This document shows, piece after piece, positions 1 through 64,000 of a DNA stretch of 64,000 nucleotides. Every line of letters begins with the position of its first letter. Within the stretch, counting starts at the first letter, position 1. The translations under genes were made by a program, and so were the position numbers. Below the pieces are notes generated by a model. It made no database searches. It saw nothing but the letters and a program-made list of their open reading frames with translations, and had not been told where the DNA came from. Source of the stretch: Stenotrophomonas sp. 24(2023) (GTDB lineage Bacteria > Pseudomonadota > Gammaproteobacteria > Xanthomonadales > Xanthomonadaceae); NCBI RefSeq assembly GCF_030913365.1, contig NZ_CP133160.1:806001-870000 (forward strand), read 5' to 3'.

Positions 1-112
1 GGTAGCCCACGCCACGCCACAGGTCCTGCGCGAAGTGCCGCTCCGGCAGCGGCACGGCATGGGCCAGGCTGCGCCGTTCGTAGGCTTCAAGGATGTCGAA
101 GGGCGAGCGCAT
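1..112 (-). CDS. pilI: PilI, CheW-like adaptor of the twitching chemosensory system (N-terminal part)
   Basis: Only the first 37 codons are in the window and the gene runs off the left edge. The start ATG (complement of 110-112) abuts the TGA of pilH, so the two are translationally coupled. The visible peptide begins MRSPFDILEAYERRS, typical of the N-terminus of PilI/CheW adaptors in Xanthomonadaceae. The family links the methyl-accepting protein PilJ to the kinase ChpA in the type IV pilus chemosensory pathway. The call rests mainly on position after pilG and pilH, because the SH3-like CheW domain itself lies outside the window. Confidence 0.75.
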   Translation of the reverse strand, partial: MRSPFDILEAYERRSLAHAVPLPERHFAQDLWRGVGY

Positions 113-475
113 TCAGGCCACCAGTTCGTTGATGCGCGCGATCAGGTCTTCCTCGCGCGGCGGCTTGACGATGTAATCGGCGGCCCCCTGCCGCAGCCCC
201 CAGGCACGGTCGGTTTCCATCGCCTTGGTACTGACGATGATGACCGGGATGTGCCGGGTGGCGGCATCACGCGCCATCGCGCGGGTGGCCTGGAAGCCGC
301 TCATGCCCGGCAGCACCACATCCATCAGCACCAGCTGCGGTGCCTGGTCGCGGACCAGCTGCAGGCCATCTTCGGCGTTGTCCGCTTCCAGTACCTCGTG
401 GCCGGCACGGCGCAGCCACTGGGTGAACACCGCGCGGTCGGTCGGTGAATCCTCGATCAGAACGATACGAGCCAT
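113..475 (-). CDS. pilH: PilH, single-domain response regulator of twitching motility
   Basis: A 120-residue stand-alone receiver domain. The acidic pocket is in IVLIEDSPTD near the N-terminus, the phospho-acceptor Asp is in LVLMDVVLPG near residue 51, and a switch Ser/Thr (IIVSTKA) and conserved Lys (VKPPREEDL) follow. There is no output domain, as expected for PilH. It is the second gene of pilG-pilH-pilI, 18 bases after pilG. In Pseudomonas and Xanthomonas, PilH works with PilG downstream of ChpA to control type IV pilus extension, retraction and cAMP signalling; the role here is inferred from homology and order. Confidence 0.9.
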   Translation of the reverse strand: MARIVLIEDSPTDRAVFTQWLRRAGHEVLEADNAEDGLQLVRDQAPQLVLMDVVLPGMSGFQATRAMARDAATRHIPVIIVSTKAMETDRAWGLRQGAADYIVKPPREEDLIARINELVA

Positions 476-493
476 GGTGCCTTCCCCCCCTGG

Positions 494-895
494 TCAGGCG
501 TTGACGTATGTGCGGATGGCACCCAGCAGTTCTTCACGCGTGAAAGGCTTGGTCAGGTACTGCTCCGAGCCGACGATGCGACCACGCGCCTTGTCGAACA
601 GGCCGTCCTTGGAGGACAGCATGATCACCGGGGTCGACTTGAACAGCTGGTTGCCCTTGATCAGCGCACAGGTCTGGTAGCCATCCAGGCGCGGCATCAT
701 GATGTCCACGAAGATGATCTGTGGCTGCTGGTCGGCGATCTTGGCCAGGGCCTCGAAACCGTCGGTCGCGGTCACCACTTCACAGCCTTCGCGCTTGAGC
801 AGTGTTTCCGCAGTCCTGCGGATGGTCTTCGAATCATCGATGACCATCACCCGGAGGCCTGCGAGTTCCCCGCCCGCAGTCGTGTTTTCAGTCAT
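494..895 (-). CDS. pilG: PilG, twitching-motility response regulator
   Basis: A 133-residue receiver domain starting MTENTTAGGEL. A longer frame adds eight codons, but they are not typical of the family. Visible motifs are VMVIDDSKTIR (acidic pair), IIFVDIMMPRLDG (phospho-Asp near residue 70), VIMLSSKDG (switch Ser) and YLTKPFTREEL (conserved Lys and beta5-alpha5 surface). First gene of the pil chemosensory operon. PilG is the response regulator needed for pilus extension and surface-sensing output in related bacteria. The gene is divergent from gshB, so its promoter lies in 896-1131. Confidence 0.93.
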   Translation of the reverse strand: MTENTTAGGELAGLRVMVIDDSKTIRRTAETLLKREGCEVVTATDGFEALAKIADQQPQIIFVDIMMPRLDGYQTCALIKGNQLFKSTPVIMLSSKDGLFDKARGRIVGSEQYLTKPFTREELLGAIRTYVNA

Positions 896-1131
896 TGCCT
901 TTCCCCAAGCGCGCGGCACGTCATGGCGGGTGCCGCTGCGAAAGCGTATCTATATCGCACTTGCTTGTCCCCCTTCAAGGCCATGCCATGGGCCGGGCCG
1001 GGCCGGCGGCTGAACGTGACCGGTTTCGCACTGCGTGCGCAGCCCGGCGGCGGACGCAGCGTTGCACCGCCCGGGCAGGCAGGCACCCGGCAATGCCGCT
1101 ACCATCATCGCCTTGCCTGACAGGTGCGACC

Positions 1132-2079
1132 ATGCCGTTGAACGTCATCGTGGTGATGGACCCCATCGCCCACATCAAGATCGCCAAGGACACCACGTTC
1201 GCCATGCTGCTGGAAGCCCAGCGCCGCGGCCACGCCCTGCACTACGTGCGGCCGGGCGGGCTGGCGCTGGAAAGCGGCGTGGCGGTGGCGCAGACCGCGC
1301 CGCTGCAGGTCCGTGACGATCCCTCGGACTGGTTCACCCTGGGCGCATTCAGCCGCACGGTGTTCGGTCCCGGCCAGGTCGTGCTGATGCGCAAGGACCC
1401 GCCGGTCGATGCTGAGTACATTTACGACACCCAGGTGCTGGATATCGCCGCCGCCGCCGGCGCCCGGGTGGTCAACAACCCACAGGGCCTGCGCGACTAC
1501 AACGAGAAGCTGGCCGCACTGCTGTTCCCGCAGTGCTGCCCGCCCACCCTGGTCAGCCGCGACGCCAAGGCACTCAAGGCGTTCGTGCTGGAACACGGCC
1601 AGGCCGTGCTGAAGCCGCTGGACGGCATGGGCGGACGTTCCATCTTCCGCAGCGGCACCGGCGACCCGAACCTGAACGTGATCCTGGAAACACTGACCCA
1701 CGGCGGGCAGACCCTGGCCCTGGCCCAGCGGTTCATTCCCGACATTACTGCAGGCGACAAGCGCATCCTGCTGGTGGATGGTGAACCGGTGGACTACTGC
1801 CTGGCGCGCATCCCGCAGGGCGATGAGTTCCGCGGCAACCTGGCCGCCGGTGGCCGCGGCGAAGGCCGTCCGCTGAGTGAGCGCGACCGCTGGATCGCCG
1901 CCCAGGTCGGCCCGGAGATGAAGCGCCGCGGCATGCGTTTCGTCGGGCTGGATGTGATCGGCGACTACCTGACCGAAGTGAACGTGACCAGCCCGACCTG
2001 CGTGCGCGAACTGGACGCGCAGTACGGGCTGAACATCGCCGGCCAGCTGTTCGACGCGATCGAAGCCGATCTGCACTGA
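1132..2079 (+). CDS. gshB: Glutathione synthetase
   Basis: 315 residues, the usual length for bacterial GshB. It ligates gamma-glutamylcysteine to glycine using ATP in the cytoplasm. The N-terminus MPLNVIVVMDPIAHIK and the following KDTTFAMLLEAQRRG are diagnostic. The ATP-grasp region includes VLKPLDGMGGRSIF (glycine-rich loop) and, near the end, DVIGDYLTEVNVTSPT (metal-binding Asn and Glu). The start was chosen at the ATG that gives the family N-terminus; the open frame continues upstream without coding character. Its TGA overlaps the ATG of the following tonB-like gene (TGATG), so the two form a coupled pair. Confidence 0.96.
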   Translation: MPLNVIVVMDPIAHIKIAKDTTFAMLLEAQRRGHALHYVRPGGLALESGVAVAQTAPLQVRDDPSDWFTLGAFSRTVFGPGQVVLMRKDPPVDAEYIYDTQVLDIAAAAGARVVNNPQGLRDYNEKLAALLFPQCCPPTLVSRDAKALKAFVLEHGQAVLKPLDGMGGRSIFRSGTGDPNLNVILETLTHGGQTLALAQRFIPDITAGDKRILLVDGEPVDYCLARIPQGDEFRGNLAAGGRGEGRPLSERDRWIAAQVGPEMKRRGMRFVGLDVIGDYLTEVNVTSPTCVRELDAQYGLNIAGQLFDAIEADLH

Positions 2080-2963
2080 TGGACGCTGGCAGCGCCCTCC
2101 TGCCGGTGCCCCCGCGCGAGGCACAGCGCCTGGGCGCGACCCTGGCCCTGTCACTGCTGGTGCATGCGGTGCTGATCCTGGGCGTGGGGTTTGCCGTGCG
2201 TGGCGACGCACCGCTGGTCCCGACGCTGGAAGTGATCTTCAGCCAGACCCGCACGGCGTTGACGCCGAAGCAGGCCGATTTCCTGGCCGCCGCCAGCCAG
2301 CAGGGGGGGGGCGACCATGACCGCGCACAGCGGCCGCGCGACAACCAGGCCGGTATCGTGCCGCAGGCACAGGCCGGCCTGAGCCCGGTGCCGCAGCAGC
2401 GCCAGGAGGCCGCGCCGGTGCCGCCGCCGCAGGCACGGGTGATCAGCAGCCGCAACGGCCAGGACCCGACCGCACCGGCGCAGGCACGGCCGGAACCGGA
2501 ACAGCCCGCCCCGGACGCGCCGTTGACCGCCCGCGAGCAGCGCGATGCGGAGATGGCCCGGCTGGCGGCGGAAGTGCATCTGCGCTCGGCCCAGTACGCC
2601 AAGCGGCCGAACCGCAAGTTCGTCTCCGCCAGCACCCGCGAATACGCCTATGCCAATTACCTGCGCGCCTGGGTTGATCGTGCCGAGCAGGTCGGCAACC
2701 TGAACTATCCCGACGAGGCCCGCCGCCGCCGGCTGGGGGGCCAGGTGGTGATCAGCGTGGGCGTGCGCCGCGATGGCAGCGTGGAGAGCCATCGCATCCT
2801 GCGCTCCAGCGGCACGCCCCTGCTGGATGAGGCGGCACTGCGCGTGGTCGAACTGGCGCAGCCGTTCCCGCCCTTGCCGAAGACCGATGATGGGGTGGAC
2901 ATCCTGCAGGTGACCCGGACGTGGGTATTCCTGCCCGGTGGCGAACTGCGCGACGACCGGTAG
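2079..2963 (+). CDS. TonB family energy-transducing protein
   Basis: 294 residues. A short cytoplasmic start is followed by one membrane segment (about residues 22-42, LALSLLVHAVLILGVGFAV), then a long Pro/Gln/Ala-rich periplasmic linker, then a C-terminal TonB domain (about residues 205-290) with YPDEARRRRLGGQVVISV and the SSGTPLLDEAALRVV helix. It would carry proton-motive force from an ExbB/ExbD motor to outer-membrane receptors. No exbB or exbD is adjacent; the gene is coupled by TGATG overlap to gshB, an arrangement seen in Xanthomonadaceae. A run of nine G (2303-2311) sits in the linker. It may be an accessory rather than the main TonB. Confidence 0.9.
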   Translation: MDAGSALLPVPPREAQRLGATLALSLLVHAVLILGVGFAVRGDAPLVPTLEVIFSQTRTALTPKQADFLAAASQQGGGDHDRAQRPRDNQAGIVPQAQAGLSPVPQQRQEAAPVPPPQARVISSRNGQDPTAPAQARPEPEQPAPDAPLTAREQRDAEMARLAAEVHLRSAQYAKRPNRKFVSASTREYAYANYLRAWVDRAEQVGNLNYPDEARRRRLGGQVVISVGVRRDGSVESHRILRSSGTPLLDEAALRVVELAQPFPPLPKTDDGVDILQVTRTWVFLPGGELRDDR

Positions 2964-2969
2964 GGGTTT

Positions 2970-3165
2970 TGTTGCCCGGGCCTGCGGCCCGGGACCCGCT
3001 GCAAAGCCAGGGCAACTGCAACAGCGGCGGTTGGCATCCTGAAGAGTGGCGGGGCGGTGTCGAGCGGCGGGGACGCCGCAAGTACGTCCGTGTAGGCTTG
3101 GCCGCCGCATCCATGCGGCGGACACCCCGCCATCCGACACCGCCCCACCTCTGACAGATCGCGGC
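2970..3165 (+). repeat. Composite intergenic repeat, copy A
   Basis: Non-coding composite. Module 1 (about 2975-3030) is a GC hairpin followed by a tract with two CAAC motifs (GGCAACTGCAAC). Module 2 (3051-3146) is a structured core: outer arms GGGGCGGTGTCG (3051-3062) and its exact reverse complement (3135-3146), a middle segment with TACGTCCGTGTA, and an inner hairpin CCGCCGCAT/ATGCGGCGG. Module 3 is ACCTCTGACAGATCGCGG (3147-3164). The same module order recurs near 6330, 21070, 21585 (reversed) and 51861. Confidence 0.85.
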
Positions 3166-3204
3166 GCATCTGTTTTCACTTCGCGCGATGCGACTGCCCG
3201 CTTT

Positions 3205-3228
3205 GGTAGATCCACGCCATATGTGGAT
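3205..3228 (+). repeat. SMAG-type GTAG palindrome, variant copy
   Basis: Begins with GTAG and reads GTAGATCCACGCCATATGTGGAT, an imperfect ATCCAC/GTGGAT palindrome. It lies 40 bases after composite repeat A, as in the other composite copies. S. maltophilia carries many such REP-like elements, described in the literature as SMAG. Its ATAT centre differs from the ATGC centre of the other four copies in the window. Confidence 0.8.
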
Positions 3229-3266
3229 GCGAGCGAAGCGATCGGCTTTTGATTTTGATTTTTTTC

Positions 3267-3309
3267 GATTTTCCGTGGCGGACGGCGCACGGAAACTGTC
3301 CGTGGCCGG
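3267..3309. repeat. TTTTCCGTGG repeat, copy 1
   Basis: The segment TTTTCCGTGGCGGACGGCGC followed by ACGGAAACTGTCCG recurs with few changes at 6691-6732. It contains an 8-base inverted repeat TTTCCGTG/CACGGAAA. It is preceded by a T-rich run. No open frame uses it. Function unknown; a terminator-like or REP-like role is possible. Confidence 0.6.
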
Positions 3310-3344
3310 GCGGGTGGGTTGCGCAGGGGCGTGAGCCGCATGGG

Positions 3345-3384
3345 CCCGAGGCATGCCTCGGGCGGGTTGGGCAGGACGCCCAAC
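3345..3384. repeat. Two adjacent perfect hairpins
   Basis: CCCGAG-GCATGC-CTCGGG (3345-3362) and GTTGGGC-AGGAC-GCCCAAC (3366-3384). Neither has a T tract. They sit in a non-coding gap and continue into the degenerate composite element at 3421-3490. Confidence 0.6.
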
Positions 3385-3420
3385 CCCGGTCTTGCCGTGT
3401 GCTCAGGACTGCGCACACGA

Positions 3421-3490
3421 GCAAGCGGCGACCGAGCTTACATGGACGTACTTGCAGCGTCCCCTGCGCAGCCCACCTGCCCGGCCAATC
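3421..3490 (-). repeat. Degenerate composite repeat, copy F (core only)
   Basis: On the minus strand the core reads GACGCTGCAAGTACGTCC then ATGTAAGCTCGGTCGCCGC, matching the module-2 core of copies A and C. An inner hairpin CGTGTGC/GCACACG can be drawn just beyond it, at about 3395-3421 on the plus strand. The long outer arms of the full copies are not evident and module 1 was not found. It reads as a decayed copy facing copy A across the tonB-tsaB gap. Confidence 0.6.
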
Positions 3491-3525
3491 CCACGAATCC
3501 GCGATCCGCTCCCGCCACGAGGGGC

Positions 3526-4239
3526 TCAGCCGTTGGCCTTGGCCTTGGCTTCGCGCGCGGCCTGCTGTTCGACCAGGGTCAGGGCGACGTTGTCGCGCAG
3601 GTAAGCCGGTTCGACCTTCTCCGGCGCGATGCCTTCGCCACGCGCGAAGGCGGGCACGGCCAGCGCCAGCACATCTGCCGCGCGCGGCAGTGCCTGCGCA
3701 TCCTGCCCGCGCAGGGCGTCGCCCAGCCGCTGTGCCAACGCGCCATCCAGCGCACCGAACCCGGTGCCGACCCCGTACACCGCCAGGCCGGACGGCAACG
3801 CCACCGCGTCCGGGCCACACACGCGCTCGGCGTCCTGCGCCACCGGCAGGCCATCCACGCGCTGGTAGCGGGCCACATACAGCTCGCCCATGCGCGCATC
3901 GATCGCCGCCAGGATCTGCTCTTGTTCAGCCGGCGCGCGCAGTGCCAGCACCTGCAGCGTGGACACCGGCAGCAGCGGCAGGTCCAGCGCCAGCGCGATC
4001 CCCTGCGCCAGGGCGATGCCCAGCCGCACGCCGGTGAACGCTCCCGGGCCGCGGCTCAAGGCAATGCCATCGAGCTGGCGACGGCTGATACCCGCCTCGG
4101 CCAGCAGCGCCTCGGCCCAGGGCAGGCCCAGCTCGGCATGCCGGCGGGGGGCGATCTCGAAGTGTTCCCGTACCTGCCCATCGACGTGCAGGGCAACGGA
4201 ACAGGCTTCGGTGGCGGTTTCAAAGGCGAGCAGTTTCAT
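3526..4239 (-). CDS. tsaB: TsaB, tRNA threonylcarbamoyladenosine (t6A) biosynthesis dimerization protein
   Basis: 237 residues, normal length. TsaB is the inactive ASKHA-fold partner of TsaD in the t6A37 synthase (TsaB-TsaD-TsaE). The N-terminus MKLLAFETATEACSVAL, then HAELGLPWAEALL, GIALSRGPGAFTGVRLGIA and YVARYQ, are strong TsaB signatures. Ten bases separate it from the stop-proximal end of the upstream helicase gene, suggesting co-transcription. The C-terminal AREAKAKANG tail is unremarkable. Confidence 0.96.
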   Translation of the reverse strand: MKLLAFETATEACSVALHVDGQVREHFEIAPRRHAELGLPWAEALLAEAGISRRQLDGIALSRGPGAFTGVRLGIALAQGIALALDLPLLPVSTLQVLALRAPAEQEQILAAIDARMGELYVARYQRVDGLPVAQDAERVCGPDAVALPSGLAVYGVGTGFGALDGALAQRLGDALRGQDAQALPRAADVLALAVPAFARGEGIAPEKVEPAYLRDNVALTLVEQQAAREAKAKANG

Positions 4240-4248
4240 CGGATCAGG

Positions 4249-6312
4249 TCAGAACAAAGGGAGCGTGGTGCCGGGCGCTGAAGGGGCCGCCGCCGGGGCA
4301 GCGGTATCACCCGCGTCGGCCACGGGCGACCATTGTGGCGCAAAGAAGGCCTGCACATCGGCCAGTTGCCGGGTACGCCGGAAGGGCGGCAGTGAATCCA
4401 GGAACACCCGGCCATAACCGCGGTTGAGCAGGCGCGGGTCGCACAGCACCAGCACGCCACGGTCGGTCTCGCTGCGGATCAACCGGCCCACCCCCTGCTT
4501 GAGGGCGATCACCGCCTGCGGCAGCTGCTCATCGCGGAACGGGTTGCCCCCCTGGCTGCGGATCGCCTCCAGGCGGGCTTCGAACACCGGATCATCCGGT
4601 GCGGCGAATGGCAGCTTGTCGATGACCACCACGCTGAGCGCATCGCCGACCACATCCACGCCCTCCCGGAAGCTGGCAGCCCCCAGCAGCACGCCATTGC
4701 CCGATTCACGGAACCGCTGCAGCAGGGTCGCGCGTGGCGCTTCGCCCTGCACGAACAAGGGCCACGGCGCACCGCGCAGTGCTTCGGCCGCCTCGCGCAG
4801 CGCGCGGTGCGAGGCGAACAGCAGGAAGGCACGCCCGTTCGATGCCTGCAGCACCGGCAGCAAGGCCTGGATGAGGGCCGTGCCGAACCCGCGCGCCGCC
4901 GGGTCCGGCAGGTCGCCCGGCAGGTAGCACAGCGCCTGCTCGGGCCAATTGAACGGGCTGGGCTGGACCAGGGTCTGCGGATCGTCCAGGCCCAGCCGTT
5001 CGCTGATATGACCGAAGCCACCATCCACGGTCAGCGTGGCCGAGGTGAACACCCAGGCCGCACCGGTACGTTCGCGGTGTTCGCGCAGCGGCGCGGACAC
5101 GTCCATCGGCGTGCGCTGGCAGCGGAAACCGCGTGCGGTCAGCTCGTACCACAGCACGTCGCCAGCCGCCGGCACGGTCGCATCCGCGACCTCCTGCACG
5201 GCGTCGTCGAAATCGAAAGACAGGCTCGGCGAATCCTCGCCCAGCCAACGCCCCAGCCGGCCGATCGCTTCGCGCGCGCGGGCATGGCAGGCATCCAGGC
5301 CTGCGGCAGCCTCGCGCAGCGGCTGCAGCGCCGCTTCCAGCACCACCAGGCAGGTCATCACGGCATCGAAGCCATCGCGCACCAGCGGCATCGACAGCGC
5401 GCGCCACTGCGTGCCGCGCGGCGGCAATCCTTCCATTGCCGTACGCAACGCCAACAGGGCCTGCTGCAGAGCATCGACCGGCGCCTGCAAGGCGGATTGC
5501 GCACCGCCGACACTGCGTGCCTCGGCCAGGCAGTCGCGGCCCAGCTCCTGCCAGGGCCGCATGCCGAAGCCTTCGCCGAAGAACTGCGCGGCCAGTTCCG
5601 GCAACTGGTGCGCTTCGTCGATGATGAAGGCCTGCGCCCCGGGCAGCAGTTCACCGAACCCGTCCTGCTTCAGCGCCAGGTCGGCCAGCAGCAAGTGATG
5701 GTTGACCACCACGATGTCCGCCGCCTGCGCGCGCTGGCGTGCGCGCACCACGAAGCAGTCGTCCCAGAACGGGCAGTCGCTGCCCAGGCAGTTGTCGACC
5801 GTGGAGGTGACCATCGGCAGCAGCGGCGAATCGTCGGCCAGGCCATCCAGCTCGGCCATGTCGCCGTGCTCGGTACGCCCGGACCAGGCCGCGATGCGCT
5901 GGAACTGCCCGGCCTGCTCGGGACTGGAAAAACGCGGCTCGCCACGCGCCTGCTGCAGGCGGTAGCGGCACAGGTAGTTGCTGCGCCCCTTCAGCAGTGC
6001 GCTGCGGCTGCCGATGCCCAGCGCCCGGCGCACGCGCGGCAGGTCGCGGTGGTAGAGCTGGTCCTGCAGTGCGCGGGTGCCGGTGGAGATGATGGTCCGC
6101 AGCCCGGACAGCAGCACCGGCACCAGGTAGGCGAAGGTTTTGCCGGTGCCGGTGCCGGCCTCGGCCAGCAGCAGGTCGCGCTGCTGCAGGGTGGCGGCGA
6201 TGGCCTCGGTCAGGCGCAGCTGGGCTGGACGCGGGACGAAGGCATCCAGGTGCGAGGCGAGCGCCCCACCCTCGCTGAGGGCGTCGCGGCTGGCGGGGAC
6301 AAGATCGGACAT
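4249..6312 (-). CDS. DinG/YoaA-family ATP-dependent DNA helicase
   Basis: 687 residues from MSDLVPASRD. The open frame extends 60 codons further upstream into composite repeat B, so that extension is rejected. It is an SF2, XPD-like 5'-3' helicase: Walker A in AEAGTGTGKTFAYL, the DEAH box in FIIDEAHQLPEL, and the C-terminal motif VGRLIRSETDRGV. Cysteines in SNYLCRYR and DNCLGSDCPFWDDC match the four ligands of the iron-sulfur cluster in YoaA/DinG. Length and motifs favour YoaA, which in E. coli works with the HolC (chi) clamp-loader subunit in damage tolerance. It lies upstream of tsaB. Confidence 0.9.
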   Translation of the reverse strand: MSDLVPASRDALSEGGALASHLDAFVPRPAQLRLTEAIAATLQQRDLLLAEAGTGTGKTFAYLVPVLLSGLRTIISTGTRALQDQLYHRDLPRVRRALGIGSRSALLKGRSNYLCRYRLQQARGEPRFSSPEQAGQFQRIAAWSGRTEHGDMAELDGLADDSPLLPMVTSTVDNCLGSDCPFWDDCFVVRARQRAQAADIVVVNHHLLLADLALKQDGFGELLPGAQAFIIDEAHQLPELAAQFFGEGFGMRPWQELGRDCLAEARSVGGAQSALQAPVDALQQALLALRTAMEGLPPRGTQWRALSMPLVRDGFDAVMTCLVVLEAALQPLREAAAGLDACHARAREAIGRLGRWLGEDSPSLSFDFDDAVQEVADATVPAAGDVLWYELTARGFRCQRTPMDVSAPLREHRERTGAAWVFTSATLTVDGGFGHISERLGLDDPQTLVQPSPFNWPEQALCYLPGDLPDPAARGFGTALIQALLPVLQASNGRAFLLFASHRALREAAEALRGAPWPLFVQGEAPRATLLQRFRESGNGVLLGAASFREGVDVVGDALSVVVIDKLPFAAPDDPVFEARLEAIRSQGGNPFRDEQLPQAVIALKQGVGRLIRSETDRGVLVLCDPRLLNRGYGRVFLDSLPPFRRTRQLADVQAFFAPQWSPVADAGDTAAPAAAPSAPGTTLPLF

Positions 6313-6329
6313 CAGACGGGAAGGATACC

Positions 6330-6540
6330 CGGCCGGGCGCGGCCCGGCACCCGGTTGAGGCCGAGGCACAAGCGCAGGCAACGGCAACAGCGACAGTTCA
6401 TGGCGTCGCAAGCCTGTCGGATGGGGCGAGGCGGGTGGGCCAACCGGGACACGCCGTAAACCCATCCATGGGGGCTCGTCCACGACATCCATGTCGTGGA
6501 CGGTCCCGGCTGGCCCACCCGCCTCACCCTGGACGGATAG
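6330..6540 (+). repeat. Composite intergenic repeat, copy B
   Basis: Module 1 at about 6331-6400 has a CGGCCGGGCGCGGCCCGG hairpin followed by CAAC motifs. Module 2 arms are GAGGCGGGTGGGCCA (6428-6442) and the exact reverse complement (6511-6525), with an inner pair CCGGGAC/GTCCCGG. The middle hairpin is CCCATCCATGGG, and the apical hairpin TCCACGACAT-CC-ATGTCGTGGA. Here the central stem is CCC/GGG where copies A and C have TAC/GTA. No GTAG palindrome follows this copy. Confidence 0.85.
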
Positions 6541-6605
6541 CCTTTGCCGAAATGTTCAGGCAAAGCAGACGCCAAACAGAAGCAGTGGATTGAACGGAGA
6601 AAAAA

Positions 6606-6646
6606 GGGGTCGGATCCGTTTTCCACAGGAAAACGGATCCGACCCC
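6606..6646. repeat. 17-bp perfect inverted repeat around GGATCC
   Basis: GGGGTCGGATCCGTTTT (6606-6622), a 7-base loop and the exact reverse complement (6630-6646), followed by a C run and preceded by AGAAAAAA. It lies in the 6313-6797 gap between the helicase and the TPR lipoprotein gene. It could be a terminator-like stem for leftward transcription, since the A run would be a U tract on the minus strand, or a dispersed hairpin. Confidence 0.7.
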
Positions 6647-6690
6647 CAGCGAGTGCGCGCAACGCGCGACCCGCGTTTGATCTTCATTTC

Positions 6691-6732
6691 TTTTCCGTGG
6701 CTGACGGCACACGGAAACTGTCAGAGGCCGGA
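6691..6732. repeat. TTTTCCGTGG repeat, copy 2
   Basis: TTTTCCGTGGCTGACGGCAC followed by ACGGAAACTGTCAGAGG, the second copy of the element at 3267-3309. The hairpin arms (TTCCGTG/CACGGAA) are conserved while the spacer differs, which suggests the fold matters. Confidence 0.6.
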
Positions 6733-6797
6733 CCACCCACGATGACAGTGGCCCTACCGACCCTCAGCCACGAGGGGCTGCGCCGTTGGCAGGCCCG

Positions 6798-7328
6798 TCA
6801 GTACCGCTTGATTCCCGGCACGGTGCAGCCTTCCAGCTGCGCATGCGCGGACACCGCGTTTTCCTTCTGGTTGCGCGCCAGCCGCGACTGCTCGATCGTC
6901 GCCCAGTGCCGGCGGCACAGCGGCCCGGTCTTCGAGCCCAGGTCGATCGCCTTGCGCGCGAAGATCTCCGCTTCCTGCCACTGGCCCTGCAGCAGTGCGA
7001 TTTCCGCGCGTTCCTGCAGCACCGCCGGGTCACCGGCCACGATCTGCAGCGCCTGCTCCAGGCTGGCCGCCGCGCCGGCCAGATCACCGGCCTTGCGCTG
7101 GGCCTGCGCGGCCTGCCGCAGGTCTTCCACTTCCGGGTCACGCAGCGGCTGCACCGACAGTTCCTTGTCGTCCGGGCCCGCCACGGTATCCACGGCGGCC
7201 AGGCGCTGGGCCGGCGAGGTGGTGTCCACCACCGGCTTGGCAGCCGGCGGCGTGGGCGTGACGCAGGCGGCCAGGGCCAGGCTCAGGCCGGTCACCAGCA
7301 GGGGCTTGAAGGGGGAACGGATCTTCAT
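6798..7328 (-). CDS. TPR-like lipoprotein next to PBP1b (possible LpoP-type activator)
   Basis: 176 residues from MKIRSPFKPLL. The signal peptide ends in a lipobox (LALAAC, Cys near residue 22), so this is a lipoprotein, probably of the outer membrane. Residues about 70-150 form helical TPR-like repeats (GDLAGAAASLEQALQIVAGD, GQWQEAEIFARKAIDL). The gene starts 4 bases after the stop of mrcB, so it belongs to its operon. In Pseudomonas a TPR lipoprotein encoded beside PBP1b (LpoP) activates that synthase; assigning the same role here is inference from position and fold. Confidence 0.7.
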   Translation of the reverse strand: MKIRSPFKPLLVTGLSLALAACVTPTPPAAKPVVDTTSPAQRLAAVDTVAGPDDKELSVQPLRDPEVEDLRQAAQAQRKAGDLAGAAASLEQALQIVAGDPAVLQERAEIALLQGQWQEAEIFARKAIDLGSKTGPLCRRHWATIEQSRLARNQKENAVSAHAQLEGCTVPGIKRY

Positions 7329-7332
7329 CAGG

Positions 7333-9777
7333 TCATCGCGTGGGTGTGGAAGGAGCGGTCTGCGCCGCCGGTGCCGCGGGCGCGGCCTCGACCGGTGTTT
7401 CGGGTTTCTTGTCCAGGCCGAACCAGCTGCGCCAGCCGCCCCCTTCGGTGCCCTGCTCTTCCGGCAGCGCCTGCGGCGCGCACGGTGCGTATGTCGGGGC
7501 ATAGCCGACCACGAACGGGAAGCGGCGGGCGCCCGGGCAGGCCTCGTCGGTGCTGTTGGTACCGGCGGCGGCGACCGGCTGCCAGTCCAGGCCCTTGTTG
7601 TTCACCCGCAGCGGTGCGCTCGGCAGCCGCTGGAAGATGCCCGACCACACACGCATCGCACCGGTGGCACCGTACAGACCGGCCTGTTCGTTCTGGTCGT
7701 TGCCGATCCAGATCACCGCCAGGTGGTCGCCGGTGTAGCCGGCATACCAGCTGTCGCGGCCATCGTTGGTGGTGCCGGTCTTGCCGGCCGGCTGCAGGCG
7801 CCCCAGGCCATCGGCATTCAGGCGCTGCGCGGTGCCGCTGGCCACCACCTGCTGCAGGCCGATGCTGATCAGGTTGGCGGCAATCGAATCGCCTTCCTGC
7901 GCCGGCGCGGGCGTCTTGTCATAGCGCTTGAGCAGCTTGCCTTCCGGATCGAGCACACCACGCACGGCGTGCAGCGGCTGGATTTCGCCGCCGGAGGCCA
8001 GGAACTGGTACAGCTGGGCCATCGCATACGGGCTCTGGTCGGTGGAGCCCAGGATCACCGCCGGGTTCGGGTCGGCCTTGATGCCGGCCAGCACGTGGAT
8101 CAGCTGGGTCACCCGTTCCGGGCCCACCTGCATGCCCACGCGCACGGTGGCCTGGTTGTAGGAGTGGGCCAGCGCGTCGATCAGGCGCACGGTGCCATGG
8201 CTGCGGTTGTCCGCGTTGCCCGGGCTCCAGTTGCGGCCACGGCCCAGCTGCACCGTCACCGGGGAATCATCGACCCAGCTCGACAGCGACCACCGGTCGG
8301 GCTGGGCCAGTGCGAGCAGGTAGACGAACGGCTTGAGCAGCGAACCGACCGGGCGCTGCGCTTCGATGGCACGGTTGAAGCCCGGCTCGGACACATTGCC
8401 GCCGCCGACCACTGCCAGCACGTCACCGTTGTGCACGTCGGTCAGCACCATGCCGGCCTGCAGCGGCGGCCGCCGCTTGTTCTCCAGCGCGCTCAGGGTC
8501 TTGGTCACCGACCCTTCGGCATAGGCCTGCGCCGAGGGCGACATGCCGCTCATCACGCTCAGCCCCGCGCCCTGCAGCGCCGCTTCGGGATAGTCGTGGC
8601 CCAGCTGGCGACGCACCAGGTCGATATAGGCCGGGAAACGGTTGGCGGCCACCAGTCCCGGCGTCTTGGGCACGCCCAGCGGCGCCTTCAGCGCGCGCTG
8701 GTACTCGGCATCGTCGATCAGGTTGGCTTCGCGCAGCTTGCCCAGCACGAAGTTGCGACGGTCGGTGGCGCGTTCGGGGTTGCGCCGCGGGTCGTAGAAG
8801 GACGGCCCCTTGACCAGGCCGATCAGCAGCGCGATGTGCTCGGTGTCCAGCGAGGACAGGTCACGGCCGAACCAGAATTCGGCACCGGAGGACATGCCGT
8901 GGATCGCCTGGCTGCCACGCTGCCCCAGGTACACCTGGTTGAGGTACGCCTCGAAGATGGTGCGCTTGTCATAGCGCGCTTCCATGATCAGCGCGTACAG
9001 CACTTCGTTGAACTTGCGGGTGATCGTCTGTTCCTTGCCGATGCCCAGCAGGCCACTGCGGGCCAGCTGCTGGGTCAGCGTGGACGCGCCCTGCCGGCTC
9101 TGCCCCCCCGAGCGCAGGGTGACCCACACCGCGCGCGCGATGCCGGACAGGTCGATGCCATGGTGGCGGTTGAAATCCTTGTCCTCCACCGCCTGCAGGC
9201 CGGTGACCAGCAGGTCCGGTGCCTCGTCCATGCGGATCAGGCGCCGCTCCTCCTGCTTCTGGCCATACAGCGTGGCGATGCGGGCCGGGTCCATGCGCGC
9301 GGACTTGATCGCCTTGCGCGTGCCCACGTCACGCAGCGACGCGATCTGGCCACCGGCCAGTGTCAGCTCGACGCGGCGCGGGGCCACCCGGCCATCGACA
9401 TCGTTGTAGCCACGGCTGGAAATGGTGAAGCGCCCGCCCTGCACCGCATAGGTCGCCGGATCCTTGCCTTCGCCATCGTCACGGTAGGCCGAGGCGGCCA
9501 GTTCGGTCTTCAGCGTGGCCGCATCCATCGCCGCCCCCGGCTGCAGCACCAGCGGGCGCGCATAGACACGGGTGGGAATCTGCCAGCGCAGTTCACCGAA
9601 GCGCTGGGTGACCTGCTGGTTCAGGTACAGCGTGTACGGGATCAGGAAGCCCAACCCCAGCGCGAACGCCGCCATGCCCCAGGTGATCAGCCGTCGGCGC
9701 CAGTCCGGGCCATCGCCCTCCAGGTCGTCGTCGAAATCGTCGATGTCGTCGGAATCGTAGCGTCGGGGCACGGGCAT
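7333..9777 (-). CDS. mrcB: Penicillin-binding protein 1B, bifunctional peptidoglycan synthase
   Basis: 814 residues. An acidic cytoplasmic N-terminus (DDIDDFDDDLEGD), then one membrane helix (about 31-52). The glycosyltransferase (GT51) domain carries the catalytic EDKDF at 198-202 and the GASTLTQQL motif near 230. The transpeptidase domain has the SxxK active site S479-LL-K482, SYN at 539-541 and KTG at 666-668. All catalytic residues are present. It polymerises and cross-links peptidoglycan at the inner-membrane/periplasm face. The tail is Pro/Ala-rich. It is followed by a TPR lipoprotein gene that may encode its activator. Confidence 0.95.
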   Translation of the reverse strand: MPVPRRYDSDDIDDFDDDLEGDGPDWRRRLITWGMAAFALGLGFLIPYTLYLNQQVTQRFGELRWQIPTRVYARPLVLQPGAAMDAATLKTELAASAYRDDGEGKDPATYAVQGGRFTISSRGYNDVDGRVAPRRVELTLAGGQIASLRDVGTRKAIKSARMDPARIATLYGQKQEERRLIRMDEAPDLLVTGLQAVEDKDFNRHHGIDLSGIARAVWVTLRSGGQSRQGASTLTQQLARSGLLGIGKEQTITRKFNEVLYALIMEARYDKRTIFEAYLNQVYLGQRGSQAIHGMSSGAEFWFGRDLSSLDTEHIALLIGLVKGPSFYDPRRNPERATDRRNFVLGKLREANLIDDAEYQRALKAPLGVPKTPGLVAANRFPAYIDLVRRQLGHDYPEAALQGAGLSVMSGMSPSAQAYAEGSVTKTLSALENKRRPPLQAGMVLTDVHNGDVLAVVGGGNVSEPGFNRAIEAQRPVGSLLKPFVYLLALAQPDRWSLSSWVDDSPVTVQLGRGRNWSPGNADNRSHGTVRLIDALAHSYNQATVRVGMQVGPERVTQLIHVLAGIKADPNPAVILGSTDQSPYAMAQLYQFLASGGEIQPLHAVRGVLDPEGKLLKRYDKTPAPAQEGDSIAANLISIGLQQVVASGTAQRLNADGLGRLQPAGKTGTTNDGRDSWYAGYTGDHLAVIWIGNDQNEQAGLYGATGAMRVWSGIFQRLPSAPLRVNNKGLDWQPVAAAGTNSTDEACPGARRFPFVVGYAPTYAPCAPQALPEEQGTEGGGWRSWFGLDKKPETPVEAAPAAPAAQTAPSTPTR

Positions 9778-9856
9778 GGTGAAAGGTAAAGTCCCGCCGA
9801 GTCTAACGCAGCCGCTGTGGCGGCAGGCAGGCCGCGCCCGGGGGTTTCACTGCAGT

Positions 9857-10891
9857 TCAAGCTGCGCGGGTACCGCGCCAGCCCGCCACTGCACCGGCAA
9901 GCGCGGCCAGCAGCCCGTTCCCGCGGGCGCCGGCCAGGCTGCAGTTGGCCAGCCGGGCCAGCAACCGCGGGGCATCGTGGGCGATCCAGCGCCAGCCCAC
10001 GTCCGGCCGCCGGTACAGCTGCAGGCGCGACCACGCCATGCGCCAGGCCAGCGCGGACAGGCCCTGCCAGCGGTGCGGTGCGATGACCACCCCGCGCCGC
10101 TGCAGCAGTGCCACCAGGCCCTGCAGGCGCTCAGCGGTGCGCTGGCGGCGCGCGGCGTTGAACAGGTCCAGGTCCCGCAGCCGCTGCAGGATGCTGCGCC
10201 GGCTCGCACCGATCTGGTTCCGCCCATGCTGCCGGTAATCGATGGTCGGCTGTCCCAGCATGTCCAGCCCCCCGCGCAGCGAGGCGATCACCGCCAGCCA
10301 CTCATCATGGCTCCAGCACGGGGCGATCGGCAGGCCATCGTCCAGCAGGGGGCGGCGCAGCGCGCAGGTCGCACCGGTGATGAAGTTGCGCAGCAGGATG
10401 GCATCGATCGCCAGGCCGGAGCGCTCCAGCGCGACTTCGGCCGGATGCACCACCAGCACATCCAGCAGGTTGCTGCCCAGCGTGCGGCCCTGGGCATCGA
10501 CCAGCCGGGCATCGCTGTGCAGCATCAACAGCGACGGGTCGGCCTGGAAGCGTTGCAGGTAGGCCTGCACCCGGCCGGGGTGCCAGGCGTCGTCCTGGTC
10601 GCACAGGAAGATGATGTCGGCGCGGCAGCGTTGCAGCGCATCGGCGAAATTGAGCACATAGCCGAGGTTGCGCGGGTGCTGCACCACCTCGACCCGGATG
10701 CCCTGCGCGCCGGCCCGTGCCGCAAACGCGGCCAGAAGCTCCAGGGTCTGGTCGGAGGAACCATCGTCGCCGACCACCACTTCATCCACCCGTACGCTCT
10801 GGGCCAGGATGCTGTCCAGCTGCACCTGCAGGTAGGCCGCACCGTTGTAGGTACACAGCGCGACACCGACGCTGGGGGCGCTGGCGCTCAT
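9857..10891 (-). CDS. Family 2 glycosyltransferase
   Basis: 344 residues. An N-terminal GT-A fold with VALCTYNGAAYLQVQLDSI, the nucleotide-binding VVVGDDGSSDQT and the metal-binding motif FLCDQDDAWHPGRV. The middle part ITGATCALRR and WSHDEWLAV is like rhamnosyltransferases of cell-surface polysaccharides. The C-terminal third is helical. Start ATG overlaps the stop of the upstream dehydratase-like gene by 4 bases. The acceptor and sugar cannot be told from sequence; a role in LPS or exopolysaccharide decoration is plausible. Confidence 0.88.
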   Translation of the reverse strand: MSASAPSVGVALCTYNGAAYLQVQLDSILAQSVRVDEVVVGDDGSSDQTLELLAAFAARAGAQGIRVEVVQHPRNLGYVLNFADALQRCRADIIFLCDQDDAWHPGRVQAYLQRFQADPSLLMLHSDARLVDAQGRTLGSNLLDVLVVHPAEVALERSGLAIDAILLRNFITGATCALRRPLLDDGLPIAPCWSHDEWLAVIASLRGGLDMLGQPTIDYRQHGRNQIGASRRSILQRLRDLDLFNAARRQRTAERLQGLVALLQRRGVVIAPHRWQGLSALAWRMAWSRLQLYRRPDVGWRWIAHDAPRLLARLANCSLAGARGNGLLAALAGAVAGWRGTRAA

Positions 10892-11784
10892 GCTGCGGGC
10901 ACCGGGCCGGAGGCGGCCTGGATGCGTTGCTGCGCCTGCTCGGGCGTCATCGGCTGCCAGGTCGCGTTCTCCGGACGGAAGGGCCGTGGTTGTACGCCCA
11001 GCAGGGACTGCAGCGGGCCGTTATCGGCGACCAGGTCCTGCTCCAGCCGCGAGACCGGACCACGGGCCCTGGGCACCAGCGAGGAGAGCACGCGCAACGC
11101 CAGCCCCGGCACCACCACGCCCATCGGCCGCGGCACCAGGCTGGCGTGCACGCGCGCGAACATCTGGTCATAACGCAGGCGCTCGCCGCCACCGATTTCC
11201 AGTACCTGGCCATCGGCAGCCGGCGACTGCACGGCACGCAGCACCGCCAGGGCGATGTCATCGGCATGTACCGGCTGACGCTGCCCGCCAGCCACCGGCA
11301 ACGGGAACACGCGCAGGCGGCGCGCGCGGGCGACGATCGGGCTCAGGCTGCGATCGATGCCGGCACCGTAGATCAGGGTCGGGCGCAGCAGCACCCATTG
11401 CATGCCCAGCCGCTGCGCCTGGGCGATCAGGCCCTGCTCACCCCGCTGCAGCATGGCCACCACATCCTGCTCATCGGCCTGAGCCGAAGCCTGCTTGGTC
11501 AGCACGCTCATCGAACTGGTGGCGATGATCTTCGCGGCGGGCGCGACCGATTGCTGCGACAGCCAGGCGACCCAGGCCTCCAGCGGGCTGAAGCTGGCAA
11601 TCGCGCTCCACTGGCCTGCCACTGGCGGCGGCAACGCGGCCATGCCGCCCTCGATCCACCGCACGCCCGGCTGCACCGGTTGCGGCCGGCGGCTGAGCGC
11701 ATCCACCTGTTCCCCGGCGCGCACCAGACGCGGCAGCAGGAACCGACCGATCTGGCTGGTGGAACCGGTAACGAGGACGGACAT
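10888..11784 (-). CDS. NAD(P)-dependent epimerase/dehydratase-like protein (SDR superfamily)
   Basis: 298 residues. An N-terminal Rossmann motif MSVLVTGSTSQIGRFLLPRL replaces the usual GxxGxxG with a TGSTSQIG variant, and RPTLIYGAGID holds a Tyr near where the atypical SDR active-site Tyr would lie. The PVHADDIALAVLRA segment is shared with NAD-dependent epimerases. Coupled by ATGA overlap to the glycosyltransferase, so the two probably act on the same glycan or isoprenoid sugar. The substrate is unknown. Confidence 0.8.
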   Translation of the reverse strand: MSVLVTGSTSQIGRFLLPRLVRAGEQVDALSRRPQPVQPGVRWIEGGMAALPPPVAGQWSAIASFSPLEAWVAWLSQQSVAPAAKIIATSSMSVLTKQASAQADEQDVVAMLQRGEQGLIAQAQRLGMQWVLLRPTLIYGAGIDRSLSPIVARARRLRVFPLPVAGGQRQPVHADDIALAVLRAVQSPAADGQVLEIGGGERLRYDQMFARVHASLVPRPMGVVVPGLALRVLSSLVPRARGPVSRLEQDLVADNGPLQSLLGVQPRPFRPENATWQPMTPEQAQQRIQAASGPVPAA

Positions 11785-11840
11785 GCAACTCCAGCACGAT
11801 CAGCACCTTGGGGGCCGCTACTATAGCGGGCAGGCCGGTT

Positions 11841-13409
11841 TTACGGCATTGCGCCGATATCGCGCAGGCGCTGCTGCAGCTGCTGGAAGTCACTGCTGCC
11901 AGGGCCTGCCCCCAGCTGCCCGGCCTGCAGCAGCGCCTCCTTGGCGAAGGTGACATCGCCGCGCCCCAGGCGCTCACTGCCGATGGCCAGCCAGCGTTCG
12001 GCCAGCCGCCGCCGCGCCGCCTCCAGACCACCATCGGTCGGCGCCAGCGTCTGCCATGCCTGCAGGCAGGCCCCCGCGCCCTGCACGCGGTTCTGCCGCA
12101 GGTTGTCCTCGAAACAGCTGCGCCCGGCCGGCAACAGCCGGGCGGCCGCCTGCCTGACCCTGCGGTCTCGGGGGGCAAGCGCCTGCGCCTCGCGCAGGGC
12201 ATCGAACGCACTCTGTCCGGGCGGGCTGATCCAGTGCCCGGCCTGCTCGGCCCGGGCGATGCGCTGCAGCAGCCGCTGCAGCTGGCGTTCGCGCTGTGCC
12301 CCGGAGGCCGTGGGCTGCTCCAGGGCCTGTTGTGCCTGCCGCGCCTTCGACAGGCGCTGGGTGGCCTGCTGCAGTGCGCTGGCCGACGCCCCCAGCAGGC
12401 CGGCCTGGGCGATGTCGCGGTCGGCGGCGGCAAACTGGAAATCGTCACCGGCATGCTGCGCGCGCGCCAGCAGCGCCTGCACCACGCGCTCGCGGCCACG
12501 CAGCGCACCGGGGTCGTCGGCGCTGACGGCCAGCACCGCCTGGAAACTGGCAGCTGCCAGGTCCAGCTGCTGCCGGCGCAGTTCACGCAGCCCCTGCTGC
12601 TGGCGCCGTTCCAGCGCGCGTGCCAGCTGTTCCTGGCTGGCCGGCAGGTCGGCATGGCCAGCATCGAACTGCCGCGCGCGCTGCAGCTTGGCCGCGGCCG
12701 TCACCAGTGCCCCTTCGTCGGCCTCATGGCGTGCGCGCTGCAGCAGGTCGCTCAAGGCATCTTCGCGCCCTTCCAGTGCGCCCAGGTGGTCCGGCTGCAG
12801 GGCCAGGATCCGCTGGAACAGCGGCAACGCACTGTCCGGGCCCTCATCGAGCCGCCCGGCCTGCAGCGCCTGCCGGGCTTGCAGCAGCACAGCATCGATG
12901 CCGGCACCGGCCGCGCGCCGCTCGCGCAGCGCACGCGCCACGGCATCGGCCTGGGCCTGTGGCACCTGCAGTTCGCGGGCCAGCGACAACGCCTGCGCGC
13001 AGCCGTCCAGATCCCCGGCCTGCAGGCGTTCGCGGGCCTGCTGCAGCGCTGCATCGGCGGTGCGGGCCAGGCCTTCGCGGGCCTGCTGCCGGTCGCCATC
13101 CAGTGCCAGTACCGCCTGGTAGCGCTCACGCGCGCCACTGCCATCGGCCTCGCTCAGATGGCCATCGGCCAGCGCGCGGTCGGCTTCGGCAAGCAGCTGT
13201 TCGACCTGCGGTTCATCCCAGAACCAATCGGCCAGCGGCTTGCGCAGGAGCACCAGGCCGACGAACACCAGCGCTGCGGCCAGCAGCGCCCAGCGCCAGA
13301 TCCGCCGGGCATGGCGTGCCTGCAGCCACCACCAGCGCCCTTCGCGGCGCACGCGCACCAGCGCGGCATGCGCGCTGGCGTGCGGATCATGGTCAGGCTC
13401 AGGGTGCAT
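11841..13409 (-). CDS. Membrane-anchored TPR-rich protein of unknown function
   Basis: 522 residues. A cytoplasmic basic stretch (VRREGRWWWLQARHARR), one membrane helix (about 40-58, WALLAAALVFVGLVLL), then a long Ala/Gln/Leu/Arg-rich helical region with repeating QARERLQAGDLDGCAQALSL-like units, consistent with degenerate TPR or coiled-coil repeats facing the periplasm. No catalytic motif is seen. It lies 30 bases after relA on the same strand and before the epimerase gene. I do not recognise a characterised homologue; a scaffolding role would be a guess. Confidence 0.75.
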   Translation of the reverse strand: MHPEPDHDPHASAHAALVRVRREGRWWWLQARHARRIWRWALLAAALVFVGLVLLRKPLADWFWDEPQVEQLLAEADRALADGHLSEADGSGARERYQAVLALDGDRQQAREGLARTADAALQQARERLQAGDLDGCAQALSLARELQVPQAQADAVARALRERRAAGAGIDAVLLQARQALQAGRLDEGPDSALPLFQRILALQPDHLGALEGREDALSDLLQRARHEADEGALVTAAAKLQRARQFDAGHADLPASQEQLARALERRQQQGLRELRRQQLDLAAASFQAVLAVSADDPGALRGRERVVQALLARAQHAGDDFQFAAADRDIAQAGLLGASASALQQATQRLSKARQAQQALEQPTASGAQRERQLQRLLQRIARAEQAGHWISPPGQSAFDALREAQALAPRDRRVRQAAARLLPAGRSCFEDNLRQNRVQGAGACLQAWQTLAPTDGGLEAARRRLAERWLAIGSERLGRGDVTFAKEALLQAGQLGAGPGSSDFQQLQQRLRDIGAMP

Positions 13410-13439
13410 GCGGGCACGATAGCGGCGGCGGCGTGAAAG

Positions 13440-15611
13440 TCAGCCGAGACGACGCGCCTCGCTGACCCCCGGCAACGCATCCAGCTTGCCCAGCAGGGTC
13501 GACAGCTGGCCGTAATCGCTGACCTTCAGCCGCAGGCGCAGGTGCGCCCGGCCGCTGTTGCGCACGTTGTCGCTGTGGATGTCCAGCACGTAGGCGTCTT
13601 CCTGCGCGATCAGGTTGGTGATGTCCTTGAGCAGCCAGCGGCGGTCAACGGCGTTGACCACCACGTCCACCTCGTACCCGCCACCGGCCTGGCCCCATTC
13701 CACCGGCAGGATGCGCTGCGGGCTGGTCGCCGACAGGCGCGCCAGCGCGGCGCAGTCGGCGCGGTGCACGGTGACACCGCGGCTGCGGGTGAGGTAGCCG
13801 ACGATGGGTTCGCCCGCCACCGGCTGGCAGCAGCGCGCCAGCTGCACCAGCAGGTTGCCCACGCCCTGCACGGTGAACTTGCTCTTGTTCAGGCCATCGC
13901 GGCGGGCGGTGGCACGTGGCAGGGCCGGTGCCGGCGGCGGCTGGTGGGCCGCACGTTCGGCCTCCAGCAGCTGGCGGCTGACCTGGTTGGGCCCGGTATC
14001 GCCCAGCGCCACCTGGATGTAAAGGTCATCCACGCTTTCGGCATGGAACTTCTTCGCCGCCGGTGCCAGGTCGGCATGCTGCAGGCCCAGCCGCTTCAAT
14101 TCGCGCTCGAGCAGCTCGCGCCCGGCCTGCACGTTGCGCGCGCGGTCCAGCTTGTGGAACCAGCTGCGCACCTTCTCACGCGAACGGTTGCTGGCCAGGA
14201 ACCCCAGCGCAGGCATCAGCCAGTCACGGCGCGGATCGGCTTCCTTGCCGGTCAGGATCTCCACGCGGTCACCGCTGCGCAGCCGATAGGTCAGCGGCAC
14301 GATGCGGCCATTGACCTTGGCGCCCCGGCAACGGTGCCCCACCATCGTGTGTACGTGGTAGGCGAAATCCAGCGGCGTGGCCCCCTGCGGCAGGTCCATC
14401 ACCTCGTCCTTCGGGCTCAGGGCATAGACACGGTCCTCGGTCAGCTCGGCATCGAGCGCACCGGCCAGTTCGTTGCCCTGCCCGTCCTGCGCCTGCTCCA
14501 GCAGCTGGCGCATCCAGGTGATCTTGCGGTCGAAGGATTTCTCCGCGCCCTTGCCACCTTCCTTGTACTTCCAGTGCGCGGCCACGCCCAGTTCGGCCTG
14601 CGCGTGCATGTCGTGGGTACGGATCTGCACTTCGATGGTGCGGCCTTCCGGCCCGACCACCGCCGTATGCAACGACCGGTAGTCATTGGCCTTGGGGCGG
14701 GCGATGTAGTCATCGAACTCGCTCGGCACCGGCGCCCACAGCGCATGCACGACCCCCAGCGCGGCGTAGCAGGCGGCCACGTCGTCCACCATCACCCGCA
14801 CCGCACGGATGTCGTACAGCTGGTCGAAGGCCAGCCGCTTCTTCTGCATCTTCCGCCAGATGCTGTAGATGTGCTTCGGCCGCCCGCTGACCTCGGCCTG
14901 GATGCCCTGCGCCGCCAGTTCCCGCGACAGCTGCTTCTTGACGTTCTGCACATAGCGTTCGCGCGCCAGGCGGGTTTCGTCCACCTCACGGGCGATGCGG
15001 CGGTAGGTGTCCGGCTCCAGGTGGCGGAATGCCAGGTCTTCCAGTTCCCATTTCAGCTGCCAGATGCCCAGCCGGTTGGCCAGCGGCGCATGGATGTCCC
15101 GGGTCAGCTGGGCCAGCGCACGGCGCTGCTCGTCATCGAGCCGGTCGGCACCGCGCATGCGCGCCAGCTGGCGGGCCAGCAGGATCGGCACCACGCGCAG
15201 GTCATGGATGATGGCCAGCAGCAACCGCCGCAGGCCTTCGCTGTTGCGCCCGGCCTCACGGCCGGCGTGCAGCGCCCATACCTGGTCGGCCGCGTCCTGG
15301 CCATCGAGCAGGCCGGCCACCGCCGCATGCTGGCGCCCCAGCGGCAGTGCCTCCAGCCCGCCCCGCAAGCCCGGCAGGTCGAACAGCAGAGCGGCCAGCA
15401 CCACGCCCTCGTCGGCCGAGAGCAGGGCCAGCGCGTCCAGCGTATCGGCCAGCACCGGCCAGCTGCTGCCGCGCATGCCGTGCGGCGTGCCCTCGGCGTT
15501 CCACAGCTGCAGCACGGCTTCGCGCAACGGTGCGGACAGCACCGCCGCCGAAGGACGGTTCAACAAGGCTTCCAGGCCGGGGGCAGACGCGCGGTTCACA
15601 GCATCGGACAT
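13440..15611 (-). CDS. relA: RelA, (p)ppGpp synthetase I
   Basis: 723 residues from MSDAVNRASA; the TTG one codon upstream is unlikely. The hydrolase-like HD region has lost its metal-binding HD pair (ALLFDLPGLRG where SpoT has HD), as in monofunctional RelA. The synthetase domain has PKHIYSIWRKM, YDIRAVRV and the acidic loop SEFDDYIARPKANDYRSLHT. TGS follows (YALSPKDEVMDLPQGATPLDFAYHVH), then a zinc-finger-like LARCCQPVAGE and a C-terminal ACT domain. It makes ppGpp on stalled ribosomes during amino-acid starvation. Divergent from the small secreted protein gene at 15764. Confidence 0.94.
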   Translation of the reverse strand: MSDAVNRASAPGLEALLNRPSAAVLSAPLREAVLQLWNAEGTPHGMRGSSWPVLADTLDALALLSADEGVVLAALLFDLPGLRGGLEALPLGRQHAAVAGLLDGQDAADQVWALHAGREAGRNSEGLRRLLLAIIHDLRVVPILLARQLARMRGADRLDDEQRRALAQLTRDIHAPLANRLGIWQLKWELEDLAFRHLEPDTYRRIAREVDETRLARERYVQNVKKQLSRELAAQGIQAEVSGRPKHIYSIWRKMQKKRLAFDQLYDIRAVRVMVDDVAACYAALGVVHALWAPVPSEFDDYIARPKANDYRSLHTAVVGPEGRTIEVQIRTHDMHAQAELGVAAHWKYKEGGKGAEKSFDRKITWMRQLLEQAQDGQGNELAGALDAELTEDRVYALSPKDEVMDLPQGATPLDFAYHVHTMVGHRCRGAKVNGRIVPLTYRLRSGDRVEILTGKEADPRRDWLMPALGFLASNRSREKVRSWFHKLDRARNVQAGRELLERELKRLGLQHADLAPAAKKFHAESVDDLYIQVALGDTGPNQVSRQLLEAERAAHQPPPAPALPRATARRDGLNKSKFTVQGVGNLLVQLARCCQPVAGEPIVGYLTRSRGVTVHRADCAALARLSATSPQRILPVEWGQAGGGYEVDVVVNAVDRRWLLKDITNLIAQEDAYVLDIHSDNVRNSGRAHLRLRLKVSDYGQLSTLLGKLDALPGVSEARRLG

Positions 15612-15763
15612 CAAAGGCAGAGGCCTCTACGGTAACGCCCCACCCGTTCAGGAACAATCGCCGGTACGCGCCCCCGTTCACCGGCGCGGCGGGCCGGCCT
15701 GGTGAACGGCGTGCCGCCGTGCGTACGCTGCTCTACACTCGGGCAACTTCCAGGAGAACCACC

Positions 15764-16288
15764 ATGAACCTGCGCCTGCTGCGCCCGCTCAGCCTCGCCC
15801 TCGCCCTGTGTTCTGTCTCGTTGCCCGCGCTGGCCCAACGCGTCGTGGCCGGCGACCTGCAGACGCAGATGAGTCCTGCCGAATTCAAGGCGGCCGGTCT
15901 GGACAAGCTCAATGCCGGCGAACTGGCCACGCTCAACCGCTGGCTGCAGGGCACGGTCGAGAAGGCCACCACCGAGGCCGTGGCCGAGGTCCGGGAAAAG
16001 GCCCGCGAGGAAGGCCGCCAGGAAGTCATCGTCAAGAACCGCGGCTTCTTCGATTTCGGCAGCAAGGAGCCGATCAACGCCGTGCTGACGGGAGACTTCC
16101 GCGGCTTCGGCAAGGGCCGCACCTATGTGCTGGACAACGGCCAGGAATGGGAACAGACCGATGCCACCACCCTGGCCGGCATCCGCAAGACGTCTCCCAA
16201 GGTCGCCATCAGTCCCGGCGTGCTGGGGGCCTGGTACCTGAAGGTGGAAGGGGTCAACACCCAGGCCAAGGTGCGCCGCACCAAGTAA
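15764..16288 (+). CDS. Conserved secreted protein, unknown function
   Basis: 174 residues. Start ATG at 15764 has an AGGAG ribosome-binding site 8 bases upstream; the frame is open further back but lacks a better start. An N-terminal signal peptide (LLRPLSLALALCSVSLPALA, cut after Ala-Gln-Arg region) is followed by a short helical charged region (EKATTEAVAEVREKAREEG) and a beta-rich C-terminal part (VLTGDFRGFGKGRTYVLDNG, GAWYLKVEG). Likely periplasmic. I know of no function; similar small proteins occur in Xanthomonadaceae. Confidence 0.85.
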   Translation: MNLRLLRPLSLALALCSVSLPALAQRVVAGDLQTQMSPAEFKAAGLDKLNAGELATLNRWLQGTVEKATTEAVAEVREKAREEGRQEVIVKNRGFFDFGSKEPINAVLTGDFRGFGKGRTYVLDNGQEWEQTDATTLAGIRKTSPKVAISPGVLGAWYLKVEGVNTQAKVRRTK

Positions 16289-16342
16289 TGCCGGTCATCC
16301 GCGCAGGACCGGGCCTGGGCCCGGCCCTGCGGGAGCACGCGG

Positions 16343-19300
16343 TCACCCCTGCCGCAGCGCGGCAACCCGCTGTGCCAGCTTCTTGGCCGAGATGCCCGTG
16401 CGGGCCCCCAGTTCCTGCGCGAACAGCGAGACCCGCAGTTCCTCCAGGTCCCAGCGCAGTGCCTGCCATGCCGGCCGTGCGCGCAGGCCCTGCTGGTCGC
16501 CAGACTCCAGCGCCTCCAGGAAGGGACGCAGTTCCAGCATGCGGGCCTGATCGCGGGTCGGGTCACGCTTGGCCCGTTCCGTGCGCAGGATCATCGCCTT
16601 GAGGTAGCGCGGATACTGCGCCAGCGCATCGGCCGGCGTGTCCCGCAGGAAGCCGGCATGCACCAGCCCGGCCAGCTGCGCCTCCATGTCGTCCAGGTTG
16701 CCACGCGCCCAGCCCATCAGCGGTGCTTCCAGCAGCGGCTTCAGCTCCGCCACCAGCGCCAGGATGCTCTCGGCCAGTTTCAGCCGCTGCATTGCTTCGC
16801 CGAACAGCGCCTTGCCGGCCTGCTCGCGCCGCTGCTCGAAGAGCGCTGCATCGCGGATCTCGCCCAGCCCGTCGGCCAGCACGGCATTCATCGCCGCATC
16901 CACCAGATCGCCGCGCAGGCGTTCCTGCGATTCGATCGCCGCGTACAGCAGCCCGGTCTTGGCCGCTACCGGCAACTGCTTGCGCGCCTGCTTGACCTTC
17001 TCGGCCAAGCCGATCTCCAGCAGCCGGCGCACGCCCTGCGGGTGGGCCTCCTGCGCCTGCTGGCGATCGGCGAAGATGCGCAACGCGGCCGTCTCGCCTT
17101 CGTCGACCAGCGCCGGCCAGGCCGGTACACCGGCCTCACCGGGCACCTGCAGCGGGATCGGTGCGGCAGGGAAGGTCCGCAGCCCTTCGGCCGCCATCGC
17201 GCGCCCGGCACGGGCCGCGAAGGCCTGGCCCGCGCGGTCGCCGAAGCGTGCGCGCAGCACGTCCAGATCACGCGACGTCGCCAGCACCTTGCCATGGTCA
17301 TCGCGCAGGCGCAGGTTCATCCGCAGGTGCGGCTCCAGCGCCGGCACGTCGAAATCGGTGGCCGCCACCGTGGCACCGGTCGCCCGGCTGAGGAAACGCG
17401 CCAGTTCGCCGGTGATGTCATCGGCGCTGGGCTGCGGGAACGCTTCGAAGAACGCACGGGCGAAATCCGGGGCCGGCACGTAGTTGCGGCGCATCGCCTT
17501 GGGCAGGCTGCGGATCAGCGCCGAGGCCTTGTCGGCCACGAAGCCCGGCGCCAGCCAGCCCAGCCGCACCGGATCGAGCGCATTGAGCAGGTGCAGCGGC
17601 ACGTCCACGGTCACGCCATCGTCTTCGGCACCCGGCTCGAAGCGGTAGTGCAGCGGCAGGCGTGCATCGCCCAGCGGCAGGTACTTCGGGTAGCGGTCTT
17701 CCTCGCTGCCCTCGCCGGGCAGCAGGTCCTGCAGCGTCCACTGCAGGGCGTGCCGCTGCGGTGGCGCGAGCGCCTTCCACCACGCATCCAGGCCGGCGGC
17801 CGAATGGATCTGCGGCGGCACCCGGTCCAGGTACCAGCGCGCCTGCCAGTCCTCGTCGGCGACGATGCCGGCACGGCGCAGCTTGGCTTCTTCCTCACGC
17901 GCCTCTTCCAGCACTTTCAGGTTGTCGGCCACCACGCTGGCGCGGGTGGTGATCTCGCCGGTCACCAGCGCCTGGCGCACGAAGATGTCATGCGCCTCGC
18001 CCGGGTTGATGCGGCCGTAGTGCACGGGTTTCTTCGGGGCCAGCACCAGGCCGAACAGGCTGATCTGCTCGGAGGCCAGCACCTGCCCCTGCGCGCGCGA
18101 CCAGTGCGGATCGAAGTGCTTGCGCAGCAGCAGGTGCGGCAGTTCGGCGATCACCCAGTCCGGCTCGATCGCCGCCAGGGTCATGCCCCACACCTTCTGT
18201 GTGTCCAGCAGGTTGGCCGCCAGCAGCCACGGCGGCGGCCGCTTGGACAGCACCGAGCCCGGGAACGGCAGGAAGCGGCGCTGGCGCGGGGCCTGGAAGT
18301 CGCCCTTGTCGGTGCGGTGGCCGATCTGCGTGGGCAGGCCGGCCACCAGCGCGCGGTGCAGCGTCTGGTAGGCACTGGCACGCACCTTTTCGCTGAAGCC
18401 GCCGCCGGCCGGGGCCTGTTCCCTCTGCGCACGCGCGGCCACCGGGGCCGGCGCGGGCTCGGCCTTGCCTTCGCGGGCCAGGCGCGCGGCACGGTGCAGC
18501 TGGCCGCGGGTGGCCTTGGCCGCTTCGGCATCGTCACGCGCGGCCGCAGGCGCACTGCTGCCCGCCAGCAGCGGCGCCATCGACGCCTCGATGGCCTCTT
18601 CCTTCCAGCCCAGTTCCTCGCACAGCAGGCGCAGCTGGCGATGCAGCTCGCGCCACTCGCGCATGCGCAGGAAACCGAGGAAATGACGGCCACACCAGTC
18701 GCGCAGCTTGGACTGGGTCAGGTCCTCGTGGGCCTGCCGGTAGCCATCCCACAGGCGCAGCACACCGACGAATTCAGAGCGGCCATCGGCGAACTGCGCA
18801 TGGGCGCTGTCGGCGGCCCCGCGTGCTTCCGGCGGGCGCTCGCGCGGGTCCTGGATGCCCAGGAACGCGGCGATCACCAGCATCGGCCGCAGGCAGCCGG
18901 CCGCCTGCGCGGCCACCAGCATGCGCGCCAGCTTCACGTCCACCGGTAGCCGTGCCATCTGCTTGCCGACCGCGGTCATGCGGCGCTCGCTGTCGATCGC
19001 CCCCAGTTCGGCCAGCTGCTGCCAGCCGTCGGCGATGGCGCGTTCGTCCGGCGCTTCCAGGAACGGGAAGTCCTCGATCCGGCCCAGGCCCAGCTGCAGC
19101 ATGCGCAGGATCACCCCCGCCAGGCTGGAGCGGCGGATTTCCGGATCGGTAAATTCCGGCCGCGCCTGGAAATCGGCCTCGGCATACAGACGGTAGCAGA
19201 TGCCCTCGGCGATACGGCCGCAACGGCCCTTGCGCTGGTTGGCGCTGGCCTGCGAAATCGGCTCGATGTGCAGCCGGTCCAGCTTGTTGCGCGGGCTGTA

Positions 19301-20425
19301 GCGCTTGACGCGGGCAAAGCCCGGATCGACCACGTAGCGGATGCGCGGCACCGTCAGCGAGGTTTCAGCCACGTTGGTGGCCAGCACGATGCGCCGGTTC
19401 GGCCCGGGGTTGAACACCCGGTCCTGGTCCTGGTTGGACAGCCGCGCGTACAGCGGCAGCACGTCGGTCTGCCGGTACTTGCGCCGCTCCAGCGCCTGGT
19501 GCGCATCGCGGATCTCGCGTTCGCCCGGCAGAAAGATCAGCACATCACCGCGCGCATCCTGGCGGGTGATCTCATCCACCGCTGCCACGATGGCATCGTT
19601 GACCGTGCGCTCGCCCTCCTGCTCGCCCTCGCCTTCCAGCGCGCGGTAACGCACCTCCACCGGGAAGGTACGGCCTTCCACGCTGATCACCGGCGCATTG
19701 TCGAAATGCTGGGCGAAACGCTCGGTGTCGATGGTCGCCGAGGTGACGATCAGCTTCAGGTCCGGCCGCTTGCGCAGCAGCTGCTTGAGGTAGCCCAGCA
19801 GGAAGTCGATGTTGAGGCTGCGTTCATGGGCCTCGTCAACGATGATCGTGTCGTAGTTCGACAACCAGCGGTCACTGGCGATCTCGGCCAGCAGGATGCC
19901 GTCGGTCATGAACTTGACCCGGCTGTCCTCGCCCACCTTGTCGTTGAAGCGTACCTGGTAGCCGACCAGCTGGCCCAGCTCGCTCTGCAGTTCCTGTGCC
20001 ACCCGGGTGGCCACCGCGCGTGCGGCAATCCGTCGCGGCTGGGTGCAGCCGATCATGCCGGCCTGGCCACGGCCGGCGGCCAGGCACAGCTTCGGCAGCT
20101 GGGTGGTCTTGCCCGAGCCGGTCTCTCCGGCGATCACCACCACCTGATGGTCGCGGATCAGGCCGATGATCGCCTCGGCTTCACGGGCGATCGGCAGCTG
20201 CGGGTCCAGACTGATGGACAGTTGCTGCTGCGCACGGCGCTGGCGCCGCTGCACGGAGGCCTGCAGGGCCTGCTCGAAGGTGGCCATCAGCGCGGTGTCC
20301 TGCGGCTTGGCCTGGCAGCGCGACAGCAGTCCCAGCAGGCGGCCACGGTCGCGGCTCATCGCGCCATCGATGGCGGTCCGCTGCTGACGCAGTCGCAACA
20401 CGGGTTTTTGTTCAATAGAAGTCAT
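16343..20425 (-). CDS. hrpA: HrpA, ATP-dependent DEAH-box RNA helicase
   Basis: 1360 residues from MTSIEQKPVL, typical of HrpA. Walker A GETGSGKTTQLPK, DEAH box IVDEAHERSLNID, motif III VTSATIDTERF and the motif VI segment QRKGRCGRIAEG are all intact. A C-terminal DUF3418 region fills about the last 550 residues. HrpA unwinds RNA and in E. coli rescues stalled or collided ribosomes. The TTG one codon upstream of the ATG is ignored. Divergent from dps, with an 86-base gap that carries palindromes. Confidence 0.95.
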   Translation of the reverse strand: MTSIEQKPVLRLRQQRTAIDGAMSRDRGRLLGLLSRCQAKPQDTALMATFEQALQASVQRRQRRAQQQLSISLDPQLPIAREAEAIIGLIRDHQVVVIAGETGSGKTTQLPKLCLAAGRGQAGMIGCTQPRRIAARAVATRVAQELQSELGQLVGYQVRFNDKVGEDSRVKFMTDGILLAEIASDRWLSNYDTIIVDEAHERSLNIDFLLGYLKQLLRKRPDLKLIVTSATIDTERFAQHFDNAPVISVEGRTFPVEVRYRALEGEGEQEGERTVNDAIVAAVDEITRQDARGDVLIFLPGEREIRDAHQALERRKYRQTDVLPLYARLSNQDQDRVFNPGPNRRIVLATNVAETSLTVPRIRYVVDPGFARVKRYSPRNKLDRLHIEPISQASANQRKGRCGRIAEGICYRLYAEADFQARPEFTDPEIRRSSLAGVILRMLQLGLGRIEDFPFLEAPDERAIADGWQQLAELGAIDSERRMTAVGKQMARLPVDVKLARMLVAAQAAGCLRPMLVIAAFLGIQDPRERPPEARGAADSAHAQFADGRSEFVGVLRLWDGYRQAHEDLTQSKLRDWCGRHFLGFLRMREWRELHRQLRLLCEELGWKEEAIEASMAPLLAGSSAPAAARDDAEAAKATRGQLHRAARLAREGKAEPAPAPVAARAQREQAPAGGGFSEKVRASAYQTLHRALVAGLPTQIGHRTDKGDFQAPRQRRFLPFPGSVLSKRPPPWLLAANLLDTQKVWGMTLAAIEPDWVIAELPHLLLRKHFDPHWSRAQGQVLASEQISLFGLVLAPKKPVHYGRINPGEAHDIFVRQALVTGEITTRASVVADNLKVLEEAREEEAKLRRAGIVADEDWQARWYLDRVPPQIHSAAGLDAWWKALAPPQRHALQWTLQDLLPGEGSEEDRYPKYLPLGDARLPLHYRFEPGAEDDGVTVDVPLHLLNALDPVRLGWLAPGFVADKASALIRSLPKAMRRNYVPAPDFARAFFEAFPQPSADDITGELARFLSRATGATVAATDFDVPALEPHLRMNLRLRDDHGKVLATSRDLDVLRARFGDRAGQAFAARAGRAMAAEGLRTFPAAPIPLQVPGEAGVPAWPALVDEGETAALRIFADRQQAQEAHPQGVRRLLEIGLAEKVKQARKQLPVAAKTGLLYAAIESQERLRGDLVDAAMNAVLADGLGEIRDAALFEQRREQAGKALFGEAMQRLKLAESILALVAELKPLLEAPLMGWARGNLDDMEAQLAGLVHAGFLRDTPADALAQYPRYLKAMILRTERAKRDPTRDQARMLELRPFLEALESGDQQGLRARPAWQALRWDLEELRVSLFAQELGARTGISAKKLAQRVAALRQG

Positions 20426-20436
20426 CAATCGATCAA

Positions 20437-20474
20437 TTCAAAACTTTGAAAGCGACCAGTCATTAGATCTGGTC
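20437..20474. promoter_or_regulatory. Palindromes in the hrpA-dps divergent region
   Basis: TTCAAA-AC-TTTGAA (20437-20450) and GACCAG-n9-CTGGTC (20454-20474) lie between the divergent starts of hrpA and dps. Both have the size of repressor or activator sites. Dps genes are commonly under oxidative or stationary-phase control, but neither site is a clean match to the OxyR consensus, so the regulator is not named. Confidence 0.45.
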
Positions 20475-20511
20475 TATCGTGTTCATCATCACCCACAAGG
20501 AGACTGTCCTC

Positions 20512-21060
20512 ATGGCGAAGACCAAGACCCCGGCCAAGGCCAAGACCGGCAAGCAGAAGCTGGCCGCCGCTGCACCGTCGGCCCCGAACATCGATATCGG
20601 GATCAGCCAGACCGACCGCAAGAAGATCGCCGACGGGCTGTCGCGCTTCCAGGCCGATGCGTTCACCCTGTACCTGAAGACGCACAACTTCCACTGGAAT
20701 GTCACCGGGTCGATGTTCAACTCGCTGCATACCATGTTCGAGACCCAGTACACCGAGCAGTGGGCGGCGCTGGACGACGTGGCCGAGCGCATCCGCGCAC
20801 TGGGCTTCAATGCCCCGGGCTCCTACCGGGAATTCGCCGCGCTGACCTCGATCGCCGAGGAGCCGGGGCTGACCGACAGCGCCGACTGGCGTGAAATGGT
20901 ACGCCAGTTGGTGGTCGCCAACGAAGCGGTCTGCCGTACGGCCCGTGAGGTGCTGGACCAGGCGGCCAAGGGCGAGGACGCCCCGACCGAGGACCTGATG
21001 ACCCAGCGCCTGCAGACCCACGAGAAGTATGCCTGGATGCTGCGCTCGCTTCTCCAGTAA
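20512..21060 (+). CDS. dps: Dps, DNA-binding ferritin-like protein
   Basis: 182 residues from MAKTKTPAKAK; the ATG has AAGGAG 8 bases upstream, so a longer frame from 20479 is rejected. The Lys/Ala-rich N-terminal tail (AKTKTPAKAKTGKQKLAAA) suits DNA binding. The ferritin core has the ferroxidase signature KTHNFHWNVTG followed by TMFETQYTEQWAALDDVAERIR, which supplies the His, Asp and Glu ligands across the dimer interface. It oxidises iron with peroxide and shields DNA in stress. Convergent with nothing nearby: the 530-base gap to recQ holds composite repeats C and D. Confidence 0.94.
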   Translation: MAKTKTPAKAKTGKQKLAAAAPSAPNIDIGISQTDRKKIADGLSRFQADAFTLYLKTHNFHWNVTGSMFNSLHTMFETQYTEQWAALDDVAERIRALGFNAPGSYREFAALTSIAEEPGLTDSADWREMVRQLVVANEAVCRTAREVLDQAAKGEDAPTEDLMTQRLQTHEKYAWMLRSLLQ

Positions 21061-21069
21061 GGGTTGAGG

Positions 21070-21282
21070 GCGGTTCGGCAGGGCTGCGCCCTGCACCCGC
21101 CGAAGCCTTGGAGCCAGAGCAACGTCAACGACAGAAGCGGGTTTTCTGGGGGTTGGCGGGGTGGGTCCGGTGGCGGGGGACGCCGTAAATACGTCCCTGT
21201 AGGCTCGGTCGCGCCATCCATGGCGCTCACGCCCCCGCAACCGGACCCACCCCACCTTCGACAGTTGGTCGCAGTCCGTTGG
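21070..21282 (+). repeat. Composite intergenic repeat, copy C
   Basis: Module 1 (about 21070-21140) has an AGGGCTGCGCCCT hairpin and AGCAACGTCAACG. Module 2 arms GGGGTGGGTCCGGT (21158-21171) and the exact reverse complement (21240-21253) enclose a core with TACGTCCCTGTA and the apical hairpin GCGCCAT-CC-ATGGCGC. Module 3 is ACCTTCGACAG, followed by a GTAG palindrome. It faces copy D. Confidence 0.88.
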
Positions 21283-21306
21283 TAGATCCACGCCATGCGT
21301 GGATCA
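21283..21306 (+). repeat. SMAG-type GTAG palindrome
   Basis: GTAGATCCACGCCATGCGTGG followed by ATC, placed directly after composite copy C. Its mirror copy starts 44 bases further on (21350-21372), giving two inverted SMAG elements around a short AT-richer spacer. Confidence 0.88.
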
Positions 21307-21349
21307 ATGCCAATCGAAATCGAATAGTTCGATAGGTGATCGAAAAGCA

Positions 21350-21372
21350 TCCACGCATGGCGTGGATCTACC
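21350..21372 (-). repeat. SMAG-type GTAG palindrome, inverted
   Basis: ATCCACGCATGGCGTGG then ATCTAC on the plus strand, that is GTAG-first on the minus strand. It is the leading palindrome of composite copy D and faces the SMAG copy at 21283. Confidence 0.88.
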
Positions 21373-21585
21373 CGATCGCGGGGATCTGTCAGAGGTGGGG
21401 CGGTGTGGGCTTGCAGGACCGCAGGCGCCATGGAGGGCGCCTACGAGCCCCCATGGATGGGTTTACGGCGTGTCCTGCAAGCCCACACCGCCCCGCCAAC
21501 CCACGGAACGCCCGCTGTTGCAGTTGCCGTGGCCTCCAGCAGGTGCAGGGCGCAGCCCTGCCGGCTCCCCCGCCGGGGTAAACTA
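21373..21585 (-). repeat. Composite intergenic repeat, copy D (reverse orientation)
   Basis: All modules occur in reverse order and complement. Module 3 is GATCTGTCAGAGG. The module 2 arms GGGGCGGTGTGGGCTTGCAG plus two bases (21398-21419) pair exactly with 21474-21495, a 22-bp perfect stem. The core on the minus strand has CCCATCCATGGG, as in copy B. Module 1, with GTTGCAGTTG and AGGGCGCAGCCCT, ends just before recQ. It leaves only about 5 bases before the recQ ATG, so its structure may touch the recQ leader. Confidence 0.88.
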
Positions 21586-21590
21586 GCCGG

Positions 21591-23393
<1,803 letters not shown>

Positions 23394-23635
23394 GGGCACG
23401 CCTCCTATCCGACAGCAATGTCGTAATCAGCAGCACTCCGCCTTCATCCCCAAGCGCCGGGCGTCCATTCCATGCGATGCAGTGCCCGCGCGTGCATTCA
23501 GCCGACGGCCCTTTTTTGCCGTTGCAGCCCGTTGTCACGCGGAGCCTGCGCAAGGGATGACACGATTTTTCGGTCTATTCTGATTGCATCCCGTCTGCAA
23601 CGCATTTGACGCTACCCCACCCAGGAAGCGCCACC

Positions 23636-23680
23636 ATGACGTGGCAGGAACCCCCGCATGGATGCAAGCGTCCGGGATGA
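23636..23680 (+). other. Possible 14-codon leader ORF overlapping the vgrG start
   Basis: ATG at 23636 follows AGGAAG by 7 bases, and the frame ends at TGA 23678-23680, inside the first codons of vgrG in another frame. The peptide is MTWQEPPHGCKRPG. It may be chance, or a short upstream frame that affects vgrG translation. Confidence 0.25.
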
Positions 23681-26288
23681 CACTGCACGTGTCCATCGTT
23701 TCCACGCTCCCGATGGCACGCAGATGCGTGTCCTTCGTTGGCATGGCACTGAAGCACTATCCCAGGGATGCCGCTGGCGGATCGAGCTGGCAGCGCCAAC
23801 CACGGCACAGGAGTTGTCTGCATGGCTCGCACGACCTGCGCAACTGCTGGTTGCCCGCAGCGGTGACGCGCCGATTCTGCACGCAGGTCTGGTCGAGGGG
23901 GTGCGATGCCAGACAACAACCGAGGGAACGCACTATTGCGTGGACATGGCAGATTGGAGCGCGTGGCTGGCGCACCGGCGTCACAGCCGCACCTTCACCT
24001 CGCAGGATCTGGCCACGGTCATCGATTCCGTCCTGTCGGCCCATGGGCCCTATGCGTGCTGGCGCTGGCAGGATGCCGCCCGTCGGCGTGCCGATCGCAT
24101 GCACCGCGACTGCATCAGTCAGTACCGCGAATCAGATCTGGCCTTTGTACAGCGGCTGCTGGCCCGGGCAGGATTGAGCTGGTTCATCGAATCCACCGAT
24201 AGTGCGCCAGCCGGGCATCGGATGGTCATCGTCGATGACAGCACCCTGCTACCGTTGATTGACTCCGCCGTACCGTACCACCAGGCACGCGCGCATGATG
24301 GCCGCGATGGCATACAGGCACTGCACGCCTGCCGGCGCCTGGTCGTCAGCACGGTGACCACGACCACCTACCTGCCGGAACAGGCGCGGCTGATTGCAGC
24401 GAGTGATTCGGTCCATGCCTCGGCCAGCACACGCGAGCACTATGCGCCTGCTGGCCATGACGCCTGGACCAGTCGCGCTGAGGCGCAGGCACACCTGCGG
24501 CGCCGGGCCCAGGCACTGCTGTGCCGGCAACGTACATGGAATGGACATGGGACGTTGCGATCCTTCCACGCCGGCGCCGCTTTCCGGTTGCAATGCGAGG
24601 TGGGGCACCCGGTTGTGCCGGCGTTGCTGTTGACACACGTCACGCATGCAGGTGTCGGCGACGTGGGCTGGGCGGCCCGGGTGCAACCGCCCCCCGCGCT
24701 GATCGACGGGGTGCCCTGGCAGGATGCCACGGCCCACGGCTACGCCAACCACTTCCAGGGCCAGGACCATGCCCAGCCCTGGCGCCCCCAGGAGCCGCCC
24801 GCCCTCCAGGCCCCCGGACCGCAGCGTGCCGTCGTCCTCGGCGACGCCAGTGGGACGCCTGTCCACATGGATCGCCTCGGCCGCATCCGTGTACGTTTTG
24901 CCTATTCCGAAGCGGGCCATGACAGCGCATGGGTCCGTGTTGCCCAGCGCTACGCAGGTCCTGGCGTCGGCAGCCAGTTCATACCGCGGGTAGGGCAGGA
25001 AGTGCTGGTGGCTTTCCTGGAAGGTGACATCGATCAACCCATCGTACAGGGGGCGCTCTACAACGGGCGTGGCGATCAGCGGCCGGAGGCACTGGCGCTG
25101 GCCCGGGACGGCACCGCCTGCGCCGAGATGAACCTTGCCGGAGGCAACGCCCCGGTCTGGCACGCCGCAGGCGCAGGTGCCGCAGGCCAGCGGCATCAAG
25201 GCGCACTGTGGGGCATCCGCTCGCAGGAATGGTCCGGGGAAGGCGGCAACCACCTGCTGTTCGACGACAGCAATGGCCAACTGCGAACCGAACTGGCCAG
25301 CAGCCATCATCATAGCCGGCTCAGCCAGGGGCACCTGCTCCATCAAGCCGGCAACCACCGTGGCAGCCTGCGGGGAACCGGTTTCGAGCTGCGCAGCGAT
25401 GCCTGGGGCGTAGTGCGTGCAACCGCAGGACTGTGGCTGGACACAGCACGACGCTCCCCCCACGACCCGGCCAGCCAGACCACCGGCGCCCAAGCGCTGC
25501 TGCAGCAGGCGCAGTACCTGGCAGACCATTGGCATGCCGCCGCGCAGCAGCATCGCACCGTGGGCCTGGCCGCGGCGCAGGGCGCAGGCCACCCGGGCCG
25601 AAGCAGCATTTCGCCCGACCGGTCCCCACTGCACGGCATGCGCCTTCACGCCGCCAGCACCGCCGCAGGCCACGACTACGCCACCGCGCCCCCTGCTCCG
25701 TCCGGTGCAGCGCTTGCCGCCGGTTCCCTCCCCCTGCCCAGCGCCCCACTGCTGGGCCTGTACTCACCCGTTGGCATTGGCAACGTTGCGGGGCAGGCAC
25801 TGCTCTGGTCCGCCGCAGAAACCACGTCGCTGGCCAGCGGCGGCCACAGCGCATCGACGGTGGGCGGCCATCTGCGCTGGCATGGCAGACAGTCCATCGG
25901 CATGCTGGCCGGCGTTACAGGCAGTGGCGGTACCTCCGCACTGACGCTGGCCGCAGGCCAGGACGTGCTGGATGTACAGGCCCAGGCCGGCCCCATCGAA
26001 CTGGCTGCACGCAGGCAGGTACGCTTGGCTGCAGCACAGGCGCCCGTGCAACTGCACGCCGGCAGTCATCTGCATATCGCCACAGCAGAGGGCGCCTCCA
26101 TCACGCTGACGGACGGCAATCTGCAGCTCAACTGCCCCGGCACCCTCACCGTACAGGCAAGCCAGCATTCCTTCGTTGGTCCCACCACGCTGCTGGTTCC
26201 ACTGCCGCAGTTCCCGCAGACAATCTGCGTGGAATGCCTGATCAAGGCCATGCAGGCCGGCACACCGTGGGCCATCAAAAATGGTTGA
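23658..26288 (+). CDS. vgrG: VgrG, type VI secretion system spike protein
   Basis: 876 residues. The N-terminal gp27-like part (about 1-370) includes YVLRR-like receptor folds (QYRESDLAFVQRLLARAGLS) and the domain boundary at MDRLGRIRVRFAYSE. The gp5 OB-fold carries RVGQEVLVAFLEGDIDQP near residue 444, then ALYNG. A C-terminal DUF2345-type extension follows (about 580-850). The spike trimer caps the Hcp tube and carries effectors out of the cell. Ribosome-binding site AGGAA lies 9 bases before the ATG. Stop overlaps the DUF4123 gene by 8 bases. No activity domain is fused, so cargo is delivered by the adaptor encoded next. Confidence 0.95.
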   Translation: MDASVRDDTARVHRFHAPDGTQMRVLRWHGTEALSQGCRWRIELAAPTTAQELSAWLARPAQLLVARSGDAPILHAGLVEGVRCQTTTEGTHYCVDMADWSAWLAHRRHSRTFTSQDLATVIDSVLSAHGPYACWRWQDAARRRADRMHRDCISQYRESDLAFVQRLLARAGLSWFIESTDSAPAGHRMVIVDDSTLLPLIDSAVPYHQARAHDGRDGIQALHACRRLVVSTVTTTTYLPEQARLIAASDSVHASASTREHYAPAGHDAWTSRAEAQAHLRRRAQALLCRQRTWNGHGTLRSFHAGAAFRLQCEVGHPVVPALLLTHVTHAGVGDVGWAARVQPPPALIDGVPWQDATAHGYANHFQGQDHAQPWRPQEPPALQAPGPQRAVVLGDASGTPVHMDRLGRIRVRFAYSEAGHDSAWVRVAQRYAGPGVGSQFIPRVGQEVLVAFLEGDIDQPIVQGALYNGRGDQRPEALALARDGTACAEMNLAGGNAPVWHAAGAGAAGQRHQGALWGIRSQEWSGEGGNHLLFDDSNGQLRTELASSHHHSRLSQGHLLHQAGNHRGSLRGTGFELRSDAWGVVRATAGLWLDTARRSPHDPASQTTGAQALLQQAQYLADHWHAAAQQHRTVGLAAAQGAGHPGRSSISPDRSPLHGMRLHAASTAAGHDYATAPPAPSGAALAAGSLPLPSAPLLGLYSPVGIGNVAGQALLWSAAETTSLASGGHSASTVGGHLRWHGRQSIGMLAGVTGSGGTSALTLAAGQDVLDVQAQAGPIELAARRQVRLAAAQAPVQLHAGSHLHIATAEGASITLTDGNLQLNCPGTLTVQASQHSFVGPTTLLVPLPQFPQTICVECLIKAMQAGTPWAIKNG

Positions 26289-27099
26289 TTCCGTGCTTGT
26301 CGATCCTTGGCGTGATGTACGGTTGCCGTGGGAAATCACAGGCCACACCGCCAGCGACGGGCAACTGCACGTGCTGGTGGACCCGGCCTTCCTGTCCTTC
26401 CCGTCGGACCTGTCCGGCCTTCACCTCCCCGTTCCCGTGACGCGCGTGTTCGACGGGCAGTACCACGGCGATGGCCTGCAGCCGCTTTCGCCATGCGTCT
26501 TCACCTTGCCAACGGAGGACGCTGCAGTGCGCGGGGTCTGGAGCCATCTGCTGGCACTGTGTGAGGGCAGGCCCATGGTGTCGGTGCTGCATACGCCAGC
26601 GGATCTGGGCGCCATCGTGTCGCACCTGCGCAGGCAATGGGAAGGCAGGTCCGCCGACGGCACGCCCTGGCTGATGCGATGGGCCGACACACGGATCGTC
26701 CCCCTGCTGTTCCATTGCCTCGATGCACTGCAGCGCCAGCGCGTGCTGGGCGGTATCACCGCGTGGTACAGCGCGACACGCGACGGCGGCTGGCTACGCA
26801 CGGACGGCGAAGCTGAACGCCCGTTCGACTTCACCGCCACACCACTGTGCTTCACGCCCGCGCAGCAACGCGCGTTGCGGCAGATGGCAGAGCCCGACCG
26901 TATCACCGGGTGGCTGCTGCGCCACCCGGTGATGCGCCCGACCACGTTGTTGCCCTCCCAGGTGCATGCGTGCGCGCAAGCGGTCGTGGAAAGGCTTCAC
27001 CACCGTGGCATCGCCAATGACGCACTGGCCTTCCGCATGACGGCCAAGGCCGTGGCGCACGCAGATGCAGCGCGTGCACGCCAGGGAGCAGGCGTATGA
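26281..27099 (+). CDS. DUF4123-type T6SS effector adaptor/chaperone (Tap/TEC)
   Basis: 272 residues. The pattern of DUF4123 proteins is seen: LHVLVDPAFLSFP near the start, PCVFTLPTED, the middle GRPMVSVLHTPADLGAIVSHLRRQ and the key WLMRWADTRIVPLLF strand, where other family members have RFYDPRV. These adaptors hold an effector and load it on the cognate VgrG C-terminus. It overlaps vgrG by 8 bases and the first immunity-like gene by 4 bases (ATGA). Partner is most likely the Tle1-like protein at 28962. No membrane segment or signal is present. Confidence 0.85.
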   Translation: MVDSVLVDPWRDVRLPWEITGHTASDGQLHVLVDPAFLSFPSDLSGLHLPVPVTRVFDGQYHGDGLQPLSPCVFTLPTEDAAVRGVWSHLLALCEGRPMVSVLHTPADLGAIVSHLRRQWEGRSADGTPWLMRWADTRIVPLLFHCLDALQRQRVLGGITAWYSATRDGGWLRTDGEAERPFDFTATPLCFTPAQQRALRQMAEPDRITGWLLRHPVMRPTTLLPSQVHACAQAVVERLHHRGIANDALAFRMTAKAVAHADAARARQGAGV

Positions 27100-27731
27100 A
27101 GAACGCCCCGATCGTCATCACCGGCCTGCTGGGCATCGCGCTCCTGGGCATCGGCAGCAAGATCGCGATCCATCATGCCGAGCAGCAAAGGGCACCGGTG
27201 GTGCCACCCAGACCGCCCTTGATCGATCCGCTTACCGGCCACGACCTCTCCGATGCCTCACCGGACATCGGGCTGCGTCTGGCCGTCGCCAATTACTCCG
27301 ATGATGGACTGGGCACCGTCTTCATCAATGGAACCTGGGCCGGCAGCATGAGACAAAACGCCAGCGGCAATCCATCCACCTGCTGCGTCTCCCTGCCAAG
27401 GCAATGGCAACCCGGGCTCAAAGTCTCCGTCGCCTATCGGACCAGCAGCATGTACCTCAAGGACAAGCGGAGCATTGCCGAGCGGGACATCCTTGTCCCG
27501 CCGTATCCGCCCTTCTTTGATGGCGACATCACCTTCCTGTATTTCCCCAACGACCAGATCCGCGTTGTCGTCTCCCCCATCCTGCTCGGCTACCCCGACT
27601 TCCCCTACCCGATTCCTCCGCCCGAGCTTGAGGATGAGACCGGCAGCCTCAAGGCATTCCTTGCAGAAACCCGCTGGACGGACCTGCAGCACCCGGCCGA
27701 CGGTCCATCATCAACGGACGGAGCACGCTGA
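27096..27731 (+). CDS. DUF3304-type protein 1 (probable Tle1 immunity protein)
   Basis: 211 residues. An N-terminal hydrophobic segment (VITGLLGIALLGIGSKIA) gives export or membrane anchoring and has no lipobox Cys. The DUF3304 core has RLAVANYSDDGLGTVFINGTW and the CC pair C96-C97 in TCCVSLPRQWQPGLKV. First of three tandem paralogues. In other T6SS cassettes proteins of this type lie next to DUF2235/Tle1 lipases and block them in the periplasm; that role is inferred here. Ends by TGATG overlap with paralogue 2. It differs most from the others in residues about 135-170 (FFDGDITFLYFPNDQIRVVV). Confidence 0.75.
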   Translation: MKNAPIVITGLLGIALLGIGSKIAIHHAEQQRAPVVPPRPPLIDPLTGHDLSDASPDIGLRLAVANYSDDGLGTVFINGTWAGSMRQNASGNPSTCCVSLPRQWQPGLKVSVAYRTSSMYLKDKRSIAERDILVPPYPPFFDGDITFLYFPNDQIRVVVSPILLGYPDFPYPIPPPELEDETGSLKAFLAETRWTDLQHPADGPSSTDGAR

Positions 27732-28369
27732 TGAAGCTGGCGTCTGTCCTCATTGCCTGTGTTCTTGGCCTGGCCGTGCTCGGCATCGGCAGCAAGATCG
27801 CCATCCATCACGCCGAGCAGCAAAGGGCACCGGTGGTACCACCCAAGCCGCCGTTGATCGATACGCTTACCGGGCGTGATCTGTCCCACATGCCGCCCAA
27901 TATGGGCGTCCGGCTGGCCATTGCCAATTACTCCGATGATGGGCTGGGCACCGTCTTCATCAATGGAACCTGGGGAGGAGGCATGGAGCCAAACGCCAGT
28001 GGTAATCCCGCAACATGCTGCGTCTCCCTGCCAAGGCAATGGCAACCCGGGCTCAAGGTCTCCGTCGCCTATCGAACCAGCAGCATGTACCTCCAGGACA
28101 AACAAAGCATTGCCGAACGGGACGTTATGGTTCCGCCCTATTCGCCATTCGTCGATGGCTTCATCTATTTCATGTACTTCCCCGGTGACGACCTCCGCGT
28201 GGTGGTAACGCGCATCGGCCTCGGCTATCCAGGCTTTCCCTTCGACATCGCCCCGCCCGAGCTTGAGGATGAGACCGGCAGCCGCAAGGCGTTCCTTGCA
28301 GAAACCCGCTGGACGGACCTGCAGCACCCGGCCAACGATCCATCATCAACGGACGAGGAAGGACGATGA
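27731..28369 (+). CDS. DUF3304-type protein 2 (probable Tle1 immunity protein)
   Basis: 212 residues starting MKLASVLIACVLGLAVLG, again a signal-anchor segment; the Cys in it is not in a lipobox. The core (AIANYSDDGLGTVFINGTWGGG, ATCCVSLPRQWQPG) is shared with its neighbours. Its mid-region (FVDGFIYFMYFPGDDLRVVV) matches paralogue 3, while its C-terminus (ELEDETGSRKAFLAETRWTD) matches paralogue 1. That is a mosaic at the DNA level and suggests recombination among the three. Overlaps paralogue 3 by 4 bases. Confidence 0.75.
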   Translation: MKLASVLIACVLGLAVLGIGSKIAIHHAEQQRAPVVPPKPPLIDTLTGRDLSHMPPNMGVRLAIANYSDDGLGTVFINGTWGGGMEPNASGNPATCCVSLPRQWQPGLKVSVAYRTSSMYLQDKQSIAERDVMVPPYSPFVDGFIYFMYFPGDDLRVVVTRIGLGYPGFPFDIAPPELEDETGSRKAFLAETRWTDLQHPANDPSSTDEEGR

Positions 28370-28965
28370 GACATGCCGCTTTTCTTATCGTCGGCATGCT
28401 GGGCGTCGCGGCGCTCGGCATCGGCAGCAAGATCGCGATCCATCACGCCGAGCAGCAAAGGGCACCGGTGGTACCACCCAAGCCGCCGTTGATCGATTCG
28501 CTTACCGGGCGTGATCTGTCCCACCTGCCGCCCAATATGGGCGTCCGGCTGGCCGTCGCCAATTACTCCGATGATGGGCTGGGCACCGTCCTCATCAATG
28601 GAACCTGGGCAGGAAGCATGAGGCAAAACGCCAGCGGCAATCCATCCACCTGCTGCGTCTCCCTGCCAAGGCAATGGCAACCCGGGCTCAAAGTCACCGT
28701 CGCCTATCAAACCAGCAGCATGTACCTCCAGGACAAACAAAGCATTGCCGAACGGGATGTCCTGGTTCCGCCCTATTCGCCATTCGTCGATGGCTTCATC
28801 TATTTCATGTACTTCCCCGGTGACGACATCCGCGTGGTGGTAACGCGCATCGGCCTTGGCTATCCAGGCTTTCCCTTCGACATCAGCGACCCCGGCGCAG
28901 AAGACAACGACGACAACATCGCGCGCTTCCTCGATCAGACCCATTGGACGGACCCGAAACCATGA
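28366..28965 (+). CDS. DUF3304-type protein 3 (probable Tle1 immunity protein)
   Basis: 199 residues starting MRHAAFLIVGMLGVAALG, shorter than its neighbours because the C-terminal tail is different (DPGAEDNDDNIARFLDQTHW). Core NYSDDGLGTVLINGTWAGS and CCVSLP are conserved. The TGA overlaps the ATG of the tle1-like gene (ATGA), so it is the closest partner of the effector and the best candidate for its cognate immunity protein. Paralogues 1 and 2 may protect against variant effectors from other strains. Confidence 0.78.
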   Translation: MRHAAFLIVGMLGVAALGIGSKIAIHHAEQQRAPVVPPKPPLIDSLTGRDLSHLPPNMGVRLAVANYSDDGLGTVLINGTWAGSMRQNASGNPSTCCVSLPRQWQPGLKVTVAYQTSSMYLQDKQSIAERDVLVPPYSPFVDGFIYFMYFPGDDIRVVVTRIGLGYPGFPFDISDPGAEDNDDNIARFLDQTHWTDPKP

Positions 28966-31139
28966 AGACATCGATCGCGCCAGCATGCCCCGATGCCCCC
29001 ACCACGCTCAACGACCGCGAGCGGGCACGGCAGGCCGGCAATGCCGTTGAAGCCGGCGGGCCCGGCTGCGGCATCGAACTCTATCTGGGGTGCTTCTTCG
29101 ATGGCACCCGCAACCACCGCGAGAACGCCATCGCCCGCGGCGACCACACGGAAAGCAATGTCGCCCGCCTGTTCGATGCCTTCAACAAGGATATCGACCA
29201 CCGCTACAGCACACGGCTGCATCGCTTCGCAAGCTATATCCAAGGCGTGGGCACCGACGCGCTGGACAAGACCGGCGACAGCGGCACCGGCTGGCATGCA
29301 CGGGCCGGTGCGGCCGCAGGCTGGGGCGGCGAGGGACGCATCAACTGGATGCTGATGGAAATCCAGAATCATCTGCTGTTCCATTTCCAGGCTCGAACGG
29401 TCACCGATCATCTACATGCTGGCAATCCAGTACCGACGGTCAGACGCATGAGCGCGGACATGCGCCTCACCCTCCAGGACGTGAAACGTCTGGCCAAGGC
29501 GGCCAACCTGCCGCTGGTCAATTACCTGGCCGTCAATCAGGGGGAAGCGGAAATCGCCCTGCGCAACTCGCTCAGTGGTGGCTTCTGGAACACGGTCAAT
29601 GCGCTGCGCCGGGTCCGCGGTACGCACCTGACCCGTGCCGACCATGCCGCACGCCGGCAGGTACTGCAGGAACGGCGGCATTTCCTTGCCGCCCAGGTGG
29701 CGCCTTTCCAGCAGCAGAATCCCCGCGTGGACCGCATCCGGCTGTCGGTGTTCGGTTTCTCGCGCGGGGCCACCGAGGCGCGCGTGTTCTGCAACTGGCT
29801 GGCCGATGCCTGTGATCCCGGTGCGGGCCCTCTGCGCCTGTGCGGCATCCCGGTACAGGTCGATTTCGTGGGCCTGTTCGATATGGTGGCCTCGGTGGGC
29901 GCCGCGCAGAGCTTCTTCGAGGATGTCTTTGCCGGGCATGGTGGCTGGGCGGCAGCGGAGGACCTGCGCATTCCCTCGGATGTCCGACGTTGCGTCCACA
30001 TGGTCGCCGCCCATGAAGTGCGCGGCTCGTTCCCGCTGGATCTGGTGCAGGGCGCCAACTGCGAACAGATCGTCTACCCGGGTGCACACTCGGATGTCGG
30101 CGGCGGCTACGCACCGGGGGAACAGGGGAAGTCACCGGACGATGCGGAGAAGCTGTCGCAGGTACCGCTCTGCCATATGTACCGAGAAGCGGTGGCTGCG
30201 GGTGTACCTCTGCTTCGATTGGAACAGATGCCTGTCGGCAGGCCACGGTCATACTTCAACGTCGCCCCCACCCTCCGCCGTGACTTCAACGCCTACCTGC
30301 AGGCCATGGCGCCGTTCACCGCAGGCATCACCACGAACGGCCGAGCGGAACGTACCGCAACGCTGATGTATGCGCACTACCGCCAGTATCTGCTCTGGCG
30401 CCGCCAGCACCTGGACACCTACTCAGCGCTGCCCTCCTTCCAGCGTGCGGCGCCGCAGGACCGCGCCGACCTGCTGGGTGCCAACGATGAGCTGCGGCGC
30501 GAGGCCCAAGGCATGAAGTACAACAATGCCACGGCGCGCACCCGTGCTGAACTGGCCGAGCCGACGCAGGCACATGGCATGTTGACCCCGCCGCCGTTTC
30601 TGGGCATCCCCTCGGTGGATTTCGTGCAGATGAAGCTGCGTGGCCACAAGGAGCGGCAGTGGCTGGACGCCCATATCGGCACGGTCTGGGAATCGGGGCA
30701 GCTACCGCCGGCCGCCATTGCGGCCCTGCTGGACGGCTACGTCCATGATTCGCGTGCCTGGTTCAAGCCCTTCGGCCTGGATGATGACGAGTGGCTGTTC
30801 GCCCAACGTCGCGAACACGAACATCATCGGGCCCGGATGCAGGCGCTGGACGAGCGGGAAAGGGCCTACCAGGCCCGCCGTGAGCGGGAGCAGGCGGCGG
30901 GCCGGCTGTTTGCCAACCGCGAGCCACTGCCGATGACAACCGCCGAACTGGAGGAGCTGACGGCCTGGCGCCGGGACCCGGACCTTACCGGGCAGGCGCT
31001 GCAGCGGGTTGGACGGGAGTATTACTGGCAGTGGGGGTACCTGCGCTGGCGCACCTGCTATCCCAGCAGCCCCGGCGAGGCGATCGCGACGCAGGCGGCC
31101 CGGCGGGTACCGGTGGCGAATACACATGCCGCCGCCTGA
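28962..31139 (+). CDS. Tle1-type DUF2235 phospholipase, T6SS effector
   Basis: 725 residues from MKTSIAP; a start six codons upstream is less likely. Family signatures: YLGCFFDGTRNHRENAI near the N-terminus, the nucleophile elbow GFSRG with Ser267, Asp307 in GLFDMVASVG, and YPGAHSDVGGGY with His376, fitting the Ser-Asp-His set of DUF2235/Tle1 enzymes. A long C-terminal part (about 420-725) contains a charged helical segment (ERERAYQARREREQAAG) that may bind VgrG or membranes. No signal peptide, as expected for a T6SS cargo. Tle1 enzymes attack phospholipids of rival cells. It is the last gene of the vgrG-adaptor-immunity-effector operon. Confidence 0.85.
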   Translation: MKTSIAPACPDAPTTLNDRERARQAGNAVEAGGPGCGIELYLGCFFDGTRNHRENAIARGDHTESNVARLFDAFNKDIDHRYSTRLHRFASYIQGVGTDALDKTGDSGTGWHARAGAAAGWGGEGRINWMLMEIQNHLLFHFQARTVTDHLHAGNPVPTVRRMSADMRLTLQDVKRLAKAANLPLVNYLAVNQGEAEIALRNSLSGGFWNTVNALRRVRGTHLTRADHAARRQVLQERRHFLAAQVAPFQQQNPRVDRIRLSVFGFSRGATEARVFCNWLADACDPGAGPLRLCGIPVQVDFVGLFDMVASVGAAQSFFEDVFAGHGGWAAAEDLRIPSDVRRCVHMVAAHEVRGSFPLDLVQGANCEQIVYPGAHSDVGGGYAPGEQGKSPDDAEKLSQVPLCHMYREAVAAGVPLLRLEQMPVGRPRSYFNVAPTLRRDFNAYLQAMAPFTAGITTNGRAERTATLMYAHYRQYLLWRRQHLDTYSALPSFQRAAPQDRADLLGANDELRREAQGMKYNNATARTRAELAEPTQAHGMLTPPPFLGIPSVDFVQMKLRGHKERQWLDAHIGTVWESGQLPPAAIAALLDGYVHDSRAWFKPFGLDDDEWLFAQRREHEHHRARMQALDERERAYQARREREQAAGRLFANREPLPMTTAELEELTAWRRDPDLTGQALQRVGREYYWQWGYLRWRTCYPSSPGEAIATQAARRVPVANTHAAA

Positions 31140-31245
31140 CGGTCGATGCCCGGCCGGCCTCGCCGACCCTAGCCCTGCTCCAATGTTGAACCGCGCCAGC
31201 CGCCGCACCGTGCATCCGCCCCCGGTTGCGGCTAAGGTATCGCCC

Positions 31246-31638
31246 ATGTCCGCCCTCTCGCTCCTGCTCCGGATCGTGTTGATGCTCAGCCTGTTGCTCA
31301 ACGGGCTGAACGCGGCGCTGGCCAGCGGGCACGAGGACATGGGCCGCATCACCGCCCGTATGCAGGGCATGGACCACGCCGGCATGGCCGACTGCCCCCA
31401 CCATGGCAGCGCCGGCATGACCGCCGACGAGGATGCCCCCGCGTCTGACGCCAGTGGCCATGACGCCCATGCCCAGATCAAGGACTGCATGCGCAGCTGC
31501 GCCCAGCACCCGTTGCTGGCGGTGCTGCCGCTGCCGTTCCTGGCCAGCCCCGGGCTGGCCCTGCCGCCGCCGGTGATGACCCGCGACGGCCTGCCCTCGC
31601 CGCCCCTGCCGCCGGCCTCACGCCCTCCCATCGGCTGA
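31246..31638 (+). CDS. copL: CopL-like copper-binding regulatory protein
   Basis: 130 residues. A hydrophobic N-terminus (ALSLLLRIVLMLSLLLNGL) is followed by a Met/His/Cys-rich middle (MQGMDHAGMADCPHHGSAGM, DCMRSCAQH) and a Pro-rich tail. The composition and the position 79 bases before copA match copL of the Xanthomonas copLAB operon, where copL is needed for copper-induced expression of copAB. The mechanism is not known from sequence. The ATG lies 107 bases after the T6SS effector gene, so a copper-responsive promoter probably sits in 31140-31245. Confidence 0.85.
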   Translation: MSALSLLLRIVLMLSLLLNGLNAALASGHEDMGRITARMQGMDHAGMADCPHHGSAGMTADEDAPASDASGHDAHAQIKDCMRSCAQHPLLAVLPLPFLASPGLALPPPVMTRDGLPSPPLPPASRPPIG

Positions 31639-31717
31639 TTCCACGCGTGTCCGTGCGCCCCGTGCGCACTGCGGCCGGCCGTCATGCCGGCGTTGCCTCG
31701 TGCCTGGAGTTTCCACC

Positions 31718-33520
31718 ATGAATACCCGTCTTCCCCCCGGCCCGGGCGTGTTGCCCGTGCCGTCCCGCCGCCGTTTCGTGCAGGGCCTTGCCGCCGGCGG
31801 CGTGTTTGCCGGCCTGGCCGGCCTCGGCGTGCCGCAGCGCGCCCTGGCCGCCGCCCGTCCGCGCCTGGTCACCGCGCCCCCCGTGCTCACCCAGACCCGC
31901 GTGGAACTGGCCATCGGCGAATCGGCAGCCAACTTCACCGGCCGCACCCGGCCGGCGATCACCGTCAACGGCAGCCTGCCCGCCCCCACCCTGCGCTGGC
32001 GCGAAGGGCAGACGGTGGACCTGTTCGTGCGCAACACCCTGCAGCACGACCCGACCTCCATCCACTGGCACGGCATCCTGTTGCCGGCCAACATGGATGG
32101 CGTGCCCGGCCTGAGCTTCAACGGCATCGCCCCGGGCGAGACCTACCACTACCGCTTCGACGTGAAGCAGTCCGGTACGTACTGGTACCACAGCCATTCG
32201 ATGTTCCAGGAGCAGGCCGGGCTGTACGGCGCACTGATCATCGACCCGCTGCAGCCACCGCCGTACCGTTACGACCGCGAGCATGTGGTGATGCTGTCGG
32301 ACTGGACCGACCTGGACCCCGGTGCGCTGTTCCGCCGCATGAAGAAGCTGGCGGCCTATGACAACTACTACCAGCGCACGCTGCCGGATTTCATCCGCGA
32401 TGTGCGCCGCGACGGGCTGTCCTCGGCACTGGCCGACCGCGGCATGTGGGGACGGATGCGGATGACCCCCACCGACCTGTCCGACGTCAACGCCAACACC
32501 TACACCTACCTGATGAACGGCACCGCCCCGGCGGGCAACTGGACCGGGCTGTTCCGCAGCGGCGAGAAAGTGCTGCTGCGCTTCATCAACGGTGCGGCGA
32601 TGACCTATTTCGACGTGCGCATTCCGGGCCTGAAGATGACCGTGGTCGCCGCCGACGGGCAGTACATCCATCCGGTGAGCATCGATGAATTCCGCATCGC
32701 GCCGGCCGAGACCTACGACGTGCTGGTCGAGCCCAGCGGCCAGGACGCTTACACCATCTTCTGCCAGGACATGGGCCGCACCGGTCACGCCGTCGGCACC
32801 CTGGCCGTGCGCCACGGCCTGCAGGCACCGATCCCGGAACGCGATCCCCGCGTCCTGCTGACGATGGCCGACATGGGCCATGACATGGCTCATGGATCAG
32901 GCATGTCGGGCCATGACATGGCGGGCATGGCAGGCATGGCAGGCATGGCCGGCATGGACCACAGCGCCCACGGCGGCATGGCGATGGGTGGCAGCGCGCC
33001 GAAGCACCCGGCCAGCGAGCGCAACAACCCGCTGGTGGACATGCAGAGCATGGCCAGTGAGCCGAAGCTGGATGACCCCGGTATCGGCCTGCGCGGCAAC
33101 GGCCGTGACGTCCTGACCTACGGCGCGATGCGCAGCCTGTTCGATGATCCCGATGGGCGTGATCCCGGCCGCGACGTGGAACTGCACTTGACCGGCCACA
33201 TGGAGAAATTCGCCTGGTCCTTCGATGGCATTCCCTTCGCCAGCGCCGAGCCGCTGCGCCTGAAATACGGCGAGCGCATGCGCATCGTGCTGGTCAACGA
33301 CACCATGATGCAGCACCCCATCCACCTGCACGGCGTCTGGAGTGATGTGGAAGACGCGCAGGGCAACTTCCAGGTGCGCAAGCACACCGTGGACATGCCG
33401 CCGGGCACGCGCCGCAGCTACCGCGTGCGTGCCGATGCGCTGGGACGCTGGGCCTACCACTGCCATCTGCTGTACCACATGGAAGCCGGGATGATGCGCG
33501 AAGTGAGGATCGAAGAATGA
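31718..33520 (+). CDS. copA: CopA, periplasmic multicopper oxidase for copper resistance
   Basis: 600 residues from MNTRLPPGPG, with a twin-arginine signal (PSRRRFVQGLAAGG). Copper ligands of the multicopper oxidase fold are all visible: HWHGILLPANMDG, YWYHSHS, then near the C-terminus MQHPIHLHGVW and YHCHLLYHMEAGM. A Met-rich insert of tandem GMAGMAGMA units (about residues 395-430) binds Cu(I). It oxidises or sequesters copper in the periplasm. Overlaps copB by 4 bases (ATGA). Same organisation as plant-pathogen and Stenotrophomonas copLAB operons. Confidence 0.95.
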   Translation: MNTRLPPGPGVLPVPSRRRFVQGLAAGGVFAGLAGLGVPQRALAAARPRLVTAPPVLTQTRVELAIGESAANFTGRTRPAITVNGSLPAPTLRWREGQTVDLFVRNTLQHDPTSIHWHGILLPANMDGVPGLSFNGIAPGETYHYRFDVKQSGTYWYHSHSMFQEQAGLYGALIIDPLQPPPYRYDREHVVMLSDWTDLDPGALFRRMKKLAAYDNYYQRTLPDFIRDVRRDGLSSALADRGMWGRMRMTPTDLSDVNANTYTYLMNGTAPAGNWTGLFRSGEKVLLRFINGAAMTYFDVRIPGLKMTVVAADGQYIHPVSIDEFRIAPAETYDVLVEPSGQDAYTIFCQDMGRTGHAVGTLAVRHGLQAPIPERDPRVLLTMADMGHDMAHGSGMSGHDMAGMAGMAGMAGMDHSAHGGMAMGGSAPKHPASERNNPLVDMQSMASEPKLDDPGIGLRGNGRDVLTYGAMRSLFDDPDGRDPGRDVELHLTGHMEKFAWSFDGIPFASAEPLRLKYGERMRIVLVNDTMMQHPIHLHGVWSDVEDAQGNFQVRKHTVDMPPGTRRSYRVRADALGRWAYHCHLLYHMEAGMMREVRIEE

Positions 33521-34554
33521 GCCGCCAGACCACGCTCGCCCACGCGCTCGCGCCCAGCCTGCTGGCCATCGCTCTGGCCGCCGCCGCCCCTGCGTGGGCG
33601 CAGTCCCATGCCGGCCATGACATGTCGACGATGGACATGTCAGGCATGGATATGTCCGGGATGGATATGTCTTCCATGAATGCGCAGGACGCACAGCAGG
33701 ACAGCGACAGCAAAGCAACCGCCGCGCCGATGGATCATTCGAAGATGGATCATTCGGCGATGGATCACTCGCAGATGGACCATTCAACGATGGACCATTC
33801 GCAGAGGGATCACGCCGCGATGGGCCACGCCCTGCCCGCCCCGACCGAGCCGCGCGAACCGATCCCGCCGGTCACGGCGGCCGATCGTGCCGCCGCGTTC
33901 CCGCCGATCGACCACGGTGCCATGCAGCACGCACCGGCGATCAACAGTCTGGTTTTGATCGACCGCCTGGAACAGTGGGACGGCAAGGATGCCAAGGGCC
34001 AGGCCTGGGAGGCCACCGGCTGGATCGGTGGCGACCTCAACCGCCTGTGGCTGCGCACGGCGGGGGAACGCAGTGCCGGACGCACCGAATCATCAGACCT
34101 GGAAGCCTTCTACGGCCGCGCCATTTCGCCGTGGTGGGACGTGCTGGTGGGTGTGCGCCAGGATTTCCGGCCCGGCGATTCACGCACCTGGGCGGCGGTA
34201 GGCCTGCAGGGCCTGGCACCGTACAAGTTCGAAAGCCAGGCCACGCTGTACGTCGGTTCCGGCGGCCAGGTCATGGCCAAGGCCGAAGTGGAGTACGACG
34301 TGCTGCTGACCAACCGGCTGATCCTGCAGCCGCTGCTGGAAGCCACCGTGGCGGGCAAGGATGAGCCTGCCCAAGGCATCGGTCGTGGCCTGAACAGCGT
34401 CGAAGCCGGCCTGCGCCTGCGCTACGAGGTCAGCCGCCGCTTCGCACCGTACATCGGCATCACCCACGAGCGCAGCTTCGGCAACACCGCCGATTACGCC
34501 GGCGACCATGCGCGCGACACGCGCTGGGTGGCCGGCGTACGCCTCTGGTTCTGA
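33517..34554 (+). CDS. copB: CopB, outer-membrane copper resistance protein
   Basis: 345 residues. A signal peptide (SLLAIALAAAAPAWAQS) leads into a Met/His-rich metal-binding region (MDMSGMDMSGMDMSSM, then five MDHSx units) and a C-terminal beta-barrel domain (about 130-345; FYGRAISPWWDVLVGVRQDF, ending VRLWF, with the terminal Phe usual for outer-membrane barrels). It probably traps copper at the outer membrane together with CopA. The metal-binding part is coded by a 15-base tandem repeat. Last gene of copLAB. Confidence 0.94.
   Translation: MSRQTTLAHALAPSLLAIALAAAAPAWAQSHAGHDMSTMDMSGMDMSGMDMSSMNAQDAQQDSDSKATAAPMDHSKMDHSAMDHSQMDHSTMDHSQRDHAAMGHALPAPTEPREPIPPVTAADRAAAFPPIDHGAMQHAPAINSLVLIDRLEQWDGKDAKGQAWEATGWIGGDLNRLWLRTAGERSAGRTESSDLEAFYGRAISPWWDVLVGVRQDFRPGDSRTWAAVGLQGLAPYKFESQATLYVGSGGQVMAKAEVEYDVLLTNRLILQPLLEATVAGKDEPAQGIGRGLNSVEAGLRLRYEVSRRFAPYIGITHERSFGNTADYAGDHARDTRWVAGVRLWF
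33631..33819 (+). repeat. 15-base coding repeats for MDMSx and MDHSx units in copB
   Basis: Three units of ATGGAYATGTCNNNN (33631-33675) and six units of ATGGATCAYTCNNNG type (33730-33819, the last, RDHAA, degenerate). They encode metal-binding pentapeptides. Copy number could vary by slippage and thus copper capacity. Not a CRISPR: there are no spacers. Confidence 0.85.
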
Positions 34555-34561
34555 CGTTGCA

Positions 34562-34587
34562 CGGGCCCCGGTGCATGCCGGGGCCCG
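34562..34587 (+). other. 10-bp perfect GC stem after copB
   Basis: CGGGCCCCGG-TGCATG-CCGGGGCCCG, 7 bases after the copB stop. No T tract follows, so it is a weak intrinsic terminator candidate or a REP-like hairpin that could stabilise the copLAB transcript end. Confidence 0.55.
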
Positions 34588-34621
34588 CTACACTGCGGCA
34601 CGTTTCATCGCAGGCCCTGTC

Positions 34622-35134
34622 ATGCCGCTGTCCATCCGTCGCGCCACCCTTGCCGATGCCGAAGCACTGTCGGCCATCGCCATTGCGACCTACACCGAAA
34701 CCTGGGGCGACTCCTACCCACCCCAGGATCTGCACGATTTCCTGCAGGCGCACTACAGCACGGTGCCACAGCAGCAGGAACTGGCCGATCCGCGCAGTGC
34801 GATCTGGCTGCTGCACGAGGGCGATGCCGTGGTCGGCTATCTGGCGGCCGGTGCCAACACCCTGCCCCACGCCGATGCGGCCGAAGGCGATATCGAACTC
34901 AAGCGGCTGTACGTCAGCGCACGCCACCAGGGCAGCGGCCATGGCGCGCGCCTGATGGACACGTTCATGGCCTGGCTGGACCATCCCCAGCGTCGCAGGC
35001 TGTGGGTCGGCGTGTGGGAGGACAACCTTGGCGCGCAGCGCTTCTATGCGCGCTATGGCTGCCGCAAGGCCGGCGAGTACGATTTCATCGTCGGCGCCAG
35101 CCGCGACCGCGAATTCATCCTGTGCCGGCCGTGA
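34622..35134 (+). CDS. GNAT-family N-acetyltransferase (paralogue of the gene at 57149)
   Basis: 170 residues. Starts MPLSIRRATLADAEAL and has the acetyl-CoA loop RHQGSGHGARLMDTFMAWL (motif A) and the C-terminal GVWEDNLGAQRFYARYG motif. The acceptor substrate is unknown. A second protein in this window (57149-57670) aligns over its whole length with the same ending (FYARYG...AGEY), so this is a small paralogous pair. No operon partner; the next gene is convergent with a 12-base gap. Confidence 0.88.
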   Translation: MPLSIRRATLADAEALSAIAIATYTETWGDSYPPQDLHDFLQAHYSTVPQQQELADPRSAIWLLHEGDAVVGYLAAGANTLPHADAAEGDIELKRLYVSARHQGSGHGARLMDTFMAWLDHPQRRRLWVGVWEDNLGAQRFYARYGCRKAGEYDFIVGASRDREFILCRP

Positions 35135-35146
35135 CCGGGACCTGGC

Positions 35147-35455
35147 TCAGAAATCGAACAGGTCCGACAGGAAGCTCTCTTTCTTTTTCTTCCGGTAGCC
35201 CTGGCCGGCGTGTCCACGCTGTTCCTCGTAGCGCTGGCCCAGGTGGCGGGTATCGCGGTGCTGCACGGCCACGGCCGGGGCTTCTGCCGGCGCGGTGCGC
35301 ACTGCGCTGGCCGGGGCAGCGGCAGAGCGCTCGATGATCTTGTCCAGTTCGCCCCGGTCCAGCCACACGCCCCGGCACTGCGGGCAGTAGTCGATCTCGA
35401 TGCCCTGGCGTTCGGCCATCTGCAGGTTCTGGGTCTTGCACACGGGACACAGCAT
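35147..35455 (-). CDS. TFIIB-type zinc-ribbon protein, function unknown
   Basis: 102 residues. CPVCKTQNLQ and DYCPQCRGVWLDRGELDKII give a CxxC-x19-CxxC zinc ribbon (zf-TFIIB-like family) with a helical tail; the middle is Ala/Pro-rich and the C-terminus is basic then acidic (YRKKKKESFLSDLFDF). Similar small proteins are widespread in Proteobacteria and uncharacterised. The start ATG is in a good position relative to the LCPVC motif. Convergent with the GNAT gene. Confidence 0.85.
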   Translation of the reverse strand: MLCPVCKTQNLQMAERQGIEIDYCPQCRGVWLDRGELDKIIERSAAAPASAVRTAPAEAPAVAVQHRDTRHLGQRYEEQRGHAGQGYRKKKKESFLSDLFDF

Positions 35456-35605
35456 CGGGTCACTCCCCTGAGGATTCGGCTCAGGGTAGCCGTTGCGCGC
35501 TGACTGCGCGGCAACCACCATGACCGAAGACCTACAGACTTCCGGCGCGTGCCGGCCGGATCGGCCCCGCGCAGACTGCGCAGGTCTCCCTGCCTGGGTC
35601 TGCCG

Positions 35606-36370
35606 ATGCACGCACGCTCCCGCTTTCCCGCCTGGCTGCTGGCCGCCGTCGCGCTCAGCGGCGTTGCCCTGGGCCTGTACGTACGCGACCTGAGCGCCGC
35701 CGCCGGGCTGCCGATTCCCGCGCTGCCCATGCCCTATGGCGGCAGCCTGCTCGACAACGCCCTGGCGGTGCTGGTGGCGGTCGTGCTGGTGGCGGCACTG
35801 CGCCCGCATCGGCTGGCGACAGCCACCGCGCTGGGCCTGGATCGCCACGGCCTGCGCGGGCCGCTGTGGGTACTGCTGGCCAGCACGGCCGCCTGGGTGG
35901 GGCTGGCCGCACTGGGGCGCTTCAACACCACACTGACCCTGCTCGATGCCCTGATGCTGGCGGTGCTGTTCCCCGTGGCCGAGGAACTGCTGTTCCGTGG
36001 CCTGGGCTTCGTCTTCCTGGTGCGTGTGCTGCGCTGGCCATGGTGGCTGGCCGCACTGCCGCAGGCGCTGCTGTTCGGTGCGGTGCACGCGCAGGGCGTC
36101 GGTGGCCTGGACGGCGGTGCGGTGGCCCTGCAGGTGTTCGCGCTGATCGCGCTCGGCGGCTTCGTGTTCGCCTGGCTGGACCACCTGGACGGCGACACGC
36201 TGTGGTGTGGCCTGGTACTGCACGTGTCGATGAACCTGGCCTGGAACGTGTTCAGCGTGCCCGATGCGCAGGCACTGGCCTGGCCGGCCACCTGCCTGCG
36301 GCTGGGCGTCGTGGCGCTGGCGGTCCTGCTGCTGTCGGTGGGCCTGCGCAGGCACCGGCGACCGCTGTAA
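35606..36370 (+). CDS. CPBP-family intramembrane metalloprotease
   Basis: 254 residues from MHARSRFPAW; the frame is open upstream but the N-terminal segment would be low-complexity. About seven hydrophobic segments. The CPBP (Abi/CAAX-like) motifs are EELLFRGLGF near residue 130, FGAVHAQGVGG and LHVSMNLAWN, giving the conserved Glu-Glu, His and Asn/His set. The family includes prenyl-protein proteases and bacteriocin-immunity proteins; no substrate can be inferred here. Sits between an unrelated zinc-ribbon protein and a receiver protein. Confidence 0.85.
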   Translation: MHARSRFPAWLLAAVALSGVALGLYVRDLSAAAGLPIPALPMPYGGSLLDNALAVLVAVVLVAALRPHRLATATALGLDRHGLRGPLWVLLASTAAWVGLAALGRFNTTLTLLDALMLAVLFPVAEELLFRGLGFVFLVRVLRWPWWLAALPQALLFGAVHAQGVGGLDGGAVALQVFALIALGGFVFAWLDHLDGDTLWCGLVLHVSMNLAWNVFSVPDAQALAWPATCLRLGVVALAVLLLSVGLRRHRRPL

Positions 36371-36463
36371 CACGCGGTGCGCAGGGCCTGCACGCGGACC
36401 TCACCGGCCTGCCGCGCATACTTGCGCGCCTTTCGTGCCGGCTGTCAGCGGAGTTGTTGCGTC

Positions 36464-36889
36464 ATGTTGTTGTCCAAGCGCCACGTCGAACCCCGGGTCC
36501 TGCTGATCGAGGACGCCGAAGAAACCCAGGAACTGAGCCGCCTGGCACTGGAAAGCCAGGCCTGCCAGGTGGTGGCGGTCAGCAGCGCCGAAGCCGCGCT
36601 GGGCCTGCTCAATGCCGGCGAACGCTTCGACCTGCTGTTCACCGATGTGCACCTGGGTGGCATCAGTGGCATCGAGGCGGCCAACCGCGTGCGCGAGCAT
36701 CTGCCGCAGCTGCCGATCCTGGTCACCTCGGGCATGGACCAGCACGCGGTGCTGCCGCGCCTGCTGGCCGGCATCCATTTCCTGCCCAAGCCCTATGGCA
36801 TGAGCGAACTGCTGGATGCGATCCGGCTGTGCTTCCGGCATGCGGCCGAGGCCACCCTCGTACCGCCGCCGGCCGCCAGCGCGGCCTGA
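36464..36889 (+). CDS. Single-domain response regulator
   Basis: 141 residues from MLLSKRHVEP. Receiver fold: VLLIEDAEETQ (acidic pair), LLFTDVHLGGISG (phospho-Asp near 60), LVTSGMDQ (switch Ser/Thr region) and FLPKPYGMSEL (Lys). No output domain, so it acts through protein contacts or as a phosphate sink. No histidine kinase is adjacent; the 2-base gap to the esterase gene on the other strand is convergent. The partner kinase is unknown. Confidence 0.85.
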   Translation: MLLSKRHVEPRVLLIEDAEETQELSRLALESQACQVVAVSSAEAALGLLNAGERFDLLFTDVHLGGISGIEAANRVREHLPQLPILVTSGMDQHAVLPRLLAGIHFLPKPYGMSELLDAIRLCFRHAAEATLVPPPAASAA

Positions 36890-36891
36890 CC

Positions 36892-37830
36892 TCAGCCGCT
36901 GCTGTACGGGCCGGTACCCGGGAAGGTCCGCAGCAATGCACGGGTGATCACCGTCGGGTACACGGTGAAGTGGTCCTCGCCTTCGATCACGCTGGTCTCC
37001 ACCGTGATGCCACGGCGCCCGCGCAGCTGCTGGGCGAAATCGCCGTTGTCACGCAGCAGGTCGTTGCGGGTGAAATAGCGCGGGCCCGGCTTGATGGTCT
37101 CGTAGCTGCCCACCGACAGCAGCACCGTGGTCGGCCGGGTGGGCTGCACGGCGGTGTTCTGCAGGCGCGCGACCAGATGGCCATCGAACCACAGCGACGG
37201 GCTGGACAGGATGTAGGTCTGGAACAGGTCCGGCTGCGTGGTCAGTACATAGGCCCCGAACAACCCGCCATAGGAATGGCCCGCGTAGGCACGCCGTGCC
37301 GGATCGGTGCGGTAACGCGCATCGATGCGCGGCAGCACCTGCGTGGCGAGGAAGTCGCGGTAGTGCCCGGCACCGCCGTACTCGACATCGTCGCTGTACT
37401 GCGCCGGGTCGTTGCGCGGCGGGTTGCTGGGCGTGTAGTCGCGCGAACGGCTGGCCTTGGAGGTCAGGCCCTGCTGCGGCGGCAGGCCCACCAGGATGAA
37501 GTCCTCCAGGTTCACCCCGCGCTGGCCGACCATGTTGCGCACGCTGCGCGCCAGCGGGAAGCTGTACAGCGCATCGGTCACGTACAGCACCGGGTAGCGC
37601 TTTTCCGGGTGCAGCGCATAGTCGGCCGGCAAGGCCACCCACACCGGGTAGTCACGCCCGGCCGGGTCATGGATCACCAGCGCCTCGGTATCGGGCAGCA
37701 CCACGCCCGGCGCGGCCGTGGCCGCCTCTGCGGCCTTGCCCGGGCCGCCACTCTGCAGTGGCGAACTGCAACCGGCCAGCAGCACCGCCGCCAGCACCCA
37801 TCCACGCCGTACAACCTGCATCACCATCAT
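36892..37830 (-). CDS. Alpha/beta-hydrolase lipoprotein, esterase D-like
   Basis: 312 residues; GGAG precedes the ATG by about 11 bases. Lipobox LLAGC with Cys21 gives a lipoprotein. Esterase D-type fold: YPVLYVTDALYSF, nucleophile elbow AGHSYGGLF with Ser186, and a C-terminal GEDHFTVYP with the probable catalytic His. Similar proteins hydrolyse siderophore or carbohydrate esters, but the substrate is unknown. It shares layout with the next gene (37853), and the two lie in the same direction 22 bases apart, likely an operon. An older-looking start 33 codons upstream is not supported. Confidence 0.82.
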   Translation of the reverse strand: MMVMQVVRRGWVLAAVLLAGCSSPLQSGGPGKAAEAATAAPGVVLPDTEALVIHDPAGRDYPVWVALPADYALHPEKRYPVLYVTDALYSFPLARSVRNMVGQRGVNLEDFILVGLPPQQGLTSKASRSRDYTPSNPPRNDPAQYSDDVEYGGAGHYRDFLATQVLPRIDARYRTDPARRAYAGHSYGGLFGAYVLTTQPDLFQTYILSSPSLWFDGHLVARLQNTAVQPTRPTTVLLSVGSYETIKPGPRYFTRNDLLRDNGDFAQQLRGRRGITVETSVIEGEDHFTVYPTVITRALLRTFPGTGPYSSG

Positions 37831-37852
37831 TGTTCCTGTCTCCTGCAACCGC

Positions 37853-38713
37853 TCAGTGCGTGCCGGCATCGGCCGGTACAAACAGCGTGCGCAGTGCCTG
37901 CAGCGCCGCCGGGTGGTAGATCGTCGCATGGGTTTCCTGCGGCAGCGCCAGATGGTTCACCGCCACGGCAGGGGCATCGGCACGCAGGCCGGCCACGAAC
38001 TGCCCGGCCGCACGCGCCAGTTCCGGCTGGCCGCTGCTGGCGATGAACACCTGCGGATGCACGCGGGCAATCGCCGGCGCCGCCTCGCCGAGCTCGGCCA
38101 GCGCCCTGCCACGGTTCCACCACAGGCTCGGGTCCAGCGCGATGTAGCTCTGGAACAGGCCTGGTTCGTGCAGCAGCGTATCGAGCACGAACAGCCCGGC
38201 CAGCGATTCACCGATGATGGCGCGCTCCTCGGTGATGGGATAGCGCTGCTGCACCTGCGGCATCAGTTCGTCACGCAGGAAACGGCGGTAGGCCGCCGCA
38301 CCGCCCACGCGCGGCGCGATCCTGCGGTCTTCGGGGTCATCGGTCGGGCCGGTCATGTCGCGGCGGCGCTCGGTGTTCTCGATGCCCACCAGCAGGAACG
38401 GGCGCATGCTGCCATTGGCCGACAACACCTGCACCAGGCCCGCCACGTGCAGGAAATCCTCCGCGGTGCCACCGTCGGGCATGTACAGCACCGGCAGCGG
38501 CGCATCGGCGGCCAGGCCCCACGGCTGCGGGCGGTACACATTGATGCGACGCGTTTCCCCCAGCACCTTCGATGCCACGGTGAAGGTCTGGCCGATCACC
38601 AGCGGGGTGGCAGCAGGTGCCGCCACTGCCGTCGTCGTGGTCGCAGCAGGGGCCGCAGGCGCGGCCGTCGCCAGCACGGGAAGCAGCAGCAATGGCAACA
38701 ACGGCAGACGCAT
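37853..38713 (-). CDS. Alpha/beta-hydrolase, putative secreted esterase
   Basis: 286 residues from MRLPLLPLLLLPVLATA (signal peptide, followed by an Ala/Thr-rich stretch). Fold motifs: LPVLYMPDGGT, the nucleophile elbow IIGESLAGLF with Ser170, and a C-terminal HATIYHPAALQAL with the putative catalytic His. Closest in kind to siderophore-ester hydrolases (Fes/IroE-like), but the substrate cannot be stated. Upstream partner of the lipoprotein esterase at 36892; divergent from the hydrolase gene at 38852. Confidence 0.82.
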   Translation of the reverse strand: MRLPLLPLLLLPVLATAAPAAPAATTTTAVAAPAATPLVIGQTFTVASKVLGETRRINVYRPQPWGLAADAPLPVLYMPDGGTAEDFLHVAGLVQVLSANGSMRPFLLVGIENTERRRDMTGPTDDPEDRRIAPRVGGAAAYRRFLRDELMPQVQQRYPITEERAIIGESLAGLFVLDTLLHEPGLFQSYIALDPSLWWNRGRALAELGEAAPAIARVHPQVFIASSGQPELARAAGQFVAGLRADAPAVAVNHLALPQETHATIYHPAALQALRTLFVPADAGTH

Positions 38714-38851
38714 CGGACACAGCCCTGTGTGGAAACCAGCAAGCATAGCGGGATGCAGGATCCGGCAGCAGTGCCAGGTGGCACGGCGATGGTGTGTTGC
38801 AGCGCGGAAGCCACAGCGGCATCCACCGGCTATGCTCGCGCCGACGCCCTC

Positions 38852-39961
38852 ATGAATGTGCTGCCCATGCGTACCTCGCCCCTGCGCCCGCTGGCCCTGG
38901 CGCTGCTGCTGTCATTGCCCGGCGCACCGCTGGCCGCACGCACGCCGGCACCGCCAGCACCCCGCGTGCAGACCGGTGACCTGCAAGGCGCACCGTGGCG
39001 CATCGACATGCCGGCCCACTGGAACGGCGAGCTGGTGATGATCGCGCACGGCTTCGAACCCAGCGGCGTGCCACGCCAGACACCGTGGCCTGCCGACCAG
39101 GCGACGCCTGCCCTGCTGGCGGCCGGCTATGCCGTCGCCCAGAGCGGCTATGCCCGGCAGGGCTGGGCGGTCGCCGATGGCATTGCCGATACCGATCGCC
39201 TGCGCGCCCATTTCATCGCCACGCACCCGCGGACGCACAAGACCTGGATCATCGGCTACTCGATGGGCGGCGCCATCGCCATCGGCAGCCTGGAACGCCT
39301 GCCACGGCACTATGACGGCGGCGTCGCGCTGTGCGGGGCCAACCTGCCCGGCCTGACCATCGCCGGGGAAGTGCTCACCACCACCGTCGCGTTCGATTAC
39401 TTTTTCCCCGACACCCCCGGCCTGCCACCGGAAGGCCTGGCCTCACCCCACGCCGCGCCGGTGCCGCAGGGCGAGATGTACCAGGCCATCGACCGTGCGT
39501 TGCAGGCCAGGCCGGACGTCGCACGCCTGCTGGCCACCCGGCTGCAGGTGCAGGAAGACCAGCTGGCCGGTGCCATCAGCCTGCATGCGCTGGTGCTGCG
39601 TGAACTCTCCCAGCGCGTGGGCGGACGCGCGGCAGGCAACCTGGACACGGTCTACACGGGGTTCGGCGATGACGCCGCGTTCAACGCCGGGGTGAAGCGC
39701 TATGCCGCCGATCCCGCCGCGACAACCACCGCACGGCAGACGCTGGACCTGACCGGCGCCCTTCGGCGCCCCCTGGTCCTGCAGTTCAACCACGCCGACC
39801 CGTCCATTCCCGCGCGCTTCGAACCTGTCTACCCGCAGTTGGCAGCGGCTGCCGGTGCCACACCCGCGCCCCGGCGATTGCCCTCGGCCGGCGAAGGGCA
39901 TTGCGGGTTCTCCAGCGAACAGGTCGTGGCCGCCCTGCAGGCGGTGGCAACGATGCGCTGA
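38852..39961 (+). CDS. Alpha/beta-hydrolase, secreted
   Basis: 369 residues; a start at 38867 (MRTSPLRPLALALLLSL) would give the cleaner signal peptide and is equally possible. Elements of the fold: ELVMIAHGFEPSGVP (oxyanion-forming HG), YAVAQSGYARQGWAV, nucleophile elbow IIGYSMGGAIA, and a C-terminal GEGHCGFSSEQ with the catalytic His. It resembles secreted hydrolases of the poly-hydroxyalkanoate or lipase kind only in general. Divergent from the two esterases with a 138-base gap that must hold both promoters. Confidence 0.8.
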   Translation: MNVLPMRTSPLRPLALALLLSLPGAPLAARTPAPPAPRVQTGDLQGAPWRIDMPAHWNGELVMIAHGFEPSGVPRQTPWPADQATPALLAAGYAVAQSGYARQGWAVADGIADTDRLRAHFIATHPRTHKTWIIGYSMGGAIAIGSLERLPRHYDGGVALCGANLPGLTIAGEVLTTTVAFDYFFPDTPGLPPEGLASPHAAPVPQGEMYQAIDRALQARPDVARLLATRLQVQEDQLAGAISLHALVLRELSQRVGGRAAGNLDTVYTGFGDDAAFNAGVKRYAADPAATTTARQTLDLTGALRRPLVLQFNHADPSIPARFEPVYPQLAAAAGATPAPRRLPSAGEGHCGFSSEQVVAALQAVATMR

Positions 39962-39977
39962 ACGCCGCGCACCGGCC

Positions 39978-40523
39978 TCACTGCGCCTGAAGGCAGCGTG
40001 CGTGGCGCTGCTGCTGCCGCTGCCAGACCCCCCAGCACACCGTGTTGGGTTTGCCCTGCACCTGCGTTGAGCAGTCGTAGCCGCCCGCACGCCGCCACAG
40101 CAACAGCGCGTCACAGGCCTGCCGGTAGTCGCCCTGCAGCAGGTGCCGGCGCATGGAAGAGTTGCGCCAGTTGCCGATGCCGTACTGGTAGAGGAAATCC
40201 ACGTAGACGTCGTATTCGTCCTGGCTCAGCGCAACACCCGGCAGCGAAGCCCGGAACTGCTGCTCTTCGCCGGCCAGGTGGGCCTGCACCGTGCGCAGCG
40301 CGCGCACCGGCGTGGTGCGGTCGCCGATCGCCACCGGCGTGCCATCCTCGCGGAACGTGGAGCCGAACCCGTAGGTGGGGCGGTCATTGCGCGTCGGTAC
40401 CACCGCGGTATCGGTATAGCCTTCGTGCTCGACGATGGCGATGAGCCCGGCGGCACTGAGCACCAGCGCCGCTGCCAGGCGCCGGACCGGCAGGCCCCGC
40501 ACCGCTGGCGCCGCGCCGCTCAT
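39978..40523 (-). CDS. Phage-type lysozyme (GH24) with SAR signal-anchor, endolysin
   Basis: 181 residues from MSGAAPAVRG. An N-terminal hydrophobic stretch (RLAAALVLSAAGLIAI) immediately precedes the catalytic-region EHEGYTDTA (Glu34), the layout of SAR endolysins. PTYGFGST, TPVRALRTVQAHL, YVDFLYQYGIGNW and a C-terminal VCWGVW match the pyocin/phage GH24 family. It cuts peptidoglycan after release from the membrane. ATG overlaps the stop of the holin-like gene (ATGA). A longer N-terminus is possible but would start inside the holin gene. Confidence 0.85.
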   Translation of the reverse strand: MSGAAPAVRGLPVRRLAAALVLSAAGLIAIVEHEGYTDTAVVPTRNDRPTYGFGSTFREDGTPVAIGDRTTPVRALRTVQAHLAGEEQQFRASLPGVALSQDEYDVYVDFLYQYGIGNWRNSSMRRHLLQGDYRQACDALLLWRRAGGYDCSTQVQGKPNTVCWGVWQRQQQRHARCLQAQ

Positions 40524-40717
40524 GGCCGCACCTTCTGCCGCCATTCGCGGACCCAGCGCCACCCCAGGTAGCTGATCTGCGCAGCCAGATAGATGATGGT
40601 CAGCACCACCACCAGCCGGTCCAGGTTGATGCCAGCGGCCACCGCGCCGGCGACCGTGACCGGGGGAGCAGCCTTCGCCGCCGCAGCACCAACGGTGCTG
40701 AAGATTTCTTGTTTCAT
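40520..40717 (-). CDS. Small holin-like membrane protein
   Basis: 65 residues, one membrane helix (about 31-50, LDRLVVVLTIIYLAAQISYL) and a charged C-terminus (RWVREWRQKVRP). No holin motif can be proved from such a small protein; the call rests on size, topology and ATGA coupling to the lysozyme. With a SAR endolysin, a small holin (pinholin type) that only collapses the membrane potential would suffice. No Rz/Rz1 spanin pair is visible after the lysozyme. Confidence 0.7.
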   Translation of the reverse strand: MKQEIFSTVGAAAAKAAPPVTVAGAVAAGINLDRLVVVLTIIYLAAQISYLGWRWVREWRQKVRP

Positions 40718-40824
40718 GGGGTATGTGCTCGGTAGAGGCTGCTGGCCACGGGCCGCAGCCGGGGACGATGGCCGGGGTCACCGCCCGCGGCGGCGTGCAT
40801 CTGCACACAGCGCGGGCGTCGGCC

Positions 40825-40851
40825 AAAAAAAAGCCCCGCAGGCTGCGGGGC
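40825..40851 (-). terminator. Leftward intrinsic terminator 1 between the 41009 gene and the holin
   Basis: On the minus strand, GCCCCGCAGCCTGCGGGGC is followed by eight T. The stem is at 40833-40851 and the T tract at 40825-40832. It stands between the regulatory genes and the lysis genes, where lambda-like phages place a terminator that an antiterminator overcomes. Confidence 0.85.
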
Positions 40852-40893
40852 GGACGACAACGACAATGGCGGCAGCGCCATCGCGTGGACAAC

Positions 40894-40920
40894 AAAAAAG
40901 CCCCCGGGAGCACCGGGGGC
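40894..40920 (-). terminator. Leftward intrinsic terminator 2 between the 41009 gene and the holin
   Basis: On the minus strand GCCCCCGGTGCTCCCGGGGGC is followed by TTTTTT. Stem 40900-40920, T tract 40894-40899. Second terminator in tandem with the one at 40825-40851. Confidence 0.85.
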
Positions 40921-41008
40921 TTCTATGTCATCGTGGTAGTCAATCTACGCAGGGGGTGTGCACCTGTCAACGCGATCCGGCCGCTGTGGCGTCCCCAGGA
41001 AGGCGACG

Positions 41009-41437
41009 TCACGCCGCCTGGGCGATGCCCTCCAGCCACCCCCTCACGCGCTGGAAGCCCAGCTCGACCAGGCTCAGGTAATGGCGGTTGGACACCGGGC
41101 GATGCCCGGCGTTGGCCAGCAGCAGGTTGGCCGTTTCAAAGCGTTCGATCTTGCGGCGGCCACGCCCGCAGTAATAGCCGCGCAGCGCGCAGGCCATGGC
41201 CGGGGTATCGCGTGCGATCGCCGCCACGATGTCTTCCATCTGCTGGGCCAGCATATCGGTTTCCACCGGCTTGTAGCCCTGTCCGCGGCCGGGCATGTGC
41301 CCGCCGTTGTCGATCAGCACGGCCAGCAGGCTGCGCGACTGGAAGCCCAGGTATTCGCAGTCACGGTGCAGGGCGAACGCTTCCCCCCAGTGTTCCAGGC
41401 GCGAACGGACATATTCGGCGAAGGTATCAAGCTGCAT
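41009..41437 (-). CDS. Phage-like regulatory protein, possible late-gene antiterminator
   Basis: 142 residues from MQLDTFAEYV, whose ATG has GGAGG about 8 bases upstream; a start at 41512 overlaps the preceding gene by 4 bases but lacks a ribosome-binding site. The best-preserved part is a C-terminal CALRGYYCGRGRRKIERFE then NRHYLSLVELGFQRVRGWL, helix-rich and like small phage late regulators (Q or ArpU-type), which is only suggestive. It is followed by two terminators and then the lysis genes, an arrangement expected for an antiterminator. I cannot name its family. Confidence 0.5.
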   Translation of the reverse strand: MQLDTFAEYVRSRLEHWGEAFALHRDCEYLGFQSRSLLAVLIDNGGHMPGRGQGYKPVETDMLAQQMEDIVAAIARDTPAMACALRGYYCGRGRRKIERFETANLLLANAGHRPVSNRHYLSLVELGFQRVRGWLEGIAQAA

Positions 41438-41508
41438 GGCAAAGGCCTCCTGGGCAGGACGAGGGAGCACCGGCGCGGTAACGCCGGGGGCAACGGAGCG
41501 GGACGGGG

Positions 41509-41769
41509 TCATGGGGAAGACGGCGGCCGGACGGCAGGCGGCGATGGCGCGGGGCCGAACACATCCGGCCGCAGTTCCTCGCGGGCAACCGCGCCGGCGG
41601 TTTCCAGTTCAATGCGACGGCACAGGCGCGCACCGGGCAGCTTGTGGCCGCGGGCGATCAGGTAGAGGGTGCGCGGCGCGCAGCCGGTACGGCCGGCAAC
41701 ACGGCGCAGGACGGGACAGCTGGGGGTGCCATAGCCCCCTTGTGAAATGGCGTAGTCGATGAGGTTCAT
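41509..41769 (-). CDS. Cro/YdaS-like phage transcriptional regulator
   Basis: 86 residues. MNLIDYAISQGG leads into a helix-turn-helix (LRRVAGRTGCAPRTLYLIARG) and ends with IELETAGAVAREELRPDVF, the ELT/GAV-RPD ending of YdaS/Cro-type regulators. It is transcribed divergently from the CI-like gene at 41854, with 84 bases between the starts, so they share operators. First gene of the leftward operon that leads to the lysis genes. Confidence 0.8.
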   Translation of the reverse strand: MNLIDYAISQGGYGTPSCPVLRRVAGRTGCAPRTLYLIARGHKLPGARLCRRIELETAGAVAREELRPDVFGPAPSPPAVRPPSSP

Positions 41770-41777
41770 GGCTCCAC

Positions 41778-41836
41778 ATTACCGTTACGGTTATATGAAG
41801 TCAATACCGTTTTGGTCATTTGCTGGAATGGTAATG
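41778..41836. promoter_or_regulatory. Operators between the Cro-like and CI-like genes
   Basis: Three related sites: ATTACCGTTACGGTTAT (41778-41794), AATACCGTTTTGGTCATT (41803-41820) and GGAATGGTAATG (41825-41836, reverse reading CATTACC). The first is a near-perfect ACCG-TTA-CGGT inverted repeat. On the minus strand TTGACT and, 17 bases later, TAATGT make a plausible promoter for the leftward operon that overlaps sites 1 and 2. Confidence 0.6.
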
Positions 41837-41853
41837 CGCGCCACCATCTACCC

Positions 41854-42360
41854 ATGGACGCCAGCACCGCCCGCACCCAGAACATGCGCCTCCGTGTCGC
41901 CGCCGCCGGCGGCCCGGCCGAATGGGCACGCCTGTACGGCGGCAGCCGCTGGGCGCAGCCCCAGGTCAGCCAATGGATTTCAGAGACCAACCCCAAGAGC
42001 ATCGGCCATCGCCTCGCACGCGATCTCGAAGCGGCCATGCACCTTGCCCACGGCACACTGGACCGTTCCGAAAACGGTGACGAGATGTCGTTTCCGTCTC
42101 AGCCTGCGGGATTGGATTTCGAGAAGATAAGCGCTGCGGTCAAGGTGCTTTCGCACTACCTGGAACTGGTTGGCGATCCACTGGAATGGATCTACGACCC
42201 GGTACTTCTGGAGACCGCCTACCTGGTCGTGGACCAGTTCGGCGAGCCTGCAGCGCCGGACAACGTCCTCGACATGACCAAGCTTCTCGCAAAACGGATC
42301 AGGGGGACGAAGGATGACGCAGACACGGCTCGAGGAACTCGCACAGCGGTTGGCCGCTAG
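41854..42360 (+). CDS. CI-like phage repressor, short form without peptidase domain
   Basis: 168 residues from MDASTARTQN. An N-terminal HTH region (LYGGSRWAQPQVSQWISETNP, SIGHRLARDLEAAM) resembles phage repressors. The rest (about 75-168) has no LexA/S24 Ser-Lys autoprotease motif, so RecA-driven self-cleavage is not expected. Divergent from the Cro-like gene over shared operators. The next gene overlaps its 3' end by 47 bases. It would keep the leftward lysis operon shut. Confidence 0.7.
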   Translation: MDASTARTQNMRLRVAAAGGPAEWARLYGGSRWAQPQVSQWISETNPKSIGHRLARDLEAAMHLAHGTLDRSENGDEMSFPSQPAGLDFEKISAAVKVLSHYLELVGDPLEWIYDPVLLETAYLVVDQFGEPAAPDNVLDMTKLLAKRIRGTKDDADTARGTRTAVGR

Positions 42361-42676
42361 GACCCAGGAGCTGCGCTCCGGGCGCAGCACGCGGCCTGCC
42401 CTGCGCGGTGTTGCCGAAGCACCTGCCAGGGCACCACACCGCATGGATGCGATCATGCGCGAATGGCATTGCCGCATGATCCGCAATGTACGACGACGCT
42501 GGGGCGAACCGATGCAGCACCTGATCGACCAGGCCTGCTGCGGCGTGAGCGATATCGAGCAGCTTCCGGATGAGGGGCTGATCCAGCTGCACAAGGACAT
42601 GGAGCGTGCGGAAGAGTGCATCCGCGAAGGCATCTCCTTCCACGATGCGGGCCTGCTGCGCGGGCATTTCAGCTGA
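42314..42676 (+). CDS. Small protein of unknown function after the CI-like gene
   Basis: 120 residues, rich in Arg and Glu, no signal or membrane segment. Features: MREWHCRMIRNVRRRWG and DIEQLPDEGLIQLHKDMERAEECIREGISF (helical, acidic C-terminus). It overlaps the CI-like gene by 47 bases in another frame and is likely co-transcribed with it. I do not recognise a family; a repressor partner or antirepressor is possible only by position. Confidence 0.6.
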   Translation: MTQTRLEELAQRLAARTQELRSGRSTRPALRGVAEAPARAPHRMDAIMREWHCRMIRNVRRRWGEPMQHLIDQACCGVSDIEQLPDEGLIQLHKDMERAEECIREGISFHDAGLLRGHFS

Positions 42677-42723
42677 GGCCGCGCGCCGGACCCGCCCCTG
42701 CGGCCATGTCCGGCGGCCAGAAT

Positions 42724-42788
42724 ATTACCTTAAAGCGAATATTTTTTATTAAAAAGGTAATGGAATGGGTGCACCCGAGGGTGCGCCC
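42724..42788. repeat. AT-rich hairpin and GC hairpin at the end of the phage-like cassette
   Basis: ATTACCTT (42724-42731) and AAGGTAAT (42754-42761) enclose a run of A and T with TTTTTT, unusual in this GC-rich DNA; right after it is the palindrome GGGTGCACCC (42767-42776) pairing with GGGTGCGCCC (42779-42788). The region lies between two convergent genes, so it may be a bidirectional terminator. The ATTACC/GGTAAT arms resemble the operators at 41778-41836. Confidence 0.55.
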
Positions 42789-42795
42789 AATCCGA

Positions 42796-43176
42796 TCAGC
42801 CCAGCAGATGCACGCCACATAGCTTGTTGCCGTCGGGATCGCGCACATAGGCCAGGTACAACCGGCGCCCCGGCGCAGCGCGCACACCCGGCGGGTCTTC
42901 AATGGCCGTGCCCCCCTGGTCCACCGCAGCCTGTTGCCAGGCATCGACCTGCTGTGGCGTGGCGATGGTGAAACCGATGGTGCCACCGTTGGCATGGCAG
43001 GCCTGCTGGCCATCGATGGGCAACGTCACCACGAACATGCGGCCCTCCTTGATGTAGACCAAGCGCCCCTTCTCATCAACGGTACCGGCTGGCCCGCCCA
43101 GCGTGGCGAACAGTGCGTCATAGAAGCGGCGCGAACGCTCCAGGTCATTGGACCCCACGACAACGTGGCTGAACAT
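42796..43176 (-). CDS. VOC-family (glyoxalase/bleomycin-resistance-like) protein
   Basis: 126 residues. One VOC domain: MFSHVVVGSNDLERSRRFYDALF with a metal-ligand His at position 4, and a C-terminal RDPDGNKLCGVHLLG. It could be a small dioxygenase, lyase or resistance-type protein; the second half keeps the typical YVRDPDGN motif. Not obviously linked to the phage-like genes. The 157-base gap after it, before tRNA-Lys, holds only a terminator. Confidence 0.85.
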   Translation of the reverse strand: MFSHVVVGSNDLERSRRFYDALFATLGGPAGTVDEKGRLVYIKEGRMFVVTLPIDGQQACHANGGTIGFTIATPQQVDAWQQAAVDQGGTAIEDPPGVRAAPGRRLYLAYVRDPDGNKLCGVHLLG

Positions 43177-43282
43177 GTGCTGCCCTCTCCCTCACTGGTG
43201 GACGCTGGAGTATGCGACGGGCAATACGGGGGGACAAATGCAGATGCAGGCGGTGAGCCGTTGCCAGCCGGCGCGCGGGCAC

Positions 43283-43306
43283 AAAAAAAGCGCCTGCAGG
43301 GGCGCT
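43283..43306 (-). terminator. Intrinsic terminator after tRNA-Lys
   Basis: On the minus strand AGCGCC-CCTGCA-GGCGCT is followed by TTTTTTT (T tract 43283-43289). It ends tRNA-Lys transcription 28 bases after the gene. Confidence 0.8.
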
Positions 43307-43333
43307 TTCGTTGCAGCGTGCTGCGGCATGCAA

Positions 43334-43409
43334 TGGTGGGCCGTGAAGGATTCGAACCTTCGACCAAAAGATTAAAAGTCTTCTGCTCTACCGACTGAGC
43401 TAACGGCCC
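43334..43409 (-). tRNA. tRNA-Lys (anticodon TTT), CCA encoded
   Basis: 76 nucleotides. On the minus strand it reads GGGCCGTTAGCTCAGTCGG at the 5' end, an anticodon stem-loop with CTTTTAA and anticodon TTT, a T-loop GGTTCGAATCC and a 3' end ACGGCCCACCA. All four stems can be drawn. Followed by the terminator at 43283 and preceded on the same strand by queC. Confidence 0.97.
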
Positions 43410-43629
43410 TTGCATGGCCCCGGCCTTTCGGCGGGGTCCGCATTCTACCCCACTTTGCCGGTCAAGGCGAACCTGCACGGCAGCCTGCCGAGGGCTTCAG
43501 GCCCTGCTGGCGCGTGCTGCATCCCAGCTTCAGGACCACCCGCGCATGCCTGCGGCCACACGGAACATTGCCGGCTTCCGGGCCACGGCGCGGCGCCCCC
43601 CACCGGCGGCACCGCGTCGTGCGGGGGAA

Positions 43630-44295
43630 TCAGGCGTACAGCGTCGGGTCGGCCACACCGGCATCGGCGAAGCCCTGCGCACGCAGGCGGCAGGCATCGC
43701 AGTGGCCACAGGCCGCGCCATTGGCATCGGCGTTGTAGCAGGACACCGTGAGGCCGAAATCCACGCCCAGGCGAACGCCTTCGCTGACGATCTGCGCCTT
43801 GCTCAGGAACTGCAGCGGCGCATGCACCTGGATGCCCGCGCCTTCCACGCCGGCCTTGGTGGCCAGGTTGGCCAGCGCCTGGAACGCGGCGATGAATTCC
43901 GGGCGGCAATCCGGGTAGCCGGAATAGTCCACGGCGTTGACGCCACAGAAGATGTCATTGGCGCCGATCACCTCGGCCCAGCCCAGCGCCAGCGACAGCA
44001 TGATGGTGTTGCGCGCCGGCACGTAGGTGACCGGGATGCCCTCGCCGCCCGCTTCGGGCACGTCGATGTCATCGGTCAGGGCCGAGCCGCCGATGCTGCG
44101 CAGGTCCACGTCCACGGTCTTGTGCGCGACCACGCCCTGGGCCTTGGCCACGCGGGCGGCGGCATCCAGTTCGGAGGTGTGGCGCTGGCCGTAGCGCACG
44201 CTGAGCGCATGCACGGCAAAGCCCTGTTCCTGGGCCATGGCGATGACGGCGGCTGAATCCATGCCGCCGGAAAGAAGCACGACTGCCTTCTTCAT
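43630..44295 (-). CDS. queC: QueC, 7-cyano-7-deazaguanine synthase
   Basis: 221 residues from [17 protein letters not shown], where SGGMDS is the PP-loop of ATP pyrophosphatases. The zinc site is near the end ([10 protein letters not shown] with an earlier Cys). It turns 7-carboxy-7-deazaguanine (CDG) into preQ0 in queuosine synthesis. It lies 78 bases after queE in the same direction, so both steps are adjacent. Confidence 0.96.
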
Positions 44296-44373
44296 GGGGA
44301 AATCTTCCGGTTGGGGGGAGAAAGCCAGCACGCTGTCCCGCGCCGGAGTTGCATCAGGAAACGGCGAGCAGAC

Positions 44374-45075
44374 TCAACGGCCGGGCTCGTCGTTCCACAG
44401 AATCTTGTGCAGCTGCATCTGGAAGCGCACCGGCAGGCGGTCCTCGACGATCCAGTCGGCAAGTTCGCGCGCGGTGATCTCGCCCTTGCTGGGCGAGAAG
44501 AACACGGTGCAGCGCTTCACCAGCGCGTGCTCGACCAGCATGGCCTTGGCCCACTCGTAGTCGGCGCGGCTGCAGATGACGAACTTGATCTGGTCGCGCG
44601 CGGTCAGCAGCGGCAGGTTCTCCAGCCGGTTGCGCGCCGCTTCGGCCGAGCCGGGGGTCTTGATGTCCACCACGCGCGATACGCGCGGGTCCACGGCGCT
44701 GACGTCCAGCGCGCCGGAGGTTTCCAGCGAGACGTCCATGCCGGCGTCACAGAGCTTCTGCAGCAGCACCAGGCAGCGCTTCTGCGCCAGCGGCTCGCCG
44801 CCGGTCACGCAGACGTGGCGCACGCCCTGCGCCAGCACTTCGGCCACGATGTCGTCGATGTCCCACCAGGTGCCGCCGTGGAAGGCATAGGCCGTATCGC
44901 AGTACTGGCAGCGCAGCGGGCAGCCGGTCAGGCGCACGAACACGGTCGGCCAGCCGGCGGTATCGGCTTCGCCCTGCAGCGACGTGAAGATCTCGGTGAT
45001 CTTCAGGCGCGGCAGCGGCGACTGCACGATCTCGCTGGGCGTGGCGGCGGCATTGGACGGAGTGACGGCGTTCAT
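44374..45075 (-). CDS. queE: QueE, 7-carboxy-7-deazaguanine synthase (radical SAM)
   Basis: 233 residues from MNAVTPSNAA. The radical-SAM cluster motif CPLRCQYC (CxxxCxxC) is intact, followed by DTAYAFHGGTWW and HVCVTGGEPLAQ. It makes CDG from 6-carboxytetrahydropterin, the step before QueC. The N-terminal extension of about 30 residues is variable. Upstream of it is the terminator that ends the tol-pal-cpoB operon. Confidence 0.95.
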   Translation of the reverse strand: MNAVTPSNAAATPSEIVQSPLPRLKITEIFTSLQGEADTAGWPTVFVRLTGCPLRCQYCDTAYAFHGGTWWDIDDIVAEVLAQGVRHVCVTGGEPLAQKRCLVLLQKLCDAGMDVSLETSGALDVSAVDPRVSRVVDIKTPGSAEAARNRLENLPLLTARDQIKFVICSRADYEWAKAMLVEHALVKRCTVFFSPSKGEITARELADWIVEDRLPVRFQMQLHKILWNDEPGR

Positions 45076-45131
45076 GGCGTGGACTTCTGGACGGAGCGGC
45101 TGCAACGCGGGGCTGGAGCCTGAAACGAAAA

Positions 45132-45151
45132 CAGCCGAGCGGATGCTCGGC
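45132..45151 (-). terminator. Intrinsic terminator after cpoB
   Basis: On the minus strand AGCCGAGC-ATCC-GCTCGGCT is followed by GTTTTCGTTT. An 8-bp perfect stem (45132-45151) lies 26 bases after the cpoB stop; it separates the Tol-Pal operon from queE. Confidence 0.8.
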
Positions 45152-45176
45152 TCTGCTGGAACTGCACCGCGGTGGT

Positions 45177-46019
45177 TCAGCGGATCTGCTGACCGAGCCG
45201 GATCGACTGCAGGCGGTCCTGCGCGGTGCGGGCGGCGTCCGAGCCGGGATACTTCGACACGACCTGCTCCAGCGTCTGCTGGGCCTGGTCGGGCTTGCCC
45301 TCGCCGTACTGCGAAAGGCCGACCTTCAACAGGCCACCGGCGGCCTTGTCGTGGGTCGGATAGCGCGAGATCAGTTCGCGGAACTGGGTCTCGGCCATCG
45401 GGAAATTGCGGGTGGCGTAGTAGCTTTCGCCCAGCCAGTACAGCGCATTGGGGGCATAGACGCCGTTGGGGTAGAGCTCCAGGAAACTCAGGAACAGCTG
45501 CGAGGAGTCGTCGTACTTGCCGGCCTTGAGTGCATCGAAGGCGACGTTGTAGGCCGTGCGCTCATCGCCGGTCGTGGCCAGGCTGCCGGCATCCCCGTGG
45601 ACGGAAGGCGGCCGCTCGGAAGTGGCCGCTGCGGTGGGCTGCTTGCCGGGCGCCGGGGTGGCCTTCGGCGCCGTGGCCGGGGCGACGGCAGGTGCACCCG
45701 TCGGAACAGGCGGCAGTGCCGGGGCATTGCCCCCTTCCAGCCGGTTCAGGCGACTGTCCAGGTCCATGTACAGATCCTTGGCGGACTGCTGGGACTGGGC
45801 ATTGTCATGCTGCAGCTGCTCGATCGTGCCCTGCATGCGCTCGACCTGCTGGCGCAGCTGGTTGATCTGGTTCAACAGGTCCTGGTTGGCACTGTTGTTG
45901 TACATCTGCTGTTCGAGGGCGCCCACGCGGTCGGCAAGGCTCTGCCGCTGCGCCTGCGCCGGTGCGGCAGCCACGAGGGCTGCCGCAACGACCAGCATCA
46001 GTGTGATGCCGATGCGCAT
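45177..46019 (-). CDS. cpoB: CpoB (YbgF), Tol-Pal-associated division coordinator
   Basis: 280 residues. Signal peptide (LMLVVAAALVAAAPAQA), then a coiled coil (about 28-95; LADRVGALEQQMYNN), a Pro/Ala linker, and C-terminal TPR repeats (AYNVAFDALKAGKYDDSSQLFLSFL; GESYYATRNFPMAETQFRELI). CpoB couples outer-membrane constriction (Tol-Pal) to PBP1B activity during division. Only 3 bases separate it from pal, so it is in the tol-pal operon. Confidence 0.94.
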   Translation of the reverse strand: MRIGITLMLVVAAALVAAAPAQAQRQSLADRVGALEQQMYNNSANQDLLNQINQLRQQVERMQGTIEQLQHDNAQSQQSAKDLYMDLDSRLNRLEGGNAPALPPVPTGAPAVAPATAPKATPAPGKQPTAAATSERPPSVHGDAGSLATTGDERTAYNVAFDALKAGKYDDSSQLFLSFLELYPNGVYAPNALYWLGESYYATRNFPMAETQFRELISRYPTHDKAAGGLLKVGLSQYGEGKPDQAQQTLEQVVSKYPGSDAARTAQDRLQSIRLGQQIR

Positions 46020-46022
46020 GGA

Positions 46023-46541
46023 TTACTGCGCGGTGTAGACGATTTCGACGCGACGGTTCTGCGACCAGCAAGCCTCGTTCGACTCGGTGCAGACCGGACG
46101 CTCTTCACCGTAGGACACGACGGTCAGCTGCGAAGCCGAACCACCGTTGGCCTGCAGGGCCGAGTTCACGCCATTGCCACGACGCTCGCCCAGGGCCTGG
46201 TTGTACGCGCGCGAACCGCGCTCGTCGGTGTGGCCCTGCAGGGTGATGCGCGAGGACGGACGGTCACGCAGGTACTTGGCGTGGCAGGCCATGATGGCCT
46301 GGAACTCCGGCTTGACCGAATCCTGGTCGAAGTCGAAGTACACAACGCGCTGGCGCAGGCAGGCATCGGTGTCCAGATCGCCCGGGCCATACAGACCCGA
46401 GGTGGTCGGGGCGGTCGGGGTGGTGGTCGAGGTGCCGGTATCGACCGGGGCTACCGGTTCTTCCTTCACCTTCTTCGAGCAGCCGGCCAGGACGGCCACG
46501 GACATCAGGGAAACAAGCAGAACACGGGTGGACTTGTTCAT
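46023..46541 (-). CDS. pal: Pal, peptidoglycan-associated outer-membrane lipoprotein
   Basis: 172 residues. Lipobox LAGC (Cys near 21) and a Ser/Thr-rich linker. The OmpA-like peptidoglycan-binding domain is RVVYFDFDQDSV then LQGHTDERGSRAYNQALGERR, with the conserved Asp and Arg that bind meso-diaminopimelate. Part of the Tol-Pal system with TolB and TolA; keeps the outer membrane attached. 63 bases after tolB, consistent with one operon. Confidence 0.97.
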   Translation of the reverse strand: MNKSTRVLLVSLMSVAVLAGCSKKVKEEPVAPVDTGTSTTTPTAPTTSGLYGPGDLDTDACLRQRVVYFDFDQDSVKPEFQAIMACHAKYLRDRPSSRITLQGHTDERGSRAYNQALGERRGNGVNSALQANGGSASQLTVVSYGEERPVCTESNEACWSQNRRVEIVYTAQ

Positions 46542-46604
46542 GGCAATACCTTTGTGGCTCCTAGGCCGATGAGGGGTTCAAGACAGCGGAATGTTAACAC
46601 TGTT

Positions 46605-47924
46605 TTAGCGCTTGGTACGGTAGGGGCCCCACGCGGGCTCGCGTACATCCCCGTCGGCCAGGACCAGGCGCTGACGCACGCGGGCATCGGAGGACACCGC
46701 GTACAGCACACCACGGCCACCCTCGCGGGCGGCGTACAGCACCATGCTCGCGTTGGGCGCGAAGCTCGGCGACTCATCGAGCGATCCGGTGGACAGGGTG
46801 CTCCAGCGGGGCGAGCCCAGCGAACTGTCCATGACCGCAATCTTGTAGGTGTTGCCGGACCCCTGGGCCACGGCGATCTTCTTGCCGTCGAAGGACACCG
46901 AGGGCTTGGCGTTGTAGTTGCCCTGGAAGGTCACGCGCTCGGCGCTGCCACCACCGGCACCGACCTTGTAGACCTGCGGGCGGCCACCACGGTCGGACGT
47001 GAAGTACACCGCGCTGCCGTCCGGCGCCCAGGTCGGCTCGGTGTCGATGGCGAAGTGGTTGGTCAGCTGGGTCAACTGCTTGCTGCCCAGGTCCATCACG
47101 TAGATTTCCGGGTTGCCCGAGCGCGACAGGGTCAGGGCCAGCTTGCTGCCGTCCGGGGAGAACGACGGGGCGCTGTTGATGCCGCGGAAGCTGGTGACCA
47201 GCTCACGGGCGCCGGTGGCGATGTTCTGGATGTAGATGGCCGAATTGCCACGCTCGAAGCTGACGTAGGCCAGCTTGCCGCCATCCGGGCTCCACGACGG
47301 CGACAGCAGCGGCTCGGCCGAGCGGACGATGGTCTGCGGATTGAAGCCGTCCGAATCGGCGACCATCAGCGCATAGCGCATGGCATCGCCCTTGCCGCTG
47401 GCGGTCACGTAGGCGATGCGGGTCCAGAAGGCGCCACGCACGCCGGTGATCTTTTCATAGATGGCATCGGCCATCTGGTGGGCGACATCGCGCATGGCGT
47501 TGCCGCGGGCGGTCATCGCCAGGCCCAGCAGGCGCTCGCCCTTGGGCACATCGAACAGCTCGTACTCCACGCGGTAGGCGCCGGCACCGGCGTCGATCAC
47601 GCGGCCGACCACGATGTAGTTCTGCTTCAGCGCGCGCCAGGTGGCGAACTGGATGTCGCCACCACGGGCGGGCTTTTCCACGATCTGCGCTTCAGGCAGC
47701 GTGCGGAACTGGCCGGAACGGTCCAGATCGGCGCGGACCACCGCGGCCACGTCGGTCTGCGGGGCGCCGGCCGACCCCTGGTAAGGCATCGGGACGACGG
47801 TGATCGGCAACGCGGAGGCATTGCCACCGATGATGTCGATATCCAGGCCCCTCTGCTGCGCGACGGCAGCGAAGGGCAGCAACAGGGCCGCGAACACGGC
47901 AAGCCAGCGGGGCATCTTCTTCAT
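46605..47924 (-). CDS. tolB: TolB, periplasmic protein of Tol-Pal
   Basis: 439 residues from MKKMPRWLAVF. Signal peptide ending AAVAQQ; N-terminal alpha/beta domain, then a six-bladed WD40-like beta-propeller with repeated SPDG motifs (SWSPDGGKLAYVSFE, SFSPDGSKLALTLSR, TWAPDGSAVYFTSD, VSFDGKKIAVAQ). It binds Pal and TolA. The frame is open 25 codons upstream, but that part is not TolB-like. The gap to tolA is 165 bases, larger than the others in the operon. Confidence 0.96.
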   Translation of the reverse strand: MKKMPRWLAVFAALLLPFAAVAQQRGLDIDIIGGNASALPITVVPMPYQGSAGAPQTDVAAVVRADLDRSGQFRTLPEAQIVEKPARGGDIQFATWRALKQNYIVVGRVIDAGAGAYRVEYELFDVPKGERLLGLAMTARGNAMRDVAHQMADAIYEKITGVRGAFWTRIAYVTASGKGDAMRYALMVADSDGFNPQTIVRSAEPLLSPSWSPDGGKLAYVSFERGNSAIYIQNIATGARELVTSFRGINSAPSFSPDGSKLALTLSRSGNPEIYVMDLGSKQLTQLTNHFAIDTEPTWAPDGSAVYFTSDRGGRPQVYKVGAGGGSAERVTFQGNYNAKPSVSFDGKKIAVAQGSGNTYKIAVMDSSLGSPRWSTLSTGSLDESPSFAPNASMVLYAAREGGRGVLYAVSSDARVRQRLVLADGDVREPAWGPYRTKR

Positions 47925-48089
47925 GGAGCGCTCAGTAGGGGTAAACCAGATACGAGGGATAGCAAAACGGCAGTGAACCGCTTCGCAATCATGAACCAAG
48001 GGTACGTGAATTCCGGGTCAGTGCCAGAGGGCAGCATCACGCCACGTTGACAGGGCCGCCCACCGGACCGCCCTGCCAGGGCCCGCCAC

Positions 48090-49131
48090 TCAATGGTCCT
48101 GGGCGGTAAAGGTGAAGTTGATCGTGCGGGCGAAGACCGACTCGAAGCCCCGGTACGGCAGCGGCTGGGCATTGAGCACCGCCGCCTCGATCGAGCGCTT
48201 GCCGGCCTCGTCATAGGGGCAGTTGCCGCCCACCTTGGCCTGCAGCACCGTGCCACCCGGCACCTGGGTGATGGTGATCTGGCAGCGCTGGCCCAGCGGC
48301 ACCGTATCCGGCCGTACCCACTGCGACAGCACCTTCTGCTGGATGGCCGCGGCATACTTGGCCGCCAGGTCATCGCTGGTGCCACCGCCGCCGGCCGCCG
48401 GCTGGGCCGCACCGGTCGCACCGGCAGGGCTGGCCCCGGCGGCGTTGCGGGCGGCGGCCACCTGGCGCAGCTTCTGCTCGGCCAGCTTGGCTTCCTTCTC
48501 GGCCTGTTCGCGCTTGGCCCGGATCTCGGCGATCTTCTTCTGCCGGTCGGCTTCGGCCTTGTCGGCGGCCTGCTTTTCCTGCTCGGCGATCTTCTTTTTC
48601 TGGTCCGCTTCCTGCTGCTTGGCCAGGCGCTGCTTCTGTTCGGCCTCTTCCTGGCGCTTGCGCTCGGTCAGGTCGATCTGTTCCTGGCGGCGCTTGGCCT
48701 CCTGCTCCTGCTTGGCCTTTTCCTGGGAAATGGCCAGGGCATTGGCGGCGTCCTGGTCCTTGGTATCGGGCTGGGCGATGCGTTCCTGGGCCTGGCTCTG
48801 CTGCGGGGTCGGGGCATCCTGCGGCCGCGGCTCGGGAACCGGCTGCGGGGGCGGAATGGTGTCTTCCGGCACCGGCACCGGCTCGGCGACCGGGGTCGGC
48901 AGATCCTCCAGCTTTTCCGACTGGCGCAGGGCCTGGCGGGCGGCGGCGGCCTCGGCAGCCGACAGTTCCAGGCTGGCCTCGACCGGATCACCGGCGGCCG
49001 CTTCGGTGTGGCGCTGCGGCGACCACAGCCAGGCCACGATGAACACCAGCGCGACCAGCAGGTGCACCAGCACGGCCAGCGCCAGGGGCAGGCCCCAGCC
49101 CGGTTCCTGCTTGTGCGGCGGGGGCAGTGCG

Positions 49132-49142
<11 letters not shown>
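48090..49142 (-). CDS. tolA: TolA, inner-membrane linker of Tol-Pal
   Basis: 350 residues. One N-terminal membrane helix (LPLALAVLVHLLVALVFIVAW), a long Lys/Glu/Ala/Gln-rich helical stalk (about 145-240; AKQEQEAKRRQEQIDLTERKRQ) and a compact C-terminal domain III (VLQAKVGGNCPYDEAGKRSIEAAVL). TolA spans the periplasm between TolQR and TolB/Pal. It overlaps tolR by 11 bases. Length and domain order are normal. Confidence 0.96.
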
Positions 49143-49560
<418 letters not shown>

Positions 49561-49584
49561 GGCTTGGACTCCCGGGTCAGGCGC

Positions 49585-50364
49585 TTACTCGTCGCCAGCG
49601 GTCTGGCGCTGCAGGATCGAGCTGAACTCTTCGGCGAAGGTCTCGAAACGCACCGACATGCGCTCGACGCGGGTGGTGAAGCGGTTGTAGGCCCACACTG
49701 CCGGGATGGCCACGAACAGGCCGATGGCGGTGGCGAACAGGGCTTCGGAAATACCCGGCGCGACCGAGGCGATGCCGGCCTGGGCGCCGCTGCTGATCAT
49801 GTCGTGCATGGTCACCATGATGCCGAACACCGTGCCCACCAGGCCCACGTACGGGGCGGTGGAACCGATGTTGGCCAGCAGTTCCAGGTTGCGCTCCAGC
49901 TGGTCCACTTCGCGGGTGTAGGTGGTGCGCATGGCACGCTGCGCGCCTTCCAGCTGCGCACGGCCGTCCAGCCGGCGGCGGTCGCGCAGACGGCTGAACT
50001 CACGGAAGCCGGCTTCGAAGATGGCTTCCAGGCCGCCCACGCTGCGGTTGCGGTCGGTGGCCGAGCTGTACAGCTTGCCCAGGTCGGCACCGGACCAGAA
50101 GCGGTTCTCGAACTCGTCGGCTTCGCGGGTGGCCTGCTTGAACACGCGGGCCTTGCGGAAAATGATCACCCAGCTGATGAACGAGCCGGCCAGCAGCAGC
50201 AGCACGATGATCTTCACCGGCAGGCTGGCCTTGACCATCAGTTCGAGGTAGTTGATGCCGCCGCCGTGGGTGGCCCCGGCAAGGGTCTGGGTCGCGGCGT
50301 TGGTGACATCCGCCGGCAGTGCCTCGGTGACCGTGGCCTGCAGGGCCAGGAGCGTTGCGATCAT
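49585..50364 (-). CDS. tolQ: TolQ, Tol-Pal proton-channel subunit
   Basis: 259 residues. Three membrane helices: an N-terminal anchor (SLPVKIIVLLLLAGSFISWV), then two in the MotA/ExbB region (LLANIGSTAPYVGLVGTVFGIM and EALFATAIGLFVAIPAVWAYN). Pairs with TolR. The order ybgC-tolQ-tolR-tolA-tolB-pal-cpoB is the classical Tol-Pal operon. 10 bases after ybgC. Confidence 0.97.
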   Translation of the reverse strand: MIATLLALQATVTEALPADVTNAATQTLAGATHGGGINYLELMVKASLPVKIIVLLLLAGSFISWVIIFRKARVFKQATREADEFENRFWSGADLGKLYSSATDRNRSVGGLEAIFEAGFREFSRLRDRRRLDGRAQLEGAQRAMRTTYTREVDQLERNLELLANIGSTAPYVGLVGTVFGIMVTMHDMISSGAQAGIASVAPGISEALFATAIGLFVAIPAVWAYNRFTTRVERMSVRFETFAEEFSSILQRQTAGDE

Positions 50365-50374
50365 CCGTTGTTCC

Positions 50375-50803
50375 TCAGTGTTCGGATTCGGGGTGGAGGT
50401 GGGGTGTCAGCGCGGCAAGGACGTTGTCGCCCATGCCACGCGGGCGGAAGGTTGCCGCATCCAGTGCGGCGATGCGGACCTGGGCCGTCAGCAGCAGCTG
50501 GCCCTGGCACAGCACCTGCTGTTCGAAGGCCATGCTGGCGCGCTTGAGCTGGACCAGGGTCGCGCCGACCTGCAGGACATCATCGAGCCGGGCCGGCTTG
50601 AGGAAGTCCATCTGCATGGCACGGACCGCATAGATCAGCCCGAACTCACGCCGCAGGTCGTCCTGGCCCAGACCGAGCGAACGCATCCATTCGGTCCGCG
50701 CCCGTTCCAGGAACGCCACGTAGCGGGCGTGGTAGACCACGCCACCGGCGTCGGTATCTTCCCAGTAAATGCGTGTCGGCCAACTGAACCGGGACTCAAC
50801 CAT
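50375..50803 (-). CDS. ybgC: YbgC, Tol-Pal-associated acyl-CoA thioesterase
   Basis: About 142 residues from [14 protein letters not shown]. The ATG at 50803 is preceded by CAGG at 6 bases, so it is preferred to the ATG two codons upstream, which abuts it. Hot-dog fold with the catalytic motif [27 protein letters not shown] (Asp is the active-site residue). It hydrolyses short-chain acyl-CoA; its role in Tol-Pal is unclear. The start overlaps the stop of ruvB. Confidence 0.93.
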
Positions 50804-51836
50804 GTTCATCCTGCCCGGCGAACAGGTCCGTGGGCGCGGCCCTGGGCTTCAGGCCCATGTGCCGGTAGGCCTTGTGGGTGGCCATGCGGCCGCGCGCGGT
50901 GCGCACCAGGAAGCCCTGCTGGATCAGGTAGGGCTCGACCACGTCTTCCAGCGTGCCCCGCTCTTCGGACAGGGCCGCGGCCAGTGATTCGATGCCCACC
51001 GGACCACCGTCGAAATAATCGACCATGGTCCGCAGCAGGCGCCGGTCGAGCTCGTCGAAGCCCTCCGGGTCGACCTTGAGCATCTGCATGGCGGCCTGTG
51101 CCACCGGCTCGTCGATATGCCCGCCCGCCTTGACCTGGGCATAGTCGCGCACGCGGCGCAGCAGGCGGTTGGCGATACGGGGGGTGCCACGGGCACGGCG
51201 GGCGATCTCGGCCGCGCCCTCGGCGGTGCAGTCGATGCCGAGGATGGCCGCCGAACGCCGCACGATGCGGGTCAGCTCCTCGACGCTGTAGAACTCCAGG
51301 CGCTGGACGATGCCGAAGCGGTCGCGCAGCGGCGCGGTCAGCAGGCCCGCGCGGGTGGTGGCGCCGATCAGGGTGAATGGCGGCAGGTCGATCTTGATCG
51401 AGCGGGCGGCAGGGCCCTCGCCGATCATGATGTCGATCTGGAAATCCTCCATCGCCGGGTACAGCACTTCCTCGACCACGGGCGAGAGGCGGTGGATTTC
51501 GTCGATGAACAGCACGTCGTGCGGCTGCAGGTTGGTCAGCAGCGCGGCCAGGTCGCCGGCCTTTTCGATGACCGGGCCGGAGGTCACACGCAGGGCCACG
51601 CCCAGTTCATTGGCGATGACGTGGCTGAGGGTGGTCTTGCCCAGGCCGGGGGGCCCGAAGATCAGCACATGGTCCAGCGCATCGCCACGCGCCTTGGCCG
51701 CCGCGATGTAGATGTCCATCTGCTCGCGCACCGGGGCCTGGCCGAGGTAGTCGGCAAGGCGCTTGGGGCGGATGCTGGCGTCGGCGGCGTCATCCTCGCG
51801 GGTGGCGCCGGCGCCGATGATGCGGTCGTCGGTCAT
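50796..51836 (-). CDS. ruvB: RuvB, Holliday-junction branch-migration ATPase
   Basis: 346 residues from [10 protein letters not shown]; the frame extends 57 codons further into composite repeat E and is rejected. Walker [13 protein letters not shown], Walker [14 protein letters not shown], sensor-I region [20 protein letters not shown] and a C-terminal winged helix ([22 protein letters not shown]). The RuvAB motor moves Holliday junctions. Unlike in E. coli, ruvA is not adjacent: kup and composite repeat E lie between. Confidence 0.97.
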
Positions 51837-51860
51837 GTGCTGATTATGCGGCAAAAGCGC

Positions 51861-52035
51861 GGGTTTCGGCCGGGCTGCGCCCGGCACCCGCAGAAGCCGG
51901 AGCAACGTCAAAGGCCGGCTTGTTGGGATCTGGCAGGGTGGGTCCGGTTGCGGGGGGCGCCGTGAACCCATCCCTGGGGGCTTGGTCGCGGCATTCATGC
52001 CGCTCACACCCCCTCAACCGGACCCACCCCCGCCT
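51861..52035 (+). repeat. Composite intergenic repeat, copy E
   Basis: Module 1 has GGGCTGCGCCCGGC and AGCAACGTCAAAGG. Module 2 arms GGGTGGGTCCGGTTG (51936-51950) pair exactly with 52015-52029. The core has CCCATCCCTGGGGGCTTG and the apical hairpin GCGGCAT-TC-ATGCCGC. Module 3 is CTTCGACAGATCGCCGCG. A GTAG palindrome and a second REP-like hairpin follow downstream. Confidence 0.88.
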
Positions 52036-52084
52036 TCGACAGATCGCCGCGCTCTGTCTGGATGGCGTGGCCTGCTCTTGGTGG

Positions 52085-52104
52085 GTGTCGACCTTGGTCG
52101 ACAC
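52085..52104. repeat. GTGTCGACC palindrome
   Basis: GTGTCGACC-TT-GGTCGACAC, a perfect inverted repeat just before the GTAG palindrome. It has no T tract and looks like another dispersed REP-like hairpin. Confidence 0.7.
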
Positions 52105-52105
52105 G

Positions 52106-52128
52106 GTAGATCCACGCCATGCGTGGAT
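52106..52128 (+). repeat. SMAG-type GTAG palindrome
   Basis: GTAGATCCACGCCATGCGTGG then AT, in the gap upstream of kup and after composite copy E. Same sequence as at 21283. Direction plus. Nothing coding is seen in 51837-52302. Confidence 0.88.
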
Positions 52129-52302
52129 GGAACGGCGCAGCCGAGCGATGCCCAGCTGCTGGCGCGGAACACGTCGGGAAGCCAAGCCCCCTTGTTGTTC
52201 AAGGGGGCGCGCCGATAGGCGGGGGGATAAGGTGGAATGCGCTCGGGGCCCGCGGTTTGCAGCGCAAACCGTGGGACGAAGCCCAGGTGGAGAGCTGACG
52301 CG

Positions 52303-54222
52303 TCAGATCTCCACCTGGGCGCCCAGTTCGACCAGGCGATTGCCCGGAATCCGGAAGAACCCGGTCGCGGGGGCGGCATTGCGGTGCATCAGCGCGAACA
52401 GCTTGTCGCGCCAGATCGGCATGCCACGGTTGGCGGTGGCCACGATGGTTTCGCGGCTGGCGAAGAACGTGGTGTCCATCGGGTCGAAGTAGATGCCGCC
52501 GTGGTCACACGAGCGCATCAGCGCCAGCGGCACGTCCGGGGTCTCCATGAAGCCGAAGCGCACGTAGACGCGGTAGAACTCGTCACCGATCGATTCGATC
52601 TTCAACCGCTGCCCTTCCATCGCATAGGGAATGGGCAGGGTTTCCACGTGCAGGAACACGTTGCGCTCGTGCAGCACCTTGTTGTGCTTGAGGTTGTGCA
52701 TCAGTGCATGCGGGGCCACGGTGGGATCGGCGGTGAGGAACACGGCCGTACCCGGTACGCGCACCGGCGGTGCCAGCATCAGGCCCGGCAGGAAGGTGTC
52801 CAGGCGGATGCCATCCTTGCGGATCTCATCGCGCAGCAATGCGCGGCCACGGCGCCAGGTACGCATCAGGGTGAACAGCATGATGCCCAGCACCACCGGG
52901 AACCAGGCGCCCTGCAGCAGCTTGGCGCCGTTGGCGACCACGAAGCCTACATCGATGATGAAGAACACCACGCACAGCGGCAGGATCCACCAGCGCGAGC
53001 GCGGCCACAGCGCACGTGCCACCAGCGCCAGCAGCAGGGTGTCGATCAGCATCGTCGCCGACACCGAGATGCCGTAGGCCACGGCCAGGTTGGACGAGCT
53101 GCGGAAGGCCAGCACCAGGCCGATCACCATCACCGCGATGCCCCAGTTGATGCCCGGGATGTAGATCTGGCCGATGGTGTCGTGCGAGGTGTGGGTGATG
53201 CGCATGCGCGGGATGTAGCCCAGCTGCATGGCCTGGCGCGAGACCGAGAACGCGCCGGTGATGACCGACTGCGAGGCGATCACCGCCGCCATCGTGGCCA
53301 GCACGATCATCGGGTACAGCGCCCACGACGGCACCGCTTCGAAGAACGGGTTCTTCAGCGCTTCGGGGTGGTTGAGCACCAGCGCGCCCTGCCCCAGGTA
53401 GTTCAGCACCAGGCACGGCAGCACGAAGAAATACCAGGCGTGGCGGATCGGCTTGGCACCGAAGTGGCCCATGTCCGCGTACAGCGCCTCGCCACCGGTC
53501 ACGGCCAGCACCACCGCGCCGAGGATGAAGATGCCGTGCCAGCTGTGCTCCATGAAGAAGCGGATCGCCCACCACGGGTTGAACGCCTTGAGCACTTCCG
53601 GCGAATCGATGATGTTGTAGATGCCGATGGCGGCCAGGGAAATGAACCAGATCGAGGTGATCGGGCCGAACGCCTTGCCGATCTTCTCGGTGCCGAAGCG
53701 CTGCACGGCGAACACCGCCAGCAGCACGGCCACGGTGATCGGCACGATGAACGCATGCAGGGCCGGGGCGGCCACTTCCAGGCCTTCCACCGCGCCCAGC
53801 ACGGAAATGGCCGGGGTGATCACCCCGTCGCCGAAGAACAGCGAGGCCCCGAAGATGCCCAGGATGCCGACCACGTACGCCGAGCGCGACCCGCGGCGCA
53901 TCGTGCGCTGGGTCAGCGCCATCAGCGCCATGATGCCGCCCTCGCCATCATTGTCGGCGCGCATGATGATGGTCACGTACTTCAGGGTGACCACGATGTT
54001 CAGCGCCCAGAACGCCAGCGACAGCACGCCCAGCACGGTGTCATGGTCGCTGTTGAGGCCGTAGTGCGGCGAGAACGCTTCCTTCAGGGTGTACAGCGGG
54101 CTGGTGCCGATGTCACCGAAGACCACGCCGATGGCACCGACCATCAGGGCCAGGCCGCTTGCGCCCTTTCCGTGTCCGTGGCCGCCATGGGCGGCATCGT
54201 GCGGGGTGGAACTGCTGGACAT
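52303..54222 (-). CDS. kup: Kup, low-affinity potassium/proton symporter
   Basis: 639 residues. About 12 membrane helices with the family start [38 protein letters not shown], and [14 protein letters not shown] cytoplasmic C-terminal domain follows (about 470-639; [16 protein letters not shown]). Imports K+ at the inner membrane. It sits between ruvA and ruvB with 52 bases to ruvA, a layout also seen in Xanthomonas. No regulatory domain other than the C-terminal tail. Confidence 0.96.
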
Positions 54223-54274
54223 GGGACTCCTGGCGGGGCTCAGGCGGTGGAAGGGGAAAGGGAACGGCGCGCGC

Positions 54275-54868
54275 TCAGCGCAGCGCCGACTGCAGGGCCT
54301 TGCGGATGACGGTCGCTACTTCGTCGCCCTCGCTGAAGGCATCGCGCGCCATGCGCGCGGCCTCGGCCGGCTTGTAGCCCAGCTGCTGCAGGGCCACGGT
54401 GGCGTCGGCCAGCGGGTCGGCCGGGGCCGGGCCACTGCCGGTGGGCAGCGCGCCGCCGGCACCGAACTGCGCGGCGCGGTCACGCAGCTCCAGCACCATG
54501 CGCTCGGCGGTCTTCTTGCCGATGCCCGGAATGCGGGTCAGCGCGGTGATGTCGCCGGCCTGCACCATGCGCGCGAATTCCTCCACGCTGACGCCGGACA
54601 GCACGGCCAGCGCGATCTTCGCGCCGATGCCGCTGACCTTCTGCACATCGCGGAACAGCCGGCGCTCACCCTCGCGCAGGAAGCCGTACAGCGACACGCT
54701 GTCTTCCTTCTGCGAATAGTGGGTATACAGGGTGACCTCGCGGCCCAGCTCGGGCAGGTCGTAGAAGGTGCTCATCGGCGCCTCCAGCTCGTACCCGACC
54801 CCGTTCACATCCACCACCAGCCACGGCGGCGCCTTGTAGGCGACGATCCCGCGCAGTCGACCGATCAT
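54275..54868 (-). CDS. ruvA: RuvA, Holliday-junction binding protein
   Basis: 197 residues from [14 protein letters not shown]-fold N-terminus, then tandem helix-hairpin-helix motifs ([36 protein letters not shown]), and a C-terminal domain that contacts RuvB ([19 protein letters not shown]). Acts as a tetramer on Holliday junctions. 13 bases after ruvC, so translationally near; a small Gly/Pro linker joins domains II and III. Confidence 0.97.
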
Positions 54869-54881
54869 TGCGCACAGCTCC

Positions 54882-55403
54882 TCATTTGCGGCCCCACGCC
54901 TGGCGGGCACTGAGCCCCAGGCGGTTGGCCGTCGCCCGTACGTGGGCGTGGGTGATGGCCACGGCCAACGCGTCGGCCGCGTCGGCCTGCAGCTTGGTTT
55001 TCAGGTTGAGCATGAGCCCGACCATGTGTTGGACCTGTTGTTTTTCCGCACCGCCGCGCCCGACCACGGCCAGCTTGATTTCACTGGCCGCGTACTCGTG
55101 CACCGGCAGGTCGCGCAGCACCACCGCCGAAATGGCCGCGCCACGGGCCTGGCCCAGCTTCAGCGCCGAATCGGGGTTGCGGGCCATGAACACCTTCTCG
55201 ATGGCCACTTCCTGCGGCTGGTATTCCCGGCACAGGTCGGCCAGGCCCAGCACCAGCAGCTTCATGCGCTGCGGGAAGTCATCGGCCCCCAGCAGCACCA
55301 GCGGCTGGTGGTGCACATGGCTGACCCGGCCGGCCGCATCCACATCGATGATGCCGACCCCGGTCCGCTGCGAACCGGGGTCGATGCCCAGGATGCGGGT
55401 CAT
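54882..55403 (-). CDS. ruvC: RuvC, Holliday-junction resolvase
   Basis: 173 residues. RNase H-like endonuclease with catalytic acidic residues in [27 protein letters not shown] and a C-terminal [14 protein letters not shown]. Cuts junctions brought by RuvAB. Follows yebC in the same direction, first of the ruvC-ruvA pair. Confidence 0.97.
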
Positions 55404-55508
55404 GCCGCACCCCGGCGGGAACGGAACGGAAAGCGCTGGCAGGCGTATGGGCTCATGTCTGTCCGCGGTGACCGTTCAGCGGCCCGCGCCCAGGCCGTCA
55501 GTGACGGC

Positions 55509-56240
55509 TCAGGCGTAGGCGTCGGCGCCGAGTTCGGCGTTGGAGTACACGTCCTGCACGTCGTCCAGGTCTTCGAGCATGTCCAGCAGCTTCCTGACCT
55601 GCAGGGCCACATCGCCCTCGACCTTGATGTCGTTGTCCGCGCGGAAGGTGATTTCCGCATGGTCGGCCACGTGGCCGGCGGCGGCCATCGCATCCTTCAC
55701 CGCGTTGAACGCGTCAGGCGCGGTAACCACATCGATCGAGCCGTCATCGGGGTAGACCACGATGTCATCGGCACCGGCCTCGATGGCCGCCTCGGTGATG
55801 GCCTCTTCATTGGCCCCCGGGGCGAAGCTGAGCACGCCCAGGCGCTTGAACATGAACGCCACCGAGCCTTCGGTGCCCATGTTGCCGCCGCACTTGCTGA
55901 ACGCATGGCGGACATCGGCCACGGTACGCACGCGGTTGTCGGTCAGGCAGTCCACGATGACGGCCACGCCACCGGGGGCATAGCCCTCGTAGCGCACTTC
56001 CTCGTAATCCACGCCTTCCAGTTCACCGGTGGCCTTCTTGATGGCACGTTCGATCACGTCCTTGGACATGTTCACGGCCAGGCCCTTGTCCATGGCCACG
56101 CGCAGGCGCGGGTTGTTGTTGGGGTCGCCTCCACCGCCGCGCGCGGCCACGCCGATCTCACGGATGATCTTGGTGAAAATCTTGCCACGCTTCGCGTCGG
56201 ACGCGTTCTTGCGGGCTTCGATGGAGGGGCCTCTACCCAT
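55509..56240 (-). CDS. yebC: YebC/PmpR-family DNA-binding regulator or translation factor
   Basis: 243 residues. Conserved start [19 protein letters not shown] and the family segment [34 protein letters not shown] and [13 protein letters not shown]. YebC-family proteins have been described as regulators and as proteins that ease ribosome stalling; which applies here is not known. It is 105 bases upstream of ruvC, the usual order in gamma-proteobacteria. Confidence 0.96.
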
Positions 56241-56435
56241 GGGGACTTCCGTACTTGCGTTGAGGATCAGGGCGCGGATTCTACCCGATCAGGGGCGGTC
56301 ACCGTGTCGAGGGGCGAGGCAGAGGCCCGGGGAGAGCCCATCGCCGCACGGCATGGATCCAGCGCCAACCGGCCGGCAACGCCCGCCGGAGGCGGGAATG
56401 CAATGGACGGCCGGGCCCTGCCCTGCGCGCCCCCA

Positions 56436-57068
56436 CTACGCCGCGGCGGCGTCGCGGCTGTGGTCGAACTGGCCGTGGCGCAGGAAATGCGCGGTCTGCC
56501 GGGCGGCATCGGGCGACACCACCAGGCCGCTGTGGCTGCTGCGCACCACGCAATGGTCGGCCAGCCCCGGCAGCCGGGTTTCCTCCAGCGCCACCGTGCC
56601 ATCGGACGCCTCGCCGATCGCACCCAGCAGACTGCCCAGCCCATGCGGCACCGAACCGGCGATCAACCCGACCTGGGCGCGGCCATGCCAGTCCGGCAGG
56701 CCATCCAGCAGCAGGTCGCCACTGCGGCCCAGGGCCATGCCCCAGCCGTGCTCGGACAACGACCGGGCGGTGCCGCTGCCACGCAACGGCGAGCCCAGGC
56801 AGACCACCCGCTGCACCGGCAGCGTCGGCTGCTGGCGCAGTGCCTCCAGCGCCACCAGCCCGCCCAGGCTATGGCCCACAAGCGACACCGGGCCACTGTC
56901 GGCCAGCCGCGCCAGCAACTGCGGCACGGCCTTGTCCGGCCCCCCGAACACGCTCGAATAGCCGAACGCATGAACCTGGAACCCCTGCACGCGCAGGCGC
57001 CAGGCCAACGGGCCGACCCAGGCGCGGGCATTCCAGATGCCATGCAACAACAGAACGGGGGGAGTCAT
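56436..57068 (-). CDS. Alpha/beta-hydrolase, putative lipase/esterase
   Basis: 210 residues from MTPPVLLLHGIWN. The oxyanion region LLLHGIWNARAW and the nucleophile elbow VGHSLGGLVALEAL are clear; the C-terminal DHCVVRSSHSGLVVS supplies the likely His. No signal peptide, so cytoplasmic. Such small hydrolases resemble PGAP1-like or triacylglycerol lipase folds. Substrate unknown. In a 195-base gap after yebC there is nothing coding that I can see. Confidence 0.85.
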   Translation of the reverse strand: MTPPVLLLHGIWNARAWVGPLAWRLRVQGFQVHAFGYSSVFGGPDKAVPQLLARLADSGPVSLVGHSLGGLVALEALRQQPTLPVQRVVCLGSPLRGSGTARSLSEHGWGMALGRSGDLLLDGLPDWHGRAQVGLIAGSVPHGLGSLLGAIGEASDGTVALEETRLPGLADHCVVRSSHSGLVVSPDAARQTAHFLRHGQFDHSRDAAAA

Positions 57069-57148
57069 GGCATACAGCCTAGCGGTCGGCGGGGCGTCGT
57101 GACGCGGGTAGTAGACGAAAGGTGCAGGCAAGCGGCGGTGAACGCCGC

Positions 57149-57670
57149 TCAGGCCGGCCGCGGTGCGCGGCGCAGGATGAATTCCAGATCGTTCACCTGG
57201 CCCACCGGGAACAGGTACTCGCCAGCCTTTTCAAACCCGTAGCGGGCGTAGAAGCGCTGGGCACCGAAGTTTTCCGACCACACGCCCAGCCACAGCGGGC
57301 GCGGGCCGTCGCGTTCCAGCCAGGCCAGCGCGGTTTCCAGCAGGCGGCTGCCCCAGCCGCAGCTCTGCTCATCCTTGACCAGGTACAGGCGCTTGATCTC
57401 GCCATCGCCAGGCTGGACCCCGGCATGCGGCAGGCCGCACGGGCCCGCCGCCGCATGCCCGATGGCCTGGCCATCACGCTCCAGCAGCCACACCGCATAG
57501 TCCGGGTGCTGCAGGATGATTTCCTGCCGCGGCACGGCGTAGGCCTCGGCAAGGAAGGCCTGCAGGTCCTGGGCCGGATAGAGATGGCCGAAGGTTTCGG
57601 TGAAGGTGCGTGCGGCCAGCGCCGACAGGGTCGGCGCGTCCTCCACGGTGGCCCGGCGGATGGAATACAT
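57149..57670 (-). CDS. GNAT-family N-acetyltransferase (paralogue of the gene at 34622)
   Basis: 173 residues. MYSIRRATVEDAPTL, the acetyl-CoA binding stretch EQSCGWGSRLLETALAWL and the C-terminal GVWSENFGAQRFYARYGFEKAGEY align with the 34622 protein over the whole length. The acceptor is unknown. Upstream gene is the acidic protein at 57700, 29 bases away, and they may be co-transcribed. Confidence 0.88.
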   Translation of the reverse strand: MYSIRRATVEDAPTLSALAARTFTETFGHLYPAQDLQAFLAEAYAVPRQEIILQHPDYAVWLLERDGQAIGHAAAGPCGLPHAGVQPGDGEIKRLYLVKDEQSCGWGSRLLETALAWLERDGPRPLWLGVWSENFGAQRFYARYGFEKAGEYLFPVGQVNDLEFILRRAPRPA

Positions 57671-57699
57671 GGGATGCGGGAAGCGCGTACGCCGCAGGC

Positions 57700-58008
57700 T
57701 CAGGCCCGCGGGGCGTCCTCGGCTTCTTCCTCATCCTCCTCTTCGTACTCCTCCTCGTCCTCGCCTTCTTCTTCCTCGTCGTCCTCGTCGTACTCTTCTT
57801 CGTCGTCCTCGTAGTCCTCGACACCGAAGTCCTCGCCATCCCAGCGGCCTTCGCCGTCGGCGACGAAGGTCAGGGCCATGGCCGCCGGCGACGTACCGAC
57901 CCGCACCAGCCAGCCGCCGAACACGCGCGCGCGCTCGGTCACCAGGGCGGCATCGGAACCTTCATTGCCCAGCTTTTCCCACTCAAGCGAAAACGCGAAC
58001 TCGGTCAT
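57700..58008 (-). CDS. Small protein with a very acidic C-terminal tail, unknown function
   Basis: 102 residues. A short folded-looking N-terminal half (MTEFAFSLEWEKLGNEGSD, VFGGWLVRVGTSPAAMALTF) is followed by about 40 residues almost only Asp and Glu (EEEYDEDDEEEEGEDEEEYE), coded by GAG/GAA/GAC runs. An ordered N-terminus keeps it from looking like random low-complexity. No signal or membrane segment. The tail could bind basic proteins or metal ions; nothing firmer can be said. Confidence 0.8.
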   Translation of the reverse strand: MTEFAFSLEWEKLGNEGSDAALVTERARVFGGWLVRVGTSPAAMALTFVADGEGRWDGEDFGVEDYEDDEEEYDEDDEEEEGEDEEEYEEEDEEEAEDAPRA

Positions 58009-58054
58009 TGCATGGATCTCCTGGTCGGTCGTGATACGGGTAGGACGGTCGGCG

Positions 58055-59806
58055 TCAGGCCTTCTGCGGACGCACCTGGACGTGCACTTCGGCCAGCTGC
58101 TCGTCCGGGATCGGCGACGGGGCGCCGGTCATCAGGCACTGCGCACCGGTGGTCTTCGGGAACGGAATGACATCGCGGATCGACTCGGTGCCGGCCATCA
58201 GCGCGGCGATGCGGTCGATGCCGAAGGCGATGCCACCGTGCGGCGGCGCGCCGTAGCGCAGCGCGTCGAGCAGGAAGCCGAACTTGGCCTCGGCCTCTTC
58301 GGCACCGATGCCCAGCAGTTCGAACACCGCGCTCTGCATGTCCGGGCGGTGGATACGGATCGAACCGCCGCCGATCTCATTGCCGTTGAGCACCATGTCA
58401 TAGCCGCGCGAGACGGCGGTCTTCGCGTTGGCGCGCAGATCGGCGATGTCGTCCACCGCCGGCGCGGTGAAGGGGTGATGCAGGGCGACGTAGCGCTGGG
58501 CTTCGTCGTCGAACTCGAACATCGGGAAATCGGTGACCCACAGCGGGCGCCAGCCGTCGGCAACCAGGTTGAAGTCCTTGCCGGCCTTCAGGCGCAGGGC
58601 GCCCATGAAGTCGGACACCTTGTTGTAGCCACCGGCGCCGAAGAACACGATGTCGCCGTTGCCGGCGCCGACATGGGCCACCAGCGCGGCGAACGCCTGC
58701 TCGCTGAAGAACTTCTGGATCGGCGAGCTGACTTCGCCGTTGTCGGCGATCTTGATGTAGGCCAGGCCCTTGGCACCGTACTTGGCGGCGTGGGCGGCGT
58801 ATTCGTCGATCTGCTTGCGGCTGAGCACGGCACCGCCGGGAATGCGCAGCGCGGCCACGCGGCCGTCGGCATCGTTGGCCGGGCCGGTGAACACCGGGAA
58901 TTCACTGTCCTTGACCAGTTCGGCCACGTCCACCAGTTCCAGCGCGATGCGCAGGTCCGGCTTGTCCGAGCCGTAGCGGCGCATGGCCTCGGCCCAGGTC
59001 ATGCGCGGGAAGCTGGCGTCCAGCTCGACGTCGACCACTTCCTTGAAGATGGCGCGGATCATGCCTTCGACGAAGTCCTGCACGTCGCGCTCGCGCACGA
59101 AGGCGAATTCCATGTCCAGCTGGGTGAACTCCAGCTGGCGGTCGGCACGCAGGGCTTCGTCGCGGAAGCAGCGGGCGATCTGGTAGTAGCGGTCGAAGCC
59201 GGCCACCATCAGGATCTGCTTGAACAGCTGCGGGCTCTGCGGCAGGGCGTAGAACTCGCCCGGGTGCATGCGCGCCGGCACCAGGAAGTCACGCGCACCT
59301 TCCGGGGTGGCCTTGGTCAGGATCGGGGTCTCGATGTCCTGGAAGCCCTGGCCATCGAGGTGGCGGCGCAGCGCCTGCACCAGCTTGATGCGGGTGCGCT
59401 GCATGCGCTGCATTTCCGGGCGGCGCAGGTCCAGGTAGCGGTACTTGAGGCGGGTTTCCTCGCCCGGGTTCTCGTGGGCGTGGAACGGCAGCGGCTCGGC
59501 CTTGTTCAGCACGGTGATGGCGGTGGCGATCACCTCCACCTTGCCGGTGCGGATCTTCTCGTTGGGCGCATGGCGGGCACGCACCACGCCTTCCACCTGC
59601 AGCACGTCCTCGTAGCCCAGGCTTGCGGCCACGGCGAACACCTGCGCGTTGTCCACCTCCACCGTCACCTGCACGATGCCCTCATGATCGCGCAGATCGA
59701 TGAAGCAGACGCCGCCCTGGTTGCGGGACACGTCGGTCCAGCCGGCGAGAGTGACAGTCTGGCCAATCAGGGTCTCGTCGACCAGGCCGCAGAAGTGGGT
59801 ACGCAT
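58055..59806 (-). CDS. aspS: Aspartyl-tRNA synthetase
   Basis: 583 residues. OB-fold anticodon domain ([20 protein letters not shown]), class II motif 2 ([18 protein letters not shown]) and motif 3 ([16 protein letters not shown]), with the bacterial GAD insertion between. Charges tRNA-Asp with Asp; whether it also charges tRNA-Asn (non-discriminating) cannot be decided by eye. It is followed 46 bases later by the acidic protein gene. Confidence 0.97.
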
Positions 59807-59977
59807 GGGGGAAGCTCCGCTGGAGTACGCCAGCGCCAGGTGGCGCCGGAAAGCCTCGTATTCTGCGGCCGACGCCCCGGCCGGGGCAAATCCCCCCGCC
59901 CCCGGGCGCGGTCACGCCGGCTTTACCCGCGCCATCCCTATAGTCCGCGCACCATCGACCGTATCGGGGGTGCCGCC

Positions 59978-60709
59978 ATGAACCGCTGGAACCTGGCCTG
60001 CGTGGCCATTGCCCTTGCCTGGCTGGCCTGGCCCGCCCCACCGGCCGCCGCCCAGGACCGCGGCAGCGGCGTGGTCCGCTGCGAAAGCCAGAACAACCGT
60101 GAACGGGTCTGCAGCACCGGCTGGCGCAACGCCCGCCTGGTCCGCCAGCTGTCCGGCTCCCCCTGCGAGGAAGGACGGACCTGGGGCACCCGCAACGGCA
60201 GCCTGTGGGTCAACAGCGGCTGCCGTGCCGAGTTCGTCGAGGCCGGTGGCTGGGGCGGCGGCGGTGGCTGGGGGGGCAACCCCGGGCAGGACCGCACCGT
60301 GCGCTGCGAAAGCCAGAGCAACCGGCAGCAGCTGTGCCCGGTGGGCTGGCGCAATGCCCGGCTGGTGCGCCAGCTGTCCGATACCCGGTGCGTCGAAGGG
60401 CAGAACTGGGGGGTGCGCAACGGCAGCCTCTGGGTGGACCGCGGGTGCCGGGCGGAGTTCGCCGAGGCCCGCGGCGGCTGGGGCGGCGGTGGGGGCTGGG
60501 GCGGTGGCCGGGGCGATCCCAACTACACCGTCACCTGTTCGAGCAACGGCAACCGCCAGCAGAGCTGCGACTGGGACGCCCGCCAGGGTCGCCCGGTGCT
60601 GCAGCAGCAGCTGTCCAGCAGCGCCTGCGTGGAAGGGCGCAGCTGGGGCTACAACGGTGGCCGGATCTGGGTGAACAGCGGTTGCCGGGCGCGGTTCGGG
60701 ACGCGGTAG
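59978..60709 (+). CDS. Secreted DUF3011-type repeat protein
   Basis: 243 residues. Signal peptide (LACVAIALAWLAWPAPPAAA). Three repeats of about 65 residues (about 33-80, 107-155, 178-240), each with RCESQ/TCSS-N-R, WRNARLVRQLS, C-EG-WG and a closing WVxxGCRAEF. Cysteines are regularly placed (CESQ, CSTGW, CEEG, GCRA), consistent with two disulfides per repeat. The repeats are joined by Gly/Trp linkers (GGWGGGGGWGG). Similar DUF3011 proteins are secreted and uncharacterised. Its stop is followed by an inverted SMAG palindrome. Confidence 0.8.
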   Translation: MNRWNLACVAIALAWLAWPAPPAAAQDRGSGVVRCESQNNRERVCSTGWRNARLVRQLSGSPCEEGRTWGTRNGSLWVNSGCRAEFVEAGGWGGGGGWGGNPGQDRTVRCESQSNRQQLCPVGWRNARLVRQLSDTRCVEGQNWGVRNGSLWVDRGCRAEFAEARGGWGGGGGWGGGRGDPNYTVTCSSNGNRQQSCDWDARQGRPVLQQQLSSSACVEGRSWGYNGGRIWVNSGCRARFGTR

Positions 60710-60717
60710 GCGTCGTT

Positions 60718-60740
60718 ATCCACGCATGGCGTGGATCTAC
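60718..60740 (-). repeat. SMAG-type GTAG palindrome overlapping a stop codon
   Basis: ATCCACGCATGGCGTGG then ATCTAC on the plus strand (GTAG-first on the minus). The TAG of the lipoprotein gene at 60737 is formed by the GTAG end, so the element overlaps the coding region by 4 bases. Confidence 0.88.
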
Positions 60741-61348
60741 CAGGGCGGCGGCGGCAGGGCCACCGGATGGGCCAGGTCGAAGGCCACGCGGAAGCGGCGC
60801 CCGCCCGGCCGGGTCAGTTCATAGACGAAGCGCTCGTCCGGCTCGATCTCCATCGCCCAGGTATTGTGGGTGGAGGCCAGCATGTCGGCACGGCGGAACA
60901 TCGCCACCGAATCGGCATCGGCCGGAAACTGCTGCCGCTGCGCGGTACCGGGCGGGGTGCTGTCCCCGCCGTACAGGGTGATCGCATCGGGGCTGCCGTC
61001 GGCATGGCGGTGGTCGTGCTTGAGCTTCAGCCCGTGCGGGGTACGGGTGAGTACCCAGGTACGCGAATGGTCATCGCCGACATGGAACGGAATCTTCAGC
61101 TGGTGCGCCGGGTCCTCGCAGCCGCGCACGTGCATCACCAGCCGCTGCCCGGCGAAAGGATCCTTGCCGGTCGGCGCCGGGGTGTCCTCGATGATCCTGC
61201 CTTCATAGGCCTTGCCACAGTGGGCGGCGATGGCGGCCAGGAAGGCGTCGGCCGGCGCCGTGGCCACATCGTGGGCCACGCCGTCGGCAGGGCGGTTGCA
61301 GCCGGCCAGCGCCAGCACCAGGGCAGGAACGATCACGAACGCTTTCAT
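60737..61348 (-). CDS. Lipoprotein of unknown function
   Basis: 203 residues. Signal and lipobox ALAGC (Cys near 17). The middle (DPFAGQRLVMHVRGCEDP, IPFHVGDDHSRTWVLTRT, LKLKHDHRHADGSPDAITLYGG) is beta-rich with a few His and Asp but no catalytic motif I can identify. The stop is inside an SMAG palindrome, so the end of the protein (PPPPW) may have been set by the repeat insertion. Probably outer-membrane. Unknown function. Confidence 0.75.
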   Translation of the reverse strand: MKAFVIVPALVLALAGCNRPADGVAHDVATAPADAFLAAIAAHCGKAYEGRIIEDTPAPTGKDPFAGQRLVMHVRGCEDPAHQLKIPFHVGDDHSRTWVLTRTPHGLKLKHDHRHADGSPDAITLYGGDSTPPGTAQRQQFPADADSVAMFRRADMLASTHNTWAMEIEPDERFVYELTRPGGRRFRVAFDLAHPVALPPPPW

Positions 61349-61397
61349 GCCCCCACCCTAACGGCCGGGGCCATGGGGCGCAAACCCGCCCCCGCGT

Positions 61398-62618
61398 TCA
61401 GGGCGCCGCCGTGGGCGGCACCGGCCCGGCAACGGCATCGGGCGCGGTGGCGGCGGCGGGATCTTCCTGCGCCGCCACCTCCTGCTCCACCGGGTCGACA
61501 TCGAACGGCGTGCGGAACACCAGCGAGGGCAGCAGCGTGGTCAGCGCCGCGTACAGCAGCAGCGCGCCGAACAGCACGTCGGGAATCTGGAAACGGTCGC
61601 GCATGATCGCGGCCAGCACCAGGGTGAAGATCAGCGTGGGGGCCAGCGCCAGCGATACGCGCAGGCTGCTGCGGAAGCTTTCGCCGAACATCACCCGGCG
61701 CTGCAGCCAGACCACAGCGATGCGCAGCGGCAGCACCACCAGCGTGATGAGGATGCCCAGGCCGAGCGCTTCCCAGCTCAGCGCCTGGCTGGGCACCTTG
61801 GTGCCGGCGTTGAAGAAGTAGAACGGCACGAAGAACGACGCGAACAGGCGCAGCGCATGCAGGTTGTCATGCGAGGCCAGCAGCGGCATGCGCTGGTGCA
61901 GCAGGCGCGCGACCAGCCCGGCGATGAATGCACCGACCAGGTAGTACACGCCCAGCGTGTAGGTGATGTACGCCGCGACCATGCCGACCATCACCAGCAG
62001 CGAGAATTCCGAGCCCGGCGCGTGCGGCGCCACCCAGCGCCCCAGTGCGATGAACAGCAGCGGCAGGCCGACCAGCATCGCCAGCAGCGCCCCGCTCGAC
62101 AGCGCCATGTGCAGCGGGTCACCCGCCTGCAGCACCACGAACAGGGCCGCCAGCGCCAGCAGTTCACCGGCGATGGCCTTGCTGGTCACCCAGAAGCGCT
62201 CATCCTCGCTCAGGCCCAGCCGCGACAGCGAATCCATGATGAACCCGGTGGACGGCGTGAGCAGTGCCAGCGCCAGCAGCCCCGCCGCCTGCCACTGCAG
62301 CCCAGCGTAATGCCAGGCCAGCCAGCCCACGCCGAACAGGGTGGCGGTACGGATGACCAGGTGCGCCAGCAGCGGCCACAGCCCGCGACGCAGGGCTGCC
62401 AGGTCCACTTCCAGGCCGGCGAACAGGAACAGCGAGGAAATGCCGAGCGTGGCCAGCAGCCCGATCACCGCATCGTGCGCGCGCTCGCCCAGCCACAGCA
62501 TGGCGATGATGCCGAAGGCCAGGCAGGTCAGCGGCGCCGGCAGGCTGAAACGCTGCAGCGCACGCGGGATGACCAGCAGCGCGAAGATCAGCGCCAGATA
62601 GACCAGTTCATGGCTCAT
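61398..62618 (-). CDS. Cation:proton antiporter (CPA2-type)
   Basis: 406 residues from MSHELVYLAL; GGAAG precedes the ATG by 5 bases. About 11-12 membrane helices: LIFALLVIPRALQRF, LFLFAGLEVDLAALR, LALALLTPSTGFIMDSLS, YYLVGAFIAGLVARL, FVPFYFFNAGTK. No C-terminal RCK/TrkA-N domain, only an acidic and Pro-rich tail. It probably exchanges Na+ or K+ for H+ at the inner membrane. The long upstream open frame is a shadow opposite the MFS gene. Confidence 0.85.
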   Translation of the reverse strand: MSHELVYLALIFALLVIPRALQRFSLPAPLTCLAFGIIAMLWLGERAHDAVIGLLATLGISSLFLFAGLEVDLAALRRGLWPLLAHLVIRTATLFGVGWLAWHYAGLQWQAAGLLALALLTPSTGFIMDSLSRLGLSEDERFWVTSKAIAGELLALAALFVVLQAGDPLHMALSSGALLAMLVGLPLLFIALGRWVAPHAPGSEFSLLVMVGMVAAYITYTLGVYYLVGAFIAGLVARLLHQRMPLLASHDNLHALRLFASFFVPFYFFNAGTKVPSQALSWEALGLGILITLVVLPLRIAVVWLQRRVMFGESFRSSLRVSLALAPTLIFTLVLAAIMRDRFQIPDVLFGALLLYAALTTLLPSLVFRTPFDVDPVEQEVAAQEDPAAATAPDAVAGPVPPTAAP

Positions 62619-62721
62619 CGGGAACTTCCATGTGGGGGACGCGCGCAGGATGCGCGCGTGCGCTGCTGCCAGCAAGCGCGCGCACCGGTAAACGAGGCAA
62701 TCACGACGATGTGTTAGGGTG

Positions 62722-62737
62722 GGACACGTGTTTGTCC
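62722..62737. promoter_or_regulatory. Inverted repeat upstream of the MFS gene
   Basis: GGACA-CGTGTT-TGTCC, 26 bases before the MFS ATG. The spacing suits a TetR/MarR-type operator. No regulator gene is seen in the window, so the regulator is unknown. Confidence 0.4.
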
Positions 62738-62762
62738 AACCTTCCCCACGAAGGTCGCACGC

Positions 62763-64000
62763 ATGTGGCGGCTGACTGCATTGCTGCTTGGCGTTGCCCT
62801 GCTGCTGACCGGCAGCGGGCTGCTGGGTACGCTGCTGGCCGTGCGCGGCGGGCAGGAAGGCTTCAGTGCCGGCACGCTGGGCTGGATCATGTCCGGCTAC
62901 TTCGCCGGCTATTTCATCGGCACCTTCACCGCCCCCCCGCTGATCCGCCGCATCGGCCACAGCCGTGCATTTGCCTTCCATGCCGCCCTGGCCACCATGG
63001 CCGTGCTGCTGCACCCGCTGTGGATCGATCCGCTCGGCTGGGTGCTGCTGCGCGTGCTGACCGGCATCGCGCTGGTGGGCCTGTACACGGTGATCGAGAG
63101 CTGGCTCAACGCCGAACCGGATGCTGGTCGGCGCAGCCGCGTGTTCTCGCTGTACATGATGGTCAACCTGTCGGCGCTGGCGCTGGGCCAGGTGGTGCTG
63201 CTGGCCGGTGATGCCGGTGCGGCCACGATGTTCACCCTGACCGCGCTGCTGGTCTGTGCAGCGATGTTGCCGGTCACCGCGACCCGCCTGCAGCAGCCGG
63301 AGGTGCCGCGCGTACCGCGGCTGACGCTGGGACGGTTGTATGCGCTGGCACCGGTTGCCACCCTGGCCGCCGGCCTGTCCGGGCTGGCAATGGGCGCGTT
63401 CTGGGGCCTGCTGCCGGTCTACGCCGAACAGATCGGCCTGCGCGATGCGGGCGTGCCGCTGTTCATGCTGACCGCCATCGCCGGCGGTGCGCTGCTGCAA
63501 TGGCCGCTGGGCCGCATCAGCGATGGCCATGACCGGCGGCTGGGCCTGCTCGTGCTGAGCGTGCTGGCTGCCGCCGTCGCCGCACTGGCTGCGGTGCCAC
63601 CGTTGACGCAGCAACTGCACGTGATGTTCCTGCTGGTGTTCTGCTACGGCGGGCTGGTGTTCGCGCTGTACCCGTTCGCCGTGGCGCACATGCTCGATTA
63701 CCTGCCCACCCGGGACCTGCTGTCCGGCTGCAGCAGCCTGCTGCTGGTGCATGGCGTCGGTGCGGCCATCGGCCCGGCCGTGGCCGGCGCGCTGATGCAG
63801 CGCTTCGGTGCGCCGGCGCTGCCGCTGTACTTCACCACGGTGCTGTTGATGCTCGCCGTGTTCACCGCCCTGCGCCTGCTGCGCCACACCCGTCTGCGCA
63901 CGCACCCGGCCACGTTCCGGCCGATGCTGCGCACCACGCCGGCCGCGCTGGAACTGATTCCCGACCCGGCCACCGAACCGGGCGACACCCCCATTCCCAC
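62763..64000 (+). CDS. MFS transporter (YcaD-like), C-terminus beyond the window
   Basis: 412 codons are visible and the frame is still open at the right edge. At least 11 hydrophobic segments; motif A-like GRISDGHDRRLG after helix 8 and an earlier PLIRRIGHSRAF. N-terminus MWRLTALLLGVALLL and WIMSGYFAGYFIGTF match the YcaD/CynX-type uptake or efflux family. The substrate is unknown. Divergent from the antiporter at 61398. Confidence 0.85.
   Translation, partial: MWRLTALLLGVALLLTGSGLLGTLLAVRGGQEGFSAGTLGWIMSGYFAGYFIGTFTAPPLIRRIGHSRAFAFHAALATMAVLLHPLWIDPLGWVLLRVLTGIALVGLYTVIESWLNAEPDAGRRSRVFSLYMMVNLSALALGQVVLLAGDAGAATMFTLTALLVCAAMLPVTATRLQQPEVPRVPRLTLGRLYALAPVATLAAGLSGLAMGAFWGLLPVYAEQIGLRDAGVPLFMLTAIAGGALLQWPLGRISDGHDRRLGLLVLSVLAAAVAALAAVPPLTQQLHVMFLLVFCYGGLVFALYPFAVAHMLDYLPTRDLLSGCSSLLLVHGVGAAIGPAVAGALMQRFGAPALPLYFTTVLLMLAVFTALRLLRHTRLRTHPATFRPMLRTTPAALELIPDPATEPGDTPIP

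Follow-up and report, generated by a model that had tools for sequence, protein, structure and literature searches.

F-pyocins (F-type tailocins) are encoded by non-contractile siphophage tail genes without heads, together with lysis genes. Rhizoviticin, also an F-type tailocin, likewise combines headless non-contractile siphophage tail genes with lysis genes (PMC10811719). In addition, two tailocins of P. chlororaphis share one lysis cassette (review PMC12090994). For the regulatory side, AlpA of the Pseudomonas aeruginosa alp system (AlpR-AlpA-alpBCDE) and Caulobacter GafZ are mechanistic precedents. GafZ is an antiterminator that has an element between -35 and -10 and controls domesticated virion genes (PMC11150451). 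Our literature searches returned maltocin as the only Stenotrophomonas tailocin, and nothing on dispersed tail operons under the control of a Q-type protein.

Here, we describe a small, intact, phage-derived set of control and lysis genes in a Stenotrophomonas chromosome. The window is the whole stretch of 64,000 nucleotides that was analysed, and all positions refer to it. We found that the promoter element of this cassette recurs upstream of distant tail genes, and we propose that a domesticated, dispersed regulon of F-type-tailocin-like tail genes probably has its centre for control and lysis in this cassette.

Results

Cassette genes

The cassette (39978..42676) contained all of the elements listed in the preliminary description, namely holin, SAR lysozyme, late regulator, Cro-like gene, repressor, terminators and operators. 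The SAR-type endolysin, a lysozyme (39978..40523, minus strand), matched PF00959 (E 1.8e-17) and the endolysin family phrog_7 (E 6.5e-28), and the SAR endolysins of phages were at most 57.7% identical to it. The holin (40520..40717, minus strand) matched phrog_920 (E 3.3e-19), with PF10746 under its cut-off. The Cro/YdaS-like regulator (41509..41769, minus strand) matched phrog_35 (E 4.9e-10), with YdaS PF15943 under its cut-off. On the plus strand, an HTH repressor gene of the phrog_12107 type (41854..42360; E 9.6e-21) is overlapped by orf120 (42314..42676), which matched the function-unknown family phrog_27415 (E 5e-32). Furthermore, part of orf120 is matched at 37% identity in Stenotrophomonas phage S1, under gp43/gp44; of these two, one is annotated as a transcriptional repressor. 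The repressor is 168 aa long in all seven genomes with the cassette. Pfam reported no peptidase domain in it, and thus the earlier term "CI-like" holds for its role only. Between cro and the repressor gene lie two putative operators of the form ACC-N5-GGT, to which no strand applies. The first, ACCGTTACGGT (41781..41791), fits this form at its position in 6/7 genomes, and the second, ACCGTTTTGGT (41806..41816), is identical in 7/7; both fit in six genomes, and in G049 only the second does. PADLOC gave no match for the six cassette proteins. Integrase, replication and head genes were found neither among these proteins nor in the list of open reading frames from the esterase gene to tRNA-Lys.

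The late regulator (41009..41437, minus strand) is, by its predicted fold, a Q/AlpA-class antiterminator, with an N-terminal ring segment and a C-terminal HTH as in that class. This assignment came from a second look, using VIA-align, at chains ranked by Foldseek. The open reading frame had previously been started at 41512, which gives 25 extra N-terminal residues. Because the homologues align from Met26, translation probably starts at 41437 and yields a protein of 142 aa. A profile search with Q against PDB returned no antiterminator and one unrelated row (E 0.46), and the searches against Pfam and NCBIfam returned nothing at E 1.

Promoter, putative Q-binding element and terminators

A promoter scan of 39900-42800 gave only one sigma-70-like promoter (0.3 expected), the pR'-like TTGACA-17-TAGATT (40942..40970, minus strand), which lies between Q and the terminators. 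The putative Q-binding element GGTGCACACC (40955..40964, minus strand) is located between its -35 and -10 and is identical at all 14 non-prophage sites. Among 91 genomes, this element preceded by TTGACN was found only in the seven cassette genomes. In addition, the conserved, early-transcribed motif ACGATGACATAGAAGCC (40918..40934, minus strand), with four exact copies in the genome, is -10-like and presumably a sigma-dependent pause element. When the C before it is included, this motif contains CACGAT, which is reported as the hexamer of the AlpA pause element (PMC9371919). CACGAT is present at three of the four sites of this genome, and site D has AACGAT.

Two intrinsic terminators were predicted on the minus strand, at 40896..40924 (fold z -3.4) and 40833..40851 (fold z -2.6). 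The terminator scan of both strands gave five terminator-like sites versus 1.4 +/- 1.3 in shuffled sequences. The whole element between Q and holin can be written as TTGACA-GGTGCACACC-N20-ACGATGACATAGAAGCC-terminator, and a hairpin plus T run folds at all four sites of this genome, between the promoter and the first gene.

Distant tail loci

Exactly three further copies of this element exist on the chromosome, all of them upstream of siphophage-type tail genes: tail operons B and C and tail-tip module D. These three and the lysis locus (A) are at least 0.3 Mb apart. B and C each hold a nearly complete non-contractile tail set, C also retains the connectors Ad1 and Hc1, and D is an alternative tail-tip/fibre module. 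When 22 tail-locus proteins were scanned, the major tail, chaperone, tape measure, minor tail and J families were present, and no sheath family was among the matches. The earlier statement that virion genes are absent is thus correct locally, since none was seen in the cassette, but not for the genome, where the same element precedes three unlinked tail-gene sets. Meanwhile, L005 has no copy of the promoter element, and a motif match in G028 was dropped, being inside a coding region without promoter or terminator.

Distribution, selection and genomic site

All 91 genomes of the genus were screened for Q and for the site. The sequence TTGACNGGTGCACACC was found solely in the seven cassette carriers, and 13 of its 14 sites were at tail genes and one at lysis genes. 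Operon C was present in exactly these seven genomes. In the other six genomes, the site occurs at tail operons only and not at the lysis genes, which follow Q without a visible terminator. Holin and SAR endolysin were found in 7/7 cassette genomes and Rz in 6/7, unlinked to the tail genes. Furthermore, the element class at the sites covaries with the C-terminus of Q. A search for the repressor in 395 family genomes gave 11 matches, which were full-length only in G000 and G036.

The cassette genes are under purifying selection in the seven genomes (pN/pS 0.115-0.19), and the lowest value, 0.115, is that of Q. The aligned parts contained no internal stops in any of the seven, and the cassette occupies the same genomic site in all of them. 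No remnant of any cassette gene was found near this site, on that side of queC, in the 17 relatives examined; the tree used here was based on queC alone, with G022 left out. In 2/7 genomes, a P2-like prophage with its own endolysin lies between the cassette and tRNA-Lys. Close strains thus carry virion genes at this locus only in a superficial sense, and the cassette is the same in prophage-free genomes.

Discussion

A proposed dispersed tail regulon with a common lysis switch

The preliminary description had read the cassette as following the control logic of late operons in phages, and possibly as a domesticated system for controlled lysis. Both suggestions are supported by the predicted Q-class fold, the promoter with tandem terminators, purifying selection, the same site in 7/7 genomes and the absence of remnants in 17/17 relatives. 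In addition, the presumed antiterminator site is also found upstream of three tail loci, and therefore one switch may make tails and burst the cell. The genes, the sites, their co-occurrence, the selection and the predicted Q fold are results of this analysis; antitermination in trans, headless particles, release by lysis and an antibacterial role are inferred.

In the resting cell, the repressor would sit on the ACC-N5-GGT operators and silence the leftward cro-Q promoter, while transcription from the pR'-like promoter of each of the four loci would start but halt at intrinsic terminators just downstream. Upon de-repression, Q would be made, bind GGTGCACACC between -35 and -10, and load onto an RNA polymerase that has paused at the CACGAT-like element, which would render this polymerase terminator-resistant. 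Read-through in this strain would open the lysis genes (site A) and the unlinked B, C and D. Tails would then assemble without heads, and holin and SAR endolysin would burst the cell and release the particles.

We also lean, with somewhat less confidence, towards a more general reading, a chromosomal "late regulon without phage". One captured Q would fire several unlinked, stably kept tail operons via copies of its loading site; the site could be copied, as in the B to D duplication, and the host would add new tail tips, giving a modular arsenal that is spread over the chromosome and shares one release switch. If the proposed regulon is real, Q/AlpA antitermination, which serves phage late genes and a cell-death cassette, would also coordinate dispersed phage-tail particles, and the regulon would offer a clean, testable case of a bacterium taking over a phage regulatory circuit. 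Furthermore, under the regulon reading, members of the S. maltophilia group are predicted to make F-type particles that have gone unrecognised, and the loading site is a short signature with which more members of such regulons can be found.

Alternative explanations

An ordinary prophage remnant would mean that a decayed phage left its lysis and regulatory genes here and tail fragments elsewhere, without present function. Every part is indeed phage-derived, Q homologues are found in prophages with terminase genes, and in G090 a B-type tail is preceded by a connector and a major head protein. Nevertheless, we regard this explanation as unlikely. Against the simple remnant considered earlier speak the lack of internal stops in 7/7 genomes, the pN/pS range given above and the absence of partial remnants in the 17 relatives; GGTGCACACC is also identical at 14/14 sites. 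Lambdoid phages have one late promoter, so scattering alone fails to explain separate copies before three tail-gene sets, and the duplicated control regions of B and D also speak against decay. The autolysis device first suggested for this locus, in which the main role of the cassette is to lyse a small number of cells and so release DNA, vesicles or bacteriocins, with the tails being incidental, would suit the six of seven genomes in which no visible terminator separates Q from the lysis genes behind it, as well as the retention of holin, endolysin and Rz. However, it would make Q dispensable in those six, because their only TTGACNGGTGCACACC sites are at tail operons, yet within the cassette pN/pS is lowest for Q, and we find this reading quite improbable.

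It is very unlikely that the tails, with heads encoded elsewhere, form a gene transfer agent that packages host DNA. The HK97-type capsid family PF05065 was found in 0/7 cassette genomes, the portal family PF04860 only in G022 and G049, inside their P2-like prophages, and the stretches read behind the 14 sites showed no capsid or packaging genes. These results stand against the connector genes in operon C, a weak match of the cassette lysozyme to BgtA (29.9 bits, cut-off 315), and the antitermination of a domesticated virion cluster in the Caulobacter gene transfer agent (PMC11150451). Least probable of all is tail piracy, in which passing phages or satellites would borrow the tail operons or would have supplied them, and Q would mimic the late regulator of an infecting phage. 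Q homologues on nine phage contigs (64-72% identical) have TTGACNGGTGCACACC as their own site, so the Q of an infecting phage could also fire the tail operons, but all seven genomes with operon C keep a Q of their own.

Comparison with known systems

The dispersed tail regulon proposed here differs from each comparable system. We found no sequence match between the alp system and the cassette Q, the AlpA binding element (GGGACG) differs from GGTGCACACC, and AlpR self-cleaves, whereas no peptidase domain was reported in the cassette repressor. The described targets of the alp system are not phage-tail operons, unlike the presumed targets of the cassette Q. The Q of phage 21 and the lambdoid late antiterminators serve one late operon, whereas the cassette Q would act at dispersed chromosomal operons. 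GafZ has one target promoter and works with GafY and IHF, and its particles package DNA. For rhizoviticin, a single prophage-like region holds the genes for tail, lysis and regulation (PMC10811719), whereas the corresponding genes of the present system are unlinked and would be Q-gated. Similarly, the P. chlororaphis tailocins both lie in one cluster (PMC12090994), whereas the present system is spread over four loci at least 0.3 Mb apart.

Results

The cassette occupies 39978-42676 of the window, and all the gene and terminator elements of the lysis-control layout proposed in the preliminary description were found there. Leftward run a Cro/YdaS-like gene and then the late-regulator gene Q (41437-41009, taken with this start because homologues begin at Met26 of the ORF first proposed). 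A consensus promoter and a pair of intrinsic terminators separate Q from the lysis genes, which encode a holin and, at the left end, a SAR-type endolysin. A repressor gene, for which Pfam reported no peptidase domain, runs rightward and is overlapped by a small gene of unknown function (orf120). Between the divergent cro and repressor genes lie ACC-N5-GGT operators, the second identical in 7/7 cassette genomes (this strain included) and the first matching the pattern in 6/7.

We found that the cassette and its position are conserved: in all seven genomes it adjoins esterase genes, with queC or tRNA-Lys on the opposite side. In 17/17 relatives lacking it, the 8.3-8.6 kb covered on the corresponding side of queC yielded no piece of any cassette gene, and in eight of them the esterase flank was also within reach. 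In addition, three adjacent esterase/hydrolase-like genes stand beside the cassette (36892-39961), and two of them keep this position in other genomes. The cassettes of the six other genomes include an Rz spanin gene; that of this strain has none, and a different esterase gene stands there. Searches of the six other cassette genomes and of ten relatives did not find this 364-aa esterase-like gene (38867-39961, +) at that position. The absence of internal stops from the aligned parts of the cassette genes speaks against a simple remnant, as does their low pN/pS, which averages 0.115 for Q, 0.128 for the endolysin, 0.137 for cro, 0.144 for both holin and orf120, and 0.190 for the repressor (21 pairs).

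The 4,519,927-bp chromosome contains exactly four perfect copies of the element ACGATGACATAGAAGCC: one at site A in the cassette (846918, -) and the others at 526970 (-), 2162211 (+) and 3567862 (+). All four copies have TTGAC[A/G]GGTGCACACC upstream at constant spacing and a terminator hairpin downstream. By coordinates, the first gene follows the motif at about 0.2 kb at A, B and C and at 0.45 kb at D. The element common to A, B and C is limited to about 80-100 bp. The control regions of B and D have 299 bp in common (77% identity), and from this likeness one is evidently a copy of the other.

The three distant loci carry tail genes. Thus, the original description of a free-standing cassette without virion genes holds only locally. 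Locus B encodes tail tube, chaperone, tape measure, minor tail proteins and central fibre J (2187 aa); C encodes two head-tail connectors, tail terminator, major tail protein, chaperones, tape measure, M, fibres, L, K, I and J; D encodes a fibre, L, K, I, J (1152 aa; 64% identity to the J of C) and fibre-like genes, and tube and tape-measure genes were not seen downstream of its site. The PHROGs scan took in 22 proteins of these loci, the remaining genes being named from likeness or position. For operon C, 12 of 13 genes (J left out) had pN/pS of 0.07-0.35 and one fibre 0.51. Its tape-measure frame is open in 7/7 genomes (454 aa in this strain, 406-911 stop-to-stop in the others); therefore, tail lengths probably differ among them. 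In G088 (stretch L058) the frame has 911 aa vs 406-481 in five others measured likewise, which suggests a tail about twice as long.

Among 91 genus genomes, 13 have Q homologues (E <= 0.001): the seven cassette genomes, G017, G024, G038 and G040 with strong matches, G066 in three fragments and G025 with a weak match. The motif (<=1 mismatch) was found in 11/91 genomes. The match in G028, inside a gene and with neither promoter nor terminator, was dropped, and the other 10/10 possess Q. Furthermore, TTGACNGGTGCACACC is present in exactly seven genomes, the cassette carriers, where it marks one A, five B, seven C and one D site (14 in all), and its reversed pattern in 0/91. The operon C major tail protein is likewise found in exactly these seven; the odds of this co-occurrence are 1 in 8.1 billion if the seven are independent (C(91,7)), a figure that common ancestry makes an overstatement. 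On a queC tree of 23 genomes, six of which carry the cassette, the cassette label must change three times, so the joint presence of the unlinked loci probably survived several gains or losses, a single gene being a weak species tree.

The B tail tube occurs in 5/7 cassette genomes and in G090 (one copy) and G086 (two copies), in which neither Q nor site was found. In G090 a major head protein and connector precede it, as in a whole phage. A connector gene precedes one G086 copy; before the other stand an endolysin gene (phrog_7) and a pair of small genes, and no head gene was seen there. This second stretch (L146, contig 7) may represent a small F-type tail cluster, complete in itself, that lacks the Q site.

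For 26 of 28 Q sequences (21 from IMG/VR, 4 from genus prophages, 3 from cassettes) there was a nearby site, 15 of class RGTGNNCACC, 9 of RGTGNCACC and 2 other. Fourteen residues split the two classes without overlap, 13 of them between positions 115 and 136, in the region of the C-terminal helix; in AlpA this is the part binding its element (PMC9371919). The Q of the window belongs to the class with the element found at the tail operons. Moreover, 68 IMG/VR contigs contain TTGACNGGTGCACACC, and in 25 of them the pattern used recognised the whole site (14 at tail operons, 9 with Q upstream, 2 neither); the remaining 43 were taken as chance matches. In one IMG/VR contig (L203), Q and its site precede sequences resembling the tail L and J of operons C and D, possibly another captured tip module. 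Cyanophage Cy-LDV1 (L075) has a Q homologue (43% identical), and after it come a promoter/terminator-like stretch of another kind and spanin/endolysin genes.

Discussion

These results point to a dispersed F-type-tailocin-like regulon under Q. With the repressor off, Q would be made and would load at each pR'-like promoter while polymerase pauses at the CACGAT-like element; terminators would then be ignored, tail and lysis proteins made and the cell burst, the steps before and after loading being inferred from lambda, 21 and AlpA biology. Because the pN/pS of Q is the lowest of the cassette, though in the six other genomes its sites are confined to tail operons, action of Q in trans is strengthened. 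However, the Q-holin gap of those six has neither site nor visible terminator, so there de-repression alone would express the lysis genes, and "Q times lysis" is weakened as a general rule.

The connectors kept in operon C count against the tailocin-like reading. Capsid PF05065 was found in 0/7 cassette genomes (control: 4/14 named genomes), and portal PF04860 is limited to the P2-like prophages of G022 and G049; the genome-wide search covered these two families. The prophages (L076-L079) lie between cassette and tRNA-Lys; an endolysin was confirmed in both, and in G049 a terminase and a major head protein as well. Virion genes at the same site, named at the outset as a sign against a free-standing cassette, are present in this superficial sense in 2/7 genomes; we treated the prophages as later insertions because they have their own lysis genes and were not seen at the other five sites.

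Among the matches listed on tailocins, maltocin, Stenotrophomonas GTA (gene transfer agent) and antitermination, nothing similar was found (titles and abstract openings; most subscription papers and preprints were outside coverage). Maltocin is an R-type tailocin. According to PMC13393414, this S. maltophilia particle has an endolysin of its own, and it differs from the system described here. AlpA controls a lysis cassette, together with one operon elsewhere, by antitermination (PMC7969949), and GafZ uses the same means at a GTA cluster (PMC11150451); here the sites indicate that the putative targets are lysis site A and three tail loci. The tail, lysis and regulatory genes of rhizoviticin all lie in one region (PMC10811719), whereas here the cassette and the tail loci are unlinked.
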